A stretch of DNA of 64,000 bases, taken from positions 62,001 through 126,000 of the forward strand of contig NZ_QUWK01000009.1 of NCBI RefSeq assembly GCF_003429665.1. The letters are read 5' to 3'. The notes under the pieces are model-generated. The model did not search any database, was not told the origin of the DNA, and worked only from the letters and a program-made list of their open reading frames with translations. The translations under genes and the position numbers were made by a program. Position 1 is the stretch's first letter; the number at the start of each line of letters is the position of its first letter. Below are positions 1-64,000 of the stretch, in pieces. The stretch comes from Sphaerochaeta halotolerans (GTDB lineage: Bacteria; Spirochaetota; Spirochaetia; Sphaerochaetales; Sphaerochaetaceae).

Positions 1-288
1 CATGTTGGTTGAGATAATCTTAATGCCATTTTTGGTTACTGCCGGTTCTATTCTTCCTTCTTCCCCGGTAGCTTTGCTATGGATACCGAAAGTCTTTGGA
101 ATGGATGAGCCGGTGATGTCTGCATCAAGCACACCAACCTTGTGGCCTCTTCTTCTCATTTCTGAAGCGAGTAGGCTGGTAACCGAGGATTTTCCCACTC
201 CTCCCTTTCCGCTGACGATTGCAATGATATTGCCGATGGTGCTTCCAGTCTTGGAATGTACTCTCATATCTGTATTGTGTTGTGCCAT
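1..288 (-). CDS. Mrp/NBP35-type P-loop ATPase, N-terminal part (cut by window edge)
   Basis: The first 96 codons of a Mrp/NBP35 (ApbC) family ATPase; the rest lies beyond base 1. The family carries or transfers iron-sulfur clusters in the cytoplasm. The deviant Walker A motif GKGGVGKS is at about residues 26-33, followed by VLDADITGSSIPKTFG, the typical second conserved block. The start is fixed by AGGAG eight bases upstream of the ATG. It is the last gene visible in the left-running operon that also encodes two MinD-type ferredoxin ATPases and a NifX-like protein, ten bases after the MBL-fold gene, which supports a shared metal-cluster role. Family assignment is firm; the substrate is inferred. 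Confidence 0.9.
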   Translation of the reverse strand, partial: MAQHNTDMRVHSKTGSTIGNIIAIVSGKGGVGKSSVTSLLASEMRRRGHKVGVLDADITGSSIPKTFGIHSKATGEEGRIEPAVTKNGIKIISTNM

Positions 289-298
289 GGTATTACTC

Positions 299-1132
299 CT
301 AATATGTCGGGAATTCGAGAACGTCTCCTCCTGCAAGGTAATGGATGGCATCCCCCATCTTTTCCTTGAGGTAGGCATAGTTTTCCTTACCTGTGCAGTG
401 ACAGGTATAGAATATTGCTTTACTTTCCAAAAGAATGGCTGCAATCTGGTCGAGCACCTCTGGGTCCTCAGGTTTGCCTGTTCGGTGGTTGTAGAGGTGG
501 AAGCCTCCGATTACCCGGGTAGGGTAGTGACCGAATTCTGTGTGGAAGGCATCCAGGATATTCACAATCCCGCGGTGCGAGCAACCGCTCACCAGGACGT
601 GTTCATTTTCTTCCTTGATCGCCAGATACTGTTCGTGAGTGAATGAGTCCACAGTGTATGTATCTCCCGATTGCTTGAACAGGCTCTTGTTCCCTGTGGG
701 GATAAAGCGCTCACCTTCCACCTTACTGAACAGGAATATTCCTTCAGCTACCGGGGTGAGTGCAGAGGTAAAAAGGATTCGGTTATTTCTCAGCAAGTCT
801 TGGTCGACTCCAATATAGTGGTAATCTCCTTCACTCCGTTCGGAGAAGAAAGGCCCGAAGGCCTCCTTTCTGGCATACAGCGGGGCGGTGTGATTCAAGC
901 TGAAAAATGATTTGATCCCCCCTCCATGGTCATAGTGGCCGTGGCTGAGGATGGCAAGGTCAACCTGTTTCAGATCAACCCCAAGCTTTTCTGCATTGTC
1001 TGCAAACAAGGCGCTTGCTCCTGTATCGAAGAGCATGGTTTTCTGGTTCCCTTCGATATAGAGACTTAACCCGTGCTCCGATCCAAGATTTGTATTTCTG
1101 GTGGTATTCTCCACCAATGTGGTTATTTTCAT
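299..1132 (-). CDS. MBL-fold metallohydrolase
   Basis: 277 residues with the metallo-beta-lactamase signature SHGHYDHGGG at about residues 63-72 and a later GCSHRGI block, both metal-binding. It resembles the subgroup often annotated as dihydropteridine/7,8-dihydropterin-6-methyl-4-(ribofuranosyl)-aminobenzene-phosphate synthase-like, but the true substrate of that group is not settled. No signal peptide, so cytoplasmic. The ATG overlaps the stop of the upstream ATPase gene (ATGA), so the two are translationally coupled. Family members recur beside Mrp/MinD-NifX clusters in anaerobes, which suggests a part in the same process. Fold call secure, function unknown. Confidence 0.88.
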   Translation of the reverse strand: MKITTLVENTTRNTNLGSEHGLSLYIEGNQKTMLFDTGASALFADNAEKLGVDLKQVDLAILSHGHYDHGGGIKSFFSLNHTAPLYARKEAFGPFFSERSEGDYHYIGVDQDLLRNNRILFTSALTPVAEGIFLFSKVEGERFIPTGNKSLFKQSGDTYTVDSFTHEQYLAIKEENEHVLVSGCSHRGIVNILDAFHTEFGHYPTRVIGGFHLYNHRTGKPEDPEVLDQIAAILLESKAIFYTCHCTGKENYAYLKEKMGDAIHYLAGGDVLEFPTY

Positions 1133-2004
1133 ATGTGAATACGCTCCTTCATCAACTGTAAGGTGTTCTCATAGATGGTCCTAATCGCCCCAGCTCCGAG
1201 GCTTTCTATTTCGACCAACGTCTTGCCCCTATTGATTGCTGCGGTTGCCATCTTGTCGTAGGGAATCTTTCCAAGGAACGGTATTCCTTCTTTATAACAG
1301 TATACCTCTATTTCTGCACTTTTGCGCTCATTGGTATCATATTTATTTACAATAACAGCAACTGGTACTTGTAATTGTCTGGCACTCGCAATCACCCTCT
1401 TCAAGTCAGAGAGCCCACTGAGTGAAGGTTCTGCAACCATAAGAGCCAAATCGACCCCACTCAAGGAGGCAATTACCGGGCATCCGATGCCGGGACTGCC
1501 GTCAAGAATTGCGACTTCATGCTCACTACCCACTTCCTTCAGTTGGTTTTTTACCTCACTGACCAGTTTCCCGGTATTGCCACTGCCCATCAGAAGCGTT
1601 GCGGTAGAGAATACCTCATTGTTTCGCTTCAGAAGCTTCAGATCGCCAACTTTTGCTTCTTCGCTGTGTATTGCCTCCACCGGGCAGACATGAGTGCAGT
1701 AGTTGCATCCTTCACAGGCAATAGGAATGATTCTGTAAGGATTCCCTGGCTTGATGGCGTCAAAGCGACACACCTCATAGCACTTGTTGCAATTGATGCA
1801 GAGATCAGGGTCGATGACTGCCTTTGGTAATCCCCTGTAGTCTCTCTTCTGCTCTTGTTCATAGGAGCCCATCACCAGATGAAGATTTGGTGCATCTGTG
1901 TCGCAATCGGCGTAGGCTTTTGCTTCACTGAGTTTGATGAACGCACTGGCAACAGTGGTCTTGCCTGTTCCTCCCTTACCGCTGAGGATCAGAATCTGAT
2001 GCAT
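1129..2004 (-). CDS. MinD-type ATPase with 2x[4Fe-4S] ferredoxin domain (second of pair)
   Basis: 291 residues. The deviant Walker A motif GKGGTGKT is at residues 9-16, and two ferredoxin-type cysteine clusters, CINCNKCYEVC and CEGCNYCTHVCP, are inserted at about residues 68-110 between the P-loop and the switch region. This arrangement is that of the paired MinD/ferredoxin ATPases of the orange-protein complex of Desulfovibrio vulgaris and of many anaerobes. It starts with AAGGAGG ten bases upstream and overlaps the end of its paralogue by about 29 bases. The two paralogues probably form a heterodimer; that is inference from pairing. Electron transfer or cluster handling coupled to ATP is the likely role. 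Confidence 0.88.
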   Translation of the reverse strand: MHQILILSGKGGTGKTTVASAFIKLSEAKAYADCDTDAPNLHLVMGSYEQEQKRDYRGLPKAVIDPDLCINCNKCYEVCRFDAIKPGNPYRIIPIACEGCNYCTHVCPVEAIHSEEAKVGDLKLLKRNNEVFSTATLLMGSGNTGKLVSEVKNQLKEVGSEHEVAILDGSPGIGCPVIASLSGVDLALMVAEPSLSGLSDLKRVIASARQLQVPVAVIVNKYDTNERKSAEIEVYCYKEGIPFLGKIPYDKMATAAINRGKTLVEIESLGAGAIRTIYENTLQLMKERIHI

Positions 2005-2845
2005 GCCTGGCCTCCTTGGTTATTGCTTCCAGCAGTTCTTTGAAATAGGTGTGATAGTGCTCATCTTCCTCGACGGCTAGATGCCCGTCACTGGAGAGAA
2101 GTGCCAAATGCTCGTCGTAGGGTAAGGAACCAATAATCTTGAGTCCGTGTTCTTTTGCGTAGATTTCGCTGGGGTTCTCCCCCTCCTGGGTCTTGTTCAA
2201 GAGCACTGCAGAGGGTTTCCCCATAAGGGTGACCAGCTCATGGGCCATCGCCAGGTTGTGCGCCCCAAAAATGGTTGGTTCAGCAACCAAGAGGCAGAAG
2301 TCAGCGTTGCCTACTGTCTCAGTTACCAAGCATCCGCTACCGGGAGGGCTGTCAATGATAACAAGGTCAGTGGACTGTTCTCTCATGAGAGCCTTGATGA
2401 TAGGGACTGCAGAACTTTCCCCTATTTTCATCTCCCCAGAGAGGAAGGTTATTCCATTCTTCCGTCCTCGTTTTACAATACCCAATGGGCGCTGCTCTTC
2501 ACGGAGTGCACCTTTCGGACAGATATATGTACACAGTCCACAGGAGTGACAGATCTCATCGAAGATCAGGAGATTTTTCCCTATAAGTGCCAAGGCGTTG
2601 AACGCACAAGCATCCACACATGTGCGGCAACCGTCGCAAAGATCCTGGTTCACCACTGGTTTGGGTTCGGTAACGACGTATTCCCCCACAATGGTTGGTT
2701 TGATAAAGATATGCCCGTTTGGTTCTTCCGTGTCGCAATCGATGTAGGTTGCGTTTGCTGCCACAGCGGCAAGGTTTACCGATACCAGGGTTTTTCCGGT
2801 ACCTCCCTTGCCACTGAGAACTGCGATGGTAGCCTTAGTGCCCAT
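1976..2845 (-). CDS. MinD-type ATPase with 2x[4Fe-4S] ferredoxin domain (first of pair)
   Basis: 289 residues from the chosen ATG. Walker A GKGGTGKT lies near residue 12, and cysteine clusters CDGCRTCVDAC and CHSCGLCTYICP at about 60-100 predict two [4Fe-4S] clusters. The DSPPGSGC block is the conserved second nucleotide-binding element. An upstream in-frame ATG at 2869 would add eight residues. 2845 is preferred because it places the P-loop at the usual distance from the N terminus, though neither start has a clear ribosome-binding site and coupling to the overlapping NifX-like gene is likely. Paralogue of the next gene; same orange-protein-type context. Confidence 0.86.
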   Translation of the reverse strand: MGTKATIAVLSGKGGTGKTLVSVNLAAVAANATYIDCDTEEPNGHIFIKPTIVGEYVVTEPKPVVNQDLCDGCRTCVDACAFNALALIGKNLLIFDEICHSCGLCTYICPKGALREEQRPLGIVKRGRKNGITFLSGEMKIGESSAVPIIKALMREQSTDLVIIDSPPGSGCLVTETVGNADFCLLVAEPTIFGAHNLAMAHELVTLMGKPSAVLLNKTQEGENPSEIYAKEHGLKIIGSLPYDEHLALLSSDGHLAVEEDEHYHTYFKELLEAITKEARHASDSDPQR

Positions 2846-3197
2846 GATGAAATCCAGGATGTACCTCATTCAGGGATGAGAGCTTCCCTTCCAGGAAGTT
2901 TGCAATAGTGTCGGCGATACTCAGGTTCGGTGCCTTGAGCATGCTGATGTTTGCTGCACTCAATACGTTTGAAGCATTCTCTCCCAAGCGGAAGGTGATC
3001 AAGCTGTCAATCTTCTGGTCAGCCAGAAATTGTGCAGCTTGGATACCTGCTCCCCCTGGTGCCTCAGCTGCTTTGTTATCCAAAAATGTACTTGTCTCTT
3101 TCTCTGTATCATAGAGGCAATACACGGGAGCTCGTCCAAACGAGACACAAATGGCGCTGTCCAAGCTCTTTTCTTCTGCAGGTACGGCTATAATCAT
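2835..3197 (-). CDS. NifX/NifB-type iron-molybdenum cofactor-binding domain protein
   Basis: 120 residues forming one dinitrogenase iron-molybdenum cofactor (NifX/NafY/ORP) domain: MIIAVPAEEKSLDSAICVSF at the N terminus, then the GGAGIQAAQFLADQKID segment typical of the family. The Desulfovibrio orange protein of this family binds a Mo-Cu-S cluster; nitrogenase genes are absent here, so a nitrogen-fixation role is not implied. The ATG at 3197 has AAGGAGAT eight bases upstream and overlaps the DUF134 stop by four bases. A longer in-frame reading upstream lies within the DUF134 gene and is rejected. Metal bound is unknown. Confidence 0.87.
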   Translation of the reverse strand: MIIAVPAEEKSLDSAICVSFGRAPVYCLYDTEKETSTFLDNKAAEAPGGAGIQAAQFLADQKIDSLITFRLGENASNVLSAANISMLKAPNLSIADTIANFLEGKLSSLNEVHPGFHHGH

Positions 3198-3577
3198 TCT
3201 GGTATATCTCCTTGTCGGTGTTGGTGGTGACCCCGGCCCATTCTGCAACCACGACCACAGCCGTAACGATGGGGACCACTATGGTCATTCAGGTGGTACT
3301 CTCCACCTTCAATGAAGAGCAGTTTGCCCTCCACCAGTGACTCTGCCAGTTTTCTTCTGGCACTTTCATAGATGCCTTGGACGGTAGTCCTGGCAACATT
3401 CATCTGCCCAGCGCACATCTCCTGGGTCAATCCTTCTTGGTCGATGAGCCGTATGGTTTCATACTCATCAACGGTCATGATAATAGAGGGGGTCTCATCC
3501 AAGGGGGCCCCAAGGGGCCCGTACTTGGTGTTTTGGGGAAGTGCACAGACATTTCTCCATTTGCGTGGACGGGGCAT
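3194..3577 (-). CDS. DUF134 helix-turn-helix protein, possible regulator of the operon
   Basis: 127 residues beginning MPRPRKWRNVC, the DUF134 N terminus. A sigma-70 region-4-like helix-turn-helix spans about residues 35-75 (TVDEYETIRLIDQEGLTQEM followed by MNVARTTVQGIYESARRKLA). The C terminus is rich in His, Gly and Cys (HRYGCGRGCRMGRGHHQHR), a probable metal-binding tail. GGAGG lies just upstream of the start. DUF134 genes nearly always sit beside NifX-like and DUF5320 genes. I infer that it is the DNA-binding regulator recognising the palindromes upstream of this operon; the sequence does not prove that. Confidence 0.85.
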   Translation of the reverse strand: MPRPRKWRNVCALPQNTKYGPLGAPLDETPSIIMTVDEYETIRLIDQEGLTQEMCAGQMNVARTTVQGIYESARRKLAESLVEGKLLFIEGGEYHLNDHSGPHRYGCGRGCRMGRGHHQHRQGDIPE

Positions 3578-3585
3578 GGCTCCTC

Positions 3586-3834
3586 CTATTCGTTGCTCTC
3601 TTTCATCTGAGCATCAATTCGTTTGAGTTCTTCCTCAAGCATGCGCTTGCGCTCAGCAAGGGAAACAGGAGCGACGGGAGGTGCGTACATTCCCCAGCCG
3701 AGACCTCGGCCATATCCTGCCCCGCGACCCATTCCGTAGCCATAGCCAACTCCAGCTCCGCCACGGCAGTATCCCATGCCTCTTCCAGTCATTGGTCCGT
3801 AGCCCATAGGGCCTGTTCCATTTCTTCTTGGCAT
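3586..3834 (-). CDS. DUF5320 glycine-rich small protein
   Basis: 82 residues, first gene of the operon. The N-terminal half is a low-complexity Gly/Tyr/Arg/Met stretch opening MPRRNGTGPMGYGPMTGRGM. The last 25 residues form a charged helix, probably a short coiled coil (LAERKRMLEEELKRIDAQMK). This architecture is the DUF5320 family, small cytoplasmic proteins of unknown function found next to NifX/Mrp genes. AAGGAG is seven bases upstream of the ATG. A single cysteine argues against a cluster scaffold. No function assigned. Confidence 0.82.
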   Translation of the reverse strand: MPRRNGTGPMGYGPMTGRGMGYCRGGAGVGYGYGMGRGAGYGRGLGWGMYAPPVAPVSLAERKRMLEEELKRIDAQMKESNE

Positions 3835-3860
3835 ATCATGACTCCTTAAGTATAATAATT

Positions 3861-3882
3861 GTTATCGACATATGTCAGTAAC
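3861..3882. promoter_or_regulatory. Operator palindrome, copy 1
   Basis: A 22-bp near-perfect inverted repeat with arms GTTATCGACAT / ATGTCAGTAAC and central CATATG. It begins eight bases downstream of the -10 box and so covers the predicted transcription start of the DUF5320-DUF134-NifX operon. Its twin lies exactly 40 bp away. Probably a repressor or activator site; the protein is unknown. Confidence 0.75.
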
Positions 3883-3889
3883 TATCTGT

Positions 3890-3918
3890 ACTATACTAAG
3901 GTTATCGGCATATGTCAA
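3890..3918 (-). promoter_or_regulatory. Sigma-70 promoter of the orange-protein-like operon
   Basis: On the minus strand, TTGACA (3918-3913), a 17-base spacer and TATAGT (3895-3890). It lies about 55 bases before the first start codon and is bracketed by the two palindromes. Confidence 0.75.
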
Positions 3919-3922
3919 TAAC
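3901..3922. promoter_or_regulatory. Operator palindrome, copy 2
   Basis: Second copy of the same inverted repeat (arms GTTATCGGCAT / ATGTCAATAAC); 19 of 22 bases match copy 1. On the minus strand it contains the TTGACA -35 box, so protein bound here would compete with or contact RNA polymerase. Confidence 0.75.
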
Positions 3923-3954
3923 TTTTGAAGATATTTGTATCATTGTTGAAACAC

Positions 3955-3985
3955 CAAGAAAAGACCCTTCGGTATGAAGGGCCTT
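3955..3985 (-). terminator. Rho-independent terminator after purA
   Basis: On the minus strand GCCCTTC-ATACC-GAAGGG (stem 3981-3965) is followed by TCTTTTCTT, about 20 bases past the purA stop. Confidence 0.75.
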
Positions 3986-4005
3986 TGGTACAACTGAAAT
4001 GCTGT

Positions 4006-5277
4006 CTACATGATGATAATCTGGTCGCGCTCAGGTCCAACCGAGATGAACTTGATCGGTGCACCTACCAACTCTGCAAGACGCTTGCAGTAGTTTTGTG
4101 CATTCCGTGGAAGGTCGTCCCAGGTGCGTGCACCGCTGGTGTCACTCATCCAGCCATCGTACTCTTCATAGATTGGCTCGGCAATTTCCTGCTGAGCTGT
4201 CTCCGGCAGGTAGTTGATGACCTCTCCGTTTACCCGGTACCCCGTGCATACCTTGATCTTCTCGAATCCATCAAGGACGTCAAGTTTGGTAAGGGCAAGG
4301 GAGGTGAAGCCGTTGATCCAGCAAGAAAATTCGGTGGCAACTGCATCAAACCACCCACAACGGCGAGGGCGACCGGTCGTTGCACCATATTCACCACCAA
4401 CCGAGCGCAGTTTCTCTGCGTTTTCATCAAACAATTCAGTCATGAATGGGCCACCACCAACACTGGTTGAGTAGACCTTGGTCACCCCAATGACCTCGTC
4501 GATCCTGCTTGGTCCGAGACCGCTCCCAATTGCTGCCCCACCCGAGGTAGGACTGCTGCTTGTGGTGTAGGGATAGATACCCCAGTCAAGGTCTCGCATG
4601 ACACCCAGCTGACCTTCAAGAAGAATCTTACTACCCTCTTTATACGCCTGTCGTACCACAGGAAGGGTGTCGATAATCTTGGCTCCGTAGGTTTCCTTCC
4701 ACTTCATGCAGAGCTCCATGATTTCATCTACGGTGTACGCTTTCAAGCCAAAGTAGGCAAGTTCACGATTCTTCTGGGGGAGTGCCATTTCAATGCGATT
4801 CCTGAGACGGTCCGCATCGAGGAGATCTGCAGCTCTGATACCACTGCGGGCGGCTTTGTCGCTGTAACACGGCCCAATACCACGCTTGGTTGTACCGATC
4901 TGCATCTTTGCACTCTTGGATTGCTCCTGTGCACCATCGAGTGCTCTGTGGTAAGGCATGATCAAATGGGCACGTACGTCGATGAACAGATTGTCCACTG
5001 GTACGCCCTTGGATGTAAGGGTCTCCAGTTCTTCGCTCATGGTCTCGAAATTGACCACCGTCCCTGCTCCAACAATATTCATCGTCTCGGGATTGAAGAT
5101 ACCTGAAGGAATGATATGCAGGGCAAACTTGCCCTTGTCGTTGATGACAGTATGCCCTGCGTTGTCTCCGCCTTGGAAGCGGATGACCAAATCGGAGTTC
5201 ACTGCCAAATAGTCTACAATGCGGCCTTTGCCTTCATCGCCCCACTGGGCTCCTACAATTGAAGTAACGTTACTCAT
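4006..5277 (-). CDS. purA: Adenylosuccinate synthetase
   Basis: 423 residues, the usual length. PurA joins IMP and aspartate using GTP to make adenylosuccinate, the first committed step to AMP, in the cytoplasm. Visible motifs: GAQWGDEGKGR at residues 9-19 (GTP-binding loop with catalytic Asp), GGDNAGHTV at about 36-44 (IMP site with the catalytic His), and TTGRPRRCGWFDAV near 300. It is the third gene of a purine-salvage operon, overlapping the preceding phosphoribosyltransferase by four bases (ATGA), so hypoxanthine salvaged to IMP upstream is passed toward AMP. Confidence 0.97.
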   Translation of the reverse strand: MSNVTSIVGAQWGDEGKGRIVDYLAVNSDLVIRFQGGDNAGHTVINDKGKFALHIIPSGIFNPETMNIVGAGTVVNFETMSEELETLTSKGVPVDNLFIDVRAHLIMPYHRALDGAQEQSKSAKMQIGTTKRGIGPCYSDKAARSGIRAADLLDADRLRNRIEMALPQKNRELAYFGLKAYTVDEIMELCMKWKETYGAKIIDTLPVVRQAYKEGSKILLEGQLGVMRDLDWGIYPYTTSSSPTSGGAAIGSGLGPSRIDEVIGVTKVYSTSVGGGPFMTELFDENAEKLRSVGGEYGATTGRPRRCGWFDAVATEFSCWINGFTSLALTKLDVLDGFEKIKVCTGYRVNGEVINYLPETAQQEIAEPIYEEYDGWMSDTSGARTWDDLPRNAQNYCKRLAELVGAPIKFISVGPERDQIIIM

Positions 5278-5834
5278 TGGTATAACTCCTTGCCTTCTTT
5301 TTTCAAATGATCAAGCATCAGTCTCTCTTTTTCCGTATGGCTCTCGATGTCATCAGCATCCCAGGGATACTTGATCCACACATCATCCAGATTAAGACCG
5401 ACGAAGTACCGTTTGATTTCCGCGGGGAACTCGACATCCTTTTCCTTGATCTTGTTATGGAGAACTAGGACTGCGATTTCCTCGGGCTTGTACTTCAGCA
5501 ACTCACCAATACAGTATGCCAGTGTGGCTCTTGTATCATCAACCTCATCGATGAGAAGTACTTTTTTGCCAACCAGCTGGGATTGCACTTCGTCAATCCA
5601 TTGGATTTTTGTTGGGTGTTCTCTGTGTTTGTTGTCGATGCCGTAATAGGAAATTCCCACAGCATAAATCGGACGATTAATGAAGGTCTTGATAATTCTT
5701 GCAGGAATGTAGCCCCCGCTTCCGATTGCAACGATTACATCGGGATCATACCCTGATTCAAGCAACTCTTTGCTGAGTTTCTTTACCAGCTTATGTACCG
5801 AATTGTAACTGACATAGAACTTGTTGTCGTCCAT
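5274..5834 (-). CDS. Purine phosphoribosyltransferase (xanthine/guanine type)
   Basis: 186 residues of the type I phosphoribosyltransferase fold. The PRPP motif VLLIDEVDDTRATL lies at about residues 91-104, and AIGSGGYIPARII at 37-49 is the pyrophosphate loop. The shape resembles Gpt/Xpt-like and archaeal-type hypoxanthine/xanthine phosphoribosyltransferases, so it probably converts xanthine, guanine or hypoxanthine plus PRPP to the nucleotide. Base specificity cannot be read from the sequence. AAGGAGAG precedes the ATG. It lies between hpt and purA and overlaps the latter, so co-translation is likely. Two salvage enzymes in one operon suggests split base preference. Confidence 0.85.
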   Translation of the reverse strand: MDDNKFYVSYNSVHKLVKKLSKELLESGYDPDVIVAIGSGGYIPARIIKTFINRPIYAVGISYYGIDNKHREHPTKIQWIDEVQSQLVGKKVLLIDEVDDTRATLAYCIGELLKYKPEEIAVLVLHNKIKEKDVEFPAEIKRYFVGLNLDDVWIKYPWDADDIESHTEKERLMLDHLKKEGKELYQ

Positions 5835-5848
5835 TTCTCTCTCCTTGG

Positions 5849-6406
5849 TTAAGCTTGCGGGTACATCTCTGCGATGTAGGGGAGGGTCCTGTGTTTTTCA
5901 TTGTAATCCAAGCCGTATCCAACAACCCAGACATCAGGGATGGTGAAACCAATGTAGTCAATCTCGACAGGGAGGATGTGCCTGTCAGGTTTATCCAGAA
6001 GGACTGCAGTCTTTACAGACTTGGGATTTCTTGTTTTGAAGTTTCGGATGAGGTAATCCAATGTGTTTCCACTGTCAAGTATGTCCTCGATGATCAGGAC
6101 ATCCTTGTCTTCCATATTCTCCCTGGTATCCATCAGAAGTCGGACATTCCCACTGTGGTCGCCATGGTAAGAAGAGAGAGCTATGAAGTCCACTACGTGT
6201 TTTACATTGAGCTTTCTTGCTAAATCTGCGATAAAAATAAAAGAACCCTTGAGTACTCCTACAAGGATCAAATCACTTTCAGCATCGGCATAGTCACTGC
6301 TGATTTGGCGGGCCAGTTCATCGACCCTTCTATTGATGGTGTCGGCATCGATGAGAACACGAGCGAGATCCTCTGTCAAAGCAGGGATAGCGAGGGAATC
6401 TTTCAT
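5849..6406 (-). CDS. hpt: Hypoxanthine phosphoribosyltransferase
   Basis: 185 residues, normal length. The PRPP-binding motif VLIIEDILDSGNTLDYLI lies at about 99-116, LVGVLKGSFIFIADLAR at 47-63 is the family's loop I region, and the C-terminal VWVVGYGLDYNEKHRTLPYI is the purine-binding flap characteristic of bacterial HPRT. Makes IMP or GMP from hypoxanthine or guanine and PRPP. GGAGG is five bases upstream of the ATG. First gene of the hpt-PRTase-purA operon; a promoter and a perfect 7-bp palindrome lie in the leader. Confidence 0.94.
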   Translation of the reverse strand: MKDSLAIPALTEDLARVLIDADTINRRVDELARQISSDYADAESDLILVGVLKGSFIFIADLARKLNVKHVVDFIALSSYHGDHSGNVRLLMDTRENMEDKDVLIIEDILDSGNTLDYLIRNFKTRNPKSVKTAVLLDKPDRHILPVEIDYIGFTIPDVWVVGYGLDYNEKHRTLPYIAEMYPQA

Positions 6407-6421
6407 TGGGCCTCCTCAATG

Positions 6422-6438
6422 CAACAGTCGAACTGTTG
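6422..6438. promoter_or_regulatory. Palindrome in the hpt leader
   Basis: Perfect inverted repeat CAACAGT-CGA-ACTGTTG, 16 bases upstream of the hpt ATG and downstream of the predicted promoter. It may be a repressor operator or a leader hairpin; no known motif was matched. Confidence 0.5.
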
Positions 6439-6460
6439 AAACATGTACTGCATGTAAGTA

Positions 6461-6489
6461 GGCATATACGAAAAAGCGTGGAGTGTCAA
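6461..6489 (-). promoter_or_regulatory. Probable promoter of hpt-PRTase-purA
   Basis: On the minus strand TTGACA (6489-6484), 17 bases, then TATGCC (6466-6461). The -35 is perfect, the -10 weak. Confidence 0.45.
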
Positions 6490-6540
6490 TGTTTGAAAAG
6501 GGGTGTCCATGAGCTCCTTACTGTCAAGAGTTTTTGCTAC

Positions 6541-6570
6541 TTGACGGCACTCTTGCTGTACAGCTACACT
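6541..6570 (+). promoter_or_regulatory. Probable promoter of flavin reductase gene
   Basis: TTGACG (6541-6546), 18 bases, TACACT (6565-6570), about 24 bases before the start codon. Confidence 0.5.
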
Positions 6571-6594
6571 AAAAGTGCAGATTAGGAGGTCACC

Positions 6595-7110
6595 ATGTAT
6601 GTTGATGTTCCTGTAGAAGTTTTGCAAATGAATCCCTTTACAGCAATCGGAACAGATGGATTCCTGGTAACAGCGGGAACTCCTGAACATTTCAACACTA
6701 TGACAGCATCCTGGGGTACGATGGGCGTACTGTGGGGACGGAATGTTGTAGTCCTGTACGTACGAAAGAGCCGATACACCCATCAATTCCTTGACGAGAG
6801 CGATGGTTTTACCGTTTCTTTCTTCCCCCCAGAGATGAAGGAGAAATTGCTCTGGTGCGGTGCTCACAGCGGCCGTGAATATGATAAGGTCAGTATAACC
6901 GGATTGCAACCAACCTTTATTCCTTCTGTAAAAGGTGGAGAACGTGTAACCTTTAAGGAAGCTTCGTTGGTCTTTTCTTGTACAAAGGCTGCTACCATGG
7001 ATATGCAGAGTGACCAATTCCTGCTCGATGAGATCAAGGAGTTTTATCAAGGTGGCGATTTGCATACCGTATATATTGGATTTGTTGACAACATCCTCTC
7101 CAACCAATAG
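6595..7110 (+). CDS. Flavin reductase-like (flavoredoxin-type) FMN-binding protein
   Basis: 171 residues, single flavin-reductase-like split-barrel domain. The segment TAGTPEHFNTMTASWGTMGV (about residues 26-45) is the conserved FMN phosphate-binding region of the flavoredoxin/NimA-like group, and YVRKSRYTHQFLDES follows. Such proteins bind FMN and reduce it with NAD(P)H or pass electrons between partners in anaerobes. GGAGG is eight bases upstream of the ATG. It stands alone between the hpt operon and the E1 gene. The electron donor and acceptor cannot be told from sequence. Confidence 0.85.
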   Translation: MYVDVPVEVLQMNPFTAIGTDGFLVTAGTPEHFNTMTASWGTMGVLWGRNVVVLYVRKSRYTHQFLDESDGFTVSFFPPEMKEKLLWCGAHSGREYDKVSITGLQPTFIPSVKGGERVTFKEASLVFSCTKAATMDMQSDQFLLDEIKEFYQGGDLHTVYIGFVDNILSNQ

Positions 7111-7153
7111 GATGGGAAGACTATAAAAGGCGAGGCTTAGGCCAGCTTTTACA

Positions 7154-7174
7154 GGCAGGACTGCATATCCTGCC
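7154..7174 (+). other. Hairpin just upstream of E1 gene ribosome-binding site
   Basis: GGCAGGA-CTGCATA-TCCTGCC, a perfect 7-bp stem. The GGGGAG ribosome-binding site follows within two bases, so folding could affect initiation of the E1 gene. Confidence 0.45.
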
Positions 7175-7185
7175 GGGGAGCATTC

Positions 7186-9171
7186 ATGGATCTTTCTACA
7201 CAACAGGCGCAACAAGCGCTCTCTATTATGGTGCGATCACGCCATTTCGAGGAACAGATTGACGAATTATTCGAACGAAAAGAGATGCATGGTACCACCC
7301 ACCTGTCCATTGGACAGGAGGCCTGCCAGGCAGGGTTAGCTCTAGCTTTACAGCCAGGAGACTGGATTGTCCCCACGCATCGTTGCCATGGGCATACTCT
7401 TGCCAGGGGGACCAGCGAACGTCGTATGTTCAGTGAAATGTTCGGTTCCTCCGATGGCATTTGCAAAGGGCTCGGAGGGTCTATGCACATGACTGATGTG
7501 GAGACTTGGAATACCGGGTCCTCTGCGGTTGTCGGGAGTGGGGTCAACCTGGCAGTAGGCATAGGGTTTGCCTTGAAGATGCAGAAGAGCCAAGCGCTCA
7601 GTGTTGCCATCTTTGGGGACGGGGCATCGAGCCGGGGTGCATTACATGAAAGTATGAACCTAGCGTCGGTCTGGTCTCTCCCTGTGCTGTTTTTTTGTGA
7701 AAACAACAACTATAGCATGAGTGCAGCTGCCTCAAGAATGGTTTCCACCACCTCCATTGCCCGGCGTGCGGAGGGCTATTCCATACCGCATGCAACTGTA
7801 GATGGCAATGACATCGAGGCTGTCTACAAGGCCTGTAAACTTGCAGTGGAAACGATTCGGTCCACTTCTAAGCCATACTTCTTGGAACTCAAGACATACC
7901 GCTGTTGCGGACACTCAAAAAGTGATGCCCGTGTGTATCGTGACCACCAAGAAGAGGCCTTGTGGGCAGCAAGGGATCCTATCTTCCTGTTTACCCGTTC
8001 TCTGGTAAAAAGCGCCTTGTTCAGTGAGGAAGAAGTCTCCCATATTATTCTCGATAGCCGTAAGCGCGTGGATGACGCGCTAATCGATGCGCTCTCGGTA
8101 CGTGATCAAAGGATCAGCATGGACAAGGCAATGGAGTACCTCTTTGCAGAAGAAGATGAAGAGCTGTACAAGGGTTGTAAGACCACCAGCCGCATCAGCT
8201 ATCGGGATGCTATCAGGGAAGCACTTGATGAGGAGATGTCCCGTGACACGGCAGTCCATCTTATCGGGGAGGATATCAGCCTCTATGGGGGATGCTTCCG
8301 AGTGACGGGAGATCTCTACAAGAAACATCCACAGCAGATGCATGAGACTCCAGTCAGTGAGGAAGCGTTCACTGGACTGGCAGTAGGAGCAGCTACGTTG
8401 GGAGTTCGCCCCGTTGTGGAGATCATGTATGGGGACTTTTCCACCCTTGCAAGCGATCCAATGATAAATCATGCTGCGAAAATTCGGTTCATGAGTGCAG
8501 GACAGCTCTCCTGTCCGATGGTCTTGAGGGCTCCCATCGGAAGTGGGACGGGCCACGGTGCACAGCATACCCAGTGTCTGGAAGCTATGTTCGCAAATAT
8601 TCCAGGTCTCATCATCGTGGCTCCTTCCTGTCCAGGGGATGCCAAAGCCTTGCTCAAAAGTGCCATCAGGAGCAACAATCCAGTGCTCTATTTCGAACAC
8701 AAGCACCTCTACAATAATCTTGGTCCGGTAGGTGATGATTCCTATCTTATGCCGCTTGGAAAGGCGGTAGTCAAGAAACGAGGCCGCGATGTCACCATTG
8801 TAGCCTACAGCCATGCAGTGCAAACTTGCTTGGATGCGGCAACGGTGTTGAGCCTACAGGATGAAATCGATACAGAGGTCGTTGATCTGGCTACGCTCAA
8901 ACCCATGGATGGGAATACCATCCGTCAATCAGTACGGAAAACAGGAAGACTGTTGGTGGTGCATGACAGCCCTGAGTTCGGGGGCTATGGAGCAGAAGTT
9001 GTTTCCCAAGTGACGAGTGATCCCGAGAGCTTTGCTTCTTTGAAGGTATCTCCGATGCGCTTATGTGGGAAGGAGAGTCCAATCCCCTTTGCCCTTGAGT
9101 TGGAAAAAGAAGCGATTCCTTCCAAGGAAGATGTGGTTGCTGCTGTTCGCTCACTTTTCTCTACGCTATAG
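7186..9171 (+). CDS. 2-oxoacid (acetoin/pyruvate-type) dehydrogenase E1, alpha-beta fusion
   Basis: 661 residues joining the E1 alpha (about 1-320) and E1 beta (about 335-661) chains that are usually separate. The alpha half has the thiamine-diphosphate motif GDGASSRGALHESMN...NN at about 145-170 and the GSMHM segment. The beta half begins ISYRDAIREALDEEM with GEDISLYGGCF and RAPIGSGTGHGAQHTQ. It decarboxylates a 2-oxo acid such as pyruvate, or cleaves acetoin, and hands the acyl group to a lipoyl E2. No E2 or E3 gene lies in the window, so partners must be elsewhere. GGGGAG precedes the ATG. Substrate uncertain. Confidence 0.88.
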   Translation: MDLSTQQAQQALSIMVRSRHFEEQIDELFERKEMHGTTHLSIGQEACQAGLALALQPGDWIVPTHRCHGHTLARGTSERRMFSEMFGSSDGICKGLGGSMHMTDVETWNTGSSAVVGSGVNLAVGIGFALKMQKSQALSVAIFGDGASSRGALHESMNLASVWSLPVLFFCENNNYSMSAAASRMVSTTSIARRAEGYSIPHATVDGNDIEAVYKACKLAVETIRSTSKPYFLELKTYRCCGHSKSDARVYRDHQEEALWAARDPIFLFTRSLVKSALFSEEEVSHIILDSRKRVDDALIDALSVRDQRISMDKAMEYLFAEEDEELYKGCKTTSRISYRDAIREALDEEMSRDTAVHLIGEDISLYGGCFRVTGDLYKKHPQQMHETPVSEEAFTGLAVGAATLGVRPVVEIMYGDFSTLASDPMINHAAKIRFMSAGQLSCPMVLRAPIGSGTGHGAQHTQCLEAMFANIPGLIIVAPSCPGDAKALLKSAIRSNNPVLYFEHKHLYNNLGPVGDDSYLMPLGKAVVKKRGRDVTIVAYSHAVQTCLDAATVLSLQDEIDTEVVDLATLKPMDGNTIRQSVRKTGRLLVVHDSPEFGGYGAEVVSQVTSDPESFASLKVSPMRLCGKESPIPFALELEKEAIPSKEDVVAAVRSLFSTL

Positions 9172-9213
9172 CCTTTCCTTTTTTTTCTGATACCGCTAGA
9201 ATAGTAACCACTT

Positions 9214-9235
9214 GCGCCGCAGACTTCTGCGGCGC
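9214..9235 (+). other. Strong GC hairpin in the pheS leader
   Basis: GCGCCGCAG-ACTT-CTGCGGCGC, a perfect 9-bp stem with a 4-base loop, ending 23 bases before the pheS ATG. There is no U-tract, so it is not a classical terminator. It could stabilise the leader or act in control of pheST. A tentative -10 (TAGAAT) lies at 9197-9202. Confidence 0.55.
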
Positions 9236-9258
9236 TCATGTACAGGAGTGAGAACAGC

Positions 9259-10797
9259 ATGGAAATTGATGTAAAGAACCTGCATCCGCTGGAAGTCCGC
9301 CTACTTAGGCATGTGGCGCTGGGTGAACCCATTACCGCCGGCCGCATTGTGGACGAACTTGGCTACAAAGTGGGGCAGTGCAACCAGGCGTTCAGCTGGT
9401 TGAGCGCAAAGGGTTATCTGGTCGAGAAAAGTCGCGAAAGCCGCGTCTTGTATGAACTGACAGAATTCGGAAGGGAGCAAGCAGAGAAAGGGACTCCCAC
9501 CCAGCGTATCTTTGCATTTATCAAGGCTGAGGGGCCTCATGCACTTCCTGAGATCGCCTCAGCCTTGTCACTGGACAAGAGTGAAGTGGGCTCAGCCTTT
9601 GGCCAGCTTTCCAAAGCTCATTGTGTTCGGATGAATGATGAGAACAAAGCCCAATCCATCGCTGACGAACTCAGTGGTGAGTTCCTTCTTACTGCCAATC
9701 TTTTGCAAAAAGGTTTGAAGGGTGACCTTGATGAGTCTGCTTTGGATGCAGATGAAAAGAAGGCAATGGGCAGAATTGCAAAGAAACGCGGTGCCGCATC
9801 CTCACCCTTCAAGGTCATTGAGCGGGAAGAAATCGTCTACGAATTGACCGAAGAAGGTGCACAGGCCAAAGAAGCAGTCCTGAAAGCGAACATCACTGGA
9901 GAGGAACTTGGTTCTCTCACCCCAGAGATGCTTGCCAGCGGAAGCTGGAAAGAAGGTACGTTTAGACCCTACGGCTTGAATGCCCCCACCAGTCGCTTGA
10001 TCCCCGGCCGTCACAATCCCTACGGCAACTACCTCCAGTGGGTGAAAGACAAGCTCTGCAGTCTCGGCTTTGAGGAATTCGATGGTTCTCTCGTGGAGAA
10101 TGAGTTCTGGAATGGTGATGCTCTGTTCATGCCACAGTTTCACAGTGCCCGTGACATCCATGATGTCTACTACATAAAAGACCCGGTGCACTGCAAAGAG
10201 ATTGAAGAACCTTGGCTTAGCCAGGTTGCCAAGACCCATGAAGATGGTTGGAAGACCGGTAGCCGTGGTTGGCGCTACAAGTTTGACCATGAATTCACCC
10301 GTCGCCAAGTGCTTCGCAGCCAAGGTACGGTACTCAGTGCACGCCAGTTGCCCAAGGCGAAAATCCCGGGTAAATATTTTGGTGTTGCCCGCTGTTTCCG
10401 CTATGACCAGGTTGATGCCACCCATGGTGCTGATTTCTACCAGACCGAGGGCATCGTTCTGGGAAACGATGTAAATCTGAAGACGCTGTTGGGCTTGCTG
10501 AAAATGTTTGCCGAAGAAATTGCTGGAGCTGAGGAAGTGAAATACGTTCCTGGTTACTTCCCCTTCACTGAACCTTCAATTGAAGTGCATATCAAGCATC
10601 CTGTGTTGGGATGGTTCGAACTTGGAGGCAGTGGCATTTTCCGCCCTGAAGTTACCAAGGCACTCGGTATTGATGTGCCGGTGCTTGCATGGGGGCTCGG
10701 TATCGACCGAATGGCCTTGATGCATCTTGGACTGAATGACCTCAGGGAGCTCTTTACTCCGAACATCGAGTCGGTCCGCACGAGGAGGGGGAACTAA
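9259..10797 (+). CDS. pheS: Phenylalanyl-tRNA synthetase alpha chain, archaeal/eukaryotic type
   Basis: 512 residues, far longer than the ~340 of ordinary bacterial PheS. Residues 1-220 hold winged-helix DNA-binding-like repeats (LHPLEVRLLRHVALGEPI onward) as in archaeal and eukaryotic enzymes. The catalytic core has class II motif 2 in RCFRYDQVDATHGADFYQTE and motif 3 in WGLGIDRMAL. It charges tRNA-Phe with phenylalanine together with PheT. The ATG at 9259 has CAGGAG eleven bases upstream; an earlier in-frame ATG at 9238 lacks a site. The stop overlaps the pheT start. Spirochaetes are known to carry this archaeal-type enzyme, a case of ancient transfer. Confidence 0.95.
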   Translation: MEIDVKNLHPLEVRLLRHVALGEPITAGRIVDELGYKVGQCNQAFSWLSAKGYLVEKSRESRVLYELTEFGREQAEKGTPTQRIFAFIKAEGPHALPEIASALSLDKSEVGSAFGQLSKAHCVRMNDENKAQSIADELSGEFLLTANLLQKGLKGDLDESALDADEKKAMGRIAKKRGAASSPFKVIEREEIVYELTEEGAQAKEAVLKANITGEELGSLTPEMLASGSWKEGTFRPYGLNAPTSRLIPGRHNPYGNYLQWVKDKLCSLGFEEFDGSLVENEFWNGDALFMPQFHSARDIHDVYYIKDPVHCKEIEEPWLSQVAKTHEDGWKTGSRGWRYKFDHEFTRRQVLRSQGTVLSARQLPKAKIPGKYFGVARCFRYDQVDATHGADFYQTEGIVLGNDVNLKTLLGLLKMFAEEIAGAEEVKYVPGYFPFTEPSIEVHIKHPVLGWFELGGSGIFRPEVTKALGIDVPVLAWGLGIDRMALMHLGLNDLRELFTPNIESVRTRRGN

Positions 10798-12491
10798 TGC
10801 CAAAGATTGAAACTACCGGCAGGTTGTTCTACAACTTGCTTGGAAAAACCATAGACGATGAGCAGCTGGAGGAAGTTTTTCCAGTCGCCAAGGCTGAACT
10901 GGATGGTCATGAGGATGATCTCCTGAAGATTGAGTTGAACGACACCAACCGTCCAGACCTCTGGTCTGCAGCTGGCATTGCACGTCAGCTCAAAGCCTAC
11001 TGGGGTAAGGAAGCTCCACTCTATGATTTCTTCTCTACAGCTGAAGAAACCTTCGACAGCGAGGGAAGGGAACTTATCATAGATGCCTCAGCAAAGGAAG
11101 TGAGACCGTACTCAATTGGCTTCGCTGCAAAAGGGCACAAGGTAAGTGAGGATGAGCTGGAAGCGTTGATCCAGAGCCAGGAAAAGCTCTGTTCCAACTT
11201 CGGAAGAAAACGCAAGACGATTGCAATTGGAATCTACCGTTCCAATTTAATCACCTACCCGGTGCACTACCGCGGGGCGGACCCTGATACAACCAAATTC
11301 ATCCCGCTTGGCATGGATAGGGAACTCACCTTGAGGGAGATTTGCAGTGAGCACCCGAAGGGAAAAGAGTATGGCCCGATTGTAAGCGACAGCAAAGTAT
11401 TTCCCTATCTCCACGATGACAAGGGAGAGACACTGAGTTTCCCCCCTGTCATCAACAGCGCCCATATCGGAGCTGTTGAGGTAGGGGATGAGAACCTGTT
11501 TCTTGAACTCAGTGGAACAGACCTCCATGATCTCTTGCTAACAGCCTCCATTCTTGCCTGTGATATGTCTGACCTAGGCTATGAGATTCTTCCCGTGAAG
11601 GTCTCTTTCCCTGAGGAGACAGAGTTTGGGAGGGAAATAACGGTTCCCTACTACTTCCAGGAGCCCATTTCCTGCACGCTCAGTCAGGTTCACAAGACCC
11701 TTGGTGAGCCAATGAGTGGAGATGATGCAGTTGCAGCACTGAAGCGGATGGGCATATATGCTATCTATGATGAGGATACCATCTGGGCAACCGTCCCTGA
11801 GTGGAGAAATGACTTCCTGCATCCGGTCGACTTGGTCGAGGATATCATGATCGGCTATGGACTGGGAAACTTCCAGCCTGAAATGCCTCAGGATTTTACC
11901 GTTGGACGACTCAGCCCGGCAGAGGAACTGGGACGAAAGGTCAAGGACTTGATGGTGGGCCTTGGATTCCAGGAGATGATGTACAACTACCTTGGTTCCA
12001 AACGAGAATACGTGGACAACATGCGATTTCCTGCTGAAAAGTGCATCTTCATCTCCAATCCGATGAGTGAGAACTATGAGGTGGTACGACCCTCGGTTAT
12101 TCCTTCCCTGTTGGAGAGTGAGAGCGTCAGCGCTCATGCTCCCTTCCCGCACAAGATCTTCGAGGTGGGCAAGATCGCCTTCCTTGATGAGAAAGAGAAC
12201 AGTGGAACCACAACCAGGAATAGTCTGGGGTTCCTCGCCAGTGACAGCGTGATGGGTTACAACGAGGTTTCCTCAATTGTGAACACCCTGTTCTATTTCC
12301 TTGGCAAGGAGTATCAACTCTCAGCATTGGAAGGTGATGGTCGGTTTATCCCAGGACGTTGTGCCAGGATCATGCTTGGTGAACAAGATGTCGGGGTCTT
12401 TGGAGAAATCCATCCCGCAGTTCTGGAGAACTGGGGAAGTCAAACCCCCACCATTGCCTGTGAGGTAGACCTGGATCTGTTGATGAACTAA
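10797..12491 (+). CDS. pheT: Phenylalanyl-tRNA synthetase beta chain, archaeal/eukaryotic type
   Basis: 564 residues, against ~800 in typical bacteria; it lacks the bacterial N-terminal tRNA-binding (EMAP-like) and C-terminal anticodon-binding extensions. It opens MPKIETTGRLFYNLLGKTI with LLKIELNDTNRPDLWSAAGI at about 42-61, then B3/4 and B5 domains and a C-terminal catalytic-like core (ISNPMSENYEVVRPSVIPSL). The beta chain edits Tyr mischarging and binds tRNA. It starts at the TAATG overlap with pheS, so the two are coupled. A terminator follows. Confidence 0.95.
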   Translation: MPKIETTGRLFYNLLGKTIDDEQLEEVFPVAKAELDGHEDDLLKIELNDTNRPDLWSAAGIARQLKAYWGKEAPLYDFFSTAEETFDSEGRELIIDASAKEVRPYSIGFAAKGHKVSEDELEALIQSQEKLCSNFGRKRKTIAIGIYRSNLITYPVHYRGADPDTTKFIPLGMDRELTLREICSEHPKGKEYGPIVSDSKVFPYLHDDKGETLSFPPVINSAHIGAVEVGDENLFLELSGTDLHDLLLTASILACDMSDLGYEILPVKVSFPEETEFGREITVPYYFQEPISCTLSQVHKTLGEPMSGDDAVAALKRMGIYAIYDEDTIWATVPEWRNDFLHPVDLVEDIMIGYGLGNFQPEMPQDFTVGRLSPAEELGRKVKDLMVGLGFQEMMYNYLGSKREYVDNMRFPAEKCIFISNPMSENYEVVRPSVIPSLLESESVSAHAPFPHKIFEVGKIAFLDEKENSGTTTRNSLGFLASDSVMGYNEVSSIVNTLFYFLGKEYQLSALEGDGRFIPGRCARIMLGEQDVGVFGEIHPAVLENWGSQTPTIACEVDLDLLMN

Positions 12492-12517
12492 CAATAGTAC
12501 GAGAGATAGTAGAGAAG

Positions 12518-12558
12518 AGTGTTGCAGCCAAAGAAGCGTTGCTGCACTTTTCTTTTTT
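12518..12558 (+). terminator. Rho-independent terminator after pheT
   Basis: TGCAGC (12523-12528) pairs with GCTGCA (12541-12546), followed by CTTTTCTTTTTT. It sits in the 71-base gap between the convergent pheT and mrpD genes. Confidence 0.65.
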
Positions 12559-12562
12559 GGGG

Positions 12563-14281
12563 TTACCATGCAAACAAGGCAAGGGCTCCGAGCGCAGTGG
12601 CAAATCCGAGGAAGAGATCAGTGAACCCCCCGCGTCTTTTCTCCAATAAGTGCAGGACATACTTTCCTGGTCTACTCACGGCAAGCGCAAAAAGAACTAT
12701 GCCTGAGAGGACGGTGAGGGTAGTCTTGATGAGATTGTCCTGGGTGAAGAAGAAACTACTACCATAGGTTTGTGCTTCTTCTGAACTGATTAATCTAGTA
12801 ATGAAAAGTATCATCTGTTCACTGAACAGACCGACCGCGAGACAGGAGAGGGCGAGCAGGATGAACGCCAAGTGCGAGGAGACGGGAAAGCGGTTTTTTT
12901 CTTTGACTGCTGGAAGAACCATTGGTTGCTTGGATGGAAGAAAGATTCGTGAAAGCTTGATAAACGAAGCGACCGTTCCCACAGATGCAAGCGTGAGAAA
13001 GGTATAATGCAAGCTACCCTTGAGCGTGTAGGTAACCAAGGTTTTGCTGTAAAACCCGTTGAAGGGTGGAAGTGCGGAAATGGAAAGTGCACCGACGAGA
13101 AAACAGAGCATCGTCAATGGAACTCGCTCTCCCACGTTCCGTAACGCTTGGTTTGCTCCCCTGAACGTATAGACATTACGGTTTCCTGCCGCATCAGTAG
13201 TCTTTCCGATAGTAAGAAAGAGCAATGCTTTGAATTGTGCATGGCTGAATGCGTGGAAGAAGGATGCTGAGAGAAGCAGGGAACCTGTCATGGTGGTGAC
13301 CCCTGCATGCAAAGCCAACCCCCAGGCACTGACGATGTACCCAATCTGGCTGATGGAGTGGTAGGCAAGCAGTTGCTTTGCATCACTCTGGGAGAGTGCA
13401 AGCAGTACACCGACCAAGGCCGTTACAGCCCCGGCATAACTAATAGGGAGAGCCAGGCTTGAAGCAAATGGAGAGAGAGAAAAGATCCGAATAAGTGCAA
13501 AAAGCGGTACCTTTAAGAGCACTCCTGAAAGGAGCGCCGAAACTGCATGGGGTGCCTTCGAATGGGCATCTACCAGCCAGAGGGAGAGCGGCATCACTGC
13601 TACTCGGAGAAGGACCGGAACAATGATGAGAAGCAGGGAGAAATGCGCAACATATTGATTTCTCCCAGAGAGGGTTTCCAGTCCCATGGCAATCGCCTCA
13701 TACCTGAGCGAACCGGTAAGGTTGTACAGCCCGAAGGTTCCGAGTAGAAAGAATACCATTGCCGATGATGAGAGCATAAGATAAGAAAATGACGCATAAG
13801 CTGCATTGGCTTTCTTGCCGGTTGCGATGAGCACATAGGCGGTCACTCCCATAAGCTCCAGACAAACAAAGAGGTTGAAGAGGTCTGCTGCCATGCCGAT
13901 GGCTGCTATCGAGGCATTCTGGATGAGCAGCAATGCGGTAAAATAGCTGTGCCCCGGACCCTCATTACGGGAAAAAATCCAAGCAGGGAGGGTAATCGCC
14001 GCTGCAAGGAGGATCAAGAGCAAGCTCATGCCATCGAAGCGGTAGATGATGCCGATATGCTGTGCATATCCACCTATGGTTGTCTCAATATACCCTTGGT
14101 TCTGTACGATGGGGTAGAGCCTGAGAACCAGAAGAAGTGGGAGAACCAGTCCAATGAGTATTCCCAGGTATTCTGCAATTCTCTTGATGCTCGTAGGGCA
14201 GAAGCTCTTGATGAAAAGAATACCTGCTGCCGAGAGAAGCGGGAGATAGACTGGGCTGAGGAAGAGGCTTTCACTGCTCAC
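12563..14281 (-). CDS. mrpD: Mrp/Mbh antiporter large subunit, MrpD (NuoN/NuoL-like)
   Basis: 572 residues with about 14 membrane segments, proton-translocating NuoL/M/N family. RFDGMSLLLILLAAAI and the conserved Glu/Lys region FNLFVCLELMGVTAYVLIA (about 120-140) are typical of MrpD/MbhH. It carries out cation/proton exchange in the membrane as part of the Mrp complex. The GTG start at 14281 overlaps the mrpC stop and has GAGG seven bases upstream; alternative TTG (14308) and GTG (14296) starts lie deeper in mrpC. It is the only large NuoL-like subunit of the operon: no MrpA NuoL domain is encoded. Confidence 0.9.
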   Translation of the reverse strand: MSSESLFLSPVYLPLLSAAGILFIKSFCPTSIKRIAEYLGILIGLVLPLLLVLRLYPIVQNQGYIETTIGGYAQHIGIIYRFDGMSLLLILLAAAITLPAWIFSRNEGPGHSYFTALLLIQNASIAAIGMAADLFNLFVCLELMGVTAYVLIATGKKANAAYASFSYLMLSSSAMVFFLLGTFGLYNLTGSLRYEAIAMGLETLSGRNQYVAHFSLLLIIVPVLLRVAVMPLSLWLVDAHSKAPHAVSALLSGVLLKVPLFALIRIFSLSPFASSLALPISYAGAVTALVGVLLALSQSDAKQLLAYHSISQIGYIVSAWGLALHAGVTTMTGSLLLSASFFHAFSHAQFKALLFLTIGKTTDAAGNRNVYTFRGANQALRNVGERVPLTMLCFLVGALSISALPPFNGFYSKTLVTYTLKGSLHYTFLTLASVGTVASFIKLSRIFLPSKQPMVLPAVKEKNRFPVSSHLAFILLALSCLAVGLFSEQMILFITRLISSEEAQTYGSSFFFTQDNLIKTTLTVLSGIVLFALAVSRPGKYVLHLLEKRRGGFTDLFLGFATALGALALFAW

Positions 14282-14615
14282 TATGCAACCTCGCACTGAT
14301 GGTGTCAATTTCCAAGGATCCGGTAGCCTTGTACAACCGTACGGCCAAAGCTAAAGCAAGAGCAGTCACACATACCCCAATAACTATGGCGGTCAGCATC
14401 AGGGCCTGGGGAACTGGGTCTACTATATTGGTTACCCCCTCCCCGAGAATGGGAGCCTGCTCTCCGATCCTGCTTCCTTCCAGGATGTAGAGTAGTACTA
14501 TGGCACTGTTCAGAAGATTGAGTCCAAATACCTTCTTGATGATATTCTTTGCCCCTACGATGGCGCTGAACCCAACCAAGGCAAGCAGGAAAATCAGAAT
14601 GCGTTCAATGACCAT
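14271..14615 (-). CDS. mrpC: Mrp antiporter subunit C (NuoK-like)
   Basis: 114 residues with three predicted membrane helices and the MrpC/NuoK pattern: VFGLNLLNSAIVLLYILEGS and DPVPQALMLTAIVIGVCVTA, the latter being the most conserved stretch of MrpC. Small membrane subunit of the Na+(or K+)/H+ antiporter. Overlaps mrpB at its start (14605-14615) and mrpD at its end. Equivalent to MbhG of the Mbh complex. Confidence 0.92.
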   Translation of the reverse strand: MVIERILIFLLALVGFSAIVGAKNIIKKVFGLNLLNSAIVLLYILEGSRIGEQAPILGEGVTNIVDPVPQALMLTAIVIGVCVTALALALAVRLYKATGSLEIDTISARLHSEQ

Positions 14616-15339
14616 GGCGACCTCCCATCATGGCAATGCACATGACTGCAATGCTTGTTCCCACCTTCAACCCGATGATGATATTCAAGAGGATGATGAA
14701 GTTTACAGAGAGGGAGGAGCCACTCTTGATCGGGTTACCGAAGAAGCCACGCTCGAAGAAAACCCCGCTGGTCGCTACAATAATCAAGACAAGGAAAGAA
14801 AGGGTTTCTATCCTTCCCAATACAGTGGTATTGGTAAGCTTGCTCTGTGTCTCGGTACCGAGTGCTAGGAATACGATGGCTGAGGCAACAATAACCCCGC
14901 CTTGGAATCCTCCACCTGGGGAGATATGGCCATACAGCATGACGTAGAATCCAAAGAGCAATACGACCGGGCCAAGCTTTGAGGCAACTACCTCCAGGAG
15001 GTGGGTTCTCTGGGCATTGGTTGCCCGCTTCTCAGGGGCAAGAGAGAAGCTTACCGCTTCCTCTTCTTCGCTCTCCCTTCCAAGGTTGATCAGGATTCCC
15101 ATCGTACCGGTAATGGAGACCAAGAGAACCAAAGTCTCTCCTAGCGTATCCATTGCTCGATAGCCCAGATAGATGGAGCTGACAGTGTTCACGGCTCCAG
15201 TGTCGGAGAGAGCATTTTCATAGAGATAGTCCCTCGATGCCACCGGCCAGGGGTGGGATGAGAGGATGACTGGAAGCATTGCCAGTGTTACAACAAGGAG
15301 AATGAAGATGACTTTGAAGATGAACCATGTGCGTTTCAC
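14605..15339 (-). CDS. mrpB: Fused MbhE-like + MrpB subunit of Mrp/Mbh-type antiporter
   Basis: 244 residues. The N-terminal ~100 residues match MbhE, the last piece of the MrpA C terminus (SSIYLGYRAMDTLGETLVLL). The C-terminal ~140 match MrpB (GPVVLLFGFYVMLYGHISPG then GGFQGG, RGFFGNPIKSGSSLSVN). About six membrane helices. The two parts are separate genes (MbhE, MbhF) in Thermococcales and the first is part of MrpA in bacilli, so this is a rearranged fusion. The GTG start has GGAG upstream and shares a base with the preceding TAG. Confidence 0.87.
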   Translation of the reverse strand: MKRTWFIFKVIFILLVVTLAMLPVILSSHPWPVASRDYLYENALSDTGAVNTVSSIYLGYRAMDTLGETLVLLVSITGTMGILINLGRESEEEEAVSFSLAPEKRATNAQRTHLLEVVASKLGPVVLLFGFYVMLYGHISPGGGFQGGVIVASAIVFLALGTETQSKLTNTTVLGRIETLSFLVLIIVATSGVFFERGFFGNPIKSGSSLSVNFIILLNIIIGLKVGTSIAVMCIAMMGGRHGH

Positions 15340-15572
15340 TAATCCTTACTCCTTCTTCGAGTATGACGAATAGCCCAGACAAAGATGATGGTGGATATTC
15401 CCGCTCCCACTGCAGCTTCTGTAATGGCAACGTCCGGAGCCTTGAGCATGGTGAACATCAAGGCACTAAGCATGCTCAGTGCAGAGAGGGCAATCACTGA
15501 ATGCAACAAGTCCTTGGAAAGCAGTGCAAAGCTACCAAGGGAGAGGATTAGAAAGAGCAGCAAGATGGTCAT
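15339..15572 (-). CDS. MbhD-like antiporter subunit (DUF4040; detached MrpA C-terminal part)
   Basis: 77 residues, two to three membrane helices. DLLHSVIALSALSMLSALMF and APDVAITEAAVGAGISTIIF are the DUF4040/MbhD signature, normally found in the C-terminal third of MrpA. Standing alone it corresponds to MbhD. Translationally coupled to mrpG upstream by a four-base overlap and to the MbhE-MrpB fusion downstream. Confidence 0.88.
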   Translation of the reverse strand: MTILLLFLILSLGSFALLSKDLLHSVIALSALSMLSALMFTMLKAPDVAITEAAVGAGISTIIFVWAIRHTRRRSKD

Positions 15573-15898
15573 AGGCTTTTATCCTCCCGCTTCATTGATG
15601 AGCGCTGTGTAGTGGCATCCTCACTCTCCCAGATGAACTTAGCTACAATTGAGGACCCTGTGGGAGCAGATATGAGAAAGAATACCAAAATAATGAAGAC
15701 CCTTGCTCCTATAGCAGCGGAAGGGGCGAGCAAGAGCAGTGCTATCAGATAGGAGAAAACCGCCGTGGTACCGCACAGGGAACCAGCATGGAGGCGAGAG
15801 TAGGGGTCGCGGAAGCGGAACAGCCCAATCATGCCAAAAAGGCCAAAGAAGGTTCCAACCAGAAACGCTATGAGTGCCAGGATTTCTCGTATAATCAT
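15569..15898 (-). CDS. mrpG: Mrp antiporter subunit G
   Basis: 109 residues, three membrane helices. FGLFGMIGLFRFRDPYSRLH is the diagnostic MrpG/PhaG sequence (residues ~18-37), with AGSLCGTTAVFSYL after it. Small structural subunit of the antiporter. Its ATG touches the end of mrpF; its stop overlaps the next start. Confidence 0.93.
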   Translation of the reverse strand: MIIREILALIAFLVGTFFGLFGMIGLFRFRDPYSRLHAGSLCGTTAVFSYLIALLLLAPSAAIGARVFIILVFFLISAPTGSSIVAKFIWESEDATTQRSSMKREDKSL

Positions 15899-16164
15899 CA
15901 GTTCTCCTTCCGGTCTTTGAGGAACCGGGTGATTGCAAGGAATCCAAGGAAGCCAAAGATGTCATAGACCAAGGCTACATCCAGATACAGCGCACGTCCC
16001 ACCTTGATGCCCCAGAGTACCAACAGGGCCAGGGAGACCGCGCTCAGTACATTCAAGGCAACCAATCGGTCGCTTGCTGTAGGGCCGAGCAGTAGCCTCA
16101 GCAACGTGCCAACGGCAAAGAGCATAAGCATCACAAGCATTGCTTGGAGGATGAAGTCAGTCAT
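15898..16164 (-). CDS. mrpF: Mrp antiporter subunit F
   Basis: 88 residues, three membrane helices, with RLLLGPTASDRLVALNVLSA and YLDVALVYDIFGFLGFLAIT, the MrpF/PhaF hallmarks. Overlaps mrpE upstream by four bases and mrpG downstream by one. Confidence 0.93.
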   Translation of the reverse strand: MTDFILQAMLVMLMLFAVGTLLRLLLGPTASDRLVALNVLSAVSLALLVLWGIKVGRALYLDVALVYDIFGFLGFLAITRFLKDRKEN

Positions 16165-16673
16165 AGCCAGGTCCTCCCCAGTGCATGTTCAAGTTTTGTC
16201 TTGACTGCCTCTCCGGCCGCTTTTGTGTGGGTAGTGGTGCAGAGCAGCCAGTGGACGGTCAAGTGGTCATCATTGAGGTCGAGGGTCATGGTTCCTGGGG
16301 TGAAGGTAATGGCATCTGCCAGTACCGTCCTTGCAAGATCACTACGAAGATGGGTCCTGAAGTGTACAATCCTTGGATTGGTATTTCCCGTAATGATGGC
16401 TTTCACCACATGAAAGCTCGATTGATACAATGAAAGGACCATGAGAAACAGGAATCTAAGCAAAGCCCAGAGGTGTGGTATGAAGAAGCGGAGGTTTGCC
16501 TCGTGTTCAGGAAGGAAGATGTGGTAGGTTAGGGAGGCTGTCAGCAATGAAGCTGCAAGCCCAAAGAGCAGGCTGAAAAGGCCTAAGTCAGAGGTGAACA
16601 GGACCCAGACGAAGTACAAAAATAGGGTGGTCAACACAAAGCGCAAGATCGCCCAGACTCGTCTACTGTTCAT
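16161..16673 (-). CDS. mrpE: Mrp antiporter subunit E
   Basis: 170 residues. Two N-terminal helices are followed by a cytoplasmic domain with NPRIVHFRTHLRSDLARTVL and ADAITFTPGTMTLDLNDDHL, the conserved MrpE core. Subunit of the multi-protein Na+/H+ antiporter; corresponds to MbhA. Starts immediately after the stop of the EIIA-like gene (TAAATG). Confidence 0.92.
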   Translation of the reverse strand: MNSRRVWAILRFVLTTLFLYFVWVLFTSDLGLFSLLFGLAASLLTASLTYHIFLPEHEANLRFFIPHLWALLRFLFLMVLSLYQSSFHVVKAIITGNTNPRIVHFRTHLRSDLARTVLADAITFTPGTMTLDLNDDHLTVHWLLCTTTHTKAAGEAVKTKLEHALGRTWL

Positions 16674-17129
16674 TTAATCCTCCTGGCGAATAATCCTTTC
16701 CAAGAAAGCCTTGCTGGTTTCTGCATGCAACAAGTCACTACGTAGAGCTTCATTGTGCAGGAGACGGGCAAGCCTGCTGAGAATCTTCAGGTGAAAACTC
16801 GCACTGCTCTGTGGCCCAACCAAGAGAAAGACCAAGCGTACTTTTTTCCCATCAATCGCATTCAGGTCCAAGGGTGGGTCAAGGCGCATTGCCGCCATCA
16901 GGGTTCTTCGCATTGAAGGACAGCGTGCATGGGTAATGGCGCACGCTTCCCCCATACAGGTGGTATGGAACCCCCCATCGATGACGTTCTGCATCAGGTG
17001 TTGGGGTGCAATGTCCGGATGAGTACTACTCAGCTGTTCGGTCAATGTCCTGATGACGGTCTCGATTGAGTGTTCATTTATATCGAGTAAGATACACGAC
17101 TCGTCCAACAGTTTGCTTATTCCTTCCAT
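16674..17129 (-). CDS. PTS EIIA / PtsN-like regulatory protein
   Basis: 151 residues, one fructose/nitrogen-type EIIA domain: LLDESCILLDIN near the N terminus, then GEACAITHARCP, where His67 aligns with the phosphorylated histidine of PtsN, and VFLLVGPQSSASFHLKILSR. PtsN-type proteins act as phosphorylation-dependent regulators, in several bacteria of K+ transport. Lying directly before mrpE in an ion-antiporter operon, it probably controls antiporter activity; this is inference. The ATG at 17129 is chosen because the longer reading runs back into the neighbouring gene. Confidence 0.82.
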   Translation of the reverse strand: MEGISKLLDESCILLDINEHSIETVIRTLTEQLSSTHPDIAPQHLMQNVIDGGFHTTCMGEACAITHARCPSMRRTLMAAMRLDPPLDLNAIDGKKVRLVFLLVGPQSSASFHLKILSRLARLLHNEALRSDLLHAETSKAFLERIIRQED

Positions 17130-17131
17130 GA

Positions 17132-17479
17132 TTACACCTCTTCCGCTTCCCCTACCAGACCAGCTGCCCAATCCACTGGCAGCGTGAACATGATTCCGGT
17201 TCCGGGGTTATCCAGACTTCCTACAATTTTCTCTACCAGTTTCTTTGCTTGCTGAACCACTTCTTCGTTGTGTACAACTGAAAAAATTGTCTTGTTGTAG
17301 GGTTTGTTGCCTTTCATGAAGTCCTTGAATCCTTCAAAAAGGGGGACCTCATAGGTTAGGAATCGTCCCATCCCCTCACTGTCGAGGATGGTGGAACCGG
17401 TGATGCCCGCCTCTACATAGGCTTCCATGACCTCTTCCAGAAACGCTTCGTTGTTCAAGACGAAAACCAGTAGTTTCAT
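17132..17479 (-). CDS. PII-like (GlnB-fold) protein heading the Mrp operon
   Basis: 115 residues with a ferredoxin-like PII-type fold pattern: MKLLVFVLNNEAFLEEVMEA, a glycine turn AGITGSTILDSEGMGRFLT, and the C-terminal PGTGIMFTLPVDWAAGL. It lacks the T-loop Tyr of GlnB/GlnK, so it is a PII-like rather than nitrogen-control protein. Such proteins bind small nucleotides and regulate transporters next to them. First gene of the PII-EIIA-Mrp operon, with GGAAGG upstream. A second protein of the same kind is encoded at 56188-56508. Confidence 0.72.
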   Translation of the reverse strand: MKLLVFVLNNEAFLEEVMEAYVEAGITGSTILDSEGMGRFLTYEVPLFEGFKDFMKGNKPYNKTIFSVVHNEEVVQQAKKLVEKIVGSLDNPGTGIMFTLPVDWAAGLVGEAEEV

Positions 17480-17509
17480 TGAATCCTTCCTGCATCAAGG
17501 GATATATGG

Positions 17510-17539
17510 ATGGTACCATGGAGAGATGGCACAGGTCAA
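17510..17539 (-). promoter_or_regulatory. Probable promoter of PII-EIIA-mrp operon
   Basis: Minus strand TTGACC (17539-17534), 18 bases, TACCAT (17515-17510), about 30 bases before the first ATG. Confidence 0.45.
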
Positions 17540-17629
17540 ACGTAATCAGTATGCATAGATTTTGAATATTCATGCAGTTTACGTGGTTTGGTATTGACAG
17601 ATACCACGAGAGAACGGTAAGGTTTTTTC

Positions 17630-17686
17630 ATGAAAACGAATCAGAGCTGTGTCCATCACCATCATCTCTTGTGTAACCGACCGTAG
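17630..17686 (+). CDS. hisL: Histidine operon leader peptide
   Basis: An 18-codon reading frame, ATG at 17630 to TAG at 17684-17686, encoding MKTNQSCVHHHHLLCNRP. Four consecutive histidine codons (CAT CAC CAT CAT, 17654-17665) just upstream of a terminator and hisG are the signature of ribosome-mediated his attenuation. Stalling for lack of charged tRNA-His would favour the antiterminator fold. AAGG lies nine bases upstream of the ATG. The peptide itself has no other role. A TTGACA at 17594-17599 lies inside a GGTAT/ATACC inverted repeat, but no good -10 at the right distance was found, so the promoter is unresolved. Confidence 0.9.
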   Translation: MKTNQSCVHHHHLLCNRP

Positions 17687-17716
17687 GCAGGTGGGCTCTG
17701 GACCTCTCTATACAGA

Positions 17717-17743
17717 CCTCCGCATGTCGCGGGGGCTTTTTTT
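17717..17743 (+). terminator. his operon attenuator (leader terminator)
   Basis: CCTCCGC-ATGTC-GCGGGGG, a 7-bp stem with one T-G pair, then C and seven T. It lies 30 bases after the hisL stop and 22 bases before hisG. The upstream CAGGTGGG / GGACCTC segments could form the competing structure, but I could not settle the alternative pairing by eye. Confidence 0.85.
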
Positions 17744-17764
17744 ATCCCCAGGAAGGAGAAAATC

Positions 17765-18628
17765 ATGGCTGAAGTAGTACGAATTGCAATCCAAAAGAGC
17801 GGAAGGCTGAGCGAGAAATCTCTGCAGATCATCAAGAACTGTGGAATCAAGTTCGGCAGTGATGCACGTGTCCTGAAGGAGGAAGCTTCCAACTTTCCCT
17901 TGGAGTTTCTCTATGTGAGAGATGACGATATCCCCTCATATGTTCGCGATGGAATCGCCGATGTTGGGATTGTTGGAAGAAATGAGTATGATGAACAGGC
18001 CATCGACTTGGAAGTGCTGCGGGACCTAGGCTTTGCCAAGTGCCGGCTTAGCATTGCAGTCCCCAATGATTTCGTCTACCAGGGGCTCTCTTCTCTGGAA
18101 GGAAAGCGAATTGCAACCAGCTACCCAAACATCCTGGGTGGAATCCTGAAAGCGAGAGGGGTTTCGGCAAGCTTTGTCCAGGTCTCCGGGTCTGTGGAAA
18201 TAACTCCTGCTGTTGGGATTGCTGATGCCATTTGTGATCTGGTTTCTACCGGAGCAACCTTGGCGATGAACGGGCTGAGGGAAGTGGAAAGTCTCTATAC
18301 ATCCACTGCTGTCATGATCGGGCGCAAGCAGATGGCTAGTGTTGCAAAACAACGCATTCTTGACCGTCTGATGCTTCGTCTTGATGCGGTCATGAAGGCC
18401 TCTTCCTATAAGTACATCATGTTTAACCTTCCCCAGGAGCATCTGGAGCAGGTGGCTCACATCATCGGTGGTATGAAGAGTCCTACTGTCACTCCACTGA
18501 TGGAAAAGGGGTGGGTCTCTGTACAAACCGTTGTGGCAGAGGATACCTTTTGGGAGGACTTTGAACAGCTCAAGGCCCTTGGTGCACAGGGGATACTCGT
18601 AACCCCGATAGAGAAGATGACGGAATAG
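17765..18628 (+). CDS. hisG: ATP phosphoribosyltransferase, long form
   Basis: 287 residues. First enzyme of histidine synthesis: joins ATP and PRPP to phosphoribosyl-ATP. It opens VRIAIQKSGRLSEKSL, with GIADVGIVGRNEYDE at about 61-75 and the PRPP-loop segment DAICDLVSTGATLAMNGL near 157-174. The C-terminal ~75 residues (KYIMFNLPQEHLEQVAHIIG onward) are the ACT-like HisG regulatory domain, so this is the self-sufficient long form that needs no HisZ and is feedback-inhibited by histidine. AAGGAG precedes the ATG. First structural gene after the attenuator. Confidence 0.96.
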   Translation: MAEVVRIAIQKSGRLSEKSLQIIKNCGIKFGSDARVLKEEASNFPLEFLYVRDDDIPSYVRDGIADVGIVGRNEYDEQAIDLEVLRDLGFAKCRLSIAVPNDFVYQGLSSLEGKRIATSYPNILGGILKARGVSASFVQVSGSVEITPAVGIADAICDLVSTGATLAMNGLREVESLYTSTAVMIGRKQMASVAKQRILDRLMLRLDAVMKASSYKYIMFNLPQEHLEQVAHIIGGMKSPTVTPLMEKGWVSVQTVVAEDTFWEDFEQLKALGAQGILVTPIEKMTE

Positions 18629-18636
18629 GAGGAATC

Positions 18637-19950
18637 ATGGCCTTTCTAGAGCGGTATGATAATCCACCGGATGAGCAGTTATCTCCATTGCTTGCTCGGA
18701 ATCTGGGTACAACGCAGTCGGTGAGTAAGCAGGTTTCCGCTATCCTTGATGCGGTGAAAGGGGAAGGAGATGATGCCCTCTATCGCTATGCCTCTGAGTT
18801 CGATGGAGTGAATCTTTCATCTCTCGCTGTATCCCCTGAGGAAAAGAAAGCAGCAGGGGCACACGTGGATGATTCACTGAAGCAGGCGCTCAGCCAGGCC
18901 TATGCACATATTCATAGGTTCCATGCAGCACAAATGCCTACTGGCGAGCAGGTAGCGGTTGCTCCAGGTATTTCTCTGTCCAGGAAGGTAGTCCCCCTGA
19001 GTCGGGTTGGACTCTATATCCCTGGCGGTACAGCCCCGCTGTTCTCCACTGTCTTGATGTTGGCAATCCCAGCCTTGGTTGCGGGGTGTCCAGAGGTGGT
19101 CCTCTGTACCCCTCCAGGAAAACAGGGAAGGATTCACCCTGCCATTCTCTATGCGGCAGATTTGTGTAACGTGCAGGAAATTTATGCGGTGGGGGGAGCC
19201 CAGGCAATTGCTGCCATGGCATATGGGACACAGTCCATCAAAGCCGTGGACAAGATATTCGGCCCAGGGAACCGGTATGTGACTGAGGCCAAGGTGCAGG
19301 TAAGTAGTACTACGTGTGCCATCGATATGCCAGCAGGTCCCAGTGAAGTGATGGTGGTTGCCTCTCCTTCTTCCAATCCAGCCTTTGTGGCAAGTGACTT
19401 GCTCAGTCAGGCGGAGCATGGAAAAGACAGTCAGGCGATGCTTGTTGTGCAGGGAGAAAAAACAGAAGGGAATGATTTTATTGATCATGTGGAAGCGGCG
19501 ATAGCGAAGCAACTCACCAGCCTAGGGAGAACAGAGTTTCTCACGTTGAGTCTTGCCAGTTCCAGGGCTTTCTTGGTACCTGATCTCGATTCCACTGCAC
19601 ACATTGTCAATGCATATGCCCCTGAGCACCTGATCATTGATTTGGGAGCCGCAGAGGATGATGCATTGCTGGAGAAGGTGGTCAATGCTGGGTCGGTCTT
19701 CTTGGGGCCCTACTCCTGTGAGAGTGCAGGGGATTATGCCAGTGGCACCAACCATACCCTTCCTACCAATGGATGGGCGCGCTCGTACAGCGGGGTGAGT
19801 ACTGATTCGTTCATCAAGAAAATAACAGTGCAGAAACTCAGCAAGGAGGGGCTTTCCTCCCTTGCACCAACCCTGCTTTGTATGGCAGAACAGGAACAGT
19901 TGGGTGCCCATCGCAATGCTGTAGCAGTCCGTTTGGGAGGAGAGAGATGA
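18637..19950 (+). CDS. hisD: Histidinol dehydrogenase
   Basis: 437 residues, usual length. Oxidises histidinol to histidine in two NAD+ steps. Visible: VPLSRVGLYIPGGTAPLFST (about 113-132), AVGGAQAIAAMAYGT, DKIFGPGNRYVTEAK and DLLSQAEHGKDSQAML, holding the zinc ligands Gln and His. GGAGG eight bases upstream, eight bases after the hisG stop; its stop overlaps hisC (ATGA). Confidence 0.97.
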   Translation: MAFLERYDNPPDEQLSPLLARNLGTTQSVSKQVSAILDAVKGEGDDALYRYASEFDGVNLSSLAVSPEEKKAAGAHVDDSLKQALSQAYAHIHRFHAAQMPTGEQVAVAPGISLSRKVVPLSRVGLYIPGGTAPLFSTVLMLAIPALVAGCPEVVLCTPPGKQGRIHPAILYAADLCNVQEIYAVGGAQAIAAMAYGTQSIKAVDKIFGPGNRYVTEAKVQVSSTTCAIDMPAGPSEVMVVASPSSNPAFVASDLLSQAEHGKDSQAMLVVQGEKTEGNDFIDHVEAAIAKQLTSLGRTEFLTLSLASSRAFLVPDLDSTAHIVNAYAPEHLIIDLGAAEDDALLEKVVNAGSVFLGPYSCESAGDYASGTNHTLPTNGWARSYSGVSTDSFIKKITVQKLSKEGLSSLAPTLLCMAEQEQLGAHRNAVAVRLGGER

Positions 19951-21017
19951 GAGAGTTGCTGAGAAAGAATATTGCCAACTTAACCCCGTACAGTTGTGCG
20001 CGCAATGATTTCACCGGGGAAGCCCAGGTCTATCTCGATGCAAATGAGAACTGGCAGGATTTTGTCGAGAAGACCAATGCAAACCGCTACCCTGATCCGC
20101 TTTCGGTGGCAGTTCGCAAACAGGTCGAAGCGGTGCTTGGTCTTCCCTTTCCCAAGACCGTACTGGGTAACGGTAGTGATGAGTTGATCGACAACCTGTT
20201 CCGCTGTTTCTGTGAACCAGGAAAGGATTCTGTCTTGCTTATGCCTCCCACCTATGGAGCTTACAAAGTATTTGCAGACATCAATGATGTACGGGTCTCT
20301 ACTGTTTCCTTGACTCCTTCGTTCCAGATTGATTTTCCTGCACTTTCAGAATTCTTGCACCATGAGAAGGAGAACAGAAGCAGGGAAGGAAGGCTCAAGT
20401 TGCTCTTCATCTGCAGCCCAAACAATCCTAGTGGGAATGCTTTTCCCCTTGACGAGGTGAAGCAAATATGTGAGCTCTTTGATGGCATTATCGTGGTTGA
20501 TGAAGCGTACTATGATTTCAGCGAGAAGGAGAGTGCGGTCAAGTTGTTGGACTCCTACCCCAACGTGGTGGTACTGAGGACCCTTTCCAAGTGCTGGGGA
20601 CTTGCTAGTGCCAGAGTTGGTATTGCTGTAGCTCATGAAGAGATTGTGTCGGTTTTTAGAAGCATGAAGTACCCTTATAATATTGGGACTCCAAGCCAAG
20701 AGTTGGCGCTCAAGGCATTGAGCCACGCTAGTGAAGTGGAGAGGGGACTTCGTCTTATCAAGGAAGAGCGGGAACGTTTGGGAGAGGAGTTGAAACCACT
20801 GGCATGTGTACAGACTGTCTTTCCCAGTGATGCAAACTTCTTTTTGGTACGGGTTACCGATGCTCTGGCAATCTACCACTATCTTGCAGGGCTGGGAATC
20901 ATAGTACGGAATCGCAGCAAAGAGCTGCACTGTGAGAACTGCCTGAGGATCACCGTGGGCAGTAGAGAAGAGAATGACAGGCTGTTATCAGCATTATCTG
21001 CATACAAGGAGCGCTAA
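19947..21017 (+). CDS. hisC: Histidinol-phosphate aminotransferase
   Basis: 356 residues, class I/II aminotransferase fold. Makes L-histidinol phosphate from imidazole-acetol phosphate and glutamate. LDANENWQDF near the N terminus is the substrate segment, CSPNNPSGNAF and VDEAYYDFSE bind PLP, and Lys215 in TLSKCWGLASARVG is the Schiff-base lysine. The start is the ATGA overlap with hisD; the longer in-frame ORF runs back inside hisD and is rejected. Confidence 0.95.
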   Translation: MRELLRKNIANLTPYSCARNDFTGEAQVYLDANENWQDFVEKTNANRYPDPLSVAVRKQVEAVLGLPFPKTVLGNGSDELIDNLFRCFCEPGKDSVLLMPPTYGAYKVFADINDVRVSTVSLTPSFQIDFPALSEFLHHEKENRSREGRLKLLFICSPNNPSGNAFPLDEVKQICELFDGIIVVDEAYYDFSEKESAVKLLDSYPNVVVLRTLSKCWGLASARVGIAVAHEEIVSVFRSMKYPYNIGTPSQELALKALSHASEVERGLRLIKEERERLGEELKPLACVQTVFPSDANFFLVRVTDALAIYHYLAGLGIIVRNRSKELHCENCLRITVGSREENDRLLSALSAYKER

Positions 21018-21018
21018 G

Positions 21019-22146
21019 ATGCATAAGCGAGTGCTGTTTTTGGATCGTGATGGAGTCATTGTAGAGGAAATGCAGGTAGATAGTCTTGAGAAGATTCACT
21101 ACATTCCAGGGGTCTTTGGAGCCCTTTCCCGGCTGCGAAAGGATGGGAGCTGGTACTTTGCCATGGTGAGTAATCAGGATGGGGTAGGAACGCCATCATT
21201 TCCCAAGGAAGCTTTTGAAATTCCCCACCAGCGAATCATGGAGACGCTGAGTGGAGAAGGCATTACCTTCGATGCGGAGCATATCGACTATTCGCTTCCC
21301 GAGGACAACTGTCCGGGAAGAAAACCGAAGATCGGTATGCTTAGCGAGTACATGGACGGTAGCTACGACCTGGCACACTCGGTGGTAATCGGGGATCGTC
21401 TTACTGATGTGCAGCTTGCAAAGAACATTGGGTGCAAGGCAATCTGGTTTGCCGATGAGTCGAGAGCAGATGAGCTGGGTGAGGACCTCAAGGAGGTCTG
21501 TATCCTGGTCAGCGACAACTGGGCCTCAATTGCATCCTTCCTGCTGGATGAAAGCCACCTCTCTCCACGTATTGCACGGTTGGAAAGAAAGACCAAAGAG
21601 ACGGAAATCTCACTCAAGCTGAATCTTGATGGAGGGTCCCTTGGGTCTATCCACACCCATATTCCTTTTTTTGACCACATGCTGGAGCAGGTACTTCGCC
21701 ACAGTGGTTGTGACATAGACCTCCATGCACATGGAGATTTGGTGGTGGATGAACACCACAGTGTAGAGGATGTGGGTATCGCCCTGGGGCAAGCCTTCCG
21801 CGAAGCCTTGGGTGATAAACGAGGTATAAGTCGCTACGGGTTTGAGCTCCTTCCTATGGATGATGTGCTTGCCCAGGTAGCTTTGGATTTTTCTGGACGG
21901 CCCTATCTACAGTGGGATGTCTCTTTCAAGCGGGAGTACATCGGTACCTTCCCTACTGAGATGGTTGAACACTTCTTCAAATCCTTCAGCGATAGTGCTG
22001 GATGCACTCTCTCGCTCAAGGTGAGTGAGGGCAACGCCCACCACCAGTGTGAAGCGTTATTCAAGGCTTTTGCACGGGCGATCAAACAAGCCGTGCATCG
22101 TAATCCGTACTCTATGGAACTTCCTACAACAAAGGGGATGCTATGA
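21019..22146 (+). CDS. hisB: Bifunctional histidinol-phosphatase / imidazoleglycerol-phosphate dehydratase
   Basis: 375 residues. Residues 1-~170 are a HAD-type histidinol phosphatase (FLDRDGVIVEE, nucleophile Asp9; VIGDRLTDVQLAKNIG). Residues ~195-375 are the dehydratase with manganese-binding HTHIPFFDHMLEQ, DEHHSVEDVGIALG and EGNAHHQCEALFKAFARA. Fusion of both steps is the enterobacterial/Bacteroidetes arrangement. In the phosphatase loop around 88-101, three of the four zinc ligands of the E. coli enzyme are replaced (Asp90, Ser92 and Gly100 where Cys, His and Cys are expected; Cys98 remains). The start follows the hisC stop by one base. Confidence 0.95.
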   Translation: MHKRVLFLDRDGVIVEEMQVDSLEKIHYIPGVFGALSRLRKDGSWYFAMVSNQDGVGTPSFPKEAFEIPHQRIMETLSGEGITFDAEHIDYSLPEDNCPGRKPKIGMLSEYMDGSYDLAHSVVIGDRLTDVQLAKNIGCKAIWFADESRADELGEDLKEVCILVSDNWASIASFLLDESHLSPRIARLERKTKETEISLKLNLDGGSLGSIHTHIPFFDHMLEQVLRHSGCDIDLHAHGDLVVDEHHSVEDVGIALGQAFREALGDKRGISRYGFELLPMDDVLAQVALDFSGRPYLQWDVSFKREYIGTFPTEMVEHFFKSFSDSAGCTLSLKVSEGNAHHQCEALFKAFARAIKQAVHRNPYSMELPTTKGML

Positions 22147-22736
22147 ACATTGCCATCGTAAAGTATAATGCGGGAAATACACGGTCAGTACTCTGTGCTC
22201 TCCACCGCCTTGGCTATGAGGCAGAGGTTACCGATGACCCCGGACAGTTGGCAAATGCTGACAAGGTACTATTCCCTGGGGTGGGGGAAGCATCCACTGC
22301 AATGGCATATCTGAGGGAGAAAGGGCTGGATATTGTGCTTACAACCCTCAAACAGCCGTTTCTTGGAATATGTCTGGGAATGCAACTGATGTGTGCATCC
22401 AGTGAGGAACATGATACCCAGACACTAGGCATCTTCCCTATTCCAACGCGTAAGTTTTCACTTCCTCCCGAATTTAAGATTCCGCATATGGGATGGAACA
22501 CCCTGCAGTACCAGGATGACCGACTGTTCTCTGGCTTGAAGGGAGAAGCCTGGTGCTATTTCGTGCATAGCTATTATGTCCCCCTCTGTGAGGCGACAAT
22601 TGCAAGCACAGAGTATGGTGGGCAGGTTTTCTCCTCCGTACTGCACAAGGACAATTACTACGGCTGTCAGTTCCATCCTGAGAAGAGTGGGGATGTGGGA
22701 GAGCAATTGCTGAAAACATTCCTAGAGGAGCTATGA
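22143..22736 (+). CDS. hisH: Imidazole glycerol phosphate synthase, glutaminase subunit
   Basis: 197 residues, class I glutamine amidotransferase. Nucleophile Cys77 in FLGICLGMQLM and the His-Glu pair in CQFHPEKSGD near the C terminus form the triad. It supplies ammonia to HisF. ATGA overlaps with hisB upstream and hisA downstream. Confidence 0.96.
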   Translation: MNIAIVKYNAGNTRSVLCALHRLGYEAEVTDDPGQLANADKVLFPGVGEASTAMAYLREKGLDIVLTTLKQPFLGICLGMQLMCASSEEHDTQTLGIFPIPTRKFSLPPEFKIPHMGWNTLQYQDDRLFSGLKGEAWCYFVHSYYVPLCEATIASTEYGGQVFSSVLHKDNYYGCQFHPEKSGDVGEQLLKTFLEEL

Positions 22737-23458
22737 TGCATATCATCCCAGCAATCGATATTATTGAAGGAAAGGCGGTTCGCCTCACCCAAGGGGTGTA
22801 CGAATCGAAGAAAATCTACGCTGGCGATCCTCTTGAACTTGCGAAGCAGTTTGAGGATGCCAACCTTCGCTACTTGCATGTTGTAGATCTTGATGGTGCA
22901 AGAGGGAGAGGTATCGTCAACCTGAATGTCCTTGAGCGTATAGCGAACAATACCAATCTGGTAATCGATTTCGGTGGGGGAATCAAGCGAAGTGCGGATC
23001 TTGAGGCAGCGTTTTCCAGCGGAGCGAGCAAGGTTACCTGTGGTTCGGTTGCAGTAAAGAATCCTTCGCTGTTGATCTCCTGGATTGAAAAGTTCGGCTG
23101 TGATCGATTGATCCTTGGCGCTGATGCGAAGAACGGGATGGTCCAGAGTGCAGGTTGGACTGAAGGGAGTGACCAAGAGGTTGCAGCCTTCATTGACCTC
23201 TATCGTAGCCAGGGACTTAATCAAGTAATCTGTACTGATATCTCCAAGGATGGAATGCTCAGTGGCCCTTCGATTGACCTGTATCGTACACTCCTGAAAG
23301 ATCGAAGTGACCTTCACTTGATTGCCTCAGGAGGTATTACCACTATGCAGGATCTGCGGGACTTACGGGATGCAGGGCTCGCGGGGGCTATCATTGGTAA
23401 GGCTATCTATGAGGGTATGATTACAATCGAAGAGCTTGCAGCCTTCGGGGAGAACTAA
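22736..23458 (+). CDS. hisA: ProFAR isomerase
   Basis: 240 residues, TIM barrel. Isomerises ProFAR to [22 protein letters not shown] holds the first catalytic Asp, [19 protein letters not shown] the second, and DFGGGIKR and ASGGI are phosphate loops. Two tandem ATGs (22733 and 22736) are available; the second keeps five bases to the GAGGAG site and is preferred. Confidence 0.95.
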
Positions 23459-23460
23459 GT

Positions 23461-24237
23461 ATGTTGGCAAAACGAATCATTCCTTGTCTTGATGTCCGTG
23501 ATGGACGGACGGTAAAAGGGGTCAACTTTGTAAACTTGCGTGATGCAGGGGACGCGGTTGAACTCGCCCAAGCCTATAGCCGCTATGGTGCTGATGAGCT
23601 GACGTTTCTTGACATCACTGCAACGGTTGAGAACCGTTCAACATTCCGTTCCTTGGTAAGAAGCATAGCAGACCATATCAGTATTCCCTTCACAGTTGGT
23701 GGTGGCATCAGAAATGAGGCCGATGTGGCGGCTTTGCTTGACAGTGGAGCTGACAAGATTTCCATCAATAGCCAGGCAGTGGCAAGGCCCCAGGCCATCG
23801 ATGAGCTCGCTTTGCACTTTGGCAGCCAATGTGTGGTCTGTGCCATCGATGCAAGAAGGAATCCAGCTTTTGACAATGGAGCTGAGGAAGGCTGGGAGGT
23901 CTATGTCCATGGGGGACGTACAGGAACAGGGTTGGATGTCATCTCTTGGGCGAAGGAGGCATACAGCCGCGGGGCAGGAGAGATCCTTCTTACCAGTATG
24001 GAGCATGACGGGGTGAAGGGTGGTTTTGCTGTTGATCTGACACGCCGGGTGTCTGAAGCCGTCGGCATTCCCGTAATTGCGAGTGGGGGGGCGGGCAAGA
24101 TGGAACATTTCTACGAAGTATTCACTAAGGGAAAAGCTGATGCTGCCTTGGCAGCTTCCATCTTTCATTTTCATGAGATAGATATCCCAGAGTTGAAGAT
24201 TTTTCTTGAACAACATGATATAACTATGCGTAGGTAG
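23461..24237 (+). CDS. hisF: Imidazole glycerol phosphate synthase, cyclase subunit
   Basis: 258 residues, TIM barrel. Uses PRFAR and ammonia from HisH to give IGP and [20 protein letters not shown] carries catalytic Asp11, CAIDARRNP the second catalytic Asp near 130; VGGGIR and [11 protein letters not shown] are phosphate loops. The loop [11 protein letters not shown] has Glu-His where most HisF have Asp-Arg, a conservative change. GGGGAG precedes the ATG, two bases after hisA. Confidence 0.96.
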
Positions 24238-24256
24238 TAGTAAGGAGATGGATTAT

Positions 24257-24865
24257 ATGGCTCTTGATTTCGAAAAACAGGGGGGATTAGTTCCCGCAAT
24301 CATCCAGGACGCTGTGACAAACAAGGTATTGATGCTCGGATATATGAACGATGAGTCGCTCAAGATTACCCGAGACCGTGGGCTTGTCACCTTCTGGTCC
24401 AGAAGCCGTAACACGCTTTGGACGAAAGGGGAGACGAGCGGAAATTACCTTGAGGTCAGGGAAATCATTGAAGATTGTGACCATGACACGCTCCTAATCA
24501 AGGCAATACCCACCGGACCTGTATGCCACACCGGAAGCGATACCTGTTTTTCTGAGGAAAACAATCCTGAAGAGATTCCTACTTCTGATTTTTTATTCTA
24601 CCTTGAACAAATCATCCATGACCGTCGTGATTTTCCCCAAGAGGGTTCATACACCAACCATCTCTTCAGTAGAGGCATCAATAAGATTGCCCAGAAAGTA
24701 GGGGAAGAGGCTGTTGAGCTCATCATTGAGAGCAAGGATGATAACAAAGACCTGTTCCTTGGAGAGGCCGCCGACCTGCTATATCATTTCCTGGTACTGC
24801 TTACCCAAAAGGACGTACGTTTGGGTGAGGTTGTTGAGGTACTCAAGGGAAGACATAGCAGATAA
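24257..24865 (+). CDS. hisI: Bifunctional PRA-CH / PRA-PH (HisIE)
   Basis: 202 residues. The N-terminal phosphoribosyl-AMP cyclohydrolase has TFWSRSRNTLWTKGETSGN, zinc/Mg site DCDHDTLLIKA and CHTGSDTCF. The C-terminal ~90 residues are the phosphoribosyl-ATP pyrophosphohydrolase (NKIAQKVGEEAVELIIES). They do steps 2 and 3 of the pathway. The ATG at 24257 lies nine bases from AAGGAG; the earlier ATG at 24248 abuts that site and is unlikely. Last gene of the his operon, followed by a terminator. Confidence 0.94.
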   Translation: MALDFEKQGGLVPAIIQDAVTNKVLMLGYMNDESLKITRDRGLVTFWSRSRNTLWTKGETSGNYLEVREIIEDCDHDTLLIKAIPTGPVCHTGSDTCFSEENNPEEIPTSDFLFYLEQIIHDRRDFPQEGSYTNHLFSRGINKIAQKVGEEAVELIIESKDDNKDLFLGEAADLLYHFLVLLTQKDVRLGEVVEVLKGRHSR

Positions 24866-24886
24866 CTCCATCAAAAGAACCAAGTA

Positions 24887-24925
24887 AACCCCCGTCTGTT
24901 CATCGTGAAGCGGGGGTTCTCTGTT
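24887..24925 (+). terminator. Rho-independent terminator of his operon
   Basis: AACCCCCG (24887-24894) pairs perfectly with CGGGGGTT (24911-24918), followed by a short T-rich stretch. Confidence 0.75.
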
Positions 24926-25262
24926 AAATGCCCTGTAGATGTCATTCATCTCTTGTAGGTTCCTGGGGGATTATAATATCAAATAAATGCTCACTGGTGT
25001 AGCAGGCGGAGATTTCATTGCAATTCCCTTGAACTTGAGCTGCTTCGGTGAAGTTGTTTCCCTGTCTTATGGCAAAGAGGAAGTCTTTGTGAGTGTCAGA
25101 CAAACAGGGGGCTTCCTCTTCATTTTCTCCTTCGGGGATTCTCAATCCAATTATTATCCTATTAAACCACAGCTTTCCCCCTACTGGAATATTTCATTTA
25201 CGGTATGAGTGGAAGTTTTCATATTCGAGACAGTTTTTCTTAAATACAGCCTATTTTTTCAT
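24926..25262. other. Gap without a recognisable gene
   Basis: No credible gene on either strand. A 67-codon minus-strand frame (24942-25145) with only a TTG start and a 73-codon plus frame overlap each other and match nothing I recognise. They may be remnants. Confidence 0.4.
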
Positions 25263-25291
25263 TTGACAAGTAGTAAAAGGTGTGAAAGAAT
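25263..25291 (+). promoter_or_regulatory. Promoter of disaccharide ABC/phosphorylase operon
   Basis: TTGACA (25263-25268), 17 bases, AAGAAT (25286-25291). The LacI-type operator begins eight bases downstream, at the expected transcription start. Confidence 0.65.
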
Positions 25292-25298
25292 ACATGTA

Positions 25299-25312
25299 TG
25301 GAAACGCTTCCA
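25299..25312. promoter_or_regulatory. LacI-family operator
   Basis: TGGAAACGCTTCCA: arms TGGAA/TTCCA around a central CG, the classic LacI/CcpA-type palindrome. It overlaps the start of transcription, so binding would repress. The convergent lacI gene at 31744-32709 is the likely source of its repressor; CcpA-like control is the alternative. Confidence 0.75.
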
Positions 25313-25432
25313 CGGTATGGAGTGTCTTGTTTCCCCAGTGTTCTACTTTCCCATATCGATGGAATGTATCTGATGCGTTTAACGCAATATGTAATCATAC
25401 CGCTTGGCAAAACCAAGCAAAAGGAGATGAGT

Positions 25433-26707
25433 ATGAAGAAAGCAGTAGTAGTGTTACTCATTGCATTGGTGGTTCTTCCATCAGCATTTGCTGCTGGACA
25501 AGCTGACACCAAGCAGGCCGAAAAGAAGGTCGTACAGGTGTTCGGAGCTTTTGTCGATGAGGAGCTGAGACGTTTTGAAGAGGCAATAGTGCCATTTGAA
25601 GAGCGTACGGGAATCGATGTAGTCTACGAAGGATCGAAAGACTTCGAGACACTGATCAGTGTACGTGTCGAGGGAGGTAACCCCCCTGATATCGCAGCAC
25701 TTCCTCAGCCTGGTCTCATGTATAACTTTGCTTCTCAAGGGTATTTGGTCCCAATGTGGGACTCCCTGCTAGAAGCCGTCGATGCAAACTATGCACCGGT
25801 TTGGAAGGACCTTGGGTCCTATGATGGCGTTCCCTACGGTGTGTTCCACCGGGTAAATGCAAAGAGTTTCGTATGGTATCCCAAGAAAGCATGGGCAAGA
25901 GAAGGGTATGAAGTCCCTACCACATGGGACGAGATGATTGCCCTGATGGATAAGATGGTTGCCAATGGACATACTCCTTGGTCGATCGGTATTGAAGCTG
26001 GTGGAGCAACAGGTTGGGTTGGAACCGACTGGGTGGAAGATGTCATGCTCAGGACCGCAGGACCGGAAGTCTATGACAAGTGGGTAAATCATGAGATTCC
26101 GTTCAATGCTCCTGAAGTAAAAGAGGCATTCGATATTATTGGAAAAATCTGGTTGAATCCCAAGTATGTCTATGGCGGTACCAACACCATTCTTACTCAG
26201 AGTTATACCGATTCTCCGCGCACCATGTTTGAGAATCCTCCACGCTCGTGGATGCACAGACAGGGTAATTTTGTCACCTCTTTCCTCCAGGATGACATTC
26301 AGGCAAATCTTGAAGAAGAAGTAGGAGTATTCCCACTTCCTAGCATCAATGAAGAGTTTGGAATTCCAATTCTTGGTGGTGGTGACCAGTTTGTTGTCTT
26401 CAACGATCGCCCCGAAGTCCGTGAATTCATGGAATTCTTGGCAACTTGGGAGTCTGGTGAGATTTGGGCAAAGAGAGGTGGAGCCCTCTTCCCCTATCTG
26501 AATCAGGATCTGAATGCTTACCCGAACGAGATTGAACGCTCACTTGCTGAAGCCTTGGTGAATGCCAAAGTATTCAGGTTTGATGCTTCCGATCTTATGC
26601 CGGGACAGGTTGGGGCAGGTTCCTTCTGGACTGGTATTGTAGACTGGGTCAATGGCAAGAACCTTGATACCATGTTGAGCGATGTGCAGAAATCCTGGCC
26701 GAAATAA
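25433..26707 (+). CDS. ABC transporter sugar-binding protein (AglE-like, family 1)
   Basis: 424 residues, exported extracytoplasmic solute-binding protein. Signal peptide MKKAVVVLLIALVVLPSAFA, then the family 1 core (KDFETLISVRVEGGNPPDIA, VPYGVFHRVNAKSFVWYPK, WDEMIALMDKM). It is most like alpha-glucoside binding proteins, fitting the disaccharide phosphorylase in the operon. The ATG at 25433 has AAAGGAG seven bases upstream; the longer ORF would start inside the operator. First gene of the operon. Confidence 0.88.
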   Translation: MKKAVVVLLIALVVLPSAFAAGQADTKQAEKKVVQVFGAFVDEELRRFEEAIVPFEERTGIDVVYEGSKDFETLISVRVEGGNPPDIAALPQPGLMYNFASQGYLVPMWDSLLEAVDANYAPVWKDLGSYDGVPYGVFHRVNAKSFVWYPKKAWAREGYEVPTTWDEMIALMDKMVANGHTPWSIGIEAGGATGWVGTDWVEDVMLRTAGPEVYDKWVNHEIPFNAPEVKEAFDIIGKIWLNPKYVYGGTNTILTQSYTDSPRTMFENPPRSWMHRQGNFVTSFLQDDIQANLEEEVGVFPLPSINEEFGIPILGGGDQFVVFNDRPEVREFMEFLATWESGEIWAKRGGALFPYLNQDLNAYPNEIERSLAEALVNAKVFRFDASDLMPGQVGAGSFWTGIVDWVNGKNLDTMLSDVQKSWPK

Positions 26708-26721
26708 GTAAATGCTGTATT

Positions 26722-26755
26722 GCACCGGCAGAGATGTAGAGTCCTTTGCCGGTGC
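26722..26755 (+). other. Intergenic hairpin after binding-protein gene
   Basis: GCACCGGC (26722-26729) pairs with GCCGGTGC (26748-26755), 8 bp. With no T-run it is more likely an mRNA-stabilising or partial-attenuation hairpin that keeps the binding protein more abundant than the permeases. Confidence 0.6.
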
Positions 26756-26786
26756 TCTCGTATAGTACTCTCAAAGGGGACCGTAC

Positions 26787-27887
26787 ATGACAACAATTGA
26801 AAGACAAGACAAGCCTACATCATCCCTTATCAAGCTTGGTCGCATAGCATTCTCTGTCCTTGTGCTTGTTGGCGTACTCTTTGTATTGTGGGTTGGTTTC
26901 ATCTTCTTACGGGATAGCAATGCTTCACAAGGAATTATTGCAATCATCGCCATTGTGTGGGGCGTAGGTGGAATTGCACTTCTGTTCTGGGTTGCCGATT
27001 GGGTTGTGAACAGGACCAGTACTGCAACTGCCAAGAGATTGCAACCGTTTATATTTGTAGGTCCAGCATTGATAATTCTTGCTTGGTATCTGTTTATTCC
27101 CACGGTCCGATCTCTTTATTTGAGCTTCTTTGATGCACAATCGAAGAATTTCGTAGGACTTGCGAACTATGTGTTCGCTTTCACCGATTCCAAGATGCGG
27201 GAATCGTTCACAAACAATCTTCTGTGGTTGGTCATTGGAACCGGCGGGGCTGTTGGCTTTGGTCTGATTATTGCACTGCTCACAGATCGAGTGAAAATGG
27301 AGAAGGTATTCAAGAGCATCATTTTCATGCCGATGGCAATCTCCTTTGTCGGTGCTGGTGTTATCTGGCGATTTATCTATTCGTACAAACCGGCAGGGGA
27401 AGACCAAATTGGCTTACTCAATGCAATTGTTACCTTTTTTGGTGGTGAACCACAAGCCTGGTTTACGATGCCATTTTGGAACAATATCTTCTTGATTGCC
27501 ATTCTGGTATGGTTGCAAACAGGCTATGCCATGGTGATCATCAGCTCAGCACTGAAGGGCGTTCCCTCCACAATTATCGAAGCTGGTCGTATAGACGGTG
27601 CAGGGGAATTCAGGATTATTAGAAGCATTATCATACCCTTTATAGCACCTACACTCGTTACGGTATCGACCACGATTATCATCATTACATTGAAGATATT
27701 CGATATCGTATTCACCATGACCAATGGTAACTATGGTACCGAGGTTATAGCAAGCATGCAGTACAAACAGATGTTCCGCTTCTACCACTATGGACGAGGG
27801 TCTGCAATCGCTATCGTGTTGGTTCTGGCTGTTATTCCTGTCATGTGGTACAACCTGCATCAGTTCAGCAAACGGGAGGGCTTCTAA
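26787..27887 (+). CDS. Sugar ABC transporter permease (AglF/MalF-like)
   Basis: 366 residues, about eight membrane helices, longer N terminus than usual. The cytoplasmic EAA loop is seen in EAGRIDGAGEFRIIRSIIIP (about residues 263-282), which docks the ATPase. Imports the sugar delivered by the upstream binding protein. No ATPase gene is in the operon, so a shared MsmK/UgpC-like ATPase must be encoded elsewhere. GGGG precedes the start weakly. Confidence 0.9.
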   Translation: MTTIERQDKPTSSLIKLGRIAFSVLVLVGVLFVLWVGFIFLRDSNASQGIIAIIAIVWGVGGIALLFWVADWVVNRTSTATAKRLQPFIFVGPALIILAWYLFIPTVRSLYLSFFDAQSKNFVGLANYVFAFTDSKMRESFTNNLLWLVIGTGGAVGFGLIIALLTDRVKMEKVFKSIIFMPMAISFVGAGVIWRFIYSYKPAGEDQIGLLNAIVTFFGGEPQAWFTMPFWNNIFLIAILVWLQTGYAMVIISSALKGVPSTIIEAGRIDGAGEFRIIRSIIIPFIAPTLVTVSTTIIIITLKIFDIVFTMTNGNYGTEVIASMQYKQMFRFYHYGRGSAIAIVLVLAVIPVMWYNLHQFSKREGF

Positions 27888-27888
27888 T

Positions 27889-28797
27889 ATGACATCCCTT
27901 GCAAGAAAAAGACAAAATAGATGGAATGTGGTGGTCAATATTGTTTTGATCGTACTGGTCATTGTCTGGAGTATCCCGATTATTGGTTTGCTCATCTCAT
28001 CAGTAAGACCACAGGATGACGTTTTGAATACTGGATGGTGGACCGTCTTCAAAGGTGACGGCGATTTCACCTTGAACAACTATCGACGTGTGTTGGGAGG
28101 CAGACAAGCAACATTTACTGACGCAGAAGGGAATGTTCTTCGTGCAAGCGGAGATAATCTGTCTCAGGCCTTCATCAACAGTTTTACCGTCACCGTTCCC
28201 TCGGTGATCATTCCTATTCTCATTGCAGCAGCAGCCGCCTTTGGCTTTGCTTGGATGGTGTTTCCTGGTAGGAAATTGTTCTTCACCATTGTGGTCGCCT
28301 TATTGGTAGTTCCCTTACAGATTGCATTGATTCCAATCCTTCGGGATTACATGAAAATTGGTCTTACAGGTTCCTATTTGGGTATATGGCTTGCCCATAC
28401 AGGGTTTGGGCTACCACTGGGGATTTATCTTCTCTATAACTATATTTCAACCATCCCACGGGATGTATTTGAATCGGCATTCCTTGACGGAGCTAGGCCG
28501 ATGGTGATTTTCGTACGGCTGGTACTTCCTCTCTCTGTCCCTGCTATAGCATCGTTAGGTATATTCCAGTTCCTCTGGGTTTGGAATGACCTGCTGGTTG
28601 CCTTGGTCTTCCTTGGTGGCACCAGTGATGTAGCTGTACTGACCCAGCGCTTGGCGAATATGGTAGGTTCACGAGGACAGGACTGGCATCTGCTCACCGC
28701 AGGGGCATTTGTTGTCATGATTGTCCCAATTCTCGTGTTTTTCTTCCTGCAACGGTACTTTGTACAAGGACTTATGGCAGGATCAGTTAAGGGGTAA
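27889..28797 (+). CDS. Sugar ABC transporter permease (AglG/MalG-like)
   Basis: 302 residues, six membrane helices, EAA motif ESAFLDGARPMVIFVRLVLP. Starts one base after the stop of the partner permease. A periplasmic insertion follows helix 1 (about residues 40-85), as in AglG/MalG. An upstream reading that overlaps the partner gene was rejected. Confidence 0.9.
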   Translation: MTSLARKRQNRWNVVVNIVLIVLVIVWSIPIIGLLISSVRPQDDVLNTGWWTVFKGDGDFTLNNYRRVLGGRQATFTDAEGNVLRASGDNLSQAFINSFTVTVPSVIIPILIAAAAAFGFAWMVFPGRKLFFTIVVALLVVPLQIALIPILRDYMKIGLTGSYLGIWLAHTGFGLPLGIYLLYNYISTIPRDVFESAFLDGARPMVIFVRLVLPLSVPAIASLGIFQFLWVWNDLLVALVFLGGTSDVAVLTQRLANMVGSRGQDWHLLTAGAFVVMIVPILVFFFLQRYFVQGLMAGSVKG

Positions 28798-28800
28798 TAC

Positions 28801-31743
28801 ATGGCTTTGGATACTTGGAGTCTCGAAGAAACCGGGTTTGATGAAATGTACATCGCCCAGGGGGAAAGCTTATTCTCAATTGGAAACGGATATATCGGGT
28901 ACCGTGGGTTTCCCTGTGAACGGGAACCTGCGCACCATAGTGGATGTTTCATCAATGGATTCTATGAGATTTCTCCAATTCATTACGGGGAAGATGCCTA
29001 CGGGTTTGCCCGTCTCAACCAGACCATGCTAGACCTTCCTGACTGTCGATACTTGGTGATTTTCATCGATGGTAGACAGATCAATGTATCTGATGAGCGG
29101 GTGAAATTCTACCGAAGGCGTCTGGATTTCCGTACGGGGATCCTCGAGCAACATATGCAATGGCTTACCGATGAGGGTAAGCTGGTGCATATTACCTGGG
29201 AGACCTTGCTCAGCATGCAGCAGCACCATATTGGTGCTACACGGGTCCGCATTCACTGTGATACCGATGTACATGCTACTTTGCATTCAACCATCGGCAT
29301 GCCTGTTCAGCGCGCAAATACTGAACTTGATCCACGTATGGGAAGTACGCTCTCTGGTTCTTCCTTGGTCTGTGAGGATTGTGGGTATTATGCTGAAGGA
29401 GAAGAGGCTCGTCCAGGATTCCAGGCTTCATTCAAAACGGTGGAAAGCGCATTGAGTCTCTCCTGCGGGGCTGTTCATGAGAGTTCACAGCCGCTCCAAA
29501 CAGAGCGTGGTGATCTTGAGGAGGAGAGTCTCCCAGTTCTTACTTTCTCATGGAGCGGGGCCGATCTCAGCTTTACGAAATACTTCTATTATCACACCTC
29601 TGGACGACCGGGGGAGACCCTCCCCCTTGAATTGGCCCAGCAGTATCGTGAAGAGATAGCCACATCCAGTTGGCAAACTTTGGTTGAGATGCAACGCTCT
29701 TGGTATGAGTCCTTCTGGTCTCATGCTGATATTGAGATTACCGGCGATGAGAAACTTCAGCAGGCATTACGGTTCAATTTCTTCCAGCTGCAACAGAGTA
29801 CTGGAAGAGACGGCATGTCTGCCCTTGCCGCGAAAGGGCTTACCGGAAATGGGTATGAAGGGCACTATTTCTGGGACACCGAAATCTATGGAATGGCACT
29901 CTTCAACCACACCCTTCCCGATACCGCACGTGCATTGATCAAATACAGGATCTCAACACTCGATCGAGCCCGAGCCAGAGCACGCGAGATGAACCAGAAG
30001 GGTGCTCTCTATCCTTGGAGAACCATCAATGGGCTGGAAGCTAGTGCCTACTTCCCAGCTGGAACTGCACAGTACCATATCAATGCTGATATTGCCTATG
30101 CAATCTTCCAATACCTGGAAGTAACAGGTGATGATACCATCCTGGAAGAGGGAGCAGCTGAGGTGCTGATCGAGACAGCGCGACTGTTTCTCGATCTTGG
30201 GTTCTTCAACCCTGAGAAGGGTGGGCAGTTCTGTATCAATGAGGTTACCGGTCCTGATGAATATTCAGCGCTCTCTGACAATAACTGCTATACCAATGTC
30301 ATGGTCCAACACCACTTTGAGGGGGTGGTACAGCTTGCTTCACGTCTGCAAAACGAGAATGCAAAGCTGTGGGACCGACTTGTAGAAAAACTTTCTATTA
30401 CTGATGACGAAATGAGCCTTTTTGCCCGGGCTTCTGAACATATGTATGTTCCCTATGACAGAAAACGGGGAATACACATGCAGGATGACTACTTCCTAAA
30501 CAAAGAGGTTTGGGATGTTGCCAAGCGTGGTGAGATACGGCACCCCATGCTGCTTCACTATCATCCTTTGGTAATCTACCGACATCAGGTCATTAAGCAA
30601 GCTGATACAGTGCTCGGTATGCTGTTGCAGCATCATCGATTCCCCTGGTATCAGAGAAAGAGGAATTTTGCGTTCTATGAACCACTTACTACTGGGGATA
30701 GTTCACTCTCTGCATGTATTCAAGGAATTGTTGCATACGATTGTGGATTCCTGGATCTTGGGAGTTCCTATATCCGTCAGACAGCCCTCATGGATATTGA
30801 AGACTTGCATCACAATACCAAGGATGGTCTGCATACTGCTTCGATGGCGGGATCATGGATGGCTATCGTGTACGGTTTGGGAGGATTCCGTATGCAAAAG
30901 GGAGTCCCCTCTTTCAGGCCTCAGTTGCCAGTGGAACTCCAGCGACTGAAGTTCCATCTGACTTTCAAGGGTGTAGTGCTTACGGTCACGATTGAGCCGG
31001 AGATTACTACCTATGAGGCCAAGGGAGGGACGCTTACCGTACTTCATCGCTCAGAGGTACTCACTGTGGGGAAAGAGGCTGTGCAATGTTCCACGAGAGC
31101 TGCATGCAAGGCTGTCATCTTCGACCTTGATGGGGTGATAACCTCTACCGATGAATACCACTACCGGGCATGGAAACGTCTTGCTGATACCCATGGATGG
31201 GAGTTTGATGAGAAGATTAACCAAAAATTGAGAGGTATATCCAGAAGACAATCGCTCCAGGTCATCCTTGACCACAACCAAGTGAGTGTAACTGAAGAGC
31301 AGATGCAGGAATTCACCAATCAGAAGAATATTTGGTATCGTGAATCATTGGAAGAATTGAGTCCAAAAGATATTCTTCCCGGTATTCCTGAGTTGCTGGA
31401 ACGCTTGAAGCAGCATTCGGTGTATACAGCCATCGCTTCGGCGAGTAGGAATGCTCCATTCATACTTGATCGACTGGGACTTTCAGATTCGTTTGATGCC
31501 GTGGTTCCTGCAAGTGAGGTGGTACAGGGCAAACCAGACCCTGAGGTCTTCGCCCGTGCCGCTGACATGCTGGGTTTGTATCCAGAGGAGTGTACTGGTG
31601 TAGAGGATGCTTCAGCAGGCATTACAGCCATCAAGGAAGCCCTGATGAGAACGGTCGGTGTTGGTAGTGCTGTCGATCCAGCGCTCTGTGATGCACACGT
31701 GCTAGACACTGCAGATCTAACGGTTGATATGCTGCTCTGGTAA
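28801..31743 (+). CDS. GH65 disaccharide phosphorylase fused to beta-phosphoglucomutase
   Basis: 980 residues. Residues 1-~765 are a glycoside hydrolase family 65 phosphorylase (maltose, trehalose, kojibiose or nigerose type). GHYFWDTEIYGMALF and NEVTGPDEYS are family blocks; Glu487 in the latter aligns with the catalytic acid. Residues ~768-980 are a HAD beta-phosphoglucomutase: FDLDGVITSTDEYHYRAW with Asp775 and Asp777, IASASRNAPFIL and EDASAGITAIKEA. Phosphorolysis gives beta-glucose-1-phosphate, which the fused mutase turns into glucose-6-phosphate. The two enzymes are normally separate neighbours. Cytoplasmic, last gene of the uptake operon. Confidence 0.92.
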   Translation: MALDTWSLEETGFDEMYIAQGESLFSIGNGYIGYRGFPCEREPAHHSGCFINGFYEISPIHYGEDAYGFARLNQTMLDLPDCRYLVIFIDGRQINVSDERVKFYRRRLDFRTGILEQHMQWLTDEGKLVHITWETLLSMQQHHIGATRVRIHCDTDVHATLHSTIGMPVQRANTELDPRMGSTLSGSSLVCEDCGYYAEGEEARPGFQASFKTVESALSLSCGAVHESSQPLQTERGDLEEESLPVLTFSWSGADLSFTKYFYYHTSGRPGETLPLELAQQYREEIATSSWQTLVEMQRSWYESFWSHADIEITGDEKLQQALRFNFFQLQQSTGRDGMSALAAKGLTGNGYEGHYFWDTEIYGMALFNHTLPDTARALIKYRISTLDRARARAREMNQKGALYPWRTINGLEASAYFPAGTAQYHINADIAYAIFQYLEVTGDDTILEEGAAEVLIETARLFLDLGFFNPEKGGQFCINEVTGPDEYSALSDNNCYTNVMVQHHFEGVVQLASRLQNENAKLWDRLVEKLSITDDEMSLFARASEHMYVPYDRKRGIHMQDDYFLNKEVWDVAKRGEIRHPMLLHYHPLVIYRHQVIKQADTVLGMLLQHHRFPWYQRKRNFAFYEPLTTGDSSLSACIQGIVAYDCGFLDLGSSYIRQTALMDIEDLHHNTKDGLHTASMAGSWMAIVYGLGGFRMQKGVPSFRPQLPVELQRLKFHLTFKGVVLTVTIEPEITTYEAKGGTLTVLHRSEVLTVGKEAVQCSTRAACKAVIFDLDGVITSTDEYHYRAWKRLADTHGWEFDEKINQKLRGISRRQSLQVILDHNQVSVTEEQMQEFTNQKNIWYRESLEELSPKDILPGIPELLERLKQHSVYTAIASASRNAPFILDRLGLSDSFDAVVPASEVVQGKPDPEVFARAADMLGLYPEECTGVEDASAGITAIKEALMRTVGVGSAVDPALCDAHVLDTADLTVDMLLW

Positions 31744-32709
31744 TTAGCTGTTACGGTCAACAAGGACAGGGATGATTCGATGATGTATGGGTTGCCGTTC
31801 TTGGTGTGCCTCCATGAGGTTCACGATGAAGGAAGCCGCTTGTGTCCCAATAGCACCAGGCTCTTGGCTTACCGTTGATATGCCTAAGTGCTCTGTGGCT
31901 CGAACGCCGTCAAAGCCGACTATGTGAATGGAACTTCCTCTCTCGCGTACAGCCCTGTACACTCCCACTGCGATATCATCACAGTAGCAGAAGACGCCGT
32001 CACAGGTCTGCTCATCGATGATTTGCATACCGATCTGGTACCCCATTTCTTCTGATATCTCAGAGTTGTACAGTGCACACTCCTTATAGCCATAGAGTGC
32101 AAGCTCACTGGCAAATCCTGTATGCCGGTCAGCATTGGTTTGCCCAGGTGGGTCCATCGCGATGTATCCAGGGTGTTTAACACCTTTCGAGAGAAGATAC
32201 CGCGCGGCAAGACGGCCACCCTGTTCATTGTCGGTATACATGCAGTGTTCATCAGCACGTGAGTAGTCGATATACAGATAGGGAACATTACGTCTTCTTA
32301 GCAACTCTCGTTCAGTTTCGTCAAGCTGGAAGGCGAAGATGAGTAGGGCAGAGAGTTGGGCATCCAGAACTTTCTGGATGAACTGTGGGTTGTGCTTCTC
32401 ATAGTTGAATATGAGGAGGTCCACGCCCAAACCGCGGAACTTTCTGTAGATTGCTTCAAATATTTCAAAGAAGTAGTGGTTACCTATATCCGGCAAAAGC
32501 AAGCCTACCGTTGACTCAATGGCATCATTACGCGCAAGTCGACTTGCCGCGCCACTTGGGGAGTATTGACGAGCTTTTACCACATCAAGAACCTTCTTGC
32601 GGGTTTCTTCTGCAACATGGGAACTGTTGTTGAGAACACGTGAAACAGTGCCGATCCCTACATTAGCTTCACGGGCAATATCTTCGATTGTAATTTTTTT
32701 TCTGCCCAT
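31744..32709 (-). CDS. LacI-family transcriptional repressor
   Basis: 321 residues. N-terminal helix-turn-helix TIEDIAREANVGIGTVSRVL with hinge helix RLARNDAIESTVGLLLPDI, then a periplasmic-binding-type sugar domain (DGVFCYCDDIAVGVYRAV; IHIVGFDGVRATEHLGISTV). It abuts the phosphorylase gene tail to tail, with no space for a terminator. Probably represses the uptake operon through the TGGAA/TTCCA palindrome at 25299-25312. No Shine-Dalgarno; a good promoter ends six bases before the ATG, so the message is probably leaderless. Confidence 0.9.
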   Translation of the reverse strand: MGRKKITIEDIAREANVGIGTVSRVLNNSSHVAEETRKKVLDVVKARQYSPSGAASRLARNDAIESTVGLLLPDIGNHYFFEIFEAIYRKFRGLGVDLLIFNYEKHNPQFIQKVLDAQLSALLIFAFQLDETERELLRRRNVPYLYIDYSRADEHCMYTDNEQGGRLAARYLLSKGVKHPGYIAMDPPGQTNADRHTGFASELALYGYKECALYNSEISEEMGYQIGMQIIDEQTCDGVFCYCDDIAVGVYRAVRERGSSIHIVGFDGVRATEHLGISTVSQEPGAIGTQAASFIVNLMEAHQERQPIHHRIIPVLVDRNS

Positions 32710-32715
32710 GAGGGA

Positions 32716-32744
32716 AATGTAGAGCTTTTTGTCCTATCAGTCAA
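32716..32744 (-). promoter_or_regulatory. Promoter of lacI giving a leaderless mRNA
   Basis: Minus strand TTGACT (32744-32739), 17 bases, TACATT (32721-32716), and only six bases to the ATG at 32709, so transcription would begin at or next to the A of the start codon. Confidence 0.6.
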
Positions 32745-32940
32745 TAAAGGGTTGGAAGTGATGCATTATCCTACGATGATTCCAAAAGTAGAACCATAAC
32801 CCCATACGTATTCACTAGACCTTGCATTCCTGTATTCCTCTTGCATTCTGGAAGGTGGCATTCGGTGATCCCAGTGGGTGATGGGGGTTTCTACAGTGAG
32901 GTCTACCTGAAGAATAGTAGCATGGGCAAGGGGTCTTCGT

Positions 32941-33609
32941 TCACAGGACTCCCAGCATTAGGTATGCAAGAACCGCGGTCCCTAGCGGTACCGTGATATT
33001 GTCGAGACCGAACGGTGTGAATGCTTCAATCGCCGTTGATACAAGGGCAACCACCACCAACCCTATCCACCAAGAAAGACTCCACAGCGAATCAATCTGA
33101 TACCCTACGGAGAACCCGATGATGACGAGCAGGGTAACCACGAACATGACTGCAGTACCAATGAATGACTTGCCCCCGTGAATCTTTTTCTTCCCATAAT
33201 GCTTACCGATCACAGCTGCAAGACCATCCCCATAGCCCATGGTCATAGCGCCAATGCCGCACGCCCACATTGGAAGCATTCCATTGAATCCTATAAGTAC
33301 CAGCAGGAGCAAAGAGATGGGAAAATACACCAAGCCGAGGTTCCTGACCTTGTCCTTGATGCCTAATACGTCTGCAGCCCCGGTGATGACCGCAGCACCG
33401 TTGGCAATGATGAAGACAATCGGTCCAACCAGTGCATAGGAGAGTGTATCGAAGGTTGCGATGAGGATAAACCACCAGTTGGAGACGCCGATATGGATGA
33501 ATTTGCGTACGAACTCAGCGGAGAAACGATCGGATCGAGACATGAGTAGCCCGATGCCGATGACCACCAACAAAAATGCGAATGTAAGTATCAATCCGAG
33601 TATATTCAT
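32941..33609 (-). CDS. VTE5/DGK1/SEC59-type membrane lipid kinase-like protein
   Basis: 222 residues, about seven membrane helices. RKFIHIGVSNWWFILI and GYGDGLAAVIGKHYGK with KKIHGGKSFIGT are the blocks shared by phytol kinase (VTE5), yeast diacylglycerol kinase DGK1 and dolichol kinase, which use CTP. In bacteria the substrate of this group is not established; an isoprenoid or lipid alcohol is likely. Monocistronic as far as visible. No strong ribosome-binding site. Confidence 0.75.
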   Translation of the reverse strand: MNILGLILTFAFLLVVIGIGLLMSRSDRFSAEFVRKFIHIGVSNWWFILIATFDTLSYALVGPIVFIIANGAAVITGAADVLGIKDKVRNLGLVYFPISLLLLVLIGFNGMLPMWACGIGAMTMGYGDGLAAVIGKHYGKKKIHGGKSFIGTAVMFVVTLLVIIGFSVGYQIDSLWSLSWWIGLVVVALVSTAIEAFTPFGLDNITVPLGTAVLAYLMLGVL

Positions 33610-33771
33610 CGCTACAATATAGGTTATACCATGTTGTTTTGCAAGATATTTCTAGTCGGGACAAATGCATCAAAAAAATGGCTCTCCTCTCATAGAAGGA
33701 AAGCAAAAAATCAACAAGAGAAGAATGGGAAAAATCTTCGGATGTAACTTCCTCGATGCCCTGTCAAGATA

Positions 33772-33813
33772 CTAGCACTTATTGACCTCTCGTTTCACTG
33801 AAGAGGCTAGGGT
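33772..33813. other. Nested hairpin in the 33610-33892 gap
   Basis: Outer CTAGC/GCTAG enclosing inner CCTCT/AGAGG. No T-run. The rest of this 283-base gap holds no gene; in-frame fragments before the GGDEF start look like the lost part of its PAS domain, interrupted by stops. Confidence 0.4.
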
Positions 33814-33892
33814 TTGAGTTGACATTCATAGCTATAGGCACCAAGCTGAAGGCAAATATCTTGATCTGAAGTAGGCTACGGAAGGTACTCAA

Positions 33893-34606
33893 TTGTGTAG
33901 GCAAGGATGTCCCCTGCACAGGACCATGGAGGATAGTTTCAACCGCGAGGCGTCGGTGTATCTGCGCCACAAGCAAGGACACCGCGTCCCTGTGATGGTC
34001 AGAACCTATCCGCTGTATGATGGGGATCAACTCATCGGTGCCATAGAACTGTTTTCCGATGAGAAGCCACCGATACAGTTGATGAAGGAGATTGAAGACC
34101 TGAAGGTCCTTGCCATGACCGACCAGCTTACTGGAATTGCGAACCGACGCTATACGGAATCATTTCTCTCGGGCAAGCTCTTGGAGCTGGATGAGTTCAA
34201 GAAGCCCTTTGGGGTGGCTTTGGTGGATATCGACCATTTCAAGGCGGTGAATGACACCTACGGGCACGATGTAGGGGATTTGGCAATCCGGATGACTGTT
34301 AAAAGCCTGGTGAATGTGGTTCGATCGAGCGACCTGGTCGGCCGTTGGGGAGGGGAGGAATTCCTTGTAGTGTTCTTGTCAGTGGATTTAGAGCAGTTGA
34401 AGCAGATAACTGAAAGGATGCGAATGCTTGTTGAGGCCTCCTCTGTGCAACGCGATGGATCGGATATCCGCGTAACCGTCTCCATCGGGTCTGTGTTTGT
34501 TGAGAAGCCCTCACCCAAGGACCGCATCATCCAGATGGCGGATCAACTGATGTATCAGAGTAAGGTAGAAGGACGGAATCGTATTACTTTCGCTACCCTT
34601 GCTTGA
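33893..34606 (+). CDS. GGDEF diguanylate cyclase with truncated PAS domain
   Basis: 237 residues from a TTG start (GGAAGG seven bases upstream). Residues 1-60 are the tail half of a PAS domain (CRQGCPLHRTMEDSFNREAS, then GHRVPVMVRTYPL). Residues ~70-237 are a complete GGDEF domain: LTDQLTG-type DQLTGIANRRY, GGEEF at 153-157 and the inhibitory RxxD site five residues before it. It should make cyclic-di-GMP. In frame just upstream the reading continues with PAS-like residues but hits TAG at 33872, so the sensor half seems lost. It may be a 5'-truncated gene still expressed from the TTG, or a pseudogene. Confidence 0.72.
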   Translation: MCRQGCPLHRTMEDSFNREASVYLRHKQGHRVPVMVRTYPLYDGDQLIGAIELFSDEKPPIQLMKEIEDLKVLAMTDQLTGIANRRYTESFLSGKLLELDEFKKPFGVALVDIDHFKAVNDTYGHDVGDLAIRMTVKSLVNVVRSSDLVGRWGGEEFLVVFLSVDLEQLKQITERMRMLVEASSVQRDGSDIRVTVSIGSVFVEKPSPKDRIIQMADQLMYQSKVEGRNRITFATLA

Positions 34607-34696
34607 AATGACTTACTTGTCTACGCCTACTGTAGGGTATTTCCCTGTGCTTCCTGCCCGTTTAGTAGGATAGCATGTCTTGCAGGAAGGCTTCTT

Positions 34697-36859
34697 CTAT
34701 GACATCTGCTTTGTGGCATTCAATCTCAAGCTCAGGCGGGTTTTACGCTCATTCGGCTTCTGGTTCCTGATGGCATAGCCAATCGCTTTCTGCTCCCCGA
34801 CAAGCACCAGGACCTTCTTCGCCCGGGTAACGGCAGTGTACAGCAGGTTGCGTTGCAGCATCACAAAATGGGTCATCATAAACGGCATGACCACAATGGG
34901 ATACTCCGAGCCCTGTGACTTGTGGATTGTGGTGGCATAGGCCAATACGACCTCATCAAGGTCTGACCGTTCAAAGGTGACCTCGCGGCTGTCGAAGCTG
35001 ATCGTGAGCTCCTGATCTTCAACATTGACATCCGTGATGGTACCAATGTCTCCATTGAAGACCTCTTTGTCATAGTTGTTCTTGATCTGCATGACTTTGT
35101 CATGTAGCCGGTACTCAATGCCGGCGCGGTTGATGCTCGGTTTTGCCAGTGCCGCCACAGCAGGATTAAGCCGTTCCTGCAGCATCTTGTTCAAATTTAC
35201 CGCTCCCACCAAACCACGTTGCATGGGTGTGAGCACCTGTATGTCCCGTATCGGATCGGCATGGTAGTACCCAGGCAACCGTGTGGCCACCAGATTGATG
35301 ATTTTCTCCAAGGCCTCCTCGGGAGTGGCGCTTTCGATGAAGAAGAAGTCGGAGGCTTTCCCATTGGTGATATCTATGTTCTTGCCCTGGTTGATGCGAT
35401 GGGCGTTCATGATGATGCGGCTGCCTTGGGCTTGGCGGAAGATGCGCTGCAGCCTCACCACCGGCACGACTTCCGATGCGATGATGTCGTTGAGGACATT
35501 CCCCGCACCGACGGAGGGAAGCTGGTCGGTATCGCCGACCATGATGACCGTCATATCATCAGGCACCGCCTTGAGCAGGTTGTGCATGAGGATGATGTCA
35601 ATCATTGAGCATTCATCCAGGATAAGGACATCCCCTTCAAGTGGATTTTCTGCATTCCTCTGATATCCTTGCGGCGGCTTGAACTCAAGTAGCCGGTGGA
35701 TTGTCTTGGCCTCCATCCCCGTCGCTTCGCTCATCTTCTTGGCCGCTCTCCCGGTCGGAGCTGCACACAATACCTGAAGGCCTGATGCCTGGAAAGCCTG
35801 GATGATGCCAAGCGTGGTCGTCGTCTTTCCAGTCCCGGGACCGCCGGTGAGCACCATGAACTTGTGCATCACCGCTGTCCTGATAGCCTCGAGCTGGACC
35901 TCGTCATAGGTAATGCCACCGTGTTTCGGTGTGTTCAAGCGCTCGATTACACCGGCGGTATCGATCCGTTTCCTTCTGGTCGTTTCAATTAGATTTCGCA
36001 CCTTCTTGGCTACCCCGATCTCTGAGAAATAGAAGGGTGGCAGGTAGATGGCCTCATCCTCGACGATTACATCTCCGGTTTGTGCCATGTTCTCCAACAC
36101 AGGCCGGAGCTTCTCGGCTGTCATTTCGAGCATCCTCTCAGCAGCCTTGAACAGTTGATCGGAAACGGCATAGCAATGACCATCCTCCGACAGTTTGTTG
36201 AGCGAGTACAACAGACCTGAACGTAGCCTGATAGCTGCATCCTTTGCCACCCCCAGCTTCTCAGCGATGGTGTCGGCGGTTTTGAACCCGATGCCCCAGA
36301 TATTGTCTGCGAGCCTATAGGGGTTCTCTTTGACGACATGGATACTGTCTGTGCCATAGGTCTTGAAGATCTTTGTCGCATGGTTGGTGCTCACCCCATA
36401 GCTTTGCAAGAAGAGCATGATATTCTTGATCTCCTTCTGCTCCTGCCAGCTTTTCTTCACACACTCGACCCGGGTCTTGCCTAAGCCATGGATCTCGAAC
36501 AGGCGGTCGGCATCGGATTCGATGATCTCAAGTGTCTCTATGCCGAATGTGTTGACAATCTTCTTGGCGAATATCGGCCCGATGCCCTTGATCAAGCCAG
36601 AGCCAAGGTACTTCTCGATACCATTGGTGGTGATGGGGAGGGTCTCCTCGAAGGAGTGGACGGTGAACTGTGGACCATATTTGCCATCGTTCTTCCAGAA
36701 TCCCTGCAGGCTGAGTACCGATCCTACTGCCACCGAAGGCATTAAACCGACGACGGTCACGAGCTCGTGATACCCCTTCGCCTTGCACTTGACGACCGTA
36801 TAGCCGTTCTCCTCATTCTGGAATATGATGCGCTCTACGACGCAGCGAAGCATATCCAT
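34697..36859 (-). CDS. recD2: RecD2-type ATP-dependent DNA helicase
   Basis: 720 residues. N-terminal OB/HhH region (GSGLIKGIGPIFAKKIV; FEIHGLGKTRVE; WGIGFKTADTIAEKLG) is typical of RecD2, followed by a superfamily 1B helicase with Walker A GGPGTGKT at about 339-346, Walker B LILDECSM, GDTDQLPSVGAGN and the C-terminal YATTIHKSQGSEY and YTAVTRAK motifs. RecD2 is a 5'-3' helicase found in bacteria independently of RecBC. The ATG at 36859 has AAAGGAG eleven bases before it. Confidence 0.93.
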   Translation of the reverse strand: MDMLRCVVERIIFQNEENGYTVVKCKAKGYHELVTVVGLMPSVAVGSVLSLQGFWKNDGKYGPQFTVHSFEETLPITTNGIEKYLGSGLIKGIGPIFAKKIVNTFGIETLEIIESDADRLFEIHGLGKTRVECVKKSWQEQKEIKNIMLFLQSYGVSTNHATKIFKTYGTDSIHVVKENPYRLADNIWGIGFKTADTIAEKLGVAKDAAIRLRSGLLYSLNKLSEDGHCYAVSDQLFKAAERMLEMTAEKLRPVLENMAQTGDVIVEDEAIYLPPFYFSEIGVAKKVRNLIETTRRKRIDTAGVIERLNTPKHGGITYDEVQLEAIRTAVMHKFMVLTGGPGTGKTTTTLGIIQAFQASGLQVLCAAPTGRAAKKMSEATGMEAKTIHRLLEFKPPQGYQRNAENPLEGDVLILDECSMIDIILMHNLLKAVPDDMTVIMVGDTDQLPSVGAGNVLNDIIASEVVPVVRLQRIFRQAQGSRIIMNAHRINQGKNIDITNGKASDFFFIESATPEEALEKIINLVATRLPGYYHADPIRDIQVLTPMQRGLVGAVNLNKMLQERLNPAVAALAKPSINRAGIEYRLHDKVMQIKNNYDKEVFNGDIGTITDVNVEDQELTISFDSREVTFERSDLDEVVLAYATTIHKSQGSEYPIVVMPFMMTHFVMLQRNLLYTAVTRAKKVLVLVGEQKAIGYAIRNQKPNERKTRLSLRLNATKQMS

Positions 36860-37222
36860 TACAGCACACACTCCTTTCCCAAAAGCAACCAAGTGTGAGT
36901 CTACCATACTTGGGCGGATGTTGTGCAACGGCCTAGCTGATTACCTTCAAATCCGATTGCTTTTTGCAATGTTGGCTATTGGTGCCATTCAAGGCGGTGC
37001 GGGTCGAGTATAGAGAGACAATCAAAAGCGGTAGCTTGATACAGCCTACAAATCGAACACCTTCTAGGGTTCACTTTAAGAGAAGGTCCGTGAAGTAGTG
37101 CTGTTGCACAATTGATGAAATCGTGCGTTGCAAAGACTTTCATAGAAATTCTGGCATCATCATAATCATCCACTGAAGGTGGAAGCCTCGATCCTGAAAT
37201 TCACTTGAAAGCAACCGGCCCT
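36860..37222. other. Gap between recD2 and arsM
   Basis: About 360 bases with no recognisable gene, promoter-like element or clear terminator. A 65-codon minus frame (36976-37173) is without homology I can see. Confidence 0.35.
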
Positions 37223-38023
37223 TCACCGTGGCTTCTTCGCCTCGATGATGTAGGAAGCCACATACTGATCTATATCAGTTTCAGGCATCCATGACGTTAG
37301 TATTTCTTTGCTTGTGTCTTTTGGAGTCAGCTTGACTTCATTGAAACCTGCCTCACAGAGTAATTTTTCTAGTACAGCTATATGTTCTGCACCTGCTACA
37401 CACACTGCATGAAGCTTCAAGTCTTGTTTGATCACTTCTGGAAGTTCAGCTGTAGCCACTACATCGGAGACGGCAAGCCGTCCGCCTGGTTTCAGAACCC
37501 GAAACGCTTCGTGGAAGACTCGTTTCTTGTCCAAGGAGAGATTGATGACGCAGTTGGAAATGATCACGTCGATGGAATCGCTGTCCACCGGGAGAGCCTC
37601 GATTGCCCCTTCTATGAACTCGACGTTCGTATACCCGAGACGAGCAGCATTAGCCCGTGCGAGGTCAATCATTTGCGGCGTCATGTCGACTCCGATTACT
37701 CTTCCTTGCTCACCGACCTGCTTGCGGGCGATGAAACAATCGAACCCGCCTCCGCTTCCGAGATCCAGTACGACCTCCCCTTCATTGAGTGTAGCATGCG
37801 CCAATGGATTTCCACATCCTAAACCAAGGTTCGCGCCGGTAGCACCTGCTTCCATGTCGTTCTCTTGGTATCCAAGGGTTGCTGAAATTTGGTTGATGTC
37901 TGTCGGACTTGATGAACAGGAGCAACCTCCGTCGCAACATCCGCTAACAGATCCTTGCTGTGCGATAGCCCCGTATCGTTGCTTGATGTAATTAGTAATG
38001 GTTCTATGATTGTATTGTTTCAT
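37223..38023 (-). CDS. arsM: Arsenite S-adenosylmethionine methyltransferase
   Basis: 266 residues. SAM-binding motif VLDLGSGGGFDCFIAR at about 85-100, GVDMTPQMIDLA next. The three cysteines that bind As(III) in ArsM enzymes correspond to Cys70 (LGLGCGNP), Cys158 (SNCVINL) and Cys208 (HAVCVAGA). The N terminus has four more (SGCCDGGCSCSSS). It methylates As(III) to mono- and dimethylated forms, trivalent products being toxic. Third gene of the arsR-acr3-arsM operon, 13 bases after acr3. Confidence 0.93.
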   Translation of the reverse strand: MKQYNHRTITNYIKQRYGAIAQQGSVSGCCDGGCSCSSSPTDINQISATLGYQENDMEAGATGANLGLGCGNPLAHATLNEGEVVLDLGSGGGFDCFIARKQVGEQGRVIGVDMTPQMIDLARANAARLGYTNVEFIEGAIEALPVDSDSIDVIISNCVINLSLDKKRVFHEAFRVLKPGGRLAVSDVVATAELPEVIKQDLKLHAVCVAGAEHIAVLEKLLCEAGFNEVKLTPKDTSKEILTSWMPETDIDQYVASYIIEAKKPR

Positions 38024-38036
38024 TGTTCTTAACCCT

Positions 38037-39095
38037 TTATGCTGTTTTAGTAGGAAACCACTTCTTGGTCCTGTTGGCTATCTTTACAAGAGTGAGCATG
38101 ACAGGCACCTCGACCAAGACTCCGACCACTGTGGCTATTGTGGCTCCAGAGCTGAGCCCGAATACCGATATGGCAACCGCCACAGCGAGCTCGAAGAAGT
38201 TCGAAGCTCCGATCATCCCAGCGGGAGCTGCGATATCATGAGGCAGTTTCCATGCTTTCGCCCAGAGGTAAGCCACGAAGAAGACGAGGAATGTCTGAAT
38301 AATCAACGGGATGGCGATGAGCACGATGTTTATCGGATTGTCCACGATGGTCTGTCCTTGGAATGAGAAGATGATGATCAAGGTAAGCAATAGTCCTGTG
38401 ATGGTAACATTGGAGAACTTGGGGATGAATGTGTTCTCGAAGTAATCCAGGCCACGCTTTCTCGTGATGATCACCCGGGAGAACCAACCTGCGCCTAGGG
38501 GAATCACTACAAAGAGTATTACCGAAAGGAATAGCGTCATCCATGGAATCGATATTCCACTGATTCCCAACAATAGTCCCACAATCGGAACGAATGCGAC
38601 AAGAATGATCAGATCGTTCGTGGCGACCTGCACCAGGGTATAGGCGGGGTTGCCCTTGGTGAGGTGGCTCCACACGAATACCATCGCTGTACAGGGAGCT
38701 GCACCCAGAAGGACTGCGCCGGCAAGGTATTGTCGAGCAAGGTCCCTGGGTATGATTGCTTGGTAGACCACATAGAAAAAGAACATGGCGATGCCATACA
38801 TCGTGAAGGGTTTGATTAGCCAGTTGGTAATCCAGGTGACCACCAAACCGCGCGGGTTTTGTCCGACCTGCTTGATGCTGTGAAAGTCGACCTTGAGCAT
38901 CATTGGGTAGATCATGAGCCAGATAAGGATTGCCACGGGAATGGAGACGTTCGCATACTCAAATTGCGAGAGGAAATCAGGGATTGCCGGTAGATACACG
39001 CCGATCAAGACACCAGCGGCCATGCATAACAAGACCCATACTGTAAGATATCGTTCAAAAAATCCGATTCCGGAAGATTCCTTCTCACTTGCCAT
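38037..39095 (-). CDS. acr3: Arsenite efflux transporter, ACR3 family
   Basis: 352 residues, ten predicted membrane helices. ERYLTVWVLLCMAAGVLIG near the N terminus and LLGAAPCTAMVFVWSHLTKG, with the conserved essential Cys of ACR3, identify the family. Extrudes As(OH)3 (and in some members antimonite) using the proton gradient. Second gene after arsR, 43 bases apart. Confidence 0.95.
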   Translation of the reverse strand: MASEKESSGIGFFERYLTVWVLLCMAAGVLIGVYLPAIPDFLSQFEYANVSIPVAILIWLMIYPMMLKVDFHSIKQVGQNPRGLVVTWITNWLIKPFTMYGIAMFFFYVVYQAIIPRDLARQYLAGAVLLGAAPCTAMVFVWSHLTKGNPAYTLVQVATNDLIILVAFVPIVGLLLGISGISIPWMTLFLSVILFVVIPLGAGWFSRVIITRKRGLDYFENTFIPKFSNVTITGLLLTLIIIFSFQGQTIVDNPINIVLIAIPLIIQTFLVFFVAYLWAKAWKLPHDIAAPAGMIGASNFFELAVAVAISVFGLSSGATIATVVGVLVEVPVMLTLVKIANRTKKWFPTKTA

Positions 39096-39138
39096 ATATG
39101 CCTCCCAATCCGCTTATCAGCGGAAATAGTTTTACTTA

Positions 39139-39498
39139 CTAATTGTGTTTCACAAGCTTTGTTTGATTGCAGCTCTGTTCACAATTGGCTGAACTCTTCA
39201 CCAATGGAACATTTCGACTGACCATAAGTTGTTTCAAATATCCCAACAGATCTTCCAATTCAGAGCAGTTCAATGTGTAATGCATCCATTTCCCCGTCCT
39301 CTCGGATGAGACGAGACCACTTTCGGTGAGCAGTTTCATATGATAACTGAGCGTGGGCTGGGTTATCTGGAAGGACTCAAGGATGTCGCAGGCACACAAA
39401 GGCCCGGAGGACAACAGGTTGATGATATCCAACCGCGTAGTATCGGAAAGCGCCTTGAGCTTGAGCAACTGTGAGCCCGGAGTTTCTTGCTTGTCCAT
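39139..39498 (-). CDS. arsR: ArsR-family arsenic-responsive repressor
   Basis: 119 residues, winged helix of the ArsR/SmtB family. LCACDILESF carries the paired cysteines (C-A-C) in the DNA-recognition helix region like the CVC of E. coli ArsR; the C-terminal NCEQSCNQ may add a further thiolate. As(III) binding releases DNA. The ATG at 39498 has AAGGAG eight bases upstream. Heads the operon and should repress it and itself. Confidence 0.93.
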   Translation of the reverse strand: MDKQETPGSQLLKLKALSDTTRLDIINLLSSGPLCACDILESFQITQPTLSYHMKLLTESGLVSSERTGKWMHYTLNCSELEDLLGYLKQLMVSRNVPLVKSSANCEQSCNQTKLVKHN

Positions 39499-39513
39499 TA
39501 TCAATGCTCCTTA

Positions 39514-39554
39514 CATATCGAATAATATCAATCTAATAGAGAAAAATCAATATG
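39514..39554 (-). promoter_or_regulatory. arsR promoter and probable ArsR operator
   Basis: Minus strand TTGATT (39550-39545), 17 bases, TATTAT (39527-39522). The promoter is framed by an inverted repeat with arms CATATTGA and TCGATATG (39554-39547 and 39521-39514), a likely ArsR binding region. Confidence 0.6.
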
Positions 39555-39588
39555 TTAATTTTGTGGTAGTGACTGTTCCTATAAATTA

Positions 39589-39618
39589 GTTGACGACGTC
39601 AACCAATTGTGATAGATT
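39589..39618 (+). promoter_or_regulatory. Promoter and operator of marR-type/permease operon
   Basis: A perfect palindrome GTTGACG-A-CGTCAAC (39589-39603) contains the TTGACG -35 box (39590-39595); 17 bases later TAGATT (39613-39618) is the -10. A dimeric regulator bound here would block polymerase; the MarR-type gene downstream is the obvious candidate. Confidence 0.7.
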
Positions 39619-39671
39619 GTGTTCATCATTCTCATGCATATACTGTTTGGAAAGGAGGAATGATACAAAAG

Positions 39672-40136
39672 ATGACTCCTAGCACGAAGGAAATTGATTT
39701 TCAGACCCTCAGCAGAAGCTTGCTTGATATTGCATGGAGTTTCGGCCCGAAAGGTCTGGACAGCGCCTGTTGCAAGGATCTTGGCATTGCCGAATTTCTC
39801 GCCTTGGATGACATATCCCGTACCATCGATTACCCGGTACATCAGGTCGGTAGCACCTTGGGATTCACCAAGAGCGGGGCGACCAGGATCGTGAACCGCC
39901 TAGTCACGAAAGGGTATGTCTCGAAGCGGACATCAGGGCATGATGGGCGAGTTTGCTGCCTGGATGTGACCGATCGCGGGAGGGAAATACTGTCAGAAGC
40001 ATATGCAAACTACGAAACCATCCTCCGGCGGATATTCGCGGGACTGGATTCGACCAAGAGGGATGCGTTGAGAGAATCCCTGATTCAGTTTAGTACCTTG
40101 CTCATGCAAGAAGGCTCTCAGGAGGGAAACCGATGA
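39672..40136 (+). CDS. MarR-family regulator with two vicinal cysteine pairs
   Basis: 154 residues. Winged helix with HQVGSTLGFTKSGATRIVNR as recognition helix and GYVSKRTSGHDGRVCCLDVT as the wing. Cysteine pairs Cys33-Cys34 (SACCKDL) and Cys95-Cys96 (RVCCLDV) are unusual for MarR and suit soft-metal or arsenical sensing. An ATG at 39660 abuts the AGGAGG site; the ATG at 39672, 13 bases away, is preferred, though both are possible. Divergent from arsR, first of three genes with a permease and a small cysteine protein. Sensing of organoarsenicals is inference. Confidence 0.8.
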   Translation: MTPSTKEIDFQTLSRSLLDIAWSFGPKGLDSACCKDLGIAEFLALDDISRTIDYPVHQVGSTLGFTKSGATRIVNRLVTKGYVSKRTSGHDGRVCCLDVTDRGREILSEAYANYETILRRIFAGLDSTKRDALRESLIQFSTLLMQEGSQEGNR

Positions 40137-41029
40137 ACACCTTCTGGCTGACCCTGCGGTATTTCGTTACCATTATGCTCGAGCTCACTGTATTGTTCAT
40201 TGCCATCAGCGCAATCGTGGCCCTGATGCTGACCTACATATCACGGGACCGCCTCTCTTCATGGCTTACCCGGCGTGGCTTAGGAGGAAACATCCTCGGA
40301 GCGATTGTAGGGTCACTGACTCCGTTTTGTGCATGTTCCACCATCCCGATGACCTTGGGAATGTTGCAGGCAGGGGCACCGTTCGGTTCGGTGATGTCGT
40401 TTGTCATCGCCTCTCCGTTGCTCAATCCCATTATCATCGTAATGCTGGTCACCCTAATGGGTTGGAACGTGGCGGCTGTGTATTTCATCATCACGTTCGT
40501 AGGTGCGGTCCTCTTCGGTGCCTCATTGCAGCGGTTGGGATTCAGTAATCAGGTGAAGTCTGTGCGGATCAAGAACAAGGCTTCTTCTGAAGATGACGAT
40601 TCTATTGCACGGACGTTCAAGGAGAGACTTGCAAAATCGATACAATCGGCGTGGAACGATTACAAGGCGGTATTTCGCTATCTGCTCATCGGGGTGGCGG
40701 TCGGGTCGATGATCTACGGCTATATCCCTGAAGAGTTTATTGTCAGGATTGCCGGTCCAGACAATCTACTGTCGGTTCCCATCGCAGCGACAATCGGCGT
40801 GCCGCTGTACATCCGTGCAGAGACAGCCATTCCCATCGGATTGGGATTGGTATCCAAGGGGATGGGACTGGGAACGGTGGTTGCCCTCATCATCGGGGGA
40901 TCGGGAATGGCGATTCCCGAGATATCGATGCTGGCAGGAATATTCAAAAGGAAACTGGTCGGTGCGCTCGTAGTCGGCATATGGCTTACCGCCGTAGTAG
41001 GTGGGTATCTATTCAACATCCTGGCATAA
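40133..41029 (+). CDS. DUF318/ArsP-type permease
   Basis: 298 residues, about eight membrane helices, PF03773-type permease. GSLTPFCACSTIPMTLGMLQ at about 62-81 has the C-A-C motif shared by ArsP efflux pumps, and SFVIASPLLNPIIIVML follows. Known ArsP proteins expel trivalent methyl- and aromatic arsenicals; other members of the family have unknown cargo. ATGA overlap with the MarR-type gene. Position beside arsM, which makes methylarsenite, supports organoarsenical export, but this is inferred. Confidence 0.82.
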   Translation: MNTFWLTLRYFVTIMLELTVLFIAISAIVALMLTYISRDRLSSWLTRRGLGGNILGAIVGSLTPFCACSTIPMTLGMLQAGAPFGSVMSFVIASPLLNPIIIVMLVTLMGWNVAAVYFIITFVGAVLFGASLQRLGFSNQVKSVRIKNKASSEDDDSIARTFKERLAKSIQSAWNDYKAVFRYLLIGVAVGSMIYGYIPEEFIVRIAGPDNLLSVPIAATIGVPLYIRAETAIPIGLGLVSKGMGLGTVVALIIGGSGMAIPEISMLAGIFKRKLVGALVVGIWLTAVVGGYLFNILA

Positions 41030-41043
41030 GAAGGAGAAAACAT

Positions 41044-41220
41044 ATGGAAGAGAAAGAGAAGAAGTCAAAACTCCGGAATTTGTTCAGTGCAAAGAAAAAG
41101 GATTGCTGTTCTATTGAGATTGAAGAAATCCCGGAAGAGGAGCAGAAGGAGGTCAGCAGCAGTCCTTGTTGCAACCCTGAACCGAAGAACATGCAGGATT
41201 CGAAAAAGGCAAACGAATAG
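41044..41220 (+). CDS. Small acidic/basic protein with two CC pairs
   Basis: 58 residues, no signal peptide or membrane helix. A lysine-rich N terminus is followed by KKKDCCSIEIEEIPEEEQ and SSSPCCNPEPK: Cys21-Cys22 and Cys42-Cys43, no other cysteines. AAGGAG lies nine bases before the ATG, 14 bases after the permease stop. Paired vicinal thiols could bind As(III), methylarsenite or a soft metal and carry it to the permease; no family recognised, so function is a guess from context. Confidence 0.72.
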   Translation: MEEKEKKSKLRNLFSAKKKDCCSIEIEEIPEEEQKEVSSSPCCNPEPKNMQDSKKANE

Positions 41221-41499
41221 TCATTGTCTTCCCTATGACACTGCACCAGTAAGCGATAATTGTCGAAGTACATCAAGTAGGAATCAAGTAGCAGTAAGAT
41301 GCCTTCCATGCCATATTGCAAGGCCGTGCTGAAATTGCCATACATCTCGCTAGCGCTGAGGTTCCTCCAACGATTACCAAGACATTGTGTTCCAGGACGG
41401 TTTAGTACAACCTACGTTCAATGGATTGAGGTGGTTCTGGAACTGAGCTGTCAGCGCCAGTACGATAAGCATATAGGAATCCCTGCTACCCATAGAGTA
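41221..41499. other. Gap upstream of mntH
   Basis: No gene recognised. Overlapping frames on both strands (41013-41345 minus, 41299-41559 plus) match nothing; probably decayed sequence. Confidence 0.35.
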
Positions 41500-41528
41500 T
41501 TGGAATCTCGACTACAAAGAGCTATACT
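41500..41528 (+). promoter_or_regulatory. mntH promoter, apparently leaderless
   Basis: TTGGAA (41500-41505), 17 bases, TATACT (41523-41528). The ATG is eight bases after the -10, so the 5' leader would be two bases or fewer. Confidence 0.6.
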
Positions 41529-41536
41529 CAGTCATC

Positions 41537-42769
41537 ATGCGAGAAAAAGGCAACCTTAAGAAGATTCTGTCATTTCTAGGTCCTGGCTTTCTGGTTACGG
41601 TAGGATTTATCGATCCAGGTAACTGGGCTACCAATATTGAAGGTGGATCTCGTTTTGGGTATGCCCTGTTATGGGTTGTTACCCTCAGTACCTTCATGCT
41701 CATGGTCATCCAACATGCAGCGGCTAAACTGGGTATCGCCACCGGAAAATCCCTGGCGGTAAATATTAGGGAGCATCTGCCCAAGCCTCTCACCTATTTC
41801 ATAGGCATTACTGTTGTAGCGGCCTGTGTTGCCACTGATGTCGCAGAACTCTTGGGTGGTGCCATCGGATTCCAGTTATTGTTTCATTTTCCGCTTTGGC
41901 TTGGAGCCTTGATAACGGTATTCTTGGAAGTCTTCCTCATCATCGGGCAACGATACCATAAGCTGGAACGGACCATTATTGGCTTTCTCGGAATCATTGC
42001 CCTTTGCTATGTGGCTGAATTGGTAATTGTCCACCCCGATTGGGGCCAGGCTCTTCCCTCGTTCTTCATTCCACGCTTGAATACCTCAAGCATCTATATC
42101 GCGATGGGAATGTTGGGGGCAGTTGTTATGCCACACAATATTTTTCTGCATTCAAATGTAATCCATTCTCGCCAATGGGGCATTGATGATAATGAAAAGA
42201 AATCTCTCCTCCGCTATGAACGTTTCGATACGATTTCTTCCCTCTTGCTTGGTTTGTTAATCAATGGAGCCATGATCATCGTTGCCGCAAGGGTATTCCA
42301 TGGAAACGGAATGGCTATCACCAGCATTACCGATGCCTCGAAAACATTGGTTCCCCTGGCAGGACCCGTTGCAGGATTGCTTTTTGCCGTAGCCTTGATT
42401 TTCTCTGGAATCGGATCCTCGGTAACCTCCTCGATGGCAGAAGTCAACGTTATTACAGGATTCTTGGGGAAACCCGAAGACCCAAGGACTCTGCTCTATA
42501 GAGTAGCAACCTTCATTACTGCAATTCCCTCTTTTGTAATCATCTTGATGGGATTGGATACCTACAAGATATTGATCTTCAGCCAAGTAATTCTCAGTAT
42601 CCAGCTTCCCTTCACCTTGATTCCCTTGCTCTACCTTTGCAGGAAAAAGCCAGTTATGGGAACCTTCAGAAGTAGTTCACTCGAATTCCTTGCAATGCTT
42701 CTCATTACTGTAGTTGTCACCTTACTGAATGTATATCTGTTGTATTCCACATTCGCAGGAGGTGCTTAA
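41537..42769 (+). CDS. mntH: Nramp-family divalent metal transporter
   Basis: 410 residues, eleven membrane helices. The helix 1 metal motif DPGNWATNIEGGS and the helix 6 MPHN motif (GAVVMPHNIFLHSN) are both canonical for Mn2+/Fe2+ selective Nramp proteins. Imports metal with protons. No Shine-Dalgarno precedes the ATG; the -10 box is eight bases upstream. Its stop overlaps the start of the universal stress gene (TAATG), forming a two-gene unit. Confidence 0.93.
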   Translation: MREKGNLKKILSFLGPGFLVTVGFIDPGNWATNIEGGSRFGYALLWVVTLSTFMLMVIQHAAAKLGIATGKSLAVNIREHLPKPLTYFIGITVVAACVATDVAELLGGAIGFQLLFHFPLWLGALITVFLEVFLIIGQRYHKLERTIIGFLGIIALCYVAELVIVHPDWGQALPSFFIPRLNTSSIYIAMGMLGAVVMPHNIFLHSNVIHSRQWGIDDNEKKSLLRYERFDTISSLLLGLLINGAMIIVAARVFHGNGMAITSITDASKTLVPLAGPVAGLLFAVALIFSGIGSSVTSSMAEVNVITGFLGKPEDPRTLLYRVATFITAIPSFVIILMGLDTYKILIFSQVILSIQLPFTLIPLLYLCRKKPVMGTFRSSSLEFLAMLLITVVVTLLNVYLLYSTFAGGA

Positions 42770-43203
42770 TGTCACCATTTACCCATATCCTTATTCTAAT
42801 CGATTGTTCTCCATCTGATGGGGCTATCATGGATCTCGTCGAAAAACTTTTGGAAGGTTCGACTACAAAGGTTACCCTATCGCATGTGGTCCATTCCCAT
42901 ACCCTCGACCAGGACCGTGCCCTCAAGGAACAGGCCGATGCCTGCATGGAGAGTATGCTTGAACGATTCCGGGCGCTGGGAGCAGGCCCTGTCAACAAAC
43001 TACTGCTCAGTGGCGAGCCGGAAGAAGAGCTCGAAAAAGCAATCAACCAAGGCGACTACGATTTGGTAGCCATGGGTACCCATGGCCACACAGGCTTTGA
43101 GGATTTGCTCTACGGTAGTGTCTCCCGATATCTGAAGCATAAAATAACAGTTCCCTTGCTTATGGTTAGAAACACGGAAACAACTGCCGAGAAGACTCAC
43201 TGA
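42769..43203 (+). CDS. Universal stress protein (UspA family)
   Basis: 144 residues, one Usp domain. ILILIDCSPSDGAIMDLVEK at the N terminus and the ATP-binding motif MGTHGHTGFEDLLYGSVSRYL (Gly-x2-Gly-x9-Gly(Ser) pattern) near 101-121. Usually an ATP-binding cytoplasmic modulator. Overlaps mntH by one base, which suggests a role linked to metal uptake. Confidence 0.9.
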   Translation: MSPFTHILILIDCSPSDGAIMDLVEKLLEGSTTKVTLSHVVHSHTLDQDRALKEQADACMESMLERFRALGAGPVNKLLLSGEPEEELEKAINQGDYDLVAMGTHGHTGFEDLLYGSVSRYLKHKITVPLLMVRNTETTAEKTH

Positions 43204-43488
43204 TCAGCTTCAATCGTTCCAAATAGCTTTGGTGATAGAGCGCTCTCTTCAAGTCACCTTTGCTCCACTGTTCTTATTCGGAAAGGATTTTCCTCTCTTC
43301 TGTAGAAGCAAACTAAAAAGATGCCTTTATTCCAGCTTGAGGCCATCCGCAAGGAAATTCTTTCTGATCATTGTTCCTGGGGGTCGAAGTAGATATTATT
43401 TGGTTTTACCATCGGTTCCAGGTGGATTCCTTTTTCCCTTCCTACTTCCATTTCCGACCTTATTTCTTAGAAATCAAAGATATTGGCC
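43204..43488. other. Gap after usp
   Basis: No recognisable gene; an 87-codon plus frame (43229-43492) is low in plausible coding character. A promoter for the next gene lies at its right end. Confidence 0.35.
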
Positions 43489-43518
43489 TTGAAAGTTTCT
43501 GGTGTATGCTGTTATATA
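43489..43518 (+). promoter_or_regulatory. Promoter of small membrane protein gene
   Basis: TTGAAA (43489-43494), 18 bases, TATATA (43513-43518), 31 bases before the ATG. Confidence 0.5.
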
Positions 43519-43549
43519 ACCGATAAGGACAGTTGTAAGGAGAAGTTAC

Positions 43550-43951
43550 ATGCAACAAGAAATCGGGGCGTTATTTGGTTCTTTAATTGTCTTATTCTAT
43601 ATTTTGACGGTATTGAATTTTCTGGTCAAATGGATTAATAAGAAATACGGGCCTTCAATGAAATCCAACGAGAAAGGCTATGCCCGATACAAACGCTTCA
43701 TGCGGTTTATTATCAAAAACCATAAGCTTTTTGGCCTCTTGACCATTGTATTCCTATTGGTTCACTTCTTCATCCAATTTAATATCTATGGATTGAGTAT
43801 AACGGGGCTTGTAGCGGCTGGAATATTGATTCTACAGATATTGCTCGGAATCTATGGAGCAAAAACTAAAAACAAAGGGAAGACTTGGTTGACGATCCAT
43901 CGAAGTATTGCCGTTTTACTTTTTGTTGCAATACTAATCCATACCATCTAA
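43550..43951 (+). CDS. Small four-helix membrane protein, predicted di-haem b cytochrome
   Basis: 133 residues, four predicted membrane helices. Histidines fall at 58, 72, 117 and 131: two His-x13-His pairs, each pair likely on facing helices. Such spacing is typical of haem b ligation in cytochrome b561/ferric reductase-type proteins. AAGGAG is six bases before the ATG. It stands alone; the Nramp metal transporter nearby makes iron reduction conceivable, but that is speculation. No named family recognised. Confidence 0.65.
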   Translation: MQQEIGALFGSLIVLFYILTVLNFLVKWINKKYGPSMKSNEKGYARYKRFMRFIIKNHKLFGLLTIVFLLVHFFIQFNIYGLSITGLVAAGILILQILLGIYGAKTKNKGKTWLTIHRSIAVLLFVAILIHTI

Positions 43952-44163
43952 TTGCAGAATCCATCTCTGTCCCATAATATTTTTCAAGGACAGCGTTTTT
44001 TTCAAGGAAAGAGGATAGCGCAAGGAAGCCTTTGCCAAGCAGGGACATAGGTTCCAGGTAGCACAGGAAAGACAGGTGCAATCCCAAAAGTACATATAAA
44101 AGGGTTACAAGGCAAATACTGAGAGTACGCCCGGCTCGTATTGCCTATCAGATAAAACACATT

Positions 44164-44208
44164 ACCCTCCTCACTGAATATGAGGTGTTCCAGTACCTCG
44201 ATACCCAT
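44164..44208 (-). pseudogene. radC 3'-end fragment
   Basis: On the minus strand MGIEVLEHLIFSEEG is read, nearly the same as the C terminus of the intact RadC at 46215-46898 (GIKVLDHLIFSEEG). DNA here matches 46251-46291 at about nine bases in ten. Nothing else of radC is visible, so this is a decayed partial copy inside a 515-base gap (43952-44466) with no intact gene. Confidence 0.65.
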
Positions 44209-44466
44209 CATTGGAGGAGAGAATGCCTGCAATGGTCCCACCTCCTTCCATATCCTCATGATGCTCCAACCCTGTATGCACCAAATGAAAAACCCCCTCA
44301 CCCTGTTCATGATACCCACAATACTACAAATAGACGGCAGAATAATCTCACCATAGTAAACACGTGGAATCATTTTCCCCCACCTAACACAAACGTGATC
44401 TCTGTCATATTGTTTTCAATGCGTGTATGGATGCTTTCCAGCTGATTCCTTCTTTGAGGAGAGGTA

Positions 44467-45996
44467 TTACTGAGCAAATACTTGGTCATACACATGCTCG
44501 AAGAGTTCAATCTCGTCATCGGATACATCAGCGAACTCACCTTCACGAGCTCGTTTTGGCAGTTTCCCTCCATTCTGCGAGAGAAACCTGTAGAGTAGAA
44601 ATACCGTCCTATCAGGCATCTCTATAGTATTTTGTACTCTGTTTCGGAACTGATCATAGTGCATAAGGAATATTGCCTCTTCAGGAAGGTCATGCTCAAT
44701 GGTTTGCTGAACACAACGATATAAGAATTCGACAAAAGGGGTAGCATCAAAATATCGGTAGTAATCAGCTGTATCATTCAGTACACGTACATTGTAATCT
44801 TCAGTGGGTTCCCATCTGATGAAAGGAAGAATGCTTTCTGAGTAACCTCTCAATACAGATGCATATTCATCTATTCGCTGTAACATCGTGCTGGAGACCG
44901 GGAATATCATTCCTGGAGGATTGTAAGCATGTTCTGCAAGGATATGATGAATAAGATACCGATGGATCCTTCCATTCCCGTCAGAAAATGGATGGATATT
45001 CACAAACCCGAAGGCAACAGTAGCCGCGGCGGAAACCGGATCAAGCTCGTGAGCTACTCGTTGGTTGTATGCAATCAAACCTGTAATCAAGGAATCAATA
45101 TCCTCACTTCTAGCACTTACATGTTCCACGATGGGTATGCCTGAGTCTCTGTCATGCTCACCAATGAATCCGCCTTCGGTTCTGAATCCGATTTTTACGA
45201 AACGACTGTTTCCTATCACTATGTGTTGAAGGCGAATAAGCTCATCCTTGCTTAAAGGCCTTTTCCCTGCTTCTCGTATCGCATTACCCCAGCGAACGAT
45301 TCTGTCATGAGAAGGGGTTTCATTCTCTATGGCAAAACTAGATTTAGAATCTTTCAGTAAGAGGAATGCTGCAGCACGGGCCACTACATCCTTAGGAATT
45401 TCTGATGCGACTTGGAGCGCTTTCTTTTTCAGGTCCATTTCTAGAAACGTATTGATGCTCTCAGTCCTGGTTATCAAGGGACAAAAGTCGGGAATTCCTG
45501 GTAGATTATTTACTACTCGATGTCTTTTGGAATTCTCTCCTTTCACCGTTATTTGTTGTAGGGGGTCAACAGCCAATACATAATTGCCTCTTTTTGCGTC
45601 AGGTATATCGAGTGGTGTTCTCATGAGCCATTCATAGAGGAACCAGATTCGTCTTGCATAGGAACCGGTCATGCTTTCCCTTACGATTGCTTCAATTTCA
45701 TGTATATCGACTACTTCGAATAATTTTTTCAATACACAGAGGTCAACCCCCTCATACTTCAAGGCAAATTCCAAATGTCCTTTGAGTGTTTGATTTGGTT
45801 GATGCCTGGGGGTAAGGAAATGCCATTCTCCCTCCCTTATGATTTTATGTTTCAACCCTATAGCCATTTTTATACGGGGGAAGGGTGCAGGAAGATGGAA
45901 GGCATCGATGAGAGCGGCATACCCTGCTGGGATTCCTTCTTCAGGGAGCACGTAGCCGTGAAAAACCGTTACAAGACCTGAAAAATGTTTATTCAT
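44467..45996 (-). CDS. Fic-domain protein (probable AMP-transferase)
   Basis: 509 residues. The catalytic loop HPFSDGNGRIHR at residues 335-346 matches HPFx(D/E)GNGRxxR completely, with His335 as base. An inhibitory-helix motif SFAIEN at 220-225 fits (S/T)xxxE(G/N), placing it in the class where the glutamate sits N-terminal in the same chain. It likely attaches AMP to hydroxyl side chains of target proteins and is self-inhibited. The ATG at 45996 has GAGG six bases upstream. No antitoxin partner adjacent, in keeping with the intramolecular inhibitor. Confidence 0.9.
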   Translation of the reverse strand: MNKHFSGLVTVFHGYVLPEEGIPAGYAALIDAFHLPAPFPRIKMAIGLKHKIIREGEWHFLTPRHQPNQTLKGHLEFALKYEGVDLCVLKKLFEVVDIHEIEAIVRESMTGSYARRIWFLYEWLMRTPLDIPDAKRGNYVLAVDPLQQITVKGENSKRHRVVNNLPGIPDFCPLITRTESINTFLEMDLKKKALQVASEIPKDVVARAAAFLLLKDSKSSFAIENETPSHDRIVRWGNAIREAGKRPLSKDELIRLQHIVIGNSRFVKIGFRTEGGFIGEHDRDSGIPIVEHVSARSEDIDSLITGLIAYNQRVAHELDPVSAAATVAFGFVNIHPFSDGNGRIHRYLIHHILAEHAYNPPGMIFPVSSTMLQRIDEYASVLRGYSESILPFIRWEPTEDYNVRVLNDTADYYRYFDATPFVEFLYRCVQQTIEHDLPEEAIFLMHYDQFRNRVQNTIEMPDRTVFLLYRFLSQNGGKLPKRAREGEFADVSDDEIELFEHVYDQVFAQ

Positions 45997-46095
45997 AATA
46001 AACCTCATGAAATATAATTATAATAATATAGATTTTATTATTTGTACATATATTATATGAAAAATGATTTCAAATGAGCGGAGGAATATTCTTCT

Positions 46096-46104
46096 GGGGG
46101 GGGG
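46096..46104. repeat. G9 homopolymer tract
   Basis: Nine G (C9 on the coding strand) about 100 bases upstream of the fic start, between fic and radC. The 206-base gap has no gene. Such tracts can change length by slippage. Confidence 0.6.
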
Positions 46105-46214
46105 CGGAAAAAGGAAGAGGTTTTCTTCACATTCCCCCTGAGAACTGATCCATGCAACTAAAGAGTAATTCTTGTATTCTATGGTTGCACTCTTTGTCAT
46201 ACATCTTCTCTTTG

Positions 46215-46898
46215 CTAAAACACATTCCCCTCCAGCATGGAGAGATACCCCTCCTCACTGAAGATGAGGTGGTCCAGTACCTTGATACCCAGAATGTCAC
46301 CAGCTTGTTTAAGTCTACGAGTAACATCCTTGTCCTCCATACTTGGCTCGAGATTCCCGCTGGGATGGTTGTGGGCTACCAGGATGGCTGTGGCTCTTTG
46401 CCGTACTGCTTCTCCAAAGACCTCGCGAGGATGAACGAGTGTCCTATTGACCAAGCCAATGGAGCACACATTCACTGAGAGTACCTCGTGGGCACCGTTT
46501 AAGCATACACTGAGGAAATGTTCCTGCATACGTGCTGCATAGTGCCTGATCAGGGGGAAAATATCCGCTGGAGTGGAAATCTGTCTTCGTTTGGCTGGCA
46601 ATCTTCTCCTTCCAAGTTCCAGAGCAGCCCCGATGAGTGTTGCCTTTGCCATACCAAGTCCTCCTATAGCCATCAGGTCTTCGTTGGTAGCTATAGGCTT
46701 TCGATCCAGAAGATCCAGAAGGTCCTTTGCTATCGCGTTGACTGAACGGTCACGGTTTCCACTTCCAATGAGAATGGAGAGTAGTTCCTGGTCACTGAGT
46801 GCCTCGGCTCCACGAAGGATTAGCCGCTCCCTTGGACGATCGCAAGCCGCCATTTCTTTGATGCGTTGTTCTGTTGGTTTGTATATTTGATATTTCAT
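46215..46898 (-). CDS. radC: RadC-family (JAMM/MPN+) protein
   Basis: 227 residues. The N-terminal helix-hairpin-helix region (LMAIGGLGMAKATLIGAALE) is followed by the RadC domain with zinc motif VAHNHPSGNLEPSMEDKDVT. The family's metalloprotease-like fold is clear; the DNA-repair role of RadC is disputed and these genes often travel with mobile DNA. No Shine-Dalgarno before the ATG. Confidence 0.92.
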   Translation of the reverse strand: MKYQIYKPTEQRIKEMAACDRPRERLILRGAEALSDQELLSILIGSGNRDRSVNAIAKDLLDLLDRKPIATNEDLMAIGGLGMAKATLIGAALELGRRRLPAKRRQISTPADIFPLIRHYAARMQEHFLSVCLNGAHEVLSVNVCSIGLVNRTLVHPREVFGEAVRQRATAILVAHNHPSGNLEPSMEDKDVTRRLKQAGDILGIKVLDHLIFSEEGYLSMLEGNVF

Positions 46899-47144
46899 AT
46901 TTAGCTAAGATACAAATGCCAGTTGTTTGCTTGAGCTCCATACCACAGCCCAAGGAGTTGGGTAAGGTCATACCCGTCCTGCAACACCAGAACATCGACA
47001 GCCTTTCCAGCAAGACCGCTTCAACAGGTAATGGTAGTCGTTTCAGCATCTGGGTAGCCAACATGACAGATAGCAGCAAACTGAGGACCGTAGTCAAGAT
47101 TCTCACTGAACCCGAGCATCATGGGACCTCCCTGTACGGTTCTC
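46899..47144. other. Gap upstream of radC
   Basis: No gene recognised on either strand; several overlapping frames up to ~100 codons lack ribosome-binding sites and known domains. Confidence 0.35.
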
Positions 47145-47301
47145 ATTCCCCAACGGAGCGAGAGGAAAGGAATCAGCAGGAAGGTTCCTCTCTGGAGCGA
47201 GTGCCGGGAAAGCAAGGTGAGATACCCCGTCCCTTGGGGCGGAAAAGGATGCAACGCCTCCTGAGTCCATGGCTTGCCCTGGGGTATTGATATCTTTCAT
47301 T
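47145..47301 (-). repeat. Dispersed ~157-bp repeat, copy B
   Basis: Reading the minus strand it matches copy A (56544-56703) at roughly nine bases in ten over its full length, with a single 3-base indel. It contains several self-complementary blocks (for example GAGAGG...CCTCTC). A reading frame shared with copy A spans it, starting MKDINTPGQAMDSGGVASF. Coding or structured-RNA nature is undecided. Confidence 0.8.
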
Positions 47302-47468
47302 CCCTCCATGTTTGTAACCAAGAGAAACCAGAGGTAGTCGTTGAAGAAGTTGCCCAAACTATGGATGTCCAATGTAGTAACCACGGCTTTATGTATTAGT
47401 TTACGCTTCTTTTGTGGATAGAAAGCAACGAACAGGAGTACATAACAGTGAGGTTGCAAAGACCCTGG

Positions 47469-49142
47469 TTAGAATCGTTTGGTGATACCGAAGATTACTT
47501 GGAAATCATCAGCATACCCACTTGCACTCCCGCTTGGGCGGTCAAACTCTCTTTTCCCAATCCAATTAACCTGCCCAAACAATTCCAGGTTTGGAATGTC
47601 TGTGTAGTAGGTACCGCCAAAGCCGACGATCAAACGCTCGGTGATGGTATCCCCAGAGGGGGAAGGCCCTGAGATATTGGGGTATTTATCATTCGTTGAA
47701 CTACTTTCAGCAACATGATGGGCTGCAAGATAATCAAGTTCGCCCTGGCGATGGATGGTAAGGGATGCCTCCAAGTTCACCTTCCCAGGAAGGAGATAGT
47801 TCAATCTTGCTTGGTAGACCTTGCTGTCTGACCCCCAGCTGTAGCCTAGGTAATCGATGATTACCGGTAAGCTGTCATCTTGTTTGAACAGATCTCTGGC
47901 TACCAAGAAATCCACATACTCTCTCCGATACATTGCTGGGTCAGTGGAGGCTGCTTCAAGACCGAATGTAAAATACCCCTTTTGTGCATCCCATGAGTAT
48001 GAGCCAGAAACCAGGAACGCCAGAGCGTTTGCAGTAGCAGCTCCCTCGCTTGATAGCTGGAACTGGTCCAGTGCGAACTGCCCATGGATGCTAAATCCTG
48101 GTAGAGGTGTAATGTCTGCCTCGATACTTGCAATTGAGTTGACCTGTGGGGGGTCAAAAATGTTGTGATAGATATAGGTCGGGTCAACATATTGGAGGCT
48201 GAGCCCATTCTGGTTTGCCATCACATTCTCACTGATGGAGATTCTCGCCCATGATGCTGGGTTGAACTCAAAGCGATGGGCGAGAAAGATGCGAGGGCTT
48301 TTCCCACTCTGGCTGACATCAGGAAAGAAGAGGTAGAGCAGCTGAGCCTTGAATTTCTGGTTGAAGAAGGAAGCAGTGAGGCCAGTATGGTTGGAGATAT
48401 GGTCTCCCACCACCAGGTTACCGCTCTTTCCTGCTCCCCAGGAGTAGGCTCCACGTCCCAAGCTGATAGCCCACCAGGGACCAGCATAGGTCATCTGGGA
48501 GTGACGGGGGAAATCTGGTTCCATCGGAGAGCCGAAGAAGGGAAGGTTACTGCTGAATGTCCTTCTATAGAGGGTTGCATCAGGAACGAGGAAGGCATCC
48601 CCCTGGTCAAGGATGACTCCTATTCCCCACGTTTCGATTTCACCCTCAGGATCTACATCCTCGATATATGCACCTACCCCTGCCTGCAGGGATGTCTCAA
48701 AGAGGAATGAGGAGGAAAACTGCATGGAAAGGGTAAGGTCGAGGAAGGGTTTCCTTTCATCATAGCTGTAGATCCAGTCATCATAGGAAGTGAAATCCTG
48801 GTCATTGGTATGGACGTACGATTCAAGATTAATGGTAGGGGAAATACGGTAAGAAAAGGTCTCGTCTACCTGGTGAAATGAGGGTCCTTCCATTCTCTGG
48901 TATGCTGTATCCCATAGGTCCTGATAGGAGTTGTCTTCCTCGATTGCCTTTAGGATTGCTAAAGCCTCATAGGTGTTCCATGGACGACTCGTGGAGGGAA
49001 GTGCACGGCCAGAAAGCTGGTAGAGTAAATCAATCTCCTCATAGATGGGGGAGGAGAGAGGAATCTGGGCAGGGGATACCGCAGCCAAGGGGAATATTCC
49101 TATACATACAAGAATCATCAGTACTGCAATACGATATTTCAT
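47469..49142 (-). CDS. Predicted outer-membrane beta-barrel protein (Wzi-like)
   Basis: 557 residues. Signal peptide MKYRIAVLMILVCIGIFPLAA, an N-terminal helical segment, then alternating amphipathic strands rich in aromatic residues, ending in a terminal Phe (VIFGITKRF), as expected for an outer-membrane barrel. The layout resembles the capsule-assembly Wzi family; spirochaete surface function unknown. GGAAGG precedes the ATG. Stands alone between the repeat and the unknown protein gene. Confidence 0.7.
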   Translation of the reverse strand: MKYRIAVLMILVCIGIFPLAAVSPAQIPLSSPIYEEIDLLYQLSGRALPSTSRPWNTYEALAILKAIEEDNSYQDLWDTAYQRMEGPSFHQVDETFSYRISPTINLESYVHTNDQDFTSYDDWIYSYDERKPFLDLTLSMQFSSSFLFETSLQAGVGAYIEDVDPEGEIETWGIGVILDQGDAFLVPDATLYRRTFSSNLPFFGSPMEPDFPRHSQMTYAGPWWAISLGRGAYSWGAGKSGNLVVGDHISNHTGLTASFFNQKFKAQLLYLFFPDVSQSGKSPRIFLAHRFEFNPASWARISISENVMANQNGLSLQYVDPTYIYHNIFDPPQVNSIASIEADITPLPGFSIHGQFALDQFQLSSEGAATANALAFLVSGSYSWDAQKGYFTFGLEAASTDPAMYRREYVDFLVARDLFKQDDSLPVIIDYLGYSWGSDSKVYQARLNYLLPGKVNLEASLTIHRQGELDYLAAHHVAESSSTNDKYPNISGPSPSGDTITERLIVGFGGTYYTDIPNLELFGQVNWIGKREFDRPSGSASGYADDFQVIFGITKRF

Positions 49143-49281
49143 GAATCACACCTTCCATACTATTCTCTTCCTCTACTGTAGAACATGGGTGGTAAAAAGA
49201 AAAGCAAGGAAAGAAACATTCCTGCCGTGAAATAGTGAATACCCACTTCCCAGAAAGGAAAAATTATCTGAAGATATTGGT

Positions 49282-51033
49282 ATGGAAATACCAGCCGCTA
49301 TTAAGAAAGCTTGTGATGTGGTTTCCAGCCACTATGGGGCCTTGGAAGAATATTTCGACGATTATATCATCGATAATGAATCCACTCTGAAGCTTGTACA
49401 ATCGTTTGTTGACTCCCTGATTGAACTGGTTTCTGATGCAGAAGTATATGTGGAAGCCCAGGCTACCCAGTATGCTGATGCTCTGATACTTACAAACCCG
49501 AAAGCTATCCGTCGCATACATTCCGCGAATGTTGATACACTCTCCGGTGAGTTGCTTGATACGCTCACTGCATGGGAAGAAAACCCCGGATTTTTCTGTT
49601 TCTTCACCATACAGGAACGTATCTGCAAGGATTTCTTTGCGATTGAGGATTGCATTACTGGTAACACCTACAAGCTCTATAGCCCAAGTTTGCAGGATCT
49701 ACAGGAAAAACGTGAAAGCAGGAATGTACATTATCTCGCGCTCATGATGAACAATGGAGAGTGTCTCCAGGCAAGCGGAACGCTTCATTATACGCACTAT
49801 TCTTCTTCTGATATCGACTTTCTTTGTAACACGTTTGATGCAACCACGTTCTCTTCCTCAGGTTTGACTGGTTTGTTGCTCCGGCACCCTACTGCAATGT
49901 ACTATCTCGATTTCCAGATTCCTGGCAATGAATTGGTACATAATGGACATACCCTTGTACTCTTTTACACATCAGTACCGAGACTCTCCTATACGTTTGA
50001 CCCTGATTACTGGACTATTGACAACAGAGGGAAAGTAGCTTCCTATGGCCTGGAAAGATCCTCAGATGCCATGCGCTCCGCTTACCCAGATGAAACTTTC
50101 TGGAATGATATTGCAATGGCAGGAATGCGTGTGTTTAAGATGGAGAAGCATTGGGTAGTTCTCGCCCTCTACAGTCAAGCGTTTGAGGCTCTCTTGACCA
50201 TCCTTGGCCTATCACGAGATACAGAGCCGGTGAGTGTAGCATTGTCATTGGTATTACATCTACAGAAGCATGCAAAACGGCTTCCTTGGACGCCATTTTC
50301 TCTGCTTCCTGAGGAAGAGATGCATCAGGAGAGTAATCAAGAGATGGATATGACAGCTCTCAATACCTTCTTCGGGAAATACAGCGAAGCATACAACAAT
50401 GGAAAACCCTTTGACTTAATATCTGAAGCAAGGAAACTTGGAATTGATGAGGATTTGGCCAAGGATCTCATTGAACAAATGCAGAAGAAACGGGAAAGCC
50501 GAGATTACCAGGTTCCCGAAGCAGAAGTGAAGTACCGTCTGGAGGGATGGCCGGTTCCTCCTCCAGCCGAAAGAGATGTATTTGGTGATGGAATTCTCTC
50601 TTCTGAACTGTTCCTTATTCTCGATAGTGATGAAACAGATGATGCATTCAATGTGCTGAGTGGGAATCAGTGGAAAGAAGAAATCGAAGAAATGGGACTG
50701 TTCTTCTTCCTACAGGATGCATTCAGTGAGGAATTTTATGATGATGGGGTTACCATCCTCAACACATTTCTTTGGATTCTCTTGCACTTGAGCGAGCAAA
50801 AGGTGCTTGTACGCTCTATTGCGCTGGAAATCTTTTGTCTCTTTCCCTTTCTTAATGATTTCTATGAGTTTGAAGACTTTGTGGAACGTTTTAGTGAGAA
50901 AGTGTACAAGCTGTTCTGTCGAACTTCGCTCTGCACGATTACACATCGTGTGAAACGGGAGGAAAGAAAGAGGGGCCTGTACACGGTACAAGCCTCATCC
51001 TTCTTAAAATCAATTATCTCACCAATTGGTTAA
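49282..51033 (+). CDS. Large uncharacterised protein
   Basis: 583 residues, not recognised. Soluble, acidic, no signal peptide or transmembrane helix. A helical N terminus (about 1-75) is followed by a mixed region with TIQERICKDFFAIEDCITGN, a middle acidic linker (EEEMHQESNQEMDMTAL), a KKRESR-containing helix near 405 and a helical C terminus. KRESR occurs twice (near 147 and 410). No clear ribosome-binding site. Ends tail to tail with the symporter gene, sharing four bases. Confidence 0.75.
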   Translation: MEIPAAIKKACDVVSSHYGALEEYFDDYIIDNESTLKLVQSFVDSLIELVSDAEVYVEAQATQYADALILTNPKAIRRIHSANVDTLSGELLDTLTAWEENPGFFCFFTIQERICKDFFAIEDCITGNTYKLYSPSLQDLQEKRESRNVHYLALMMNNGECLQASGTLHYTHYSSSDIDFLCNTFDATTFSSSGLTGLLLRHPTAMYYLDFQIPGNELVHNGHTLVLFYTSVPRLSYTFDPDYWTIDNRGKVASYGLERSSDAMRSAYPDETFWNDIAMAGMRVFKMEKHWVVLALYSQAFEALLTILGLSRDTEPVSVALSLVLHLQKHAKRLPWTPFSLLPEEEMHQESNQEMDMTALNTFFGKYSEAYNNGKPFDLISEARKLGIDEDLAKDLIEQMQKKRESRDYQVPEAEVKYRLEGWPVPPPAERDVFGDGILSSELFLILDSDETDDAFNVLSGNQWKEEIEEMGLFFFLQDAFSEEFYDDGVTILNTFLWILLHLSEQKVLVRSIALEIFCLFPFLNDFYEFEDFVERFSEKVYKLFCRTSLCTITHRVKREERKRGLYTVQASSFLKSIISPIG

Positions 51034-52451
51034 TCCTCGGTGTAGAAATAGGTCTTTGGTTTGATGAATGCACGTTTCTTGGCAATGATCATATAGGAGA
51101 TGATTGAAGCGAGCAAGTAGACTCCGCTGATTACAATTGCCCAACCAAACAAAGCGGGGTTGTTCTTGGTAACACTGAATGCCGGTAGATTGATGCTCAA
51201 AATGATGGGAATAGCCAGAATGAAGACAATTCCTACCGAATAGAGGTAATCAGTGGCAACTGGTGTCTCAAACTCCTTGTCGACCACACGCAGCAGTGCC
51301 AGCCCGGTGGGGAGCGTTCCTGTTGCTGAACCGTAGATGACCAACATCCTGAAGAATTGATGGTCATCATAGAGCCGTGAACAGTACCAGGGTAGAATGA
51401 CCATGGTGATGAAGAGTCCTACCAGGGTAAGGATAAGGATAGGGATCCAATATCCCTGTACAGCAACCAAGCTGATCGCACCAAGTGAAGATGCAACGGT
51501 CAAGTCGACAGAGAGGCCGCTTAAGCGGTTACATGTTGCGTTGTCGATGGTGGTCTCGACCTTGAACAGCTTCATGAGCATCTTGACGCCCAGTGCGCTG
51601 AATGAGCTGAATACAAAATTGATACCCCACAAACTATCTGCGAGTTCATTGCCCAAAGGACCTATAAGCCCAAGAAGGGCAGATAGCCCGGTAAGAAAGG
51701 ACCAGCTTATCAGGTAGGTCACCATGACCAATGCAATGTGATAGGTCGTGGAGTCCATGGACTCTCCATCAGTGGAGAGGTAGGACCCGATAGGACGTTC
51801 ATGTTCTGCTCTGCTGAAAAAACCGGTTCTCACACTTCTTTCATTGATGTTTTTTGCCTGTTCTGCACCAATCCAACCACGCTTGAGCCCTTGGTTGATC
51901 AAAATCACCCCTCCAAAACTTCCCATTAGGAATCCGATAGCTGCCATGGTGAGACCCACTGAGGAGCCTCCCCTGAATCCCATAGCTTCCCAACCGATTC
52001 CAATCGAATAAGACTGTCCAGGTCCCAGTTCGAATCCTAGAGGGAGAGTGAAACCAAATGCTGGAAACAGGTCTGGTTTGAACGTAGAGATAATCAAGGC
52101 GGTAGCAATGAGACCAAAGAAGCATTGCAGGCCATACTGCCCCAAGACAGCAGTCACATTGGCAGCAATGGTTCGTTTTCCCCTTCCTTCCGTATGCGCT
52201 TTTGGAGTGACCCTGAGTAGCATGGAGATAAAGCTGATATTCAGCAAGTGGTAGACAATTTCTCCCAGAAAATCATTTCTCAAGCCCCATAGAGGAGCAA
52301 TGAAGTTGTAGAAAACCAGGAGCATGATACCTGAGAGTATGGATACGGGGATGAGAAATTTTTGGAAGAACCGTACCCGAGCACGAATAAGTGCTGCAAG
52401 CAGGAGTGAGACTGAGATGATTCCGATATGGAAAAAGAAGTTCCAGTTCAT
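51030..52451 (-). CDS. GltS-type sodium:glutamate symporter
   Basis: 473 residues, about twelve membrane helices, two inverted halves. PLGFELGPGQSYSIGIGWE with MGFRGGSSVGLTMAAIGFLM, and YGSATGTLPTGLALLRVVD, hold the GltS glycine-rich re-entrant loops. Likely takes up glutamate or a related acid with Na+. The ATG overlaps the stop of the acyltransferase gene (ATGA). Confidence 0.85.
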   Translation of the reverse strand: MNWNFFFHIGIISVSLLLAALIRARVRFFQKFLIPVSILSGIMLLVFYNFIAPLWGLRNDFLGEIVYHLLNISFISMLLRVTPKAHTEGRGKRTIAANVTAVLGQYGLQCFFGLIATALIISTFKPDLFPAFGFTLPLGFELGPGQSYSIGIGWEAMGFRGGSSVGLTMAAIGFLMGSFGGVILINQGLKRGWIGAEQAKNINERSVRTGFFSRAEHERPIGSYLSTDGESMDSTTYHIALVMVTYLISWSFLTGLSALLGLIGPLGNELADSLWGINFVFSSFSALGVKMLMKLFKVETTIDNATCNRLSGLSVDLTVASSLGAISLVAVQGYWIPILILTLVGLFITMVILPWYCSRLYDDHQFFRMLVIYGSATGTLPTGLALLRVVDKEFETPVATDYLYSVGIVFILAIPIILSINLPAFSVTKNNPALFGWAIVISGVYLLASIISYMIIAKKRAFIKPKTYFYTED

Positions 52452-53758
52452 GAGATAGCCCCCTTCTGGGTCAGTTTATCGCGCTGGTACGCTTCCACAT
52501 ATTTAAGGATGCAACCTCGTTTGTGAATACGTATCCTGTATAACGTATGGTGGTGATAGAGTTCTACCGTATTTTTCGCGTTGATTATCATAGATTGGAT
52601 ATCTGCAAAGGCCATCAGATATTCTTTCCCACTCCTTTCCTTGAGACGTATCCCATCTTGCTCCAGTGAAAGGGTGAAATCCTTTGAGAGCCGCTTAAGA
52701 TGCCTCTCGTCAGCGGTCTGGAATAGAACTCCTTTGTCGGGAGGGAATACCAACTGCGTTCCTTCGCTTGAAGCACTGTACTCCCTCTCCCAGGAGTGCC
52801 ATGCAGCAATATCCTCGAAACTGGTCTTACCCTGTATTGTATGCAGCTTGTCATGACTATCCAGCTCCATGGTGAGCGAACAATGCGTACAGGTAATCTG
52901 GTTTCCCTTGGAATGAATGGTGCTCGTTGCATGGCAGTCAGGGCAAAGGTAGAGTATTTTCTCAACGCCCTCAACTGCTCTTTTGGAACTATAGTCAAAC
53001 TGCATTTCATCCTGCCAAGAGCGATAGCTATAGTACAGTTTCTCTTTTATGAACTCGTAAAGTTCATGAACTGAGAGTTGATCGATTACATCAGTATGAA
53101 CAGGGGGAAGTACCCTGAGGATTGCAGATCCTTTTCTTTTCTTTTCTGCCCAACGGGGTTGCAAACCATACACTCCTTCCAGATTGATGAGCACAATGGG
53201 GACCTTGAAGATCTTCACCAGTTTGGCTATCGCCTCATCAAATCCGGCCGGCTCGCCATCCCAGGTACGCGTTCCTTCGGGGAAGATACCGACGATGTCT
53301 CCCTGTTTCAGAGATTCGGAAATTGCCCTAATCGTGAATAAATCGCTCCTGCCTTGTTGCTTTGCAATGGCTCCAATCCATTTTTCCATCATGCTTCTCA
53401 TTCCCCTCATCTTGAAGAGATACGCACCAGCTACCCACCGTATGTGAACGGGGGAGGCTGAGGAGATGAAAAATGGATCGAACGTATGAGCATGGTTTGC
53501 CATAACCAAAAACGGAGGTTTAAGTTCTGACAAATATTCCATTCCAACAACTTGGATATTATTACGCTTTAAAATCATGGCCCCATACGTTGGTTGGGCC
53601 AAGCGGATAAAAAGTGGTTTTTTCGACACTTGCTTCCTCTTTGTAAAACAATACCTTATGAGAGGTGTTCTTGTCCACCATGAATTTATGAAGAAACTAT
53701 GAAGTATAGTCAGCAGCAGTAACATAAGGAATATTCCATCAGTGTTTAAGAAACGCAT
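52448..53758 (-). CDS. PlsC-type acyltransferase with C-terminal zinc ribbon
   Basis: 436 residues. One N-terminal membrane helix, then the acyltransferase domain with catalytic NHAHTFD (HxxxxD) and GIFPEGTR. After about residue 270 come CPDC and CTHC, a zinc-ribbon-like pair, and a C-terminal domain of unknown role; the extension is absent from standard 1-acyl-glycerol-phosphate acyltransferases. Likely acylates a lysophospholipid at the inner membrane. The ATG at 53758 is chosen because the longer frame would cross the divergent lacI start; no Shine-Dalgarno is seen. Confidence 0.82.
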   Translation of the reverse strand: MRFLNTDGIFLMLLLLTILHSFFINSWWTRTPLIRYCFTKRKQVSKKPLFIRLAQPTYGAMILKRNNIQVVGMEYLSELKPPFLVMANHAHTFDPFFISSASPVHIRWVAGAYLFKMRGMRSMMEKWIGAIAKQQGRSDLFTIRAISESLKQGDIVGIFPEGTRTWDGEPAGFDEAIAKLVKIFKVPIVLINLEGVYGLQPRWAEKKRKGSAILRVLPPVHTDVIDQLSVHELYEFIKEKLYYSYRSWQDEMQFDYSSKRAVEGVEKILYLCPDCHATSTIHSKGNQITCTHCSLTMELDSHDKLHTIQGKTSFEDIAAWHSWEREYSASSEGTQLVFPPDKGVLFQTADERHLKRLSKDFTLSLEQDGIRLKERSGKEYLMAFADIQSMIINAKNTVELYHHHTLYRIRIHKRGCILKYVEAYQRDKLTQKGAIS

Positions 53759-53836
53759 ACGATACAGCAACGGTTTTTCTTGCAATGCATGCTTAATACT
53801 GTTTAATATTGAAATATTGATAAGAGAGGCAGATGT

Positions 53837-54898
53837 ATGAGAAGAAAAACCGTGACATTGCAGGACATCGCTGAAAAAGTGGGACTCTCGACAGCAAGTG
53901 TTTCCATGATTCTTGCAGGGAAAAGCCTCTCGCGATTCCCTGATGAGACAATCGATGCTGTCTATCATGTGAGCAAGGAGCTTGGTTATGTAAGCAAGCG
54001 GTCAAAGAAAGATAGACGTATTTTGCTCATAGTGTGTCCCTCGGTAATAAATCCTTACTTTGCCACGCTCATCCAGGGAATGGAGCAAGAGGCCCATGTG
54101 CAAGGGCTGGGAACCATGCTCTGTACCACCTACTGGGATACAGAGAAGGAGAAGCGGGTGTGCGAATTTGCAAAAGAGCCTACAGTTGGGGGAGTGGTTT
54201 TTGCCATGATTCCCCAGCAACCTGAATTGGTACGAGAGTTGAGTACCACTGTTCCCGTGGTAGCCGTGGGTGACAAACAGAATGAGCTTGGTTTGGATAC
54301 GGTGGATGTCAACAACTACAATGCTGGAATCCTGGTTGCTCAGCATCTCCTAGAATTGGGGCATCGAAAAATTGCCTACCTTTGTACCAGTCTTAACAGT
54401 GAGCATAGTGCACGAGTTCGGCGTTATGAAGGGTTGAAAGCTCAGATTAAGCAAGCCGGAGGAGAAGCGGAACTTACTCTTCTTACACGCGAAATCCCGT
54501 CTCTTACTGAATTGAATACCATCGATATTGAACATGAAACCGGCTACATGCTTGCGCAACGCTGCATTGCTGAGGCTCCAGAAGTAACCGCAATGGTTGC
54601 AATTAACGACATGGTGGCCTATGGGGTTATGGATGCAATCAATGATGGAGGATACTCGATTCCAGCTGATTACAGCGTCTGTGGGTTCGACAACATCTAT
54701 CCATCCTCATTCGGTGGGGTGGGTTTGACCAGCGTGGAACATTTCATCGTACAAGGCGGAAGGAGTGCCGTGCGACTGGTTTGTGAAAAAATGAGCAAGA
54801 AACCATCCCGTGTAATTGAGGGGAGTGGGGTTACCAGAATTGAGTACCACAATCGCTTGATTGTTCGCTCATCTACTGGTGTCCCAAAATCTAAGTAG
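53837..54898 (+). CDS. LacI-family transcriptional regulator
   Basis: 353 residues. Helix-turn-helix TLQDIAEKVGLSTASVSMIL, the rest a sugar-binding-type domain (INPYFATLIQGMEQEA; VDVNNYNAGILVAQHLLELG; VCGFDNIYPSSFGGVGLTSV). Divergent from the acyltransferase, followed 58 bases later by an MFS transporter that it may control. A promoter TTGCAA-18-TAATAT lies upstream. Effector unknown. Confidence 0.9.
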   Translation: MRRKTVTLQDIAEKVGLSTASVSMILAGKSLSRFPDETIDAVYHVSKELGYVSKRSKKDRRILLIVCPSVINPYFATLIQGMEQEAHVQGLGTMLCTTYWDTEKEKRVCEFAKEPTVGGVVFAMIPQQPELVRELSTTVPVVAVGDKQNELGLDTVDVNNYNAGILVAQHLLELGHRKIAYLCTSLNSEHSARVRRYEGLKAQIKQAGGEAELTLLTREIPSLTELNTIDIEHETGYMLAQRCIAEAPEVTAMVAINDMVAYGVMDAINDGGYSIPADYSVCGFDNIYPSSFGGVGLTSVEHFIVQGGRSAVRLVCEKMSKKPSRVIEGSGVTRIEYHNRLIVRSSTGVPKSK

Positions 54899-54907
54899 TA
54901 TACTGGT

Positions 54908-54936
54908 TTGACAGGTAACGCTTTTAAGGGTATGTC
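54908..54936 (+). promoter_or_regulatory. Promoter of MFS gene with possible LacI half-site
   Basis: TTGACA (54908-54913), 17 bases, TATGTC (54931-54936). The spacer holds GGTAACGCTTTTA, a half-match to LacI-type TAACGC sites. Confidence 0.5.
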
Positions 54937-54956
54937 TCACTAGGGAGAGTAAACAG

Positions 54957-56198
54957 ATGGCAAAGACGGGATTTGAGCGAAACTTGCAGTACGCCAAGTT
55001 TAGTGCCTATGGATTCTTAAAGAATCTGCGATTCTATGAACCCTTCCTGCTGCTGATCTTCTTGGACAAGGGCCTGTCCTACATGGAAATCGGTACTCTG
55101 TATGCGGTGAGAGAGGTGTCGATCAACATCATGGAGGTCCCATCCGGGGTTTTTGCTGACAGCTTGGGTAGGCGGTTGACCATGGTTTTCTCTTTTCTGG
55201 CCTATATTTTCAGTTTCATCGTCTTTTTTGTTGCACAAGAGTTTGCCATCCTGCTTATAGCTATGGTTTTCTATGCCTTTGGTGATGCGTTTAGAACGGG
55301 CACCCACAAGGCAATGATTTTCGACTATCTCAGAATGAAAGGTTGGGAGAAGCAGAAGACCCACTATTATGGCAGTACGAGGGCCTGGTCACAACGTGGA
55401 TCTGCAATCTCTGCTTTAATTGCCGCTTTCCTGGTCTTTTACAATGGTTCCTATGCCCCCATATTCCTTTTTACCATAATTCCCTATGTTCTGAACCTGT
55501 TTTTAATCCTGAGCTATCCAAAGGATTTGGATGGGCCGAGGCATACAAGTGACAAGCGGATCAGGGATGAGTTTGCTACTGTTTTACGCTCCTTGGTGAA
55601 GACCATGAAGAGTTGGTCCATGGTACGTACCATCTCCAGCCAAGCACTTTTCAGTGGGTACTACAAGGCATTCAAGGACTATCTGCAGCCAATCTTGCAG
55701 ACATTCGCGCTCAGCCTTCCTGTTTTGCTTGCATATGAAGACCAAGAACGAACTGCCTTGATCGTGGGAATCGTCTACTCAATCTTGTATGCAACCACTG
55801 CTATTGCTTCCAGCAATTCCGGTAGGTTCTCAGAGCATTTCAGCCAACTGGCATCTCCTTTGAACATCACCTTGGTTGTAGGCATTTCCCTTGGGTTGGT
55901 AAGTGGTCTGTTGCTGCATCTTAGGTATGCTACATTGGCAGTGGTCTTGTATCTGGGAATCTACATTCTTGAAAATTTGAGAAAACCTATGGGCATTCAC
56001 TATGTGAGTGACCAAATGGACCAAGCATCCCTTGCAAGCGCACTTTCAGTGGAGTCTCAGGCTGAGTCCTTTTTTGCTGCAGGTATCGCGCTTCTGTTGG
56101 GGTGGATGAGTACCTTGTTTGGTGTAGGGCTCGGCATCATGGTGGTTTCTGGAATTTGCCTGCTCTTTGGACTGATAGTAAGACTGCCTACTCGGTAG
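54957..56198 (+). CDS. MFS transporter
   Basis: 413 residues, twelve predicted membrane helices. The loop between helices 2 and 3 has the MFS motif A variant GVFADSLGRRLTM. Cargo unknown; the adjacent LacI regulator suggests a sugar or nucleoside-like compound, but drug efflux is possible. GGGAG precedes the ATG. Its end overlaps the convergent PII-like gene by 11 bases. Confidence 0.87.
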   Translation: MAKTGFERNLQYAKFSAYGFLKNLRFYEPFLLLIFLDKGLSYMEIGTLYAVREVSINIMEVPSGVFADSLGRRLTMVFSFLAYIFSFIVFFVAQEFAILLIAMVFYAFGDAFRTGTHKAMIFDYLRMKGWEKQKTHYYGSTRAWSQRGSAISALIAAFLVFYNGSYAPIFLFTIIPYVLNLFLILSYPKDLDGPRHTSDKRIRDEFATVLRSLVKTMKSWSMVRTISSQALFSGYYKAFKDYLQPILQTFALSLPVLLAYEDQERTALIVGIVYSILYATTAIASSNSGRFSEHFSQLASPLNITLVVGISLGLVSGLLLHLRYATLAVVLYLGIYILENLRKPMGIHYVSDQMDQASLASALSVESQAESFFAAGIALLLGWMSTLFGVGLGIMVVSGICLLFGLIVRLPTR

Positions 56199-56508
56199 AG
56201 CCTCCAAAAGCTATAAATCGCTCTACATCGATACAAAATGCAATGCCAGAGCCAGGCTCAGTAAGCAAAGGGAGGTTCTTGATTGTCTCCAACACTTTCC
56301 CTGTCAACCCCGATCCGACAAGAATGAGTAACATGTCTTTCTCAGGGACCAGTGGGAGGCCAAAGAACTTCACATCCTCTTCCTTTCCAGTTCCCCGTGC
56401 AGGGAGAATGGTACCGCCTGTAGCTCCGGCTTTACGGGCGACATCCATGACTGTTTCTGCCATACCTTTGTTTACAATACAAGTGATTAGGGTGTGGGGT
56501 GTTTCCAT
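56188..56508 (-). CDS. PII-like protein
   Basis: 106 residues, PII-type ferredoxin-like pattern: LITCIVNKGMAETVMDVARK, then GATGGTILPARGTG, GLPLVPEKDMLLILV, and PGSGIAFCIDVERFIAF. The GTGK loop may bind nucleotide. AGGAGG lies seven bases before the ATG at 56508. Second such protein in the window; no partner transporter is adjacent on its strand. Function unknown. Confidence 0.72.
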   Translation of the reverse strand: METPHTLITCIVNKGMAETVMDVARKAGATGGTILPARGTGKEEDVKFFGLPLVPEKDMLLILVGSGLTGKVLETIKNLPLLTEPGSGIAFCIDVERFIAFGGSTE

Positions 56509-56543
56509 CGGGTGCCTCCTTGTATTCCAAGTATCAATCATAC

Positions 56544-56703
56544 AATGAAAGGTATCAATACCCCAGGGCAAGCCCTGGACTCAGGAGGCGTTGCCTCCTT
56601 TTCGTTTACCCCAAGGGACGGGGTATCTCACCTTGCTATCCCGGCACTTGCTCCAGAAAGGAATCATCATGCTGATTCCTTTCCTCTCGCTCCGTTGGGG
56701 AAT
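56544..56703 (+). repeat. Dispersed ~160-bp repeat, copy A
   Basis: Matches copy B (47145-47301, opposite strand). Contains successive hairpins: CCAGGGC-AA-GCCCTGG, AGGAGGC-GTT-GCCTCCT, TACCCC...GGGGTA and an 11-bp perfect stem GAAAGGAATCA...TGATTCCTTTC. A frame starting ATG at 56546 runs through it (MKGINTPGQALDSGGVASF) and on to 56799, but lacks a Shine-Dalgarno. Confidence 0.8.
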
Positions 56704-56816
56704 AAAAAAGAACTATGGGAAAGGGCTTGCCTTTCAGCCAAGAAATCCAAAAAGATTTCCACTGTGACAGTATATGTCTCTCCAAGGGAGTTATGCTAAC
56801 GTTGTAGGAGGCTCTT

Positions 56817-57077
56817 ATGAAAACTTGGAGAGATGACCAGATAGAGCTTACGAGAGAAATCATTGAGAATGTGGACATTGTCGCTTTTACGTTCTCCCTT
56901 ATCGGGAAAAACAAGGGTTGTTATCTTGACCACCTGGACGGAAGGTTTGGATACATTACCATGGAAGATGCTCTGGCATATCGTTATCGTGTTTTCAATT
57001 ATGAAAGTGATGTTCTTGAAGGGGAGTATGACACCCTTGATGCATTGATTGATAACGGATGGAAGGTAAGTACATGA
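56817..57077 (+). CDS. Small uncharacterised protein
   Basis: 86 residues, acidic, soluble, no cysteine motif: DQIELTREIIENVDIVAFTF, then YLDHLDGRFGYITMEDALAY and a GEYDTLDALIDNGWK tail. Not recognised. GTAGGAGG is seven bases before the ATG, and the stop overlaps the next start (ATGA), so this is a real two-gene unit. Tyr- and Asp-rich pattern gives no function. Confidence 0.7.
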   Translation: MKTWRDDQIELTREIIENVDIVAFTFSLIGKNKGCYLDHLDGRFGYITMEDALAYRYRVFNYESDVLEGEYDTLDALIDNGWKVST

Positions 57078-57460
57078 AGAGAAAAAGATCACCCTATATT
57101 CCCTTTGTTTCTGAGAAGTATTCACCTGATTATGTAGAGCTTGCACACAAGGCTACTTTTGCCAATGAAAGTCAGATTCTGGAAAGTGATAGCTGCACTT
57201 GTTTCTATTGTGGCCATACATTCAATCCAAAGGATGAGGAAAGGCTGTACTGGATTACAGAGAGTGCGGGGAGAGAGAAAACCTTGCAGTGTCCCATGTG
57301 TGGCATTGATTGTTTGATAGGGAATGCCTCTGGGTTTCCGATTCACGACCCTGAGTTCATTACAATCTGCACAGAGTCTTGGTTTGGGGGTATCAGCAGA
57401 ATCAGTGATGGGCTCACGGTAGAGAGGCTTGCCTTGGCAGATATCCTTTTGGATGACTGA
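57074..57460 (+). CDS. Small zinc-ribbon protein of unknown function
   Basis: 128 residues. CTCFYC (Cys41, 43, 46) and CPMCGIDC (Cys73, 76, 80) form a treble-clef/zinc-ribbon pair around a GREKTLQCPMCGIDCLIG core found in uncharacterised cytoplasmic bacterial proteins. The remainder has ITICTESWFGGISRISDG. Coupled to the preceding small gene; the pair is followed by a strong terminator. Partner of the upstream protein by inference only. Confidence 0.72.
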   Translation: MKRKRSPYIPFVSEKYSPDYVELAHKATFANESQILESDSCTCFYCGHTFNPKDEERLYWITESAGREKTLQCPMCGIDCLIGNASGFPIHDPEFITICTESWFGGISRISDGLTVERLALADILLDD

Positions 57461-57497
57461 AAACCCCTGAGGCCGAGACAAGCCAAAGGGGTTTTCC
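57460..57497. terminator. Bidirectional rho-independent terminator
   Basis: AAAACCCCT (57460-57468) pairs perfectly with AGGGGTTTT (57487-57495), with an inner GGC/GCC. It overlaps the end of the zinc-ribbon gene and serves the convergent sugar ABC operon too. Confidence 0.8.
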
Positions 57498-57518
57498 AGA
57501 AGCAGGAACGATGAAAAA

Positions 57519-58706
57519 TCAAGCCACTTTAGAAGACCTTGATTTCGAATACAGGTCGAATGCAACAGCTGAAAGCAAGATAAAACCCTTGATTGTTTGC
57601 TGCCAGTCAGTGCTGATACCTATGATGGACATTCCATTATTCAGTACTCCAATGAATAGCCCTCCTACTACAGCTCCAATTACTGTCCCGACCCCTCCTG
57701 AGACAGCGGAACCACCGACATAACAAGCGGCAATGGCATCCATCTCAAAGTTCTGCCCGGCCTTTGGAGTGGCGGAGTTGAGGCGCGCGGTAAATACCAT
57801 CGCTGCTACCGTAGCCAGAATCGCCATATTGGTGTAGATCCAAAACATCACCCATTTGACCTTGACTCCCGACAACTCAGCGGCTTTCCTGTTTCCTCCG
57901 AGGGCATAAATATAACGACCTTGCACAGTCTTGGATGCGACAAACTGGTACCCTACGACGAGGACGCCCAGCAGGATCAAGACATTGGGAAATCCTTTGT
58001 AGACGGCGAACACGATGGTGAAAGCCGCAAGAACTGCAGCTATGAAGATTACCTTCACGAGCCAGATTCCCGTAGGAAGCAAATCAAAGGCATACTCCTT
58101 CTGTTTTTTTCGCTTTTGAATTTCACTGAAGGTAATTAGCGCTACAATCAGGAACCCGATCAATAAGGTGAAAACATGAAGATGTACAGCCCCTATCGTA
58201 GCTCCCCCAAATGGATCAGGAATGTACCCGGACGAAATCATTTGGAACTCCTCGGGGAACGGAGCTTTTGTCTGTCCTTTCATAATGACCTGTCCCAAAC
58301 CGCGAAAAATCAACATGCCGGCTAACGTTGCAATGAACGGAGGGACATTCACGAAAGCAATCCAGAATCCTTGCCACATCCCAATCAATGTTCCGCATAG
58401 CAACGCAAGGAATATCGATAAATACGGGTTCCACTGAAGGTCTACCATCATCACACCGCATAGGGCACCAATGAAACAGACCATGGATCCTACAGAAAGG
58501 TCGATGTTTCCCGTCAACGTACACAGCAACATACCAACAGCAAGAATCAGGACATAGCTGTTCTGAAGCACCAAATTCGTCAAATTTACCGGTCTGAAAA
58601 AGATACCGTCCGTCAAGAGACCAAAAGCAACCATCGCCACAGCCAAGGCGATGACCATCATGTACTGCCTTATATTCTTTTTCAAGATTGCAATTAAGCC
58701 ACTCAT
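57519..58706 (-). CDS. Sugar ABC transporter permease (GguB/MmsB/XylH-like)
   Basis: 395 residues, about ten membrane helices. LLCTLTGNIDLSVGSMVCFI and FIATLAGMLIFRGLGQVIMKG are typical of the RbsC/XylH permease family, with the C-terminal YVGGSAVSGGVGTVIGAVVG; the cytoplasmic KRKKQK insertion near residue 200 is that of the multiple-monosaccharide subgroup. The ATG at 58706 has AAGGAG six bases upstream. Third gene of the binding protein - ATPase - permease operon. Confidence 0.9.
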   Translation of the reverse strand: MSGLIAILKKNIRQYMMVIALAVAMVAFGLLTDGIFFRPVNLTNLVLQNSYVLILAVGMLLCTLTGNIDLSVGSMVCFIGALCGVMMVDLQWNPYLSIFLALLCGTLIGMWQGFWIAFVNVPPFIATLAGMLIFRGLGQVIMKGQTKAPFPEEFQMISSGYIPDPFGGATIGAVHLHVFTLLIGFLIVALITFSEIQKRKKQKEYAFDLLPTGIWLVKVIFIAAVLAAFTIVFAVYKGFPNVLILLGVLVVGYQFVASKTVQGRYIYALGGNRKAAELSGVKVKWVMFWIYTNMAILATVAAMVFTARLNSATPKAGQNFEMDAIAACYVGGSAVSGGVGTVIGAVVGGLFIGVLNNGMSIIGISTDWQQTIKGFILLSAVAFDLYSKSRSSKVA

Positions 58707-58785
58707 CCCATACTCCTTATCATATGCACTCATTCAATTCATTATCGGATCCTATGCTACAACATCGCCGGGTGAACAGCGTGTC

Positions 58786-60333
58786 TCAATTATTCAGAAT
58801 ATTGCGCATGATTTCCTCCTGGGTTGCAGTCTCCCCGGATAATTCTGCAGTGATTTTGCCCTCACTCATTACATAAATTCTATCACTCATTCCAATAATC
58901 TCCGGCATCTCACTGGAAATCAGGATGCATGCCAACCCTTGGGCAGCAAGTGAGTTGATGATTGTATAGATCTCATGCTTCGTCCCAACATCAATACCAC
59001 GGGTAGGTTCATCAAGAATCAGGACCCTTGGATCTGTGAATAACCATTTTGACAGTACAACCTTCTGCTGATTACCTCCTGATAGATTTCCTGTCTGCTG
59101 GAGAATCGTCGGCGTCTTTGTATTGAGCCGCTTGCAGAACTCTTCTGCCACGATATTCTCCTCGTGCTCATTGATTACAGAAGCCTTGGAAATTTTCTTC
59201 AGCTTGGCAAGCGTAGTATTTTCCTTGATATTCTGGATTAGTATCAAGCCAAATTCCTTTCGGTCCTCAGGTACATAGGCAACACCGTGTGCAATAGCTT
59301 TGGGAATCGTACTGATGTCGACATCTTTACCTTCAAGTAATGTTCTTCCGGTGATATTCTCCCCATATGCGTGGCCGAACACACTCATGGCGAGTTCGGT
59401 ACGTCCTGCACCAACCAGACCGGCCAAACCCACAACCTCCCCTACGCGAACTTGGATGTTTACACCATCAAGTTTTTTCCGTTCTGGATTGTCGGGATTT
59501 TGGACTGTCCAGTCCTTAATCTCAAACAGGACATCCCCTATGGGATTATCTCTTTTGGGAAACATATCGGTTATCTCCCGTCCTACCATCCCTTTGATGA
59601 TTCGCTCTTCACTAATTGATACAGGGGTATCCTTTTTACGTTCCACATCGAGCGTTTCAATTGTTTTACCGTCCCGCAGTATCGTTATGGAATCGGCAAC
59701 AGCAGCAACCTCATTAAGTTTATGAGAGATCAACACAGAAGAGATGTTGTCCTTGTCACGCAGTTCCTTGAGGATATCGAGTAGATGCTGGCTATCTCTT
59801 TCATTGAGTGCACTCGTAGGCTCATCAAGAATCAGCAACTTGGCGTGTTTAGCCAGAGCCTTGGCAATCTCAACCATCTGTTGCTTGCCCACCCCCAGCT
59901 TGTTCACGGGGATGTTGGGATTCTCGTGGAGTCCGATTCGTTCCATATACTTCAATGCATCTTCACGCGTCTTGTCCCAGTTGATGATATTGAATTTTGC
60001 CCGTTCGTCACCAATGAACATATTTTCAGCTATGGAAAGATAGGGGCTCAACGCTAATTCCTGATGGATGATGACAATACCCGCTTGTTCACTCTGCCTA
60101 ATGCTGGAGAACGTGCAGTGCTTGCCCTCGAACAAGATATCTCCTTCATAGGTTCCATGTGGATACACCCCTGAGAGAACTTTCATCAATGTCGACTTTC
60201 CTGCTCCGTTCTCACCAACCAAAGCGTGAATTTCATGTGTCTTTACATCCAGGCTGACGTCGTCAAGCGCTTTTACACCTGGGAAAACCTTGGTGATATG
60301 CTTCATCGACAGCAGAATAGAATTGTTTGGCAT
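58786..60333 (-). CDS. Sugar ABC transporter ATPase, two-domain (GguA/MmsA/XylG-like)
   Basis: 515 residues, two fused ATP-binding cassettes. The first has Walker A GENGAGKST, signature LGVGKQQMVEIAKAL and Walker B LLILDEPTSALN. The second has the degenerate GLVGAGRTELAMSVFG P-loop, signature LSGGNQQKVVLSKWL and VLILDEPTRGIDVG. Energises monosaccharide import. The ATG at 60333 has GGGGAG seven bases upstream. Confidence 0.93.
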   Translation of the reverse strand: MPNNSILLSMKHITKVFPGVKALDDVSLDVKTHEIHALVGENGAGKSTLMKVLSGVYPHGTYEGDILFEGKHCTFSSIRQSEQAGIVIIHQELALSPYLSIAENMFIGDERAKFNIINWDKTREDALKYMERIGLHENPNIPVNKLGVGKQQMVEIAKALAKHAKLLILDEPTSALNERDSQHLLDILKELRDKDNISSVLISHKLNEVAAVADSITILRDGKTIETLDVERKKDTPVSISEERIIKGMVGREITDMFPKRDNPIGDVLFEIKDWTVQNPDNPERKKLDGVNIQVRVGEVVGLAGLVGAGRTELAMSVFGHAYGENITGRTLLEGKDVDISTIPKAIAHGVAYVPEDRKEFGLILIQNIKENTTLAKLKKISKASVINEHEENIVAEEFCKRLNTKTPTILQQTGNLSGGNQQKVVLSKWLFTDPRVLILDEPTRGIDVGTKHEIYTIINSLAAQGLACILISSEMPEIIGMSDRIYVMSEGKITAELSGETATQEEIMRNILNN

Positions 60334-60420
60334 ACATATCTCCCCGCAATATAGACTGGAACCCGATTCCAAATCAGCTACAGGCAGATGGTACCGGGTT
60401 CGCGGTTTTGCGATACAATT

Positions 60421-60442
60421 CCGGCCTCTGTGATGAGGCCGG
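60421..60442 (-). other. Intergenic hairpin after binding-protein gene
   Basis: CCGGCCTC-TGTGAT-GAGGCCGG, an 8-bp perfect stem in the leader between the binding-protein and ATPase genes, without a strong T-run on the minus strand. Probably protects or partly terminates the binding-protein message. Confidence 0.6.
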
Positions 60443-60453
60443 ATACATACATG

Positions 60454-61551
60454 TTACAGTCCAAGCTCAGCGGCTGTATGGTAGCCGGTATCGACTACTT
60501 CAGCTATGAGATTGTCCTTTGTGACAATAACAGACTTCAGAAGAACAGAGGGAACAATATATGGCTTGCCGTTCTTGATGGAGTCATTGTCATAACTGGT
60601 GGTATCGAGACCCTGGGGAACTTCACCACGCATGATGGTGTCAACGAGCTCAACAGTAGCCTGCCCGAGTACGCGGGTATCCTTGAGGACAGTTGCATAC
60701 TGTTCTCCAGCGAGAATTGATTTACAGGATGCTACAATACAGTCCTGACCACCGACAACGGGCAACGGCTTGCCAGGTGTGCCATATCCAACTGCCTTGC
60801 AAGCCTCAAGCGTGGAAAGACTGATTGGATCATAGGGGGAAAGAATTCCATCGAGCGTCTGGTTGGTATAGTGAGCAGAAAGGAGATTTTCCATTCTGGA
60901 CATTGCCAATTCATTACTCCAGCGAAGTGTTCCTACCGTGTCCATGCCCTGCTGGCCTGAACCGATCTTGAGGGTACCGTTGTCGAAATAGGGTTTGAGC
61001 CTATCCATTGCACCGTCATAGAACATATAGGCATTGTTGTCGTCAGGAGATCCACCGAACAGCTCAATCAGCAATGGCTTTTTTTTGGGATTGTCGAGAT
61101 TCATCCCCTGGATAAGGATGTCACCCATCTGCTGGCCGACAGCATAGTTGTCAAATGACAGATAGTAGTCGACATTTGGTGACTTCATGATCAGACGGTC
61201 GTATGCGATTACCGGGATCCCTTCATTAGCGGCTTTTGCGAGAACATTGCTCAATGCCGATCCATCAATTGAGGCAATGACGAGTACCTGGGCTCTCTTG
61301 GTAATCAGATCTTCAATCTGGCGAACCTGAGTAGGAATGTCATCGTCTGAGAACTGTAGGTCAACCTTGTATCCGAGCTCTTCCAAGCCACTCTTGACCG
61401 CAGCTCCATCCTTATTCCAGCGTTCCTCTGATCTGGTAGGCATAACCACTCCGATCAATCCTTTTGTTGAAGAGGTTTCAGCAGCCCCTCCTGCAAAAAT
61501 CATGTTCATTGCAATCAGTAGTACCATTGTCACTACGAGCACCTTTTTCAT
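60454..61551 (-). CDS. Sugar-binding protein (ChvE/MmsE-like)
   Basis: 365 residues. Signal peptide MKKVLVVTMVLLIAMNMIFA, then a class B periplasmic-binding fold: GLIGVVMPTRSEERWNKDG (sugar-contacting start typical of ChvE), DDIPTQVRQIEDLITKRAQV, VIAYDRLIMKSPNVDYYLSF and VVGGQDCIVASCKSILAGEQ. Binds an aldose such as galactose, glucose, xylose or arabinose. AAGGAGG lies six bases upstream. First gene of the operon, with a LacI-type palindrome in the leader. Confidence 0.92.
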   Translation of the reverse strand: MKKVLVVTMVLLIAMNMIFAGGAAETSSTKGLIGVVMPTRSEERWNKDGAAVKSGLEELGYKVDLQFSDDDIPTQVRQIEDLITKRAQVLVIASIDGSALSNVLAKAANEGIPVIAYDRLIMKSPNVDYYLSFDNYAVGQQMGDILIQGMNLDNPKKKPLLIELFGGSPDDNNAYMFYDGAMDRLKPYFDNGTLKIGSGQQGMDTVGTLRWSNELAMSRMENLLSAHYTNQTLDGILSPYDPISLSTLEACKAVGYGTPGKPLPVVGGQDCIVASCKSILAGEQYATVLKDTRVLGQATVELVDTIMRGEVPQGLDTTSYDNDSIKNGKPYIVPSVLLKSVIVTKDNLIAEVVDTGYHTAAELGL

Positions 61552-61574
61552 ACACAGCCTCCTTAAAGCTTTTA

Positions 61575-61592
61575 TGCGTTTACGTTAACGCA
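61575..61592. promoter_or_regulatory. LacI-type operator 1 of ChvE-like operon
   Basis: TGCGTT-TACGTT-AACGCA, arms of 6 bp perfectly complementary. It falls in the leader about 10-30 bases after the predicted transcription start, so binding would block elongation or initiation. Confidence 0.65.
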
Positions 61593-61603
61593 TTACACTA
61601 ATT

Positions 61604-61632
61604 ATTGTTTAATCATTTTGCAGATAAGTCAA
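61604..61632 (-). promoter_or_regulatory. Promoter of ChvE-like operon
   Basis: Minus strand TTGACT (61632-61627), 17 bases, AACAAT (61609-61604). Confidence 0.5.
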
Positions 61633-61748
61633 GAAAATAATTTATGATTCTTGCATAATTGCTACTAAGTACTAATAATAAATATAGATAAATAATGGCT
61701 ATAGATTGTAAGTAAGTATACTCAAGCTGAAAGTAGACACCAAGAATT

Positions 61749-61760
61749 TGCGTTAACGTA
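61749..61760. promoter_or_regulatory. LacI-type operator 2 (upstream half)
   Basis: TGCGTTAACGTA, identical to 12 bases of operator 1 read on the other strand, about 170 bp away. A tetrameric LacI protein could loop the two. The remaining sequence 61633-61826 is AT-rich and without a gene. Confidence 0.5.
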
Positions 61761-61826
61761 CTCTAGTTTTGTGTAAGGTGTCTGTAATGAAGTGGGGATG
61801 CAACTATTCATGAAAGATGTAAATAG

Positions 61827-62600
61827 TTATACGTAGTCAGCCTTGGTAATTTCAAATACTTCATAGGGATAGTCCAATTCATATCCAAGTTTTTCTGCCA
61901 AGTGGAGTGAAGGTTCCGTGTGTGCATCCCAAGAGGGGAAGAGGTCACGTTCCAAACAGGAAAGAATGAGTTTGGCACTACATGCAAGTGCCAAGCCTTT
62001 CCTGCGGTAAGGCATTTTTGTATCTACTTCAACCTCTATCCCGTTGTGATACCTGCAGTACGTCGAGGCGCCAGCAACAACCTCTGCATCCTTCAGTATA
62101 ACGAAACCCAGTCCCAAGTCTCGAAAACGTTCATAGGTGGGAAATTGACTTACGAGATTGTGGCTCCAAGACTCAGAGAGGATGTAGTGGTAGAGAATTT
62201 CATCGATTTCTACTATCCTGTACATAGGTGACAAGGAATCAACCAGCCTGCCCAGATGAGCTTTGTCAAACGAAGCTTCCTTTTTCAGTGCATAGCGAGT
62301 GAACTGTTTAGCTTTTGAACCATACGTTGCTCTGATCATCTGTTCCCACGCCTGGCTCTTGGGAACAAGAAGCCGGGTTTCCCATCGCCCAAGCCCTTCC
62401 TGAAAATGCAGGAGCTCATTTGAAGGTTCACCGGCAAGTAGGCAGTAGTCGCCCAATAGTACAAAGGCAGAGTGGGGGTTCTCCCGGTCGTCTCCATAGA
62501 TTTCCCCCATGATACCTTGCATGCACGAACGTAAGAGGGTGTCATGCCATCCTTGAAAGAGAGAATTTACCTTTTTCGTCTCAACAAGTCTCTGTATCAT
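61827..62600 (-). CDS. GNAT-family acetyltransferase
   Basis: 257 residues. The C-terminal half has the GNAT acetyl-CoA fold (GLGFVILKDAEVVAGAST; EVDTKMPYRRKGLALACSAK with the R/Q-x2-G-x-G/A-type loop; WDAHTEPSLHLAEKLGYELD). The N-terminal half (about 1-130) is specific to the GNAT_acetyltran/ZrgA-like group. Substrate unknown. GGAGAAGGG precedes the ATG at 62600. Confidence 0.83.
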   Translation of the reverse strand: MIQRLVETKKVNSLFQGWHDTLLRSCMQGIMGEIYGDDRENPHSAFVLLGDYCLLAGEPSNELLHFQEGLGRWETRLLVPKSQAWEQMIRATYGSKAKQFTRYALKKEASFDKAHLGRLVDSLSPMYRIVEIDEILYHYILSESWSHNLVSQFPTYERFRDLGLGFVILKDAEVVAGASTYCRYHNGIEVEVDTKMPYRRKGLALACSAKLILSCLERDLFPSWDAHTEPSLHLAEKLGYELDYPYEVFEITKADYV

Positions 62601-62657
62601 AAAGCCCTTCTCCAGTATCGAGCAGCTTCCAGAGGAATACAAGAGGAAAGATAAAAT

Positions 62658-63011
62658 TCATAGAGCTGCTATATTGTAGTGTTTGAGGATGGCGATGAGT
62701 AGAAAATAGAGGACAATAGTAGCCCCACTAGCAAGTAAAAAACTCACCCAGAACGCTATCCCGCGATTAAGCAAGAAGGGGAAAAGAACAAAAAAGGCGA
62801 GGGAAGGAAGGACCAGGAAGAAAATGGATTGGGAAAGCTGGGCTATAGCGGTGTCTTGGGTTTTTTCAAAGTGCATCCAGAGGATTGCAAGCAGTGAGGT
62901 TAACGGGAGAGAAGCAATCAGGGCACCGAACACTGAACTGCGTTTCGCTACCTCGCTTACCAGAACGATGGTGAGAGCAGAAATTCCAATTTTAATGATG
63001 TAGTACCACAT
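62658..63011 (-). CDS. DUF3147-like small membrane protein
   Basis: 117 residues, four predicted membrane helices: MWYYIIKIGISALTIVLVSE, KRSSVFGALIASLPLTSLLA (most conserved block), SIFFLVLPSLAFFVLFPFLL and the last helix. Fits the DUF3147 family of unknown function. The ATG at 63011 has GGAGG five bases upstream; earlier ATGs lie before or inside that site. Confidence 0.8.
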   Translation of the reverse strand: MWYYIIKIGISALTIVLVSEVAKRSSVFGALIASLPLTSLLAILWMHFEKTQDTAIAQLSQSIFFLVLPSLAFFVLFPFLLNRGIAFWVSFLLASGATIVLYFLLIAILKHYNIAAL

Positions 63012-63092
63012 GTTGTCCTCCATTTTACCCAAAATCTTGCCTCGCCATGTGATTGCCAGAAAAAAGCTTTACAGGAATCAGCACATTGACGC

Positions 63093-63098
63093 TATACT
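63093..63098 (+). promoter_or_regulatory. -10 box close to a start codon
   Basis: TATACT, ten bases before the ATG at 63109; -35 is weak (TTTACA 19 bases upstream). Would give a leader of about four bases. Confidence 0.4.
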
Positions 63099-63108
63099 AG
63101 AAACTACC

Positions 63109-63660
63109 ATGAAAAAAACCATGATATTTCCTTCTATTTTGCTCTTTCTCTTGTTGAGTTGCAACCAGTTTCTGTTTGCAGGAACCTTATCTGAGGAAAA
63201 AGCCAAGAGTTTAGCCGACACCGAATTTGTATTCCCAACTGATCTCCTCAAAGATTCCCCGGTACTGATTGCCCTGAATATCGGTACATCCAGGGAAAAT
63301 GGGGAAATGCAGCAGGAGGCTCTTATCGATTGGCAGAATGTCATTGAGAGTAGTTCGTTTTCGTTTCAATCTGCTCCATTGTATCACATCTCTGTAATTG
63401 AGGGTGCTCCCTTCTTTGTCCGTGGTGCCATACGTAGAGGACTTGCTGAGAGTTTTGGTGATCTGATCGATCCCAAGCGAGGTGCGGTATTGTTTCTCTC
63501 TAAAGCGGAGAAATTTGCCAAACAGGCAGAAATACCCATAGATGGGGAGCCAACCATGGTGGTTGTCAGATCCGATGGTAAAATTACCGGGTATGTAAAG
63601 GGGCGGGTAGATTCTCTCGCCCTTTCCAATCTTGCTGCTATCTGGGAGAAGGCCAGGTGA
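63109..63660 (+). CDS. Exported protein, possible thioredoxin-like fold
   Basis: 183 residues. Signal sequence MKKTMIFPSILLFLLLSCNQ; LLSC could be a lipobox, or signal peptidase I could cut after FAG. Mature part: LIALNIGTSRENGEMQQEAL, YHISVIEGAPFFVRGAIRRG and GEPTMVVVRSDGKITGYVKG. The EPT turn followed by two strands recalls the cis-proline end of thioredoxin-like folds such as the YtfJ group, but no CxxC is present. No Shine-Dalgarno. Function unknown. Confidence 0.68.
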   Translation: MKKTMIFPSILLFLLLSCNQFLFAGTLSEEKAKSLADTEFVFPTDLLKDSPVLIALNIGTSRENGEMQQEALIDWQNVIESSSFSFQSAPLYHISVIEGAPFFVRGAIRRGLAESFGDLIDPKRGAVLFLSKAEKFAKQAEIPIDGEPTMVVVRSDGKITGYVKGRVDSLALSNLAAIWEKAR

Positions 63661-63965
63661 ATCACTCCTTCTACTCCCAAGTGTATAACATAGTAGGGCG
63701 TATTCCAGAAGGCATGGTAGCATCCTATGGCCAGATTGCTTGCATGTTGGATAGTCCGCGTAATGCAAGAGTGGTAGGCTGGGCAATGCGACAATGTCCA
63801 GCTGATCTGCCTTGGCATCGGGTAGTCAGGTCAGATGGAAGTCTTGCAAGCAAAGATTTTTATGAGTTTCAGCGGGTTATGCTTGAATCAGAGGGAGTAG
63901 AGTTTCTCCCCGGTGGTACCATTAGGATGGAAACCTACCAGTGGATTCCAGATTTTCACGTTTAA
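63657..63965 (+). CDS. Alkyltransferase-like DNA repair protein (ATL)
   Basis: 102 residues, homologous to the DNA-binding domain of O6-alkylguanine-DNA alkyltransferase. IPEGMVASYGQIACML is the helix-turn-helix lead, and LPWHRVVRSDGSLA has Trp where the acceptor Cys of PCHRV should be, so it cannot dealkylate; ATL proteins instead flag O6-alkylguanine for nucleotide excision repair. GTG start overlapping the preceding stop (GTGA). The last 35 bases of the window hold nothing recognisable. Confidence 0.9.
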   Translation: MNHSFYSQVYNIVGRIPEGMVASYGQIACMLDSPRNARVVGWAMRQCPADLPWHRVVRSDGSLASKDFYEFQRVMLESEGVEFLPGGTIRMETYQWIPDFHV

Positions 63966-64000
63966 GAAAGCGGGAACCATTCCTTGGTACGGTTCGCTAT

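Follow-up and report, generated by a model that had tools for sequence, protein, structure and literature searches.

The closest described gene set is that of the Desulfovibrio ORP operons, which contain a Fer4-MinD pair, a NifX/ORP-type protein and Mrp; MrpORP has been tied to Fe-S biogenesis (PMC6345978). The regulation of these operons involves sigma54, IHF and a cognate activator (PMC6345978; PMC3897727). Among DNA-binding proteins, DeoR of Bacillus subtilis contacts bases through R34 and R39, has the operator half TTGAACA and places two dimers on each operator region (PMC11229326). For DUF134 (UPF0251, COG1342), the original prediction knew of no described DNA target, and this stood within the open literature searched: neither a target nor a function was found there, and the sole mention of UPF0251 was a transposon insertion in Thermoanaerobacterium. 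Nothing relevant to DUF5320 or to the operator letters was found in the same literature.

The locus analysed here lies in the window, by which we mean the whole 64,000-nt stretch of Sphaerochaeta halotolerans DNA. Pfam assignments confirmed the predicted gene order DUF5320-DUF134-NifX-MinD-MinD-MBL on the minus strand. The first gene encodes DUF5320 (3586-3834; PF17253, 57.3 bits). It is followed by the DUF134 gene (3194-3577; PF02001, 71.1 bits against a cut-off of 27), the proposed autorepressor of 127 aa with a sigma-region-4-like HTH and a His/Cys-rich tail that holds 2 Cys and 6 His. The recognition helix, residues 60-72 (NVARTTVQGIYES), is encoded at 3362-3400, and its residues 63, 64, 67 and 68 covary with operator letters. 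Downstream are a NifX/orange-protein-like (Nitro_FeMo-Co) gene (2835-3248; PF02579, 64.1 bits), two genes for MinD/ParA-type ATPases with Fer4 domains (PF01656 and PF00037), one carrying two 4Fe-4S motifs (1976-2869) and a second with 4Fe-4S motifs (1129-2004), and a gene for a metallo-beta-lactamase-fold (MBL) protein (299-1132; PF00753). Mrp and a second NifX-like gene, both read by eye, come next along, outside the window. The operon carries the ORP-type gene content of a Fer4-MinD pair, NifX/ORP and Mrp. The upstream neighbour is an adenylosuccinate synthetase-like gene (4006-5277), its identity assigned by eye, and an intrinsic terminator (3960-3986, minus strand) separates it from the operon promoter.

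Twin near-identical 22-bp palindromes with the centre CATATG had been described around this promoter, 40 bp apart, one containing the -35 box and the other the predicted transcription start. This description was borne out. Operator 1, the promoter-upstream palindrome (GTTATCGGCATATGTCAATAAC), occupies 3901-3922 and operator 2, the promoter-downstream palindrome (GTTATCGACATATGTCAGTAAC), occupies 3861-3882, both on the minus strand. Each 22-mer has 9 of 11 self-complementary pairs around CATATG, and the two are 91% identical over 23 nt with a start-to-start distance of 40. The -35 element TTGACA (3913-3918, minus strand) lies within the upstream half of operator 1 and constitutes a half of that operator. 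The -10 element TATAGT (3890-3895, minus strand) lies between the two operators at a spacer of 17 nt, and the pair of elements matches 11 of the 12 consensus letters of a sigma70 promoter. The predicted +1, at about 3883, is the edge of operator 2, which begins there. A second possible promoter (CTGACA/TATACT, 3878-3849) has its -35 as a half of operator 2. Read along the minus strand, the order is the neighbour's terminator (3986-3960), operator 1, the -10 element, operator 2, a ribosome-binding site and DUF5320. A sigma54 -24/-12 element (GG-N10-GC) was absent from 3835-4000 on the minus strand, and sigma54 control of the operon was rejected on this ground.

Single palindromes with at least 9 of 11 pairs numbered 21 in 64 kb. 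A pattern search with the consensus GTTATYGRCATATGYCRRTAAC, allowing up to three mismatches, hit only two places in the 2.93-Mb genome, which were the window's twin palindromes, and the reversed pattern gave no match in the same genome. Therefore, single palindromes are not rare, but so similar a pair is, and the genome holds no further copy at this threshold.

Within the genus, DUF134 was present in 22 of 26 genomes and the motif in exactly the same 22, where two neighbouring copies, about 40 bp from each other, lie shortly upstream of DUF134; the four genomes without DUF134 lacked the motif too. This match is weak when taken alone, because loss of the locus removes both partners. Some genomes have additional sites acting in trans, placed ahead of a separate NifX-MinD-MinD operon (locus L042) or of a second DUF5320 gene (L061, with a similar site in L060). 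In other Spirochaetia, CATATG palindromes stand 30-80 nt before DUF134 and differ in the letters beside the centre, e.g. TTATGCACATATGTGCAATA. Treponema sp. CETP13 exhibited a small scattered regulon of four operators, one each ahead of NifX-MinD, of DUF5320-DUF134, of Mrp and of a DUF134-NifX fusion-like frame.

A scan of GTDB species genomes with TTATKSRCATATGYSMATAA, blind to genes, returned at least 119 stretches, of which 80 loci were analysed; their genes were found by profile HMMs built from the window's own proteins. In these 80 listed loci, 61 of 82 sites lay between -120 and +400 nt relative to the 5' end of a gene for DUF134, NifX, DUF5320, MinD or MBL. Hosts among the listed matches included Clostridia, Chloroflexota, Omnitrophota, Elusimicrobia, Thermotogota, Vibrionaceae and Psychromonas. 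Of the other 21 listed sites, several are probably targets as well, beside genes named by eye as DUF89-like, MoeA-like and DUF3793-flavodoxin, and others are chance; matches inside a polB-like and a gyrB-like gene were discarded as chance. With one mismatch allowed, 50 motif-bearing genomes held 1-4 copies each and the reversed control gave 0. DUF134 was present in all 50 of these genomes, ten of which had no DUF134 match in the fetched locus. In Gammaproteobacteria, 2 of 274 genomes had the motif, both with DUF134, and DUF134 exceeded the cut-off in 5 of the 274.

Three Planctomycetota MAGs have TTATGGGCATATGCCCATAA before a DUF89/ARMT1-like gene (by-eye name), with DUF5320 downstream of it in two of the three; this gene is a possible new regulon member. 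In Acetobacterium paludosum (L078, at about 2490), an operator lies between NifD-like and MoeA-like genes (by-eye names), a placement that hints at a molybdenum link. In locus L097, twin operators 35 bp apart (4895 and 4930) sit at a DtxR-like metalloregulator gene (by-eye name), upstream of DUF5320 and DUF134. Five GCGC-type perfect palindromes (TTATGCGCATATGCGCATAA) came from Verrucomicrobiota/Kiritimatiellae MAGs, and no gene of the DUF134 set was found near them in the fetched stretches of the five loci; perhaps they belong to another regulator or to a DUF134 subtype acting elsewhere.

In the opposite direction, DUF134 genes were chosen solely by their Pfam match in Spirochaetia, Omnitrophota, Clostridia, Chloroflexota and Gammaproteobacteria, and their upstream regions were compared with TTATNNNCATATGNNNATAA. 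Of its 14 fixed letters, 12 or more were matched upstream of 53 of 113 genes, compared to 5 of 1130 shuffles. With a freer template that included TATATA centres, an operator was found for 155 of the 202 non-redundant DUF134 genes pooled from all sources, compared to 6 of 202 shuffles. About a quarter of the DUF134 genes showed none by this template; some of these have a variant operator and some, perhaps, are regulated otherwise. The proposed operator class is a palindrome centred on CATATG or TATATA, TTATNNNN-AT followed by AT-NNNNATAA, near a DUF134 promoter, and both sites of the window belong to it. Thus the palindrome recurs in orthologous promoters across phyla, including other spirochaetes and Clostridia, as the original prediction required, and it is not widespread beside unrelated genes, since nearly all of the 1-4 sites per genome lie in the operon's gene set.

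For the covariation analysis, the operator half-site was written TTAT-h5h6h7h8-AT, and 155 operator-DUF134 pairs were compared. The most informative protein column was residue 68 for h5, residue 64 for h6 and h7, and residue 63 for h8, all in the recognition helix. At h8, C accompanies R63 and T accompanies Q63 or S63; at h5, R68 mostly comes with G, and N, G, A or S68 with T. In the window, the protein has R63 and shows the predicted C in 4 of 4 half-sites; it has G68 and shows the predicted T at h5 in 2 of 4, with C in the other 2. Columns of NifX, which served as the phylogenetic control, reached up to 0.39 bits for h5, compared to 0.52 for DUF134 residue 68, and for h6 this control, on 89 pairs, left no DUF134 signal beyond the NifX background. 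Because shared descent alone yields mutual information of up to 0.39 bits, the case rests on paralogues and not on raw covariation.

In some Omnitrophota genomes, DUF134 is present as two or three paralogues that differ in helix and operator (L079 with L236, both genes in L139, and L309-L348). Each helix was found with its own operator: SQQTFSRI with GAGT, SRPTFSRI with GAAC, HRSTVSRI with GCAC, SRQTFGNI with TGGC or TAGC, and SR(P/A/Q)SFGRI with GAGC. A simple rule was derived from the first set and applied to held-out half-sites of newly fetched genes, found by a template with no preferred letter at h5 or h8, and it gave the right letter at h8 in 59 of 60 and at h5 in 58 of 60. Because operator letters covary with its helix, also between paralogues of one genome, DUF134 itself is the likely reader of the operator. 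The central prediction, that DUF134 regulates its own operon through the palindromes, was supported at the sequence level by operators across phyla, by their restriction to the gene set and by the residue-to-base covariation.

The geometry of operator and promoter seen in the window recurs in other phyla. In TTG-type operators, a -10-like hexamer stood 16-18 nt past TTGRCA in 43 of 83, and any other single spacing occurred at most 4 times. Promoters matching at least 9 of 12 letters overlapped TTG-type operators in 48 of 54, compared to 3 when shuffled; the overlap was weaker for non-TTG operators (20 of 41, compared to 5 shuffled). In several other spirochaetes the operator lies between a TTGACT -35 and the -10. 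Twin operators were found in 42 upstream regions; the distance between them was 28-41 bp, with a mode of 38-40, and no pair stood at 42-79.

We consider it very likely that the palindromes are operators of the operon's own DUF134 and that they mediate signal-released negative autoregulation. A pair of DUF134 molecules, presumably a dimer bound physically to the DNA, would recognise a -35-like half-site present as an inverted repeat, TTAT-TGAC-AT followed by AT-GTCA-ATAA. Each recognition helix would read the four letters beside the centre via residues 63, 64, 67 and 68, which on TTATTGACATATGTCAATAA would face h8, h7, h6 and h5, respectively. DUF134 on operator 1 would cover the -35 and block sigma, and a second dimer, bound 40 bp further downstream to operator 2, would sit over the start site. 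Dimers placed on the -35 and the start site would therefore repress, with autoregulation as the result. The DUF5320-DUF134-NifX-MinD-MinD-MBL-Mrp operon would be held off or low until a signal frees DUF134.

Repression in preference to activation is suggested by the position of the sites. A sigma-region-4-like HTH, and an operator half that is itself the -35 hexamer, would also suit a protein that binds these sites but activates, or does both, for example by standing in for sigma region 4 at the -35 or assisting it there. We regard this as unlikely, since the sites lie over the -35, the spacer or the start region and not upstream of the promoter, a promoter whose -35 and -10 come this close to consensus should work without an activator, and a second operator at +1 suits repression better. 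The binding protein could in principle be encoded elsewhere, as a regulator of the Crp/Fnr, MarR or SorC type, with DUF134 merely co-travelling. Palindromes of the 22-bp kind suit many dimeric regulators. However, operator letters follow the DUF134 helix even among paralogues of one genome, so that a co-travelling partner would have to vary in step with that helix, and every motif genome checked has DUF134; an unrelated regulator is accordingly very improbable. The same tracking of protein residues, at 1-4 copies per genome, speaks against DNA cruciforms, RNA hairpins or relics of mobile elements. Both palindromes are inverted repeats and one starts at +1, as such structures might, but operator 1 lies outside the transcript and yet both are conserved alike and in phase with the promoter, which leaves this explanation with a negligible probability.

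The releasing signal would probably be the status of metals or of Fe-S/Mo-Cu clusters, perceived via the Cys/His tail or via NifX. As an extension of the autoregulatory reading, and in line with the original prediction, DUF134 may, at slightly less than even odds, be a metal- or cluster-sensing repressor that responds to iron, Mo/Cu or Fe-S supply via the tail, a zinc ribbon or NifX. Four kinds of C-terminus were seen: the short Cys/His-rich tail of the window protein, a zinc-ribbon-like CxxC...CxxC, a fused NifX, and none. These kinds, together with targets that include NifX/ORP-like, Fer4-MinD, Mrp and MBL genes, make a metal or cluster signal reasonable; in addition, MrpORP has its link to Fe-S biogenesis (PMC6345978), and one blind-scan site precedes a MoeA-like gene (by-eye name). 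On the other hand, the tail could be structural zinc, that of the window protein holds only 2 Cys, and some tail-less DUF134 still have good operators, so the predicted DNA binding is independent of the tail. In nine loci, DUF134 and NifX are fused in one frame, each behind a CATATG-centred operator, and the NifX half of these fusions may be the sensor.

As a small HTH autorepressor acting at a palindromic operator, DUF134 would be of a known kind. On the present comparisons, the new elements would be the family, the operator, the -35-sharing design and the specificity code. DUF134 occurs in more than half of the sampled Omnitrophota genomes, in about 40% of the sampled Clostridia and in many spirochaetes. 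A broader and more tentative proposal, which we consider somewhat doubtful as a whole, is that DUF134 proteins are widespread stand-alone sigma-region-4-like regulators whose half operator is the -35 hexamer, whose code of about four residues has diversified among paralogues (TGAC, TGGC, GCAC, GAAC, GAGC, GAGT), and which, sometimes as fusions, exert feedback on the NifX/ORP-carried supply of Fe-S/Mo-Cu cofactors. The target and the residue-to-base code make DUF134 function directly testable and regulons predictable from sequence alone. The operators also offer an entry to the NifX/MinD/Mrp (orange-protein-like) cofactor systems of anaerobes, which are poorly understood, and a sigma-region-4-like repressor with -35 hexamer half-sites bears on how regulators evolve from promoter-reading machinery.

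The fold was modelled by AlphaFold2 on a 57-sequence alignment of the window and fetched-locus proteins. The mean pLDDT was 84, with residues 31-90 at 95 or higher and a low-confidence tail beyond about residue 96. The top Foldseek matches were sigma region 4 (5fgm, and sigmaE region 4 on -35 DNA, 2h27) and the operator-bound DNA-binding domain of DeoR (7bhy), with an rmsd of 0.5-0.9 A over 40-48 residues and E-values of only 0.08-0.3 because the match is short. VIA-align gave Z values up to 7.4, a level graded by the tool as possibly a mere common arrangement. The window protein scored under the Pfam cut-offs for sigma70 region 4 (PF04545, 14.1 against 24.1; PF08281, 11.8 against 25.7), and weak PF04545/PF08281 matches were present in 53-54 of the 57 members. 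By sequence profile, the nearest solved HTH was DeoR (E = 3e-6). If its chain index and the paper numbering differ by two residues, R34 and R39 of DeoR correspond in the sequence alignment to residues 63 and 68 of DUF134. The sigma70 counterparts are presumably R584 at residue 63 and Q589 at residue 68, and the helix register looks the same.

Compared with known systems, the operon's regulator is a member of Pfam DUF134 (PF02001)/UPF0251/COG1342, to which an operator and a specificity code are added here. The Desulfovibrio ORP operons share a similar gene set, with the Fer4-MinD pair, the NifX/ORP-type gene and Mrp, but sigma54 acts there, whereas a sigma70-like promoter with predicted DUF134 operators is found here. 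DUF134 may resemble sigma70 region 4 in fold, given the top structural matches over about 47 residues, and its half-site TTGACA is the -35 consensus and serves as the promoter's -35; it differs in having no other sigma regions, in a site that is an inverted repeat and in a Pfam score under the cut-off. The SorC/DeoR repressors (Bacillus subtilis DeoR, 7bhy/8r7y) supply the nearest solved HTH by profile and one of the top fold matches; their operator half TTGAACA is similar, as would be the placing of two dimers on each operator region. However, the C-terminal sugar-phosphate-binding effector domain of that family is missing in the 127-aa window protein, the DUF134 sites are separate palindromes about 40 bp apart, and the target genes are different.
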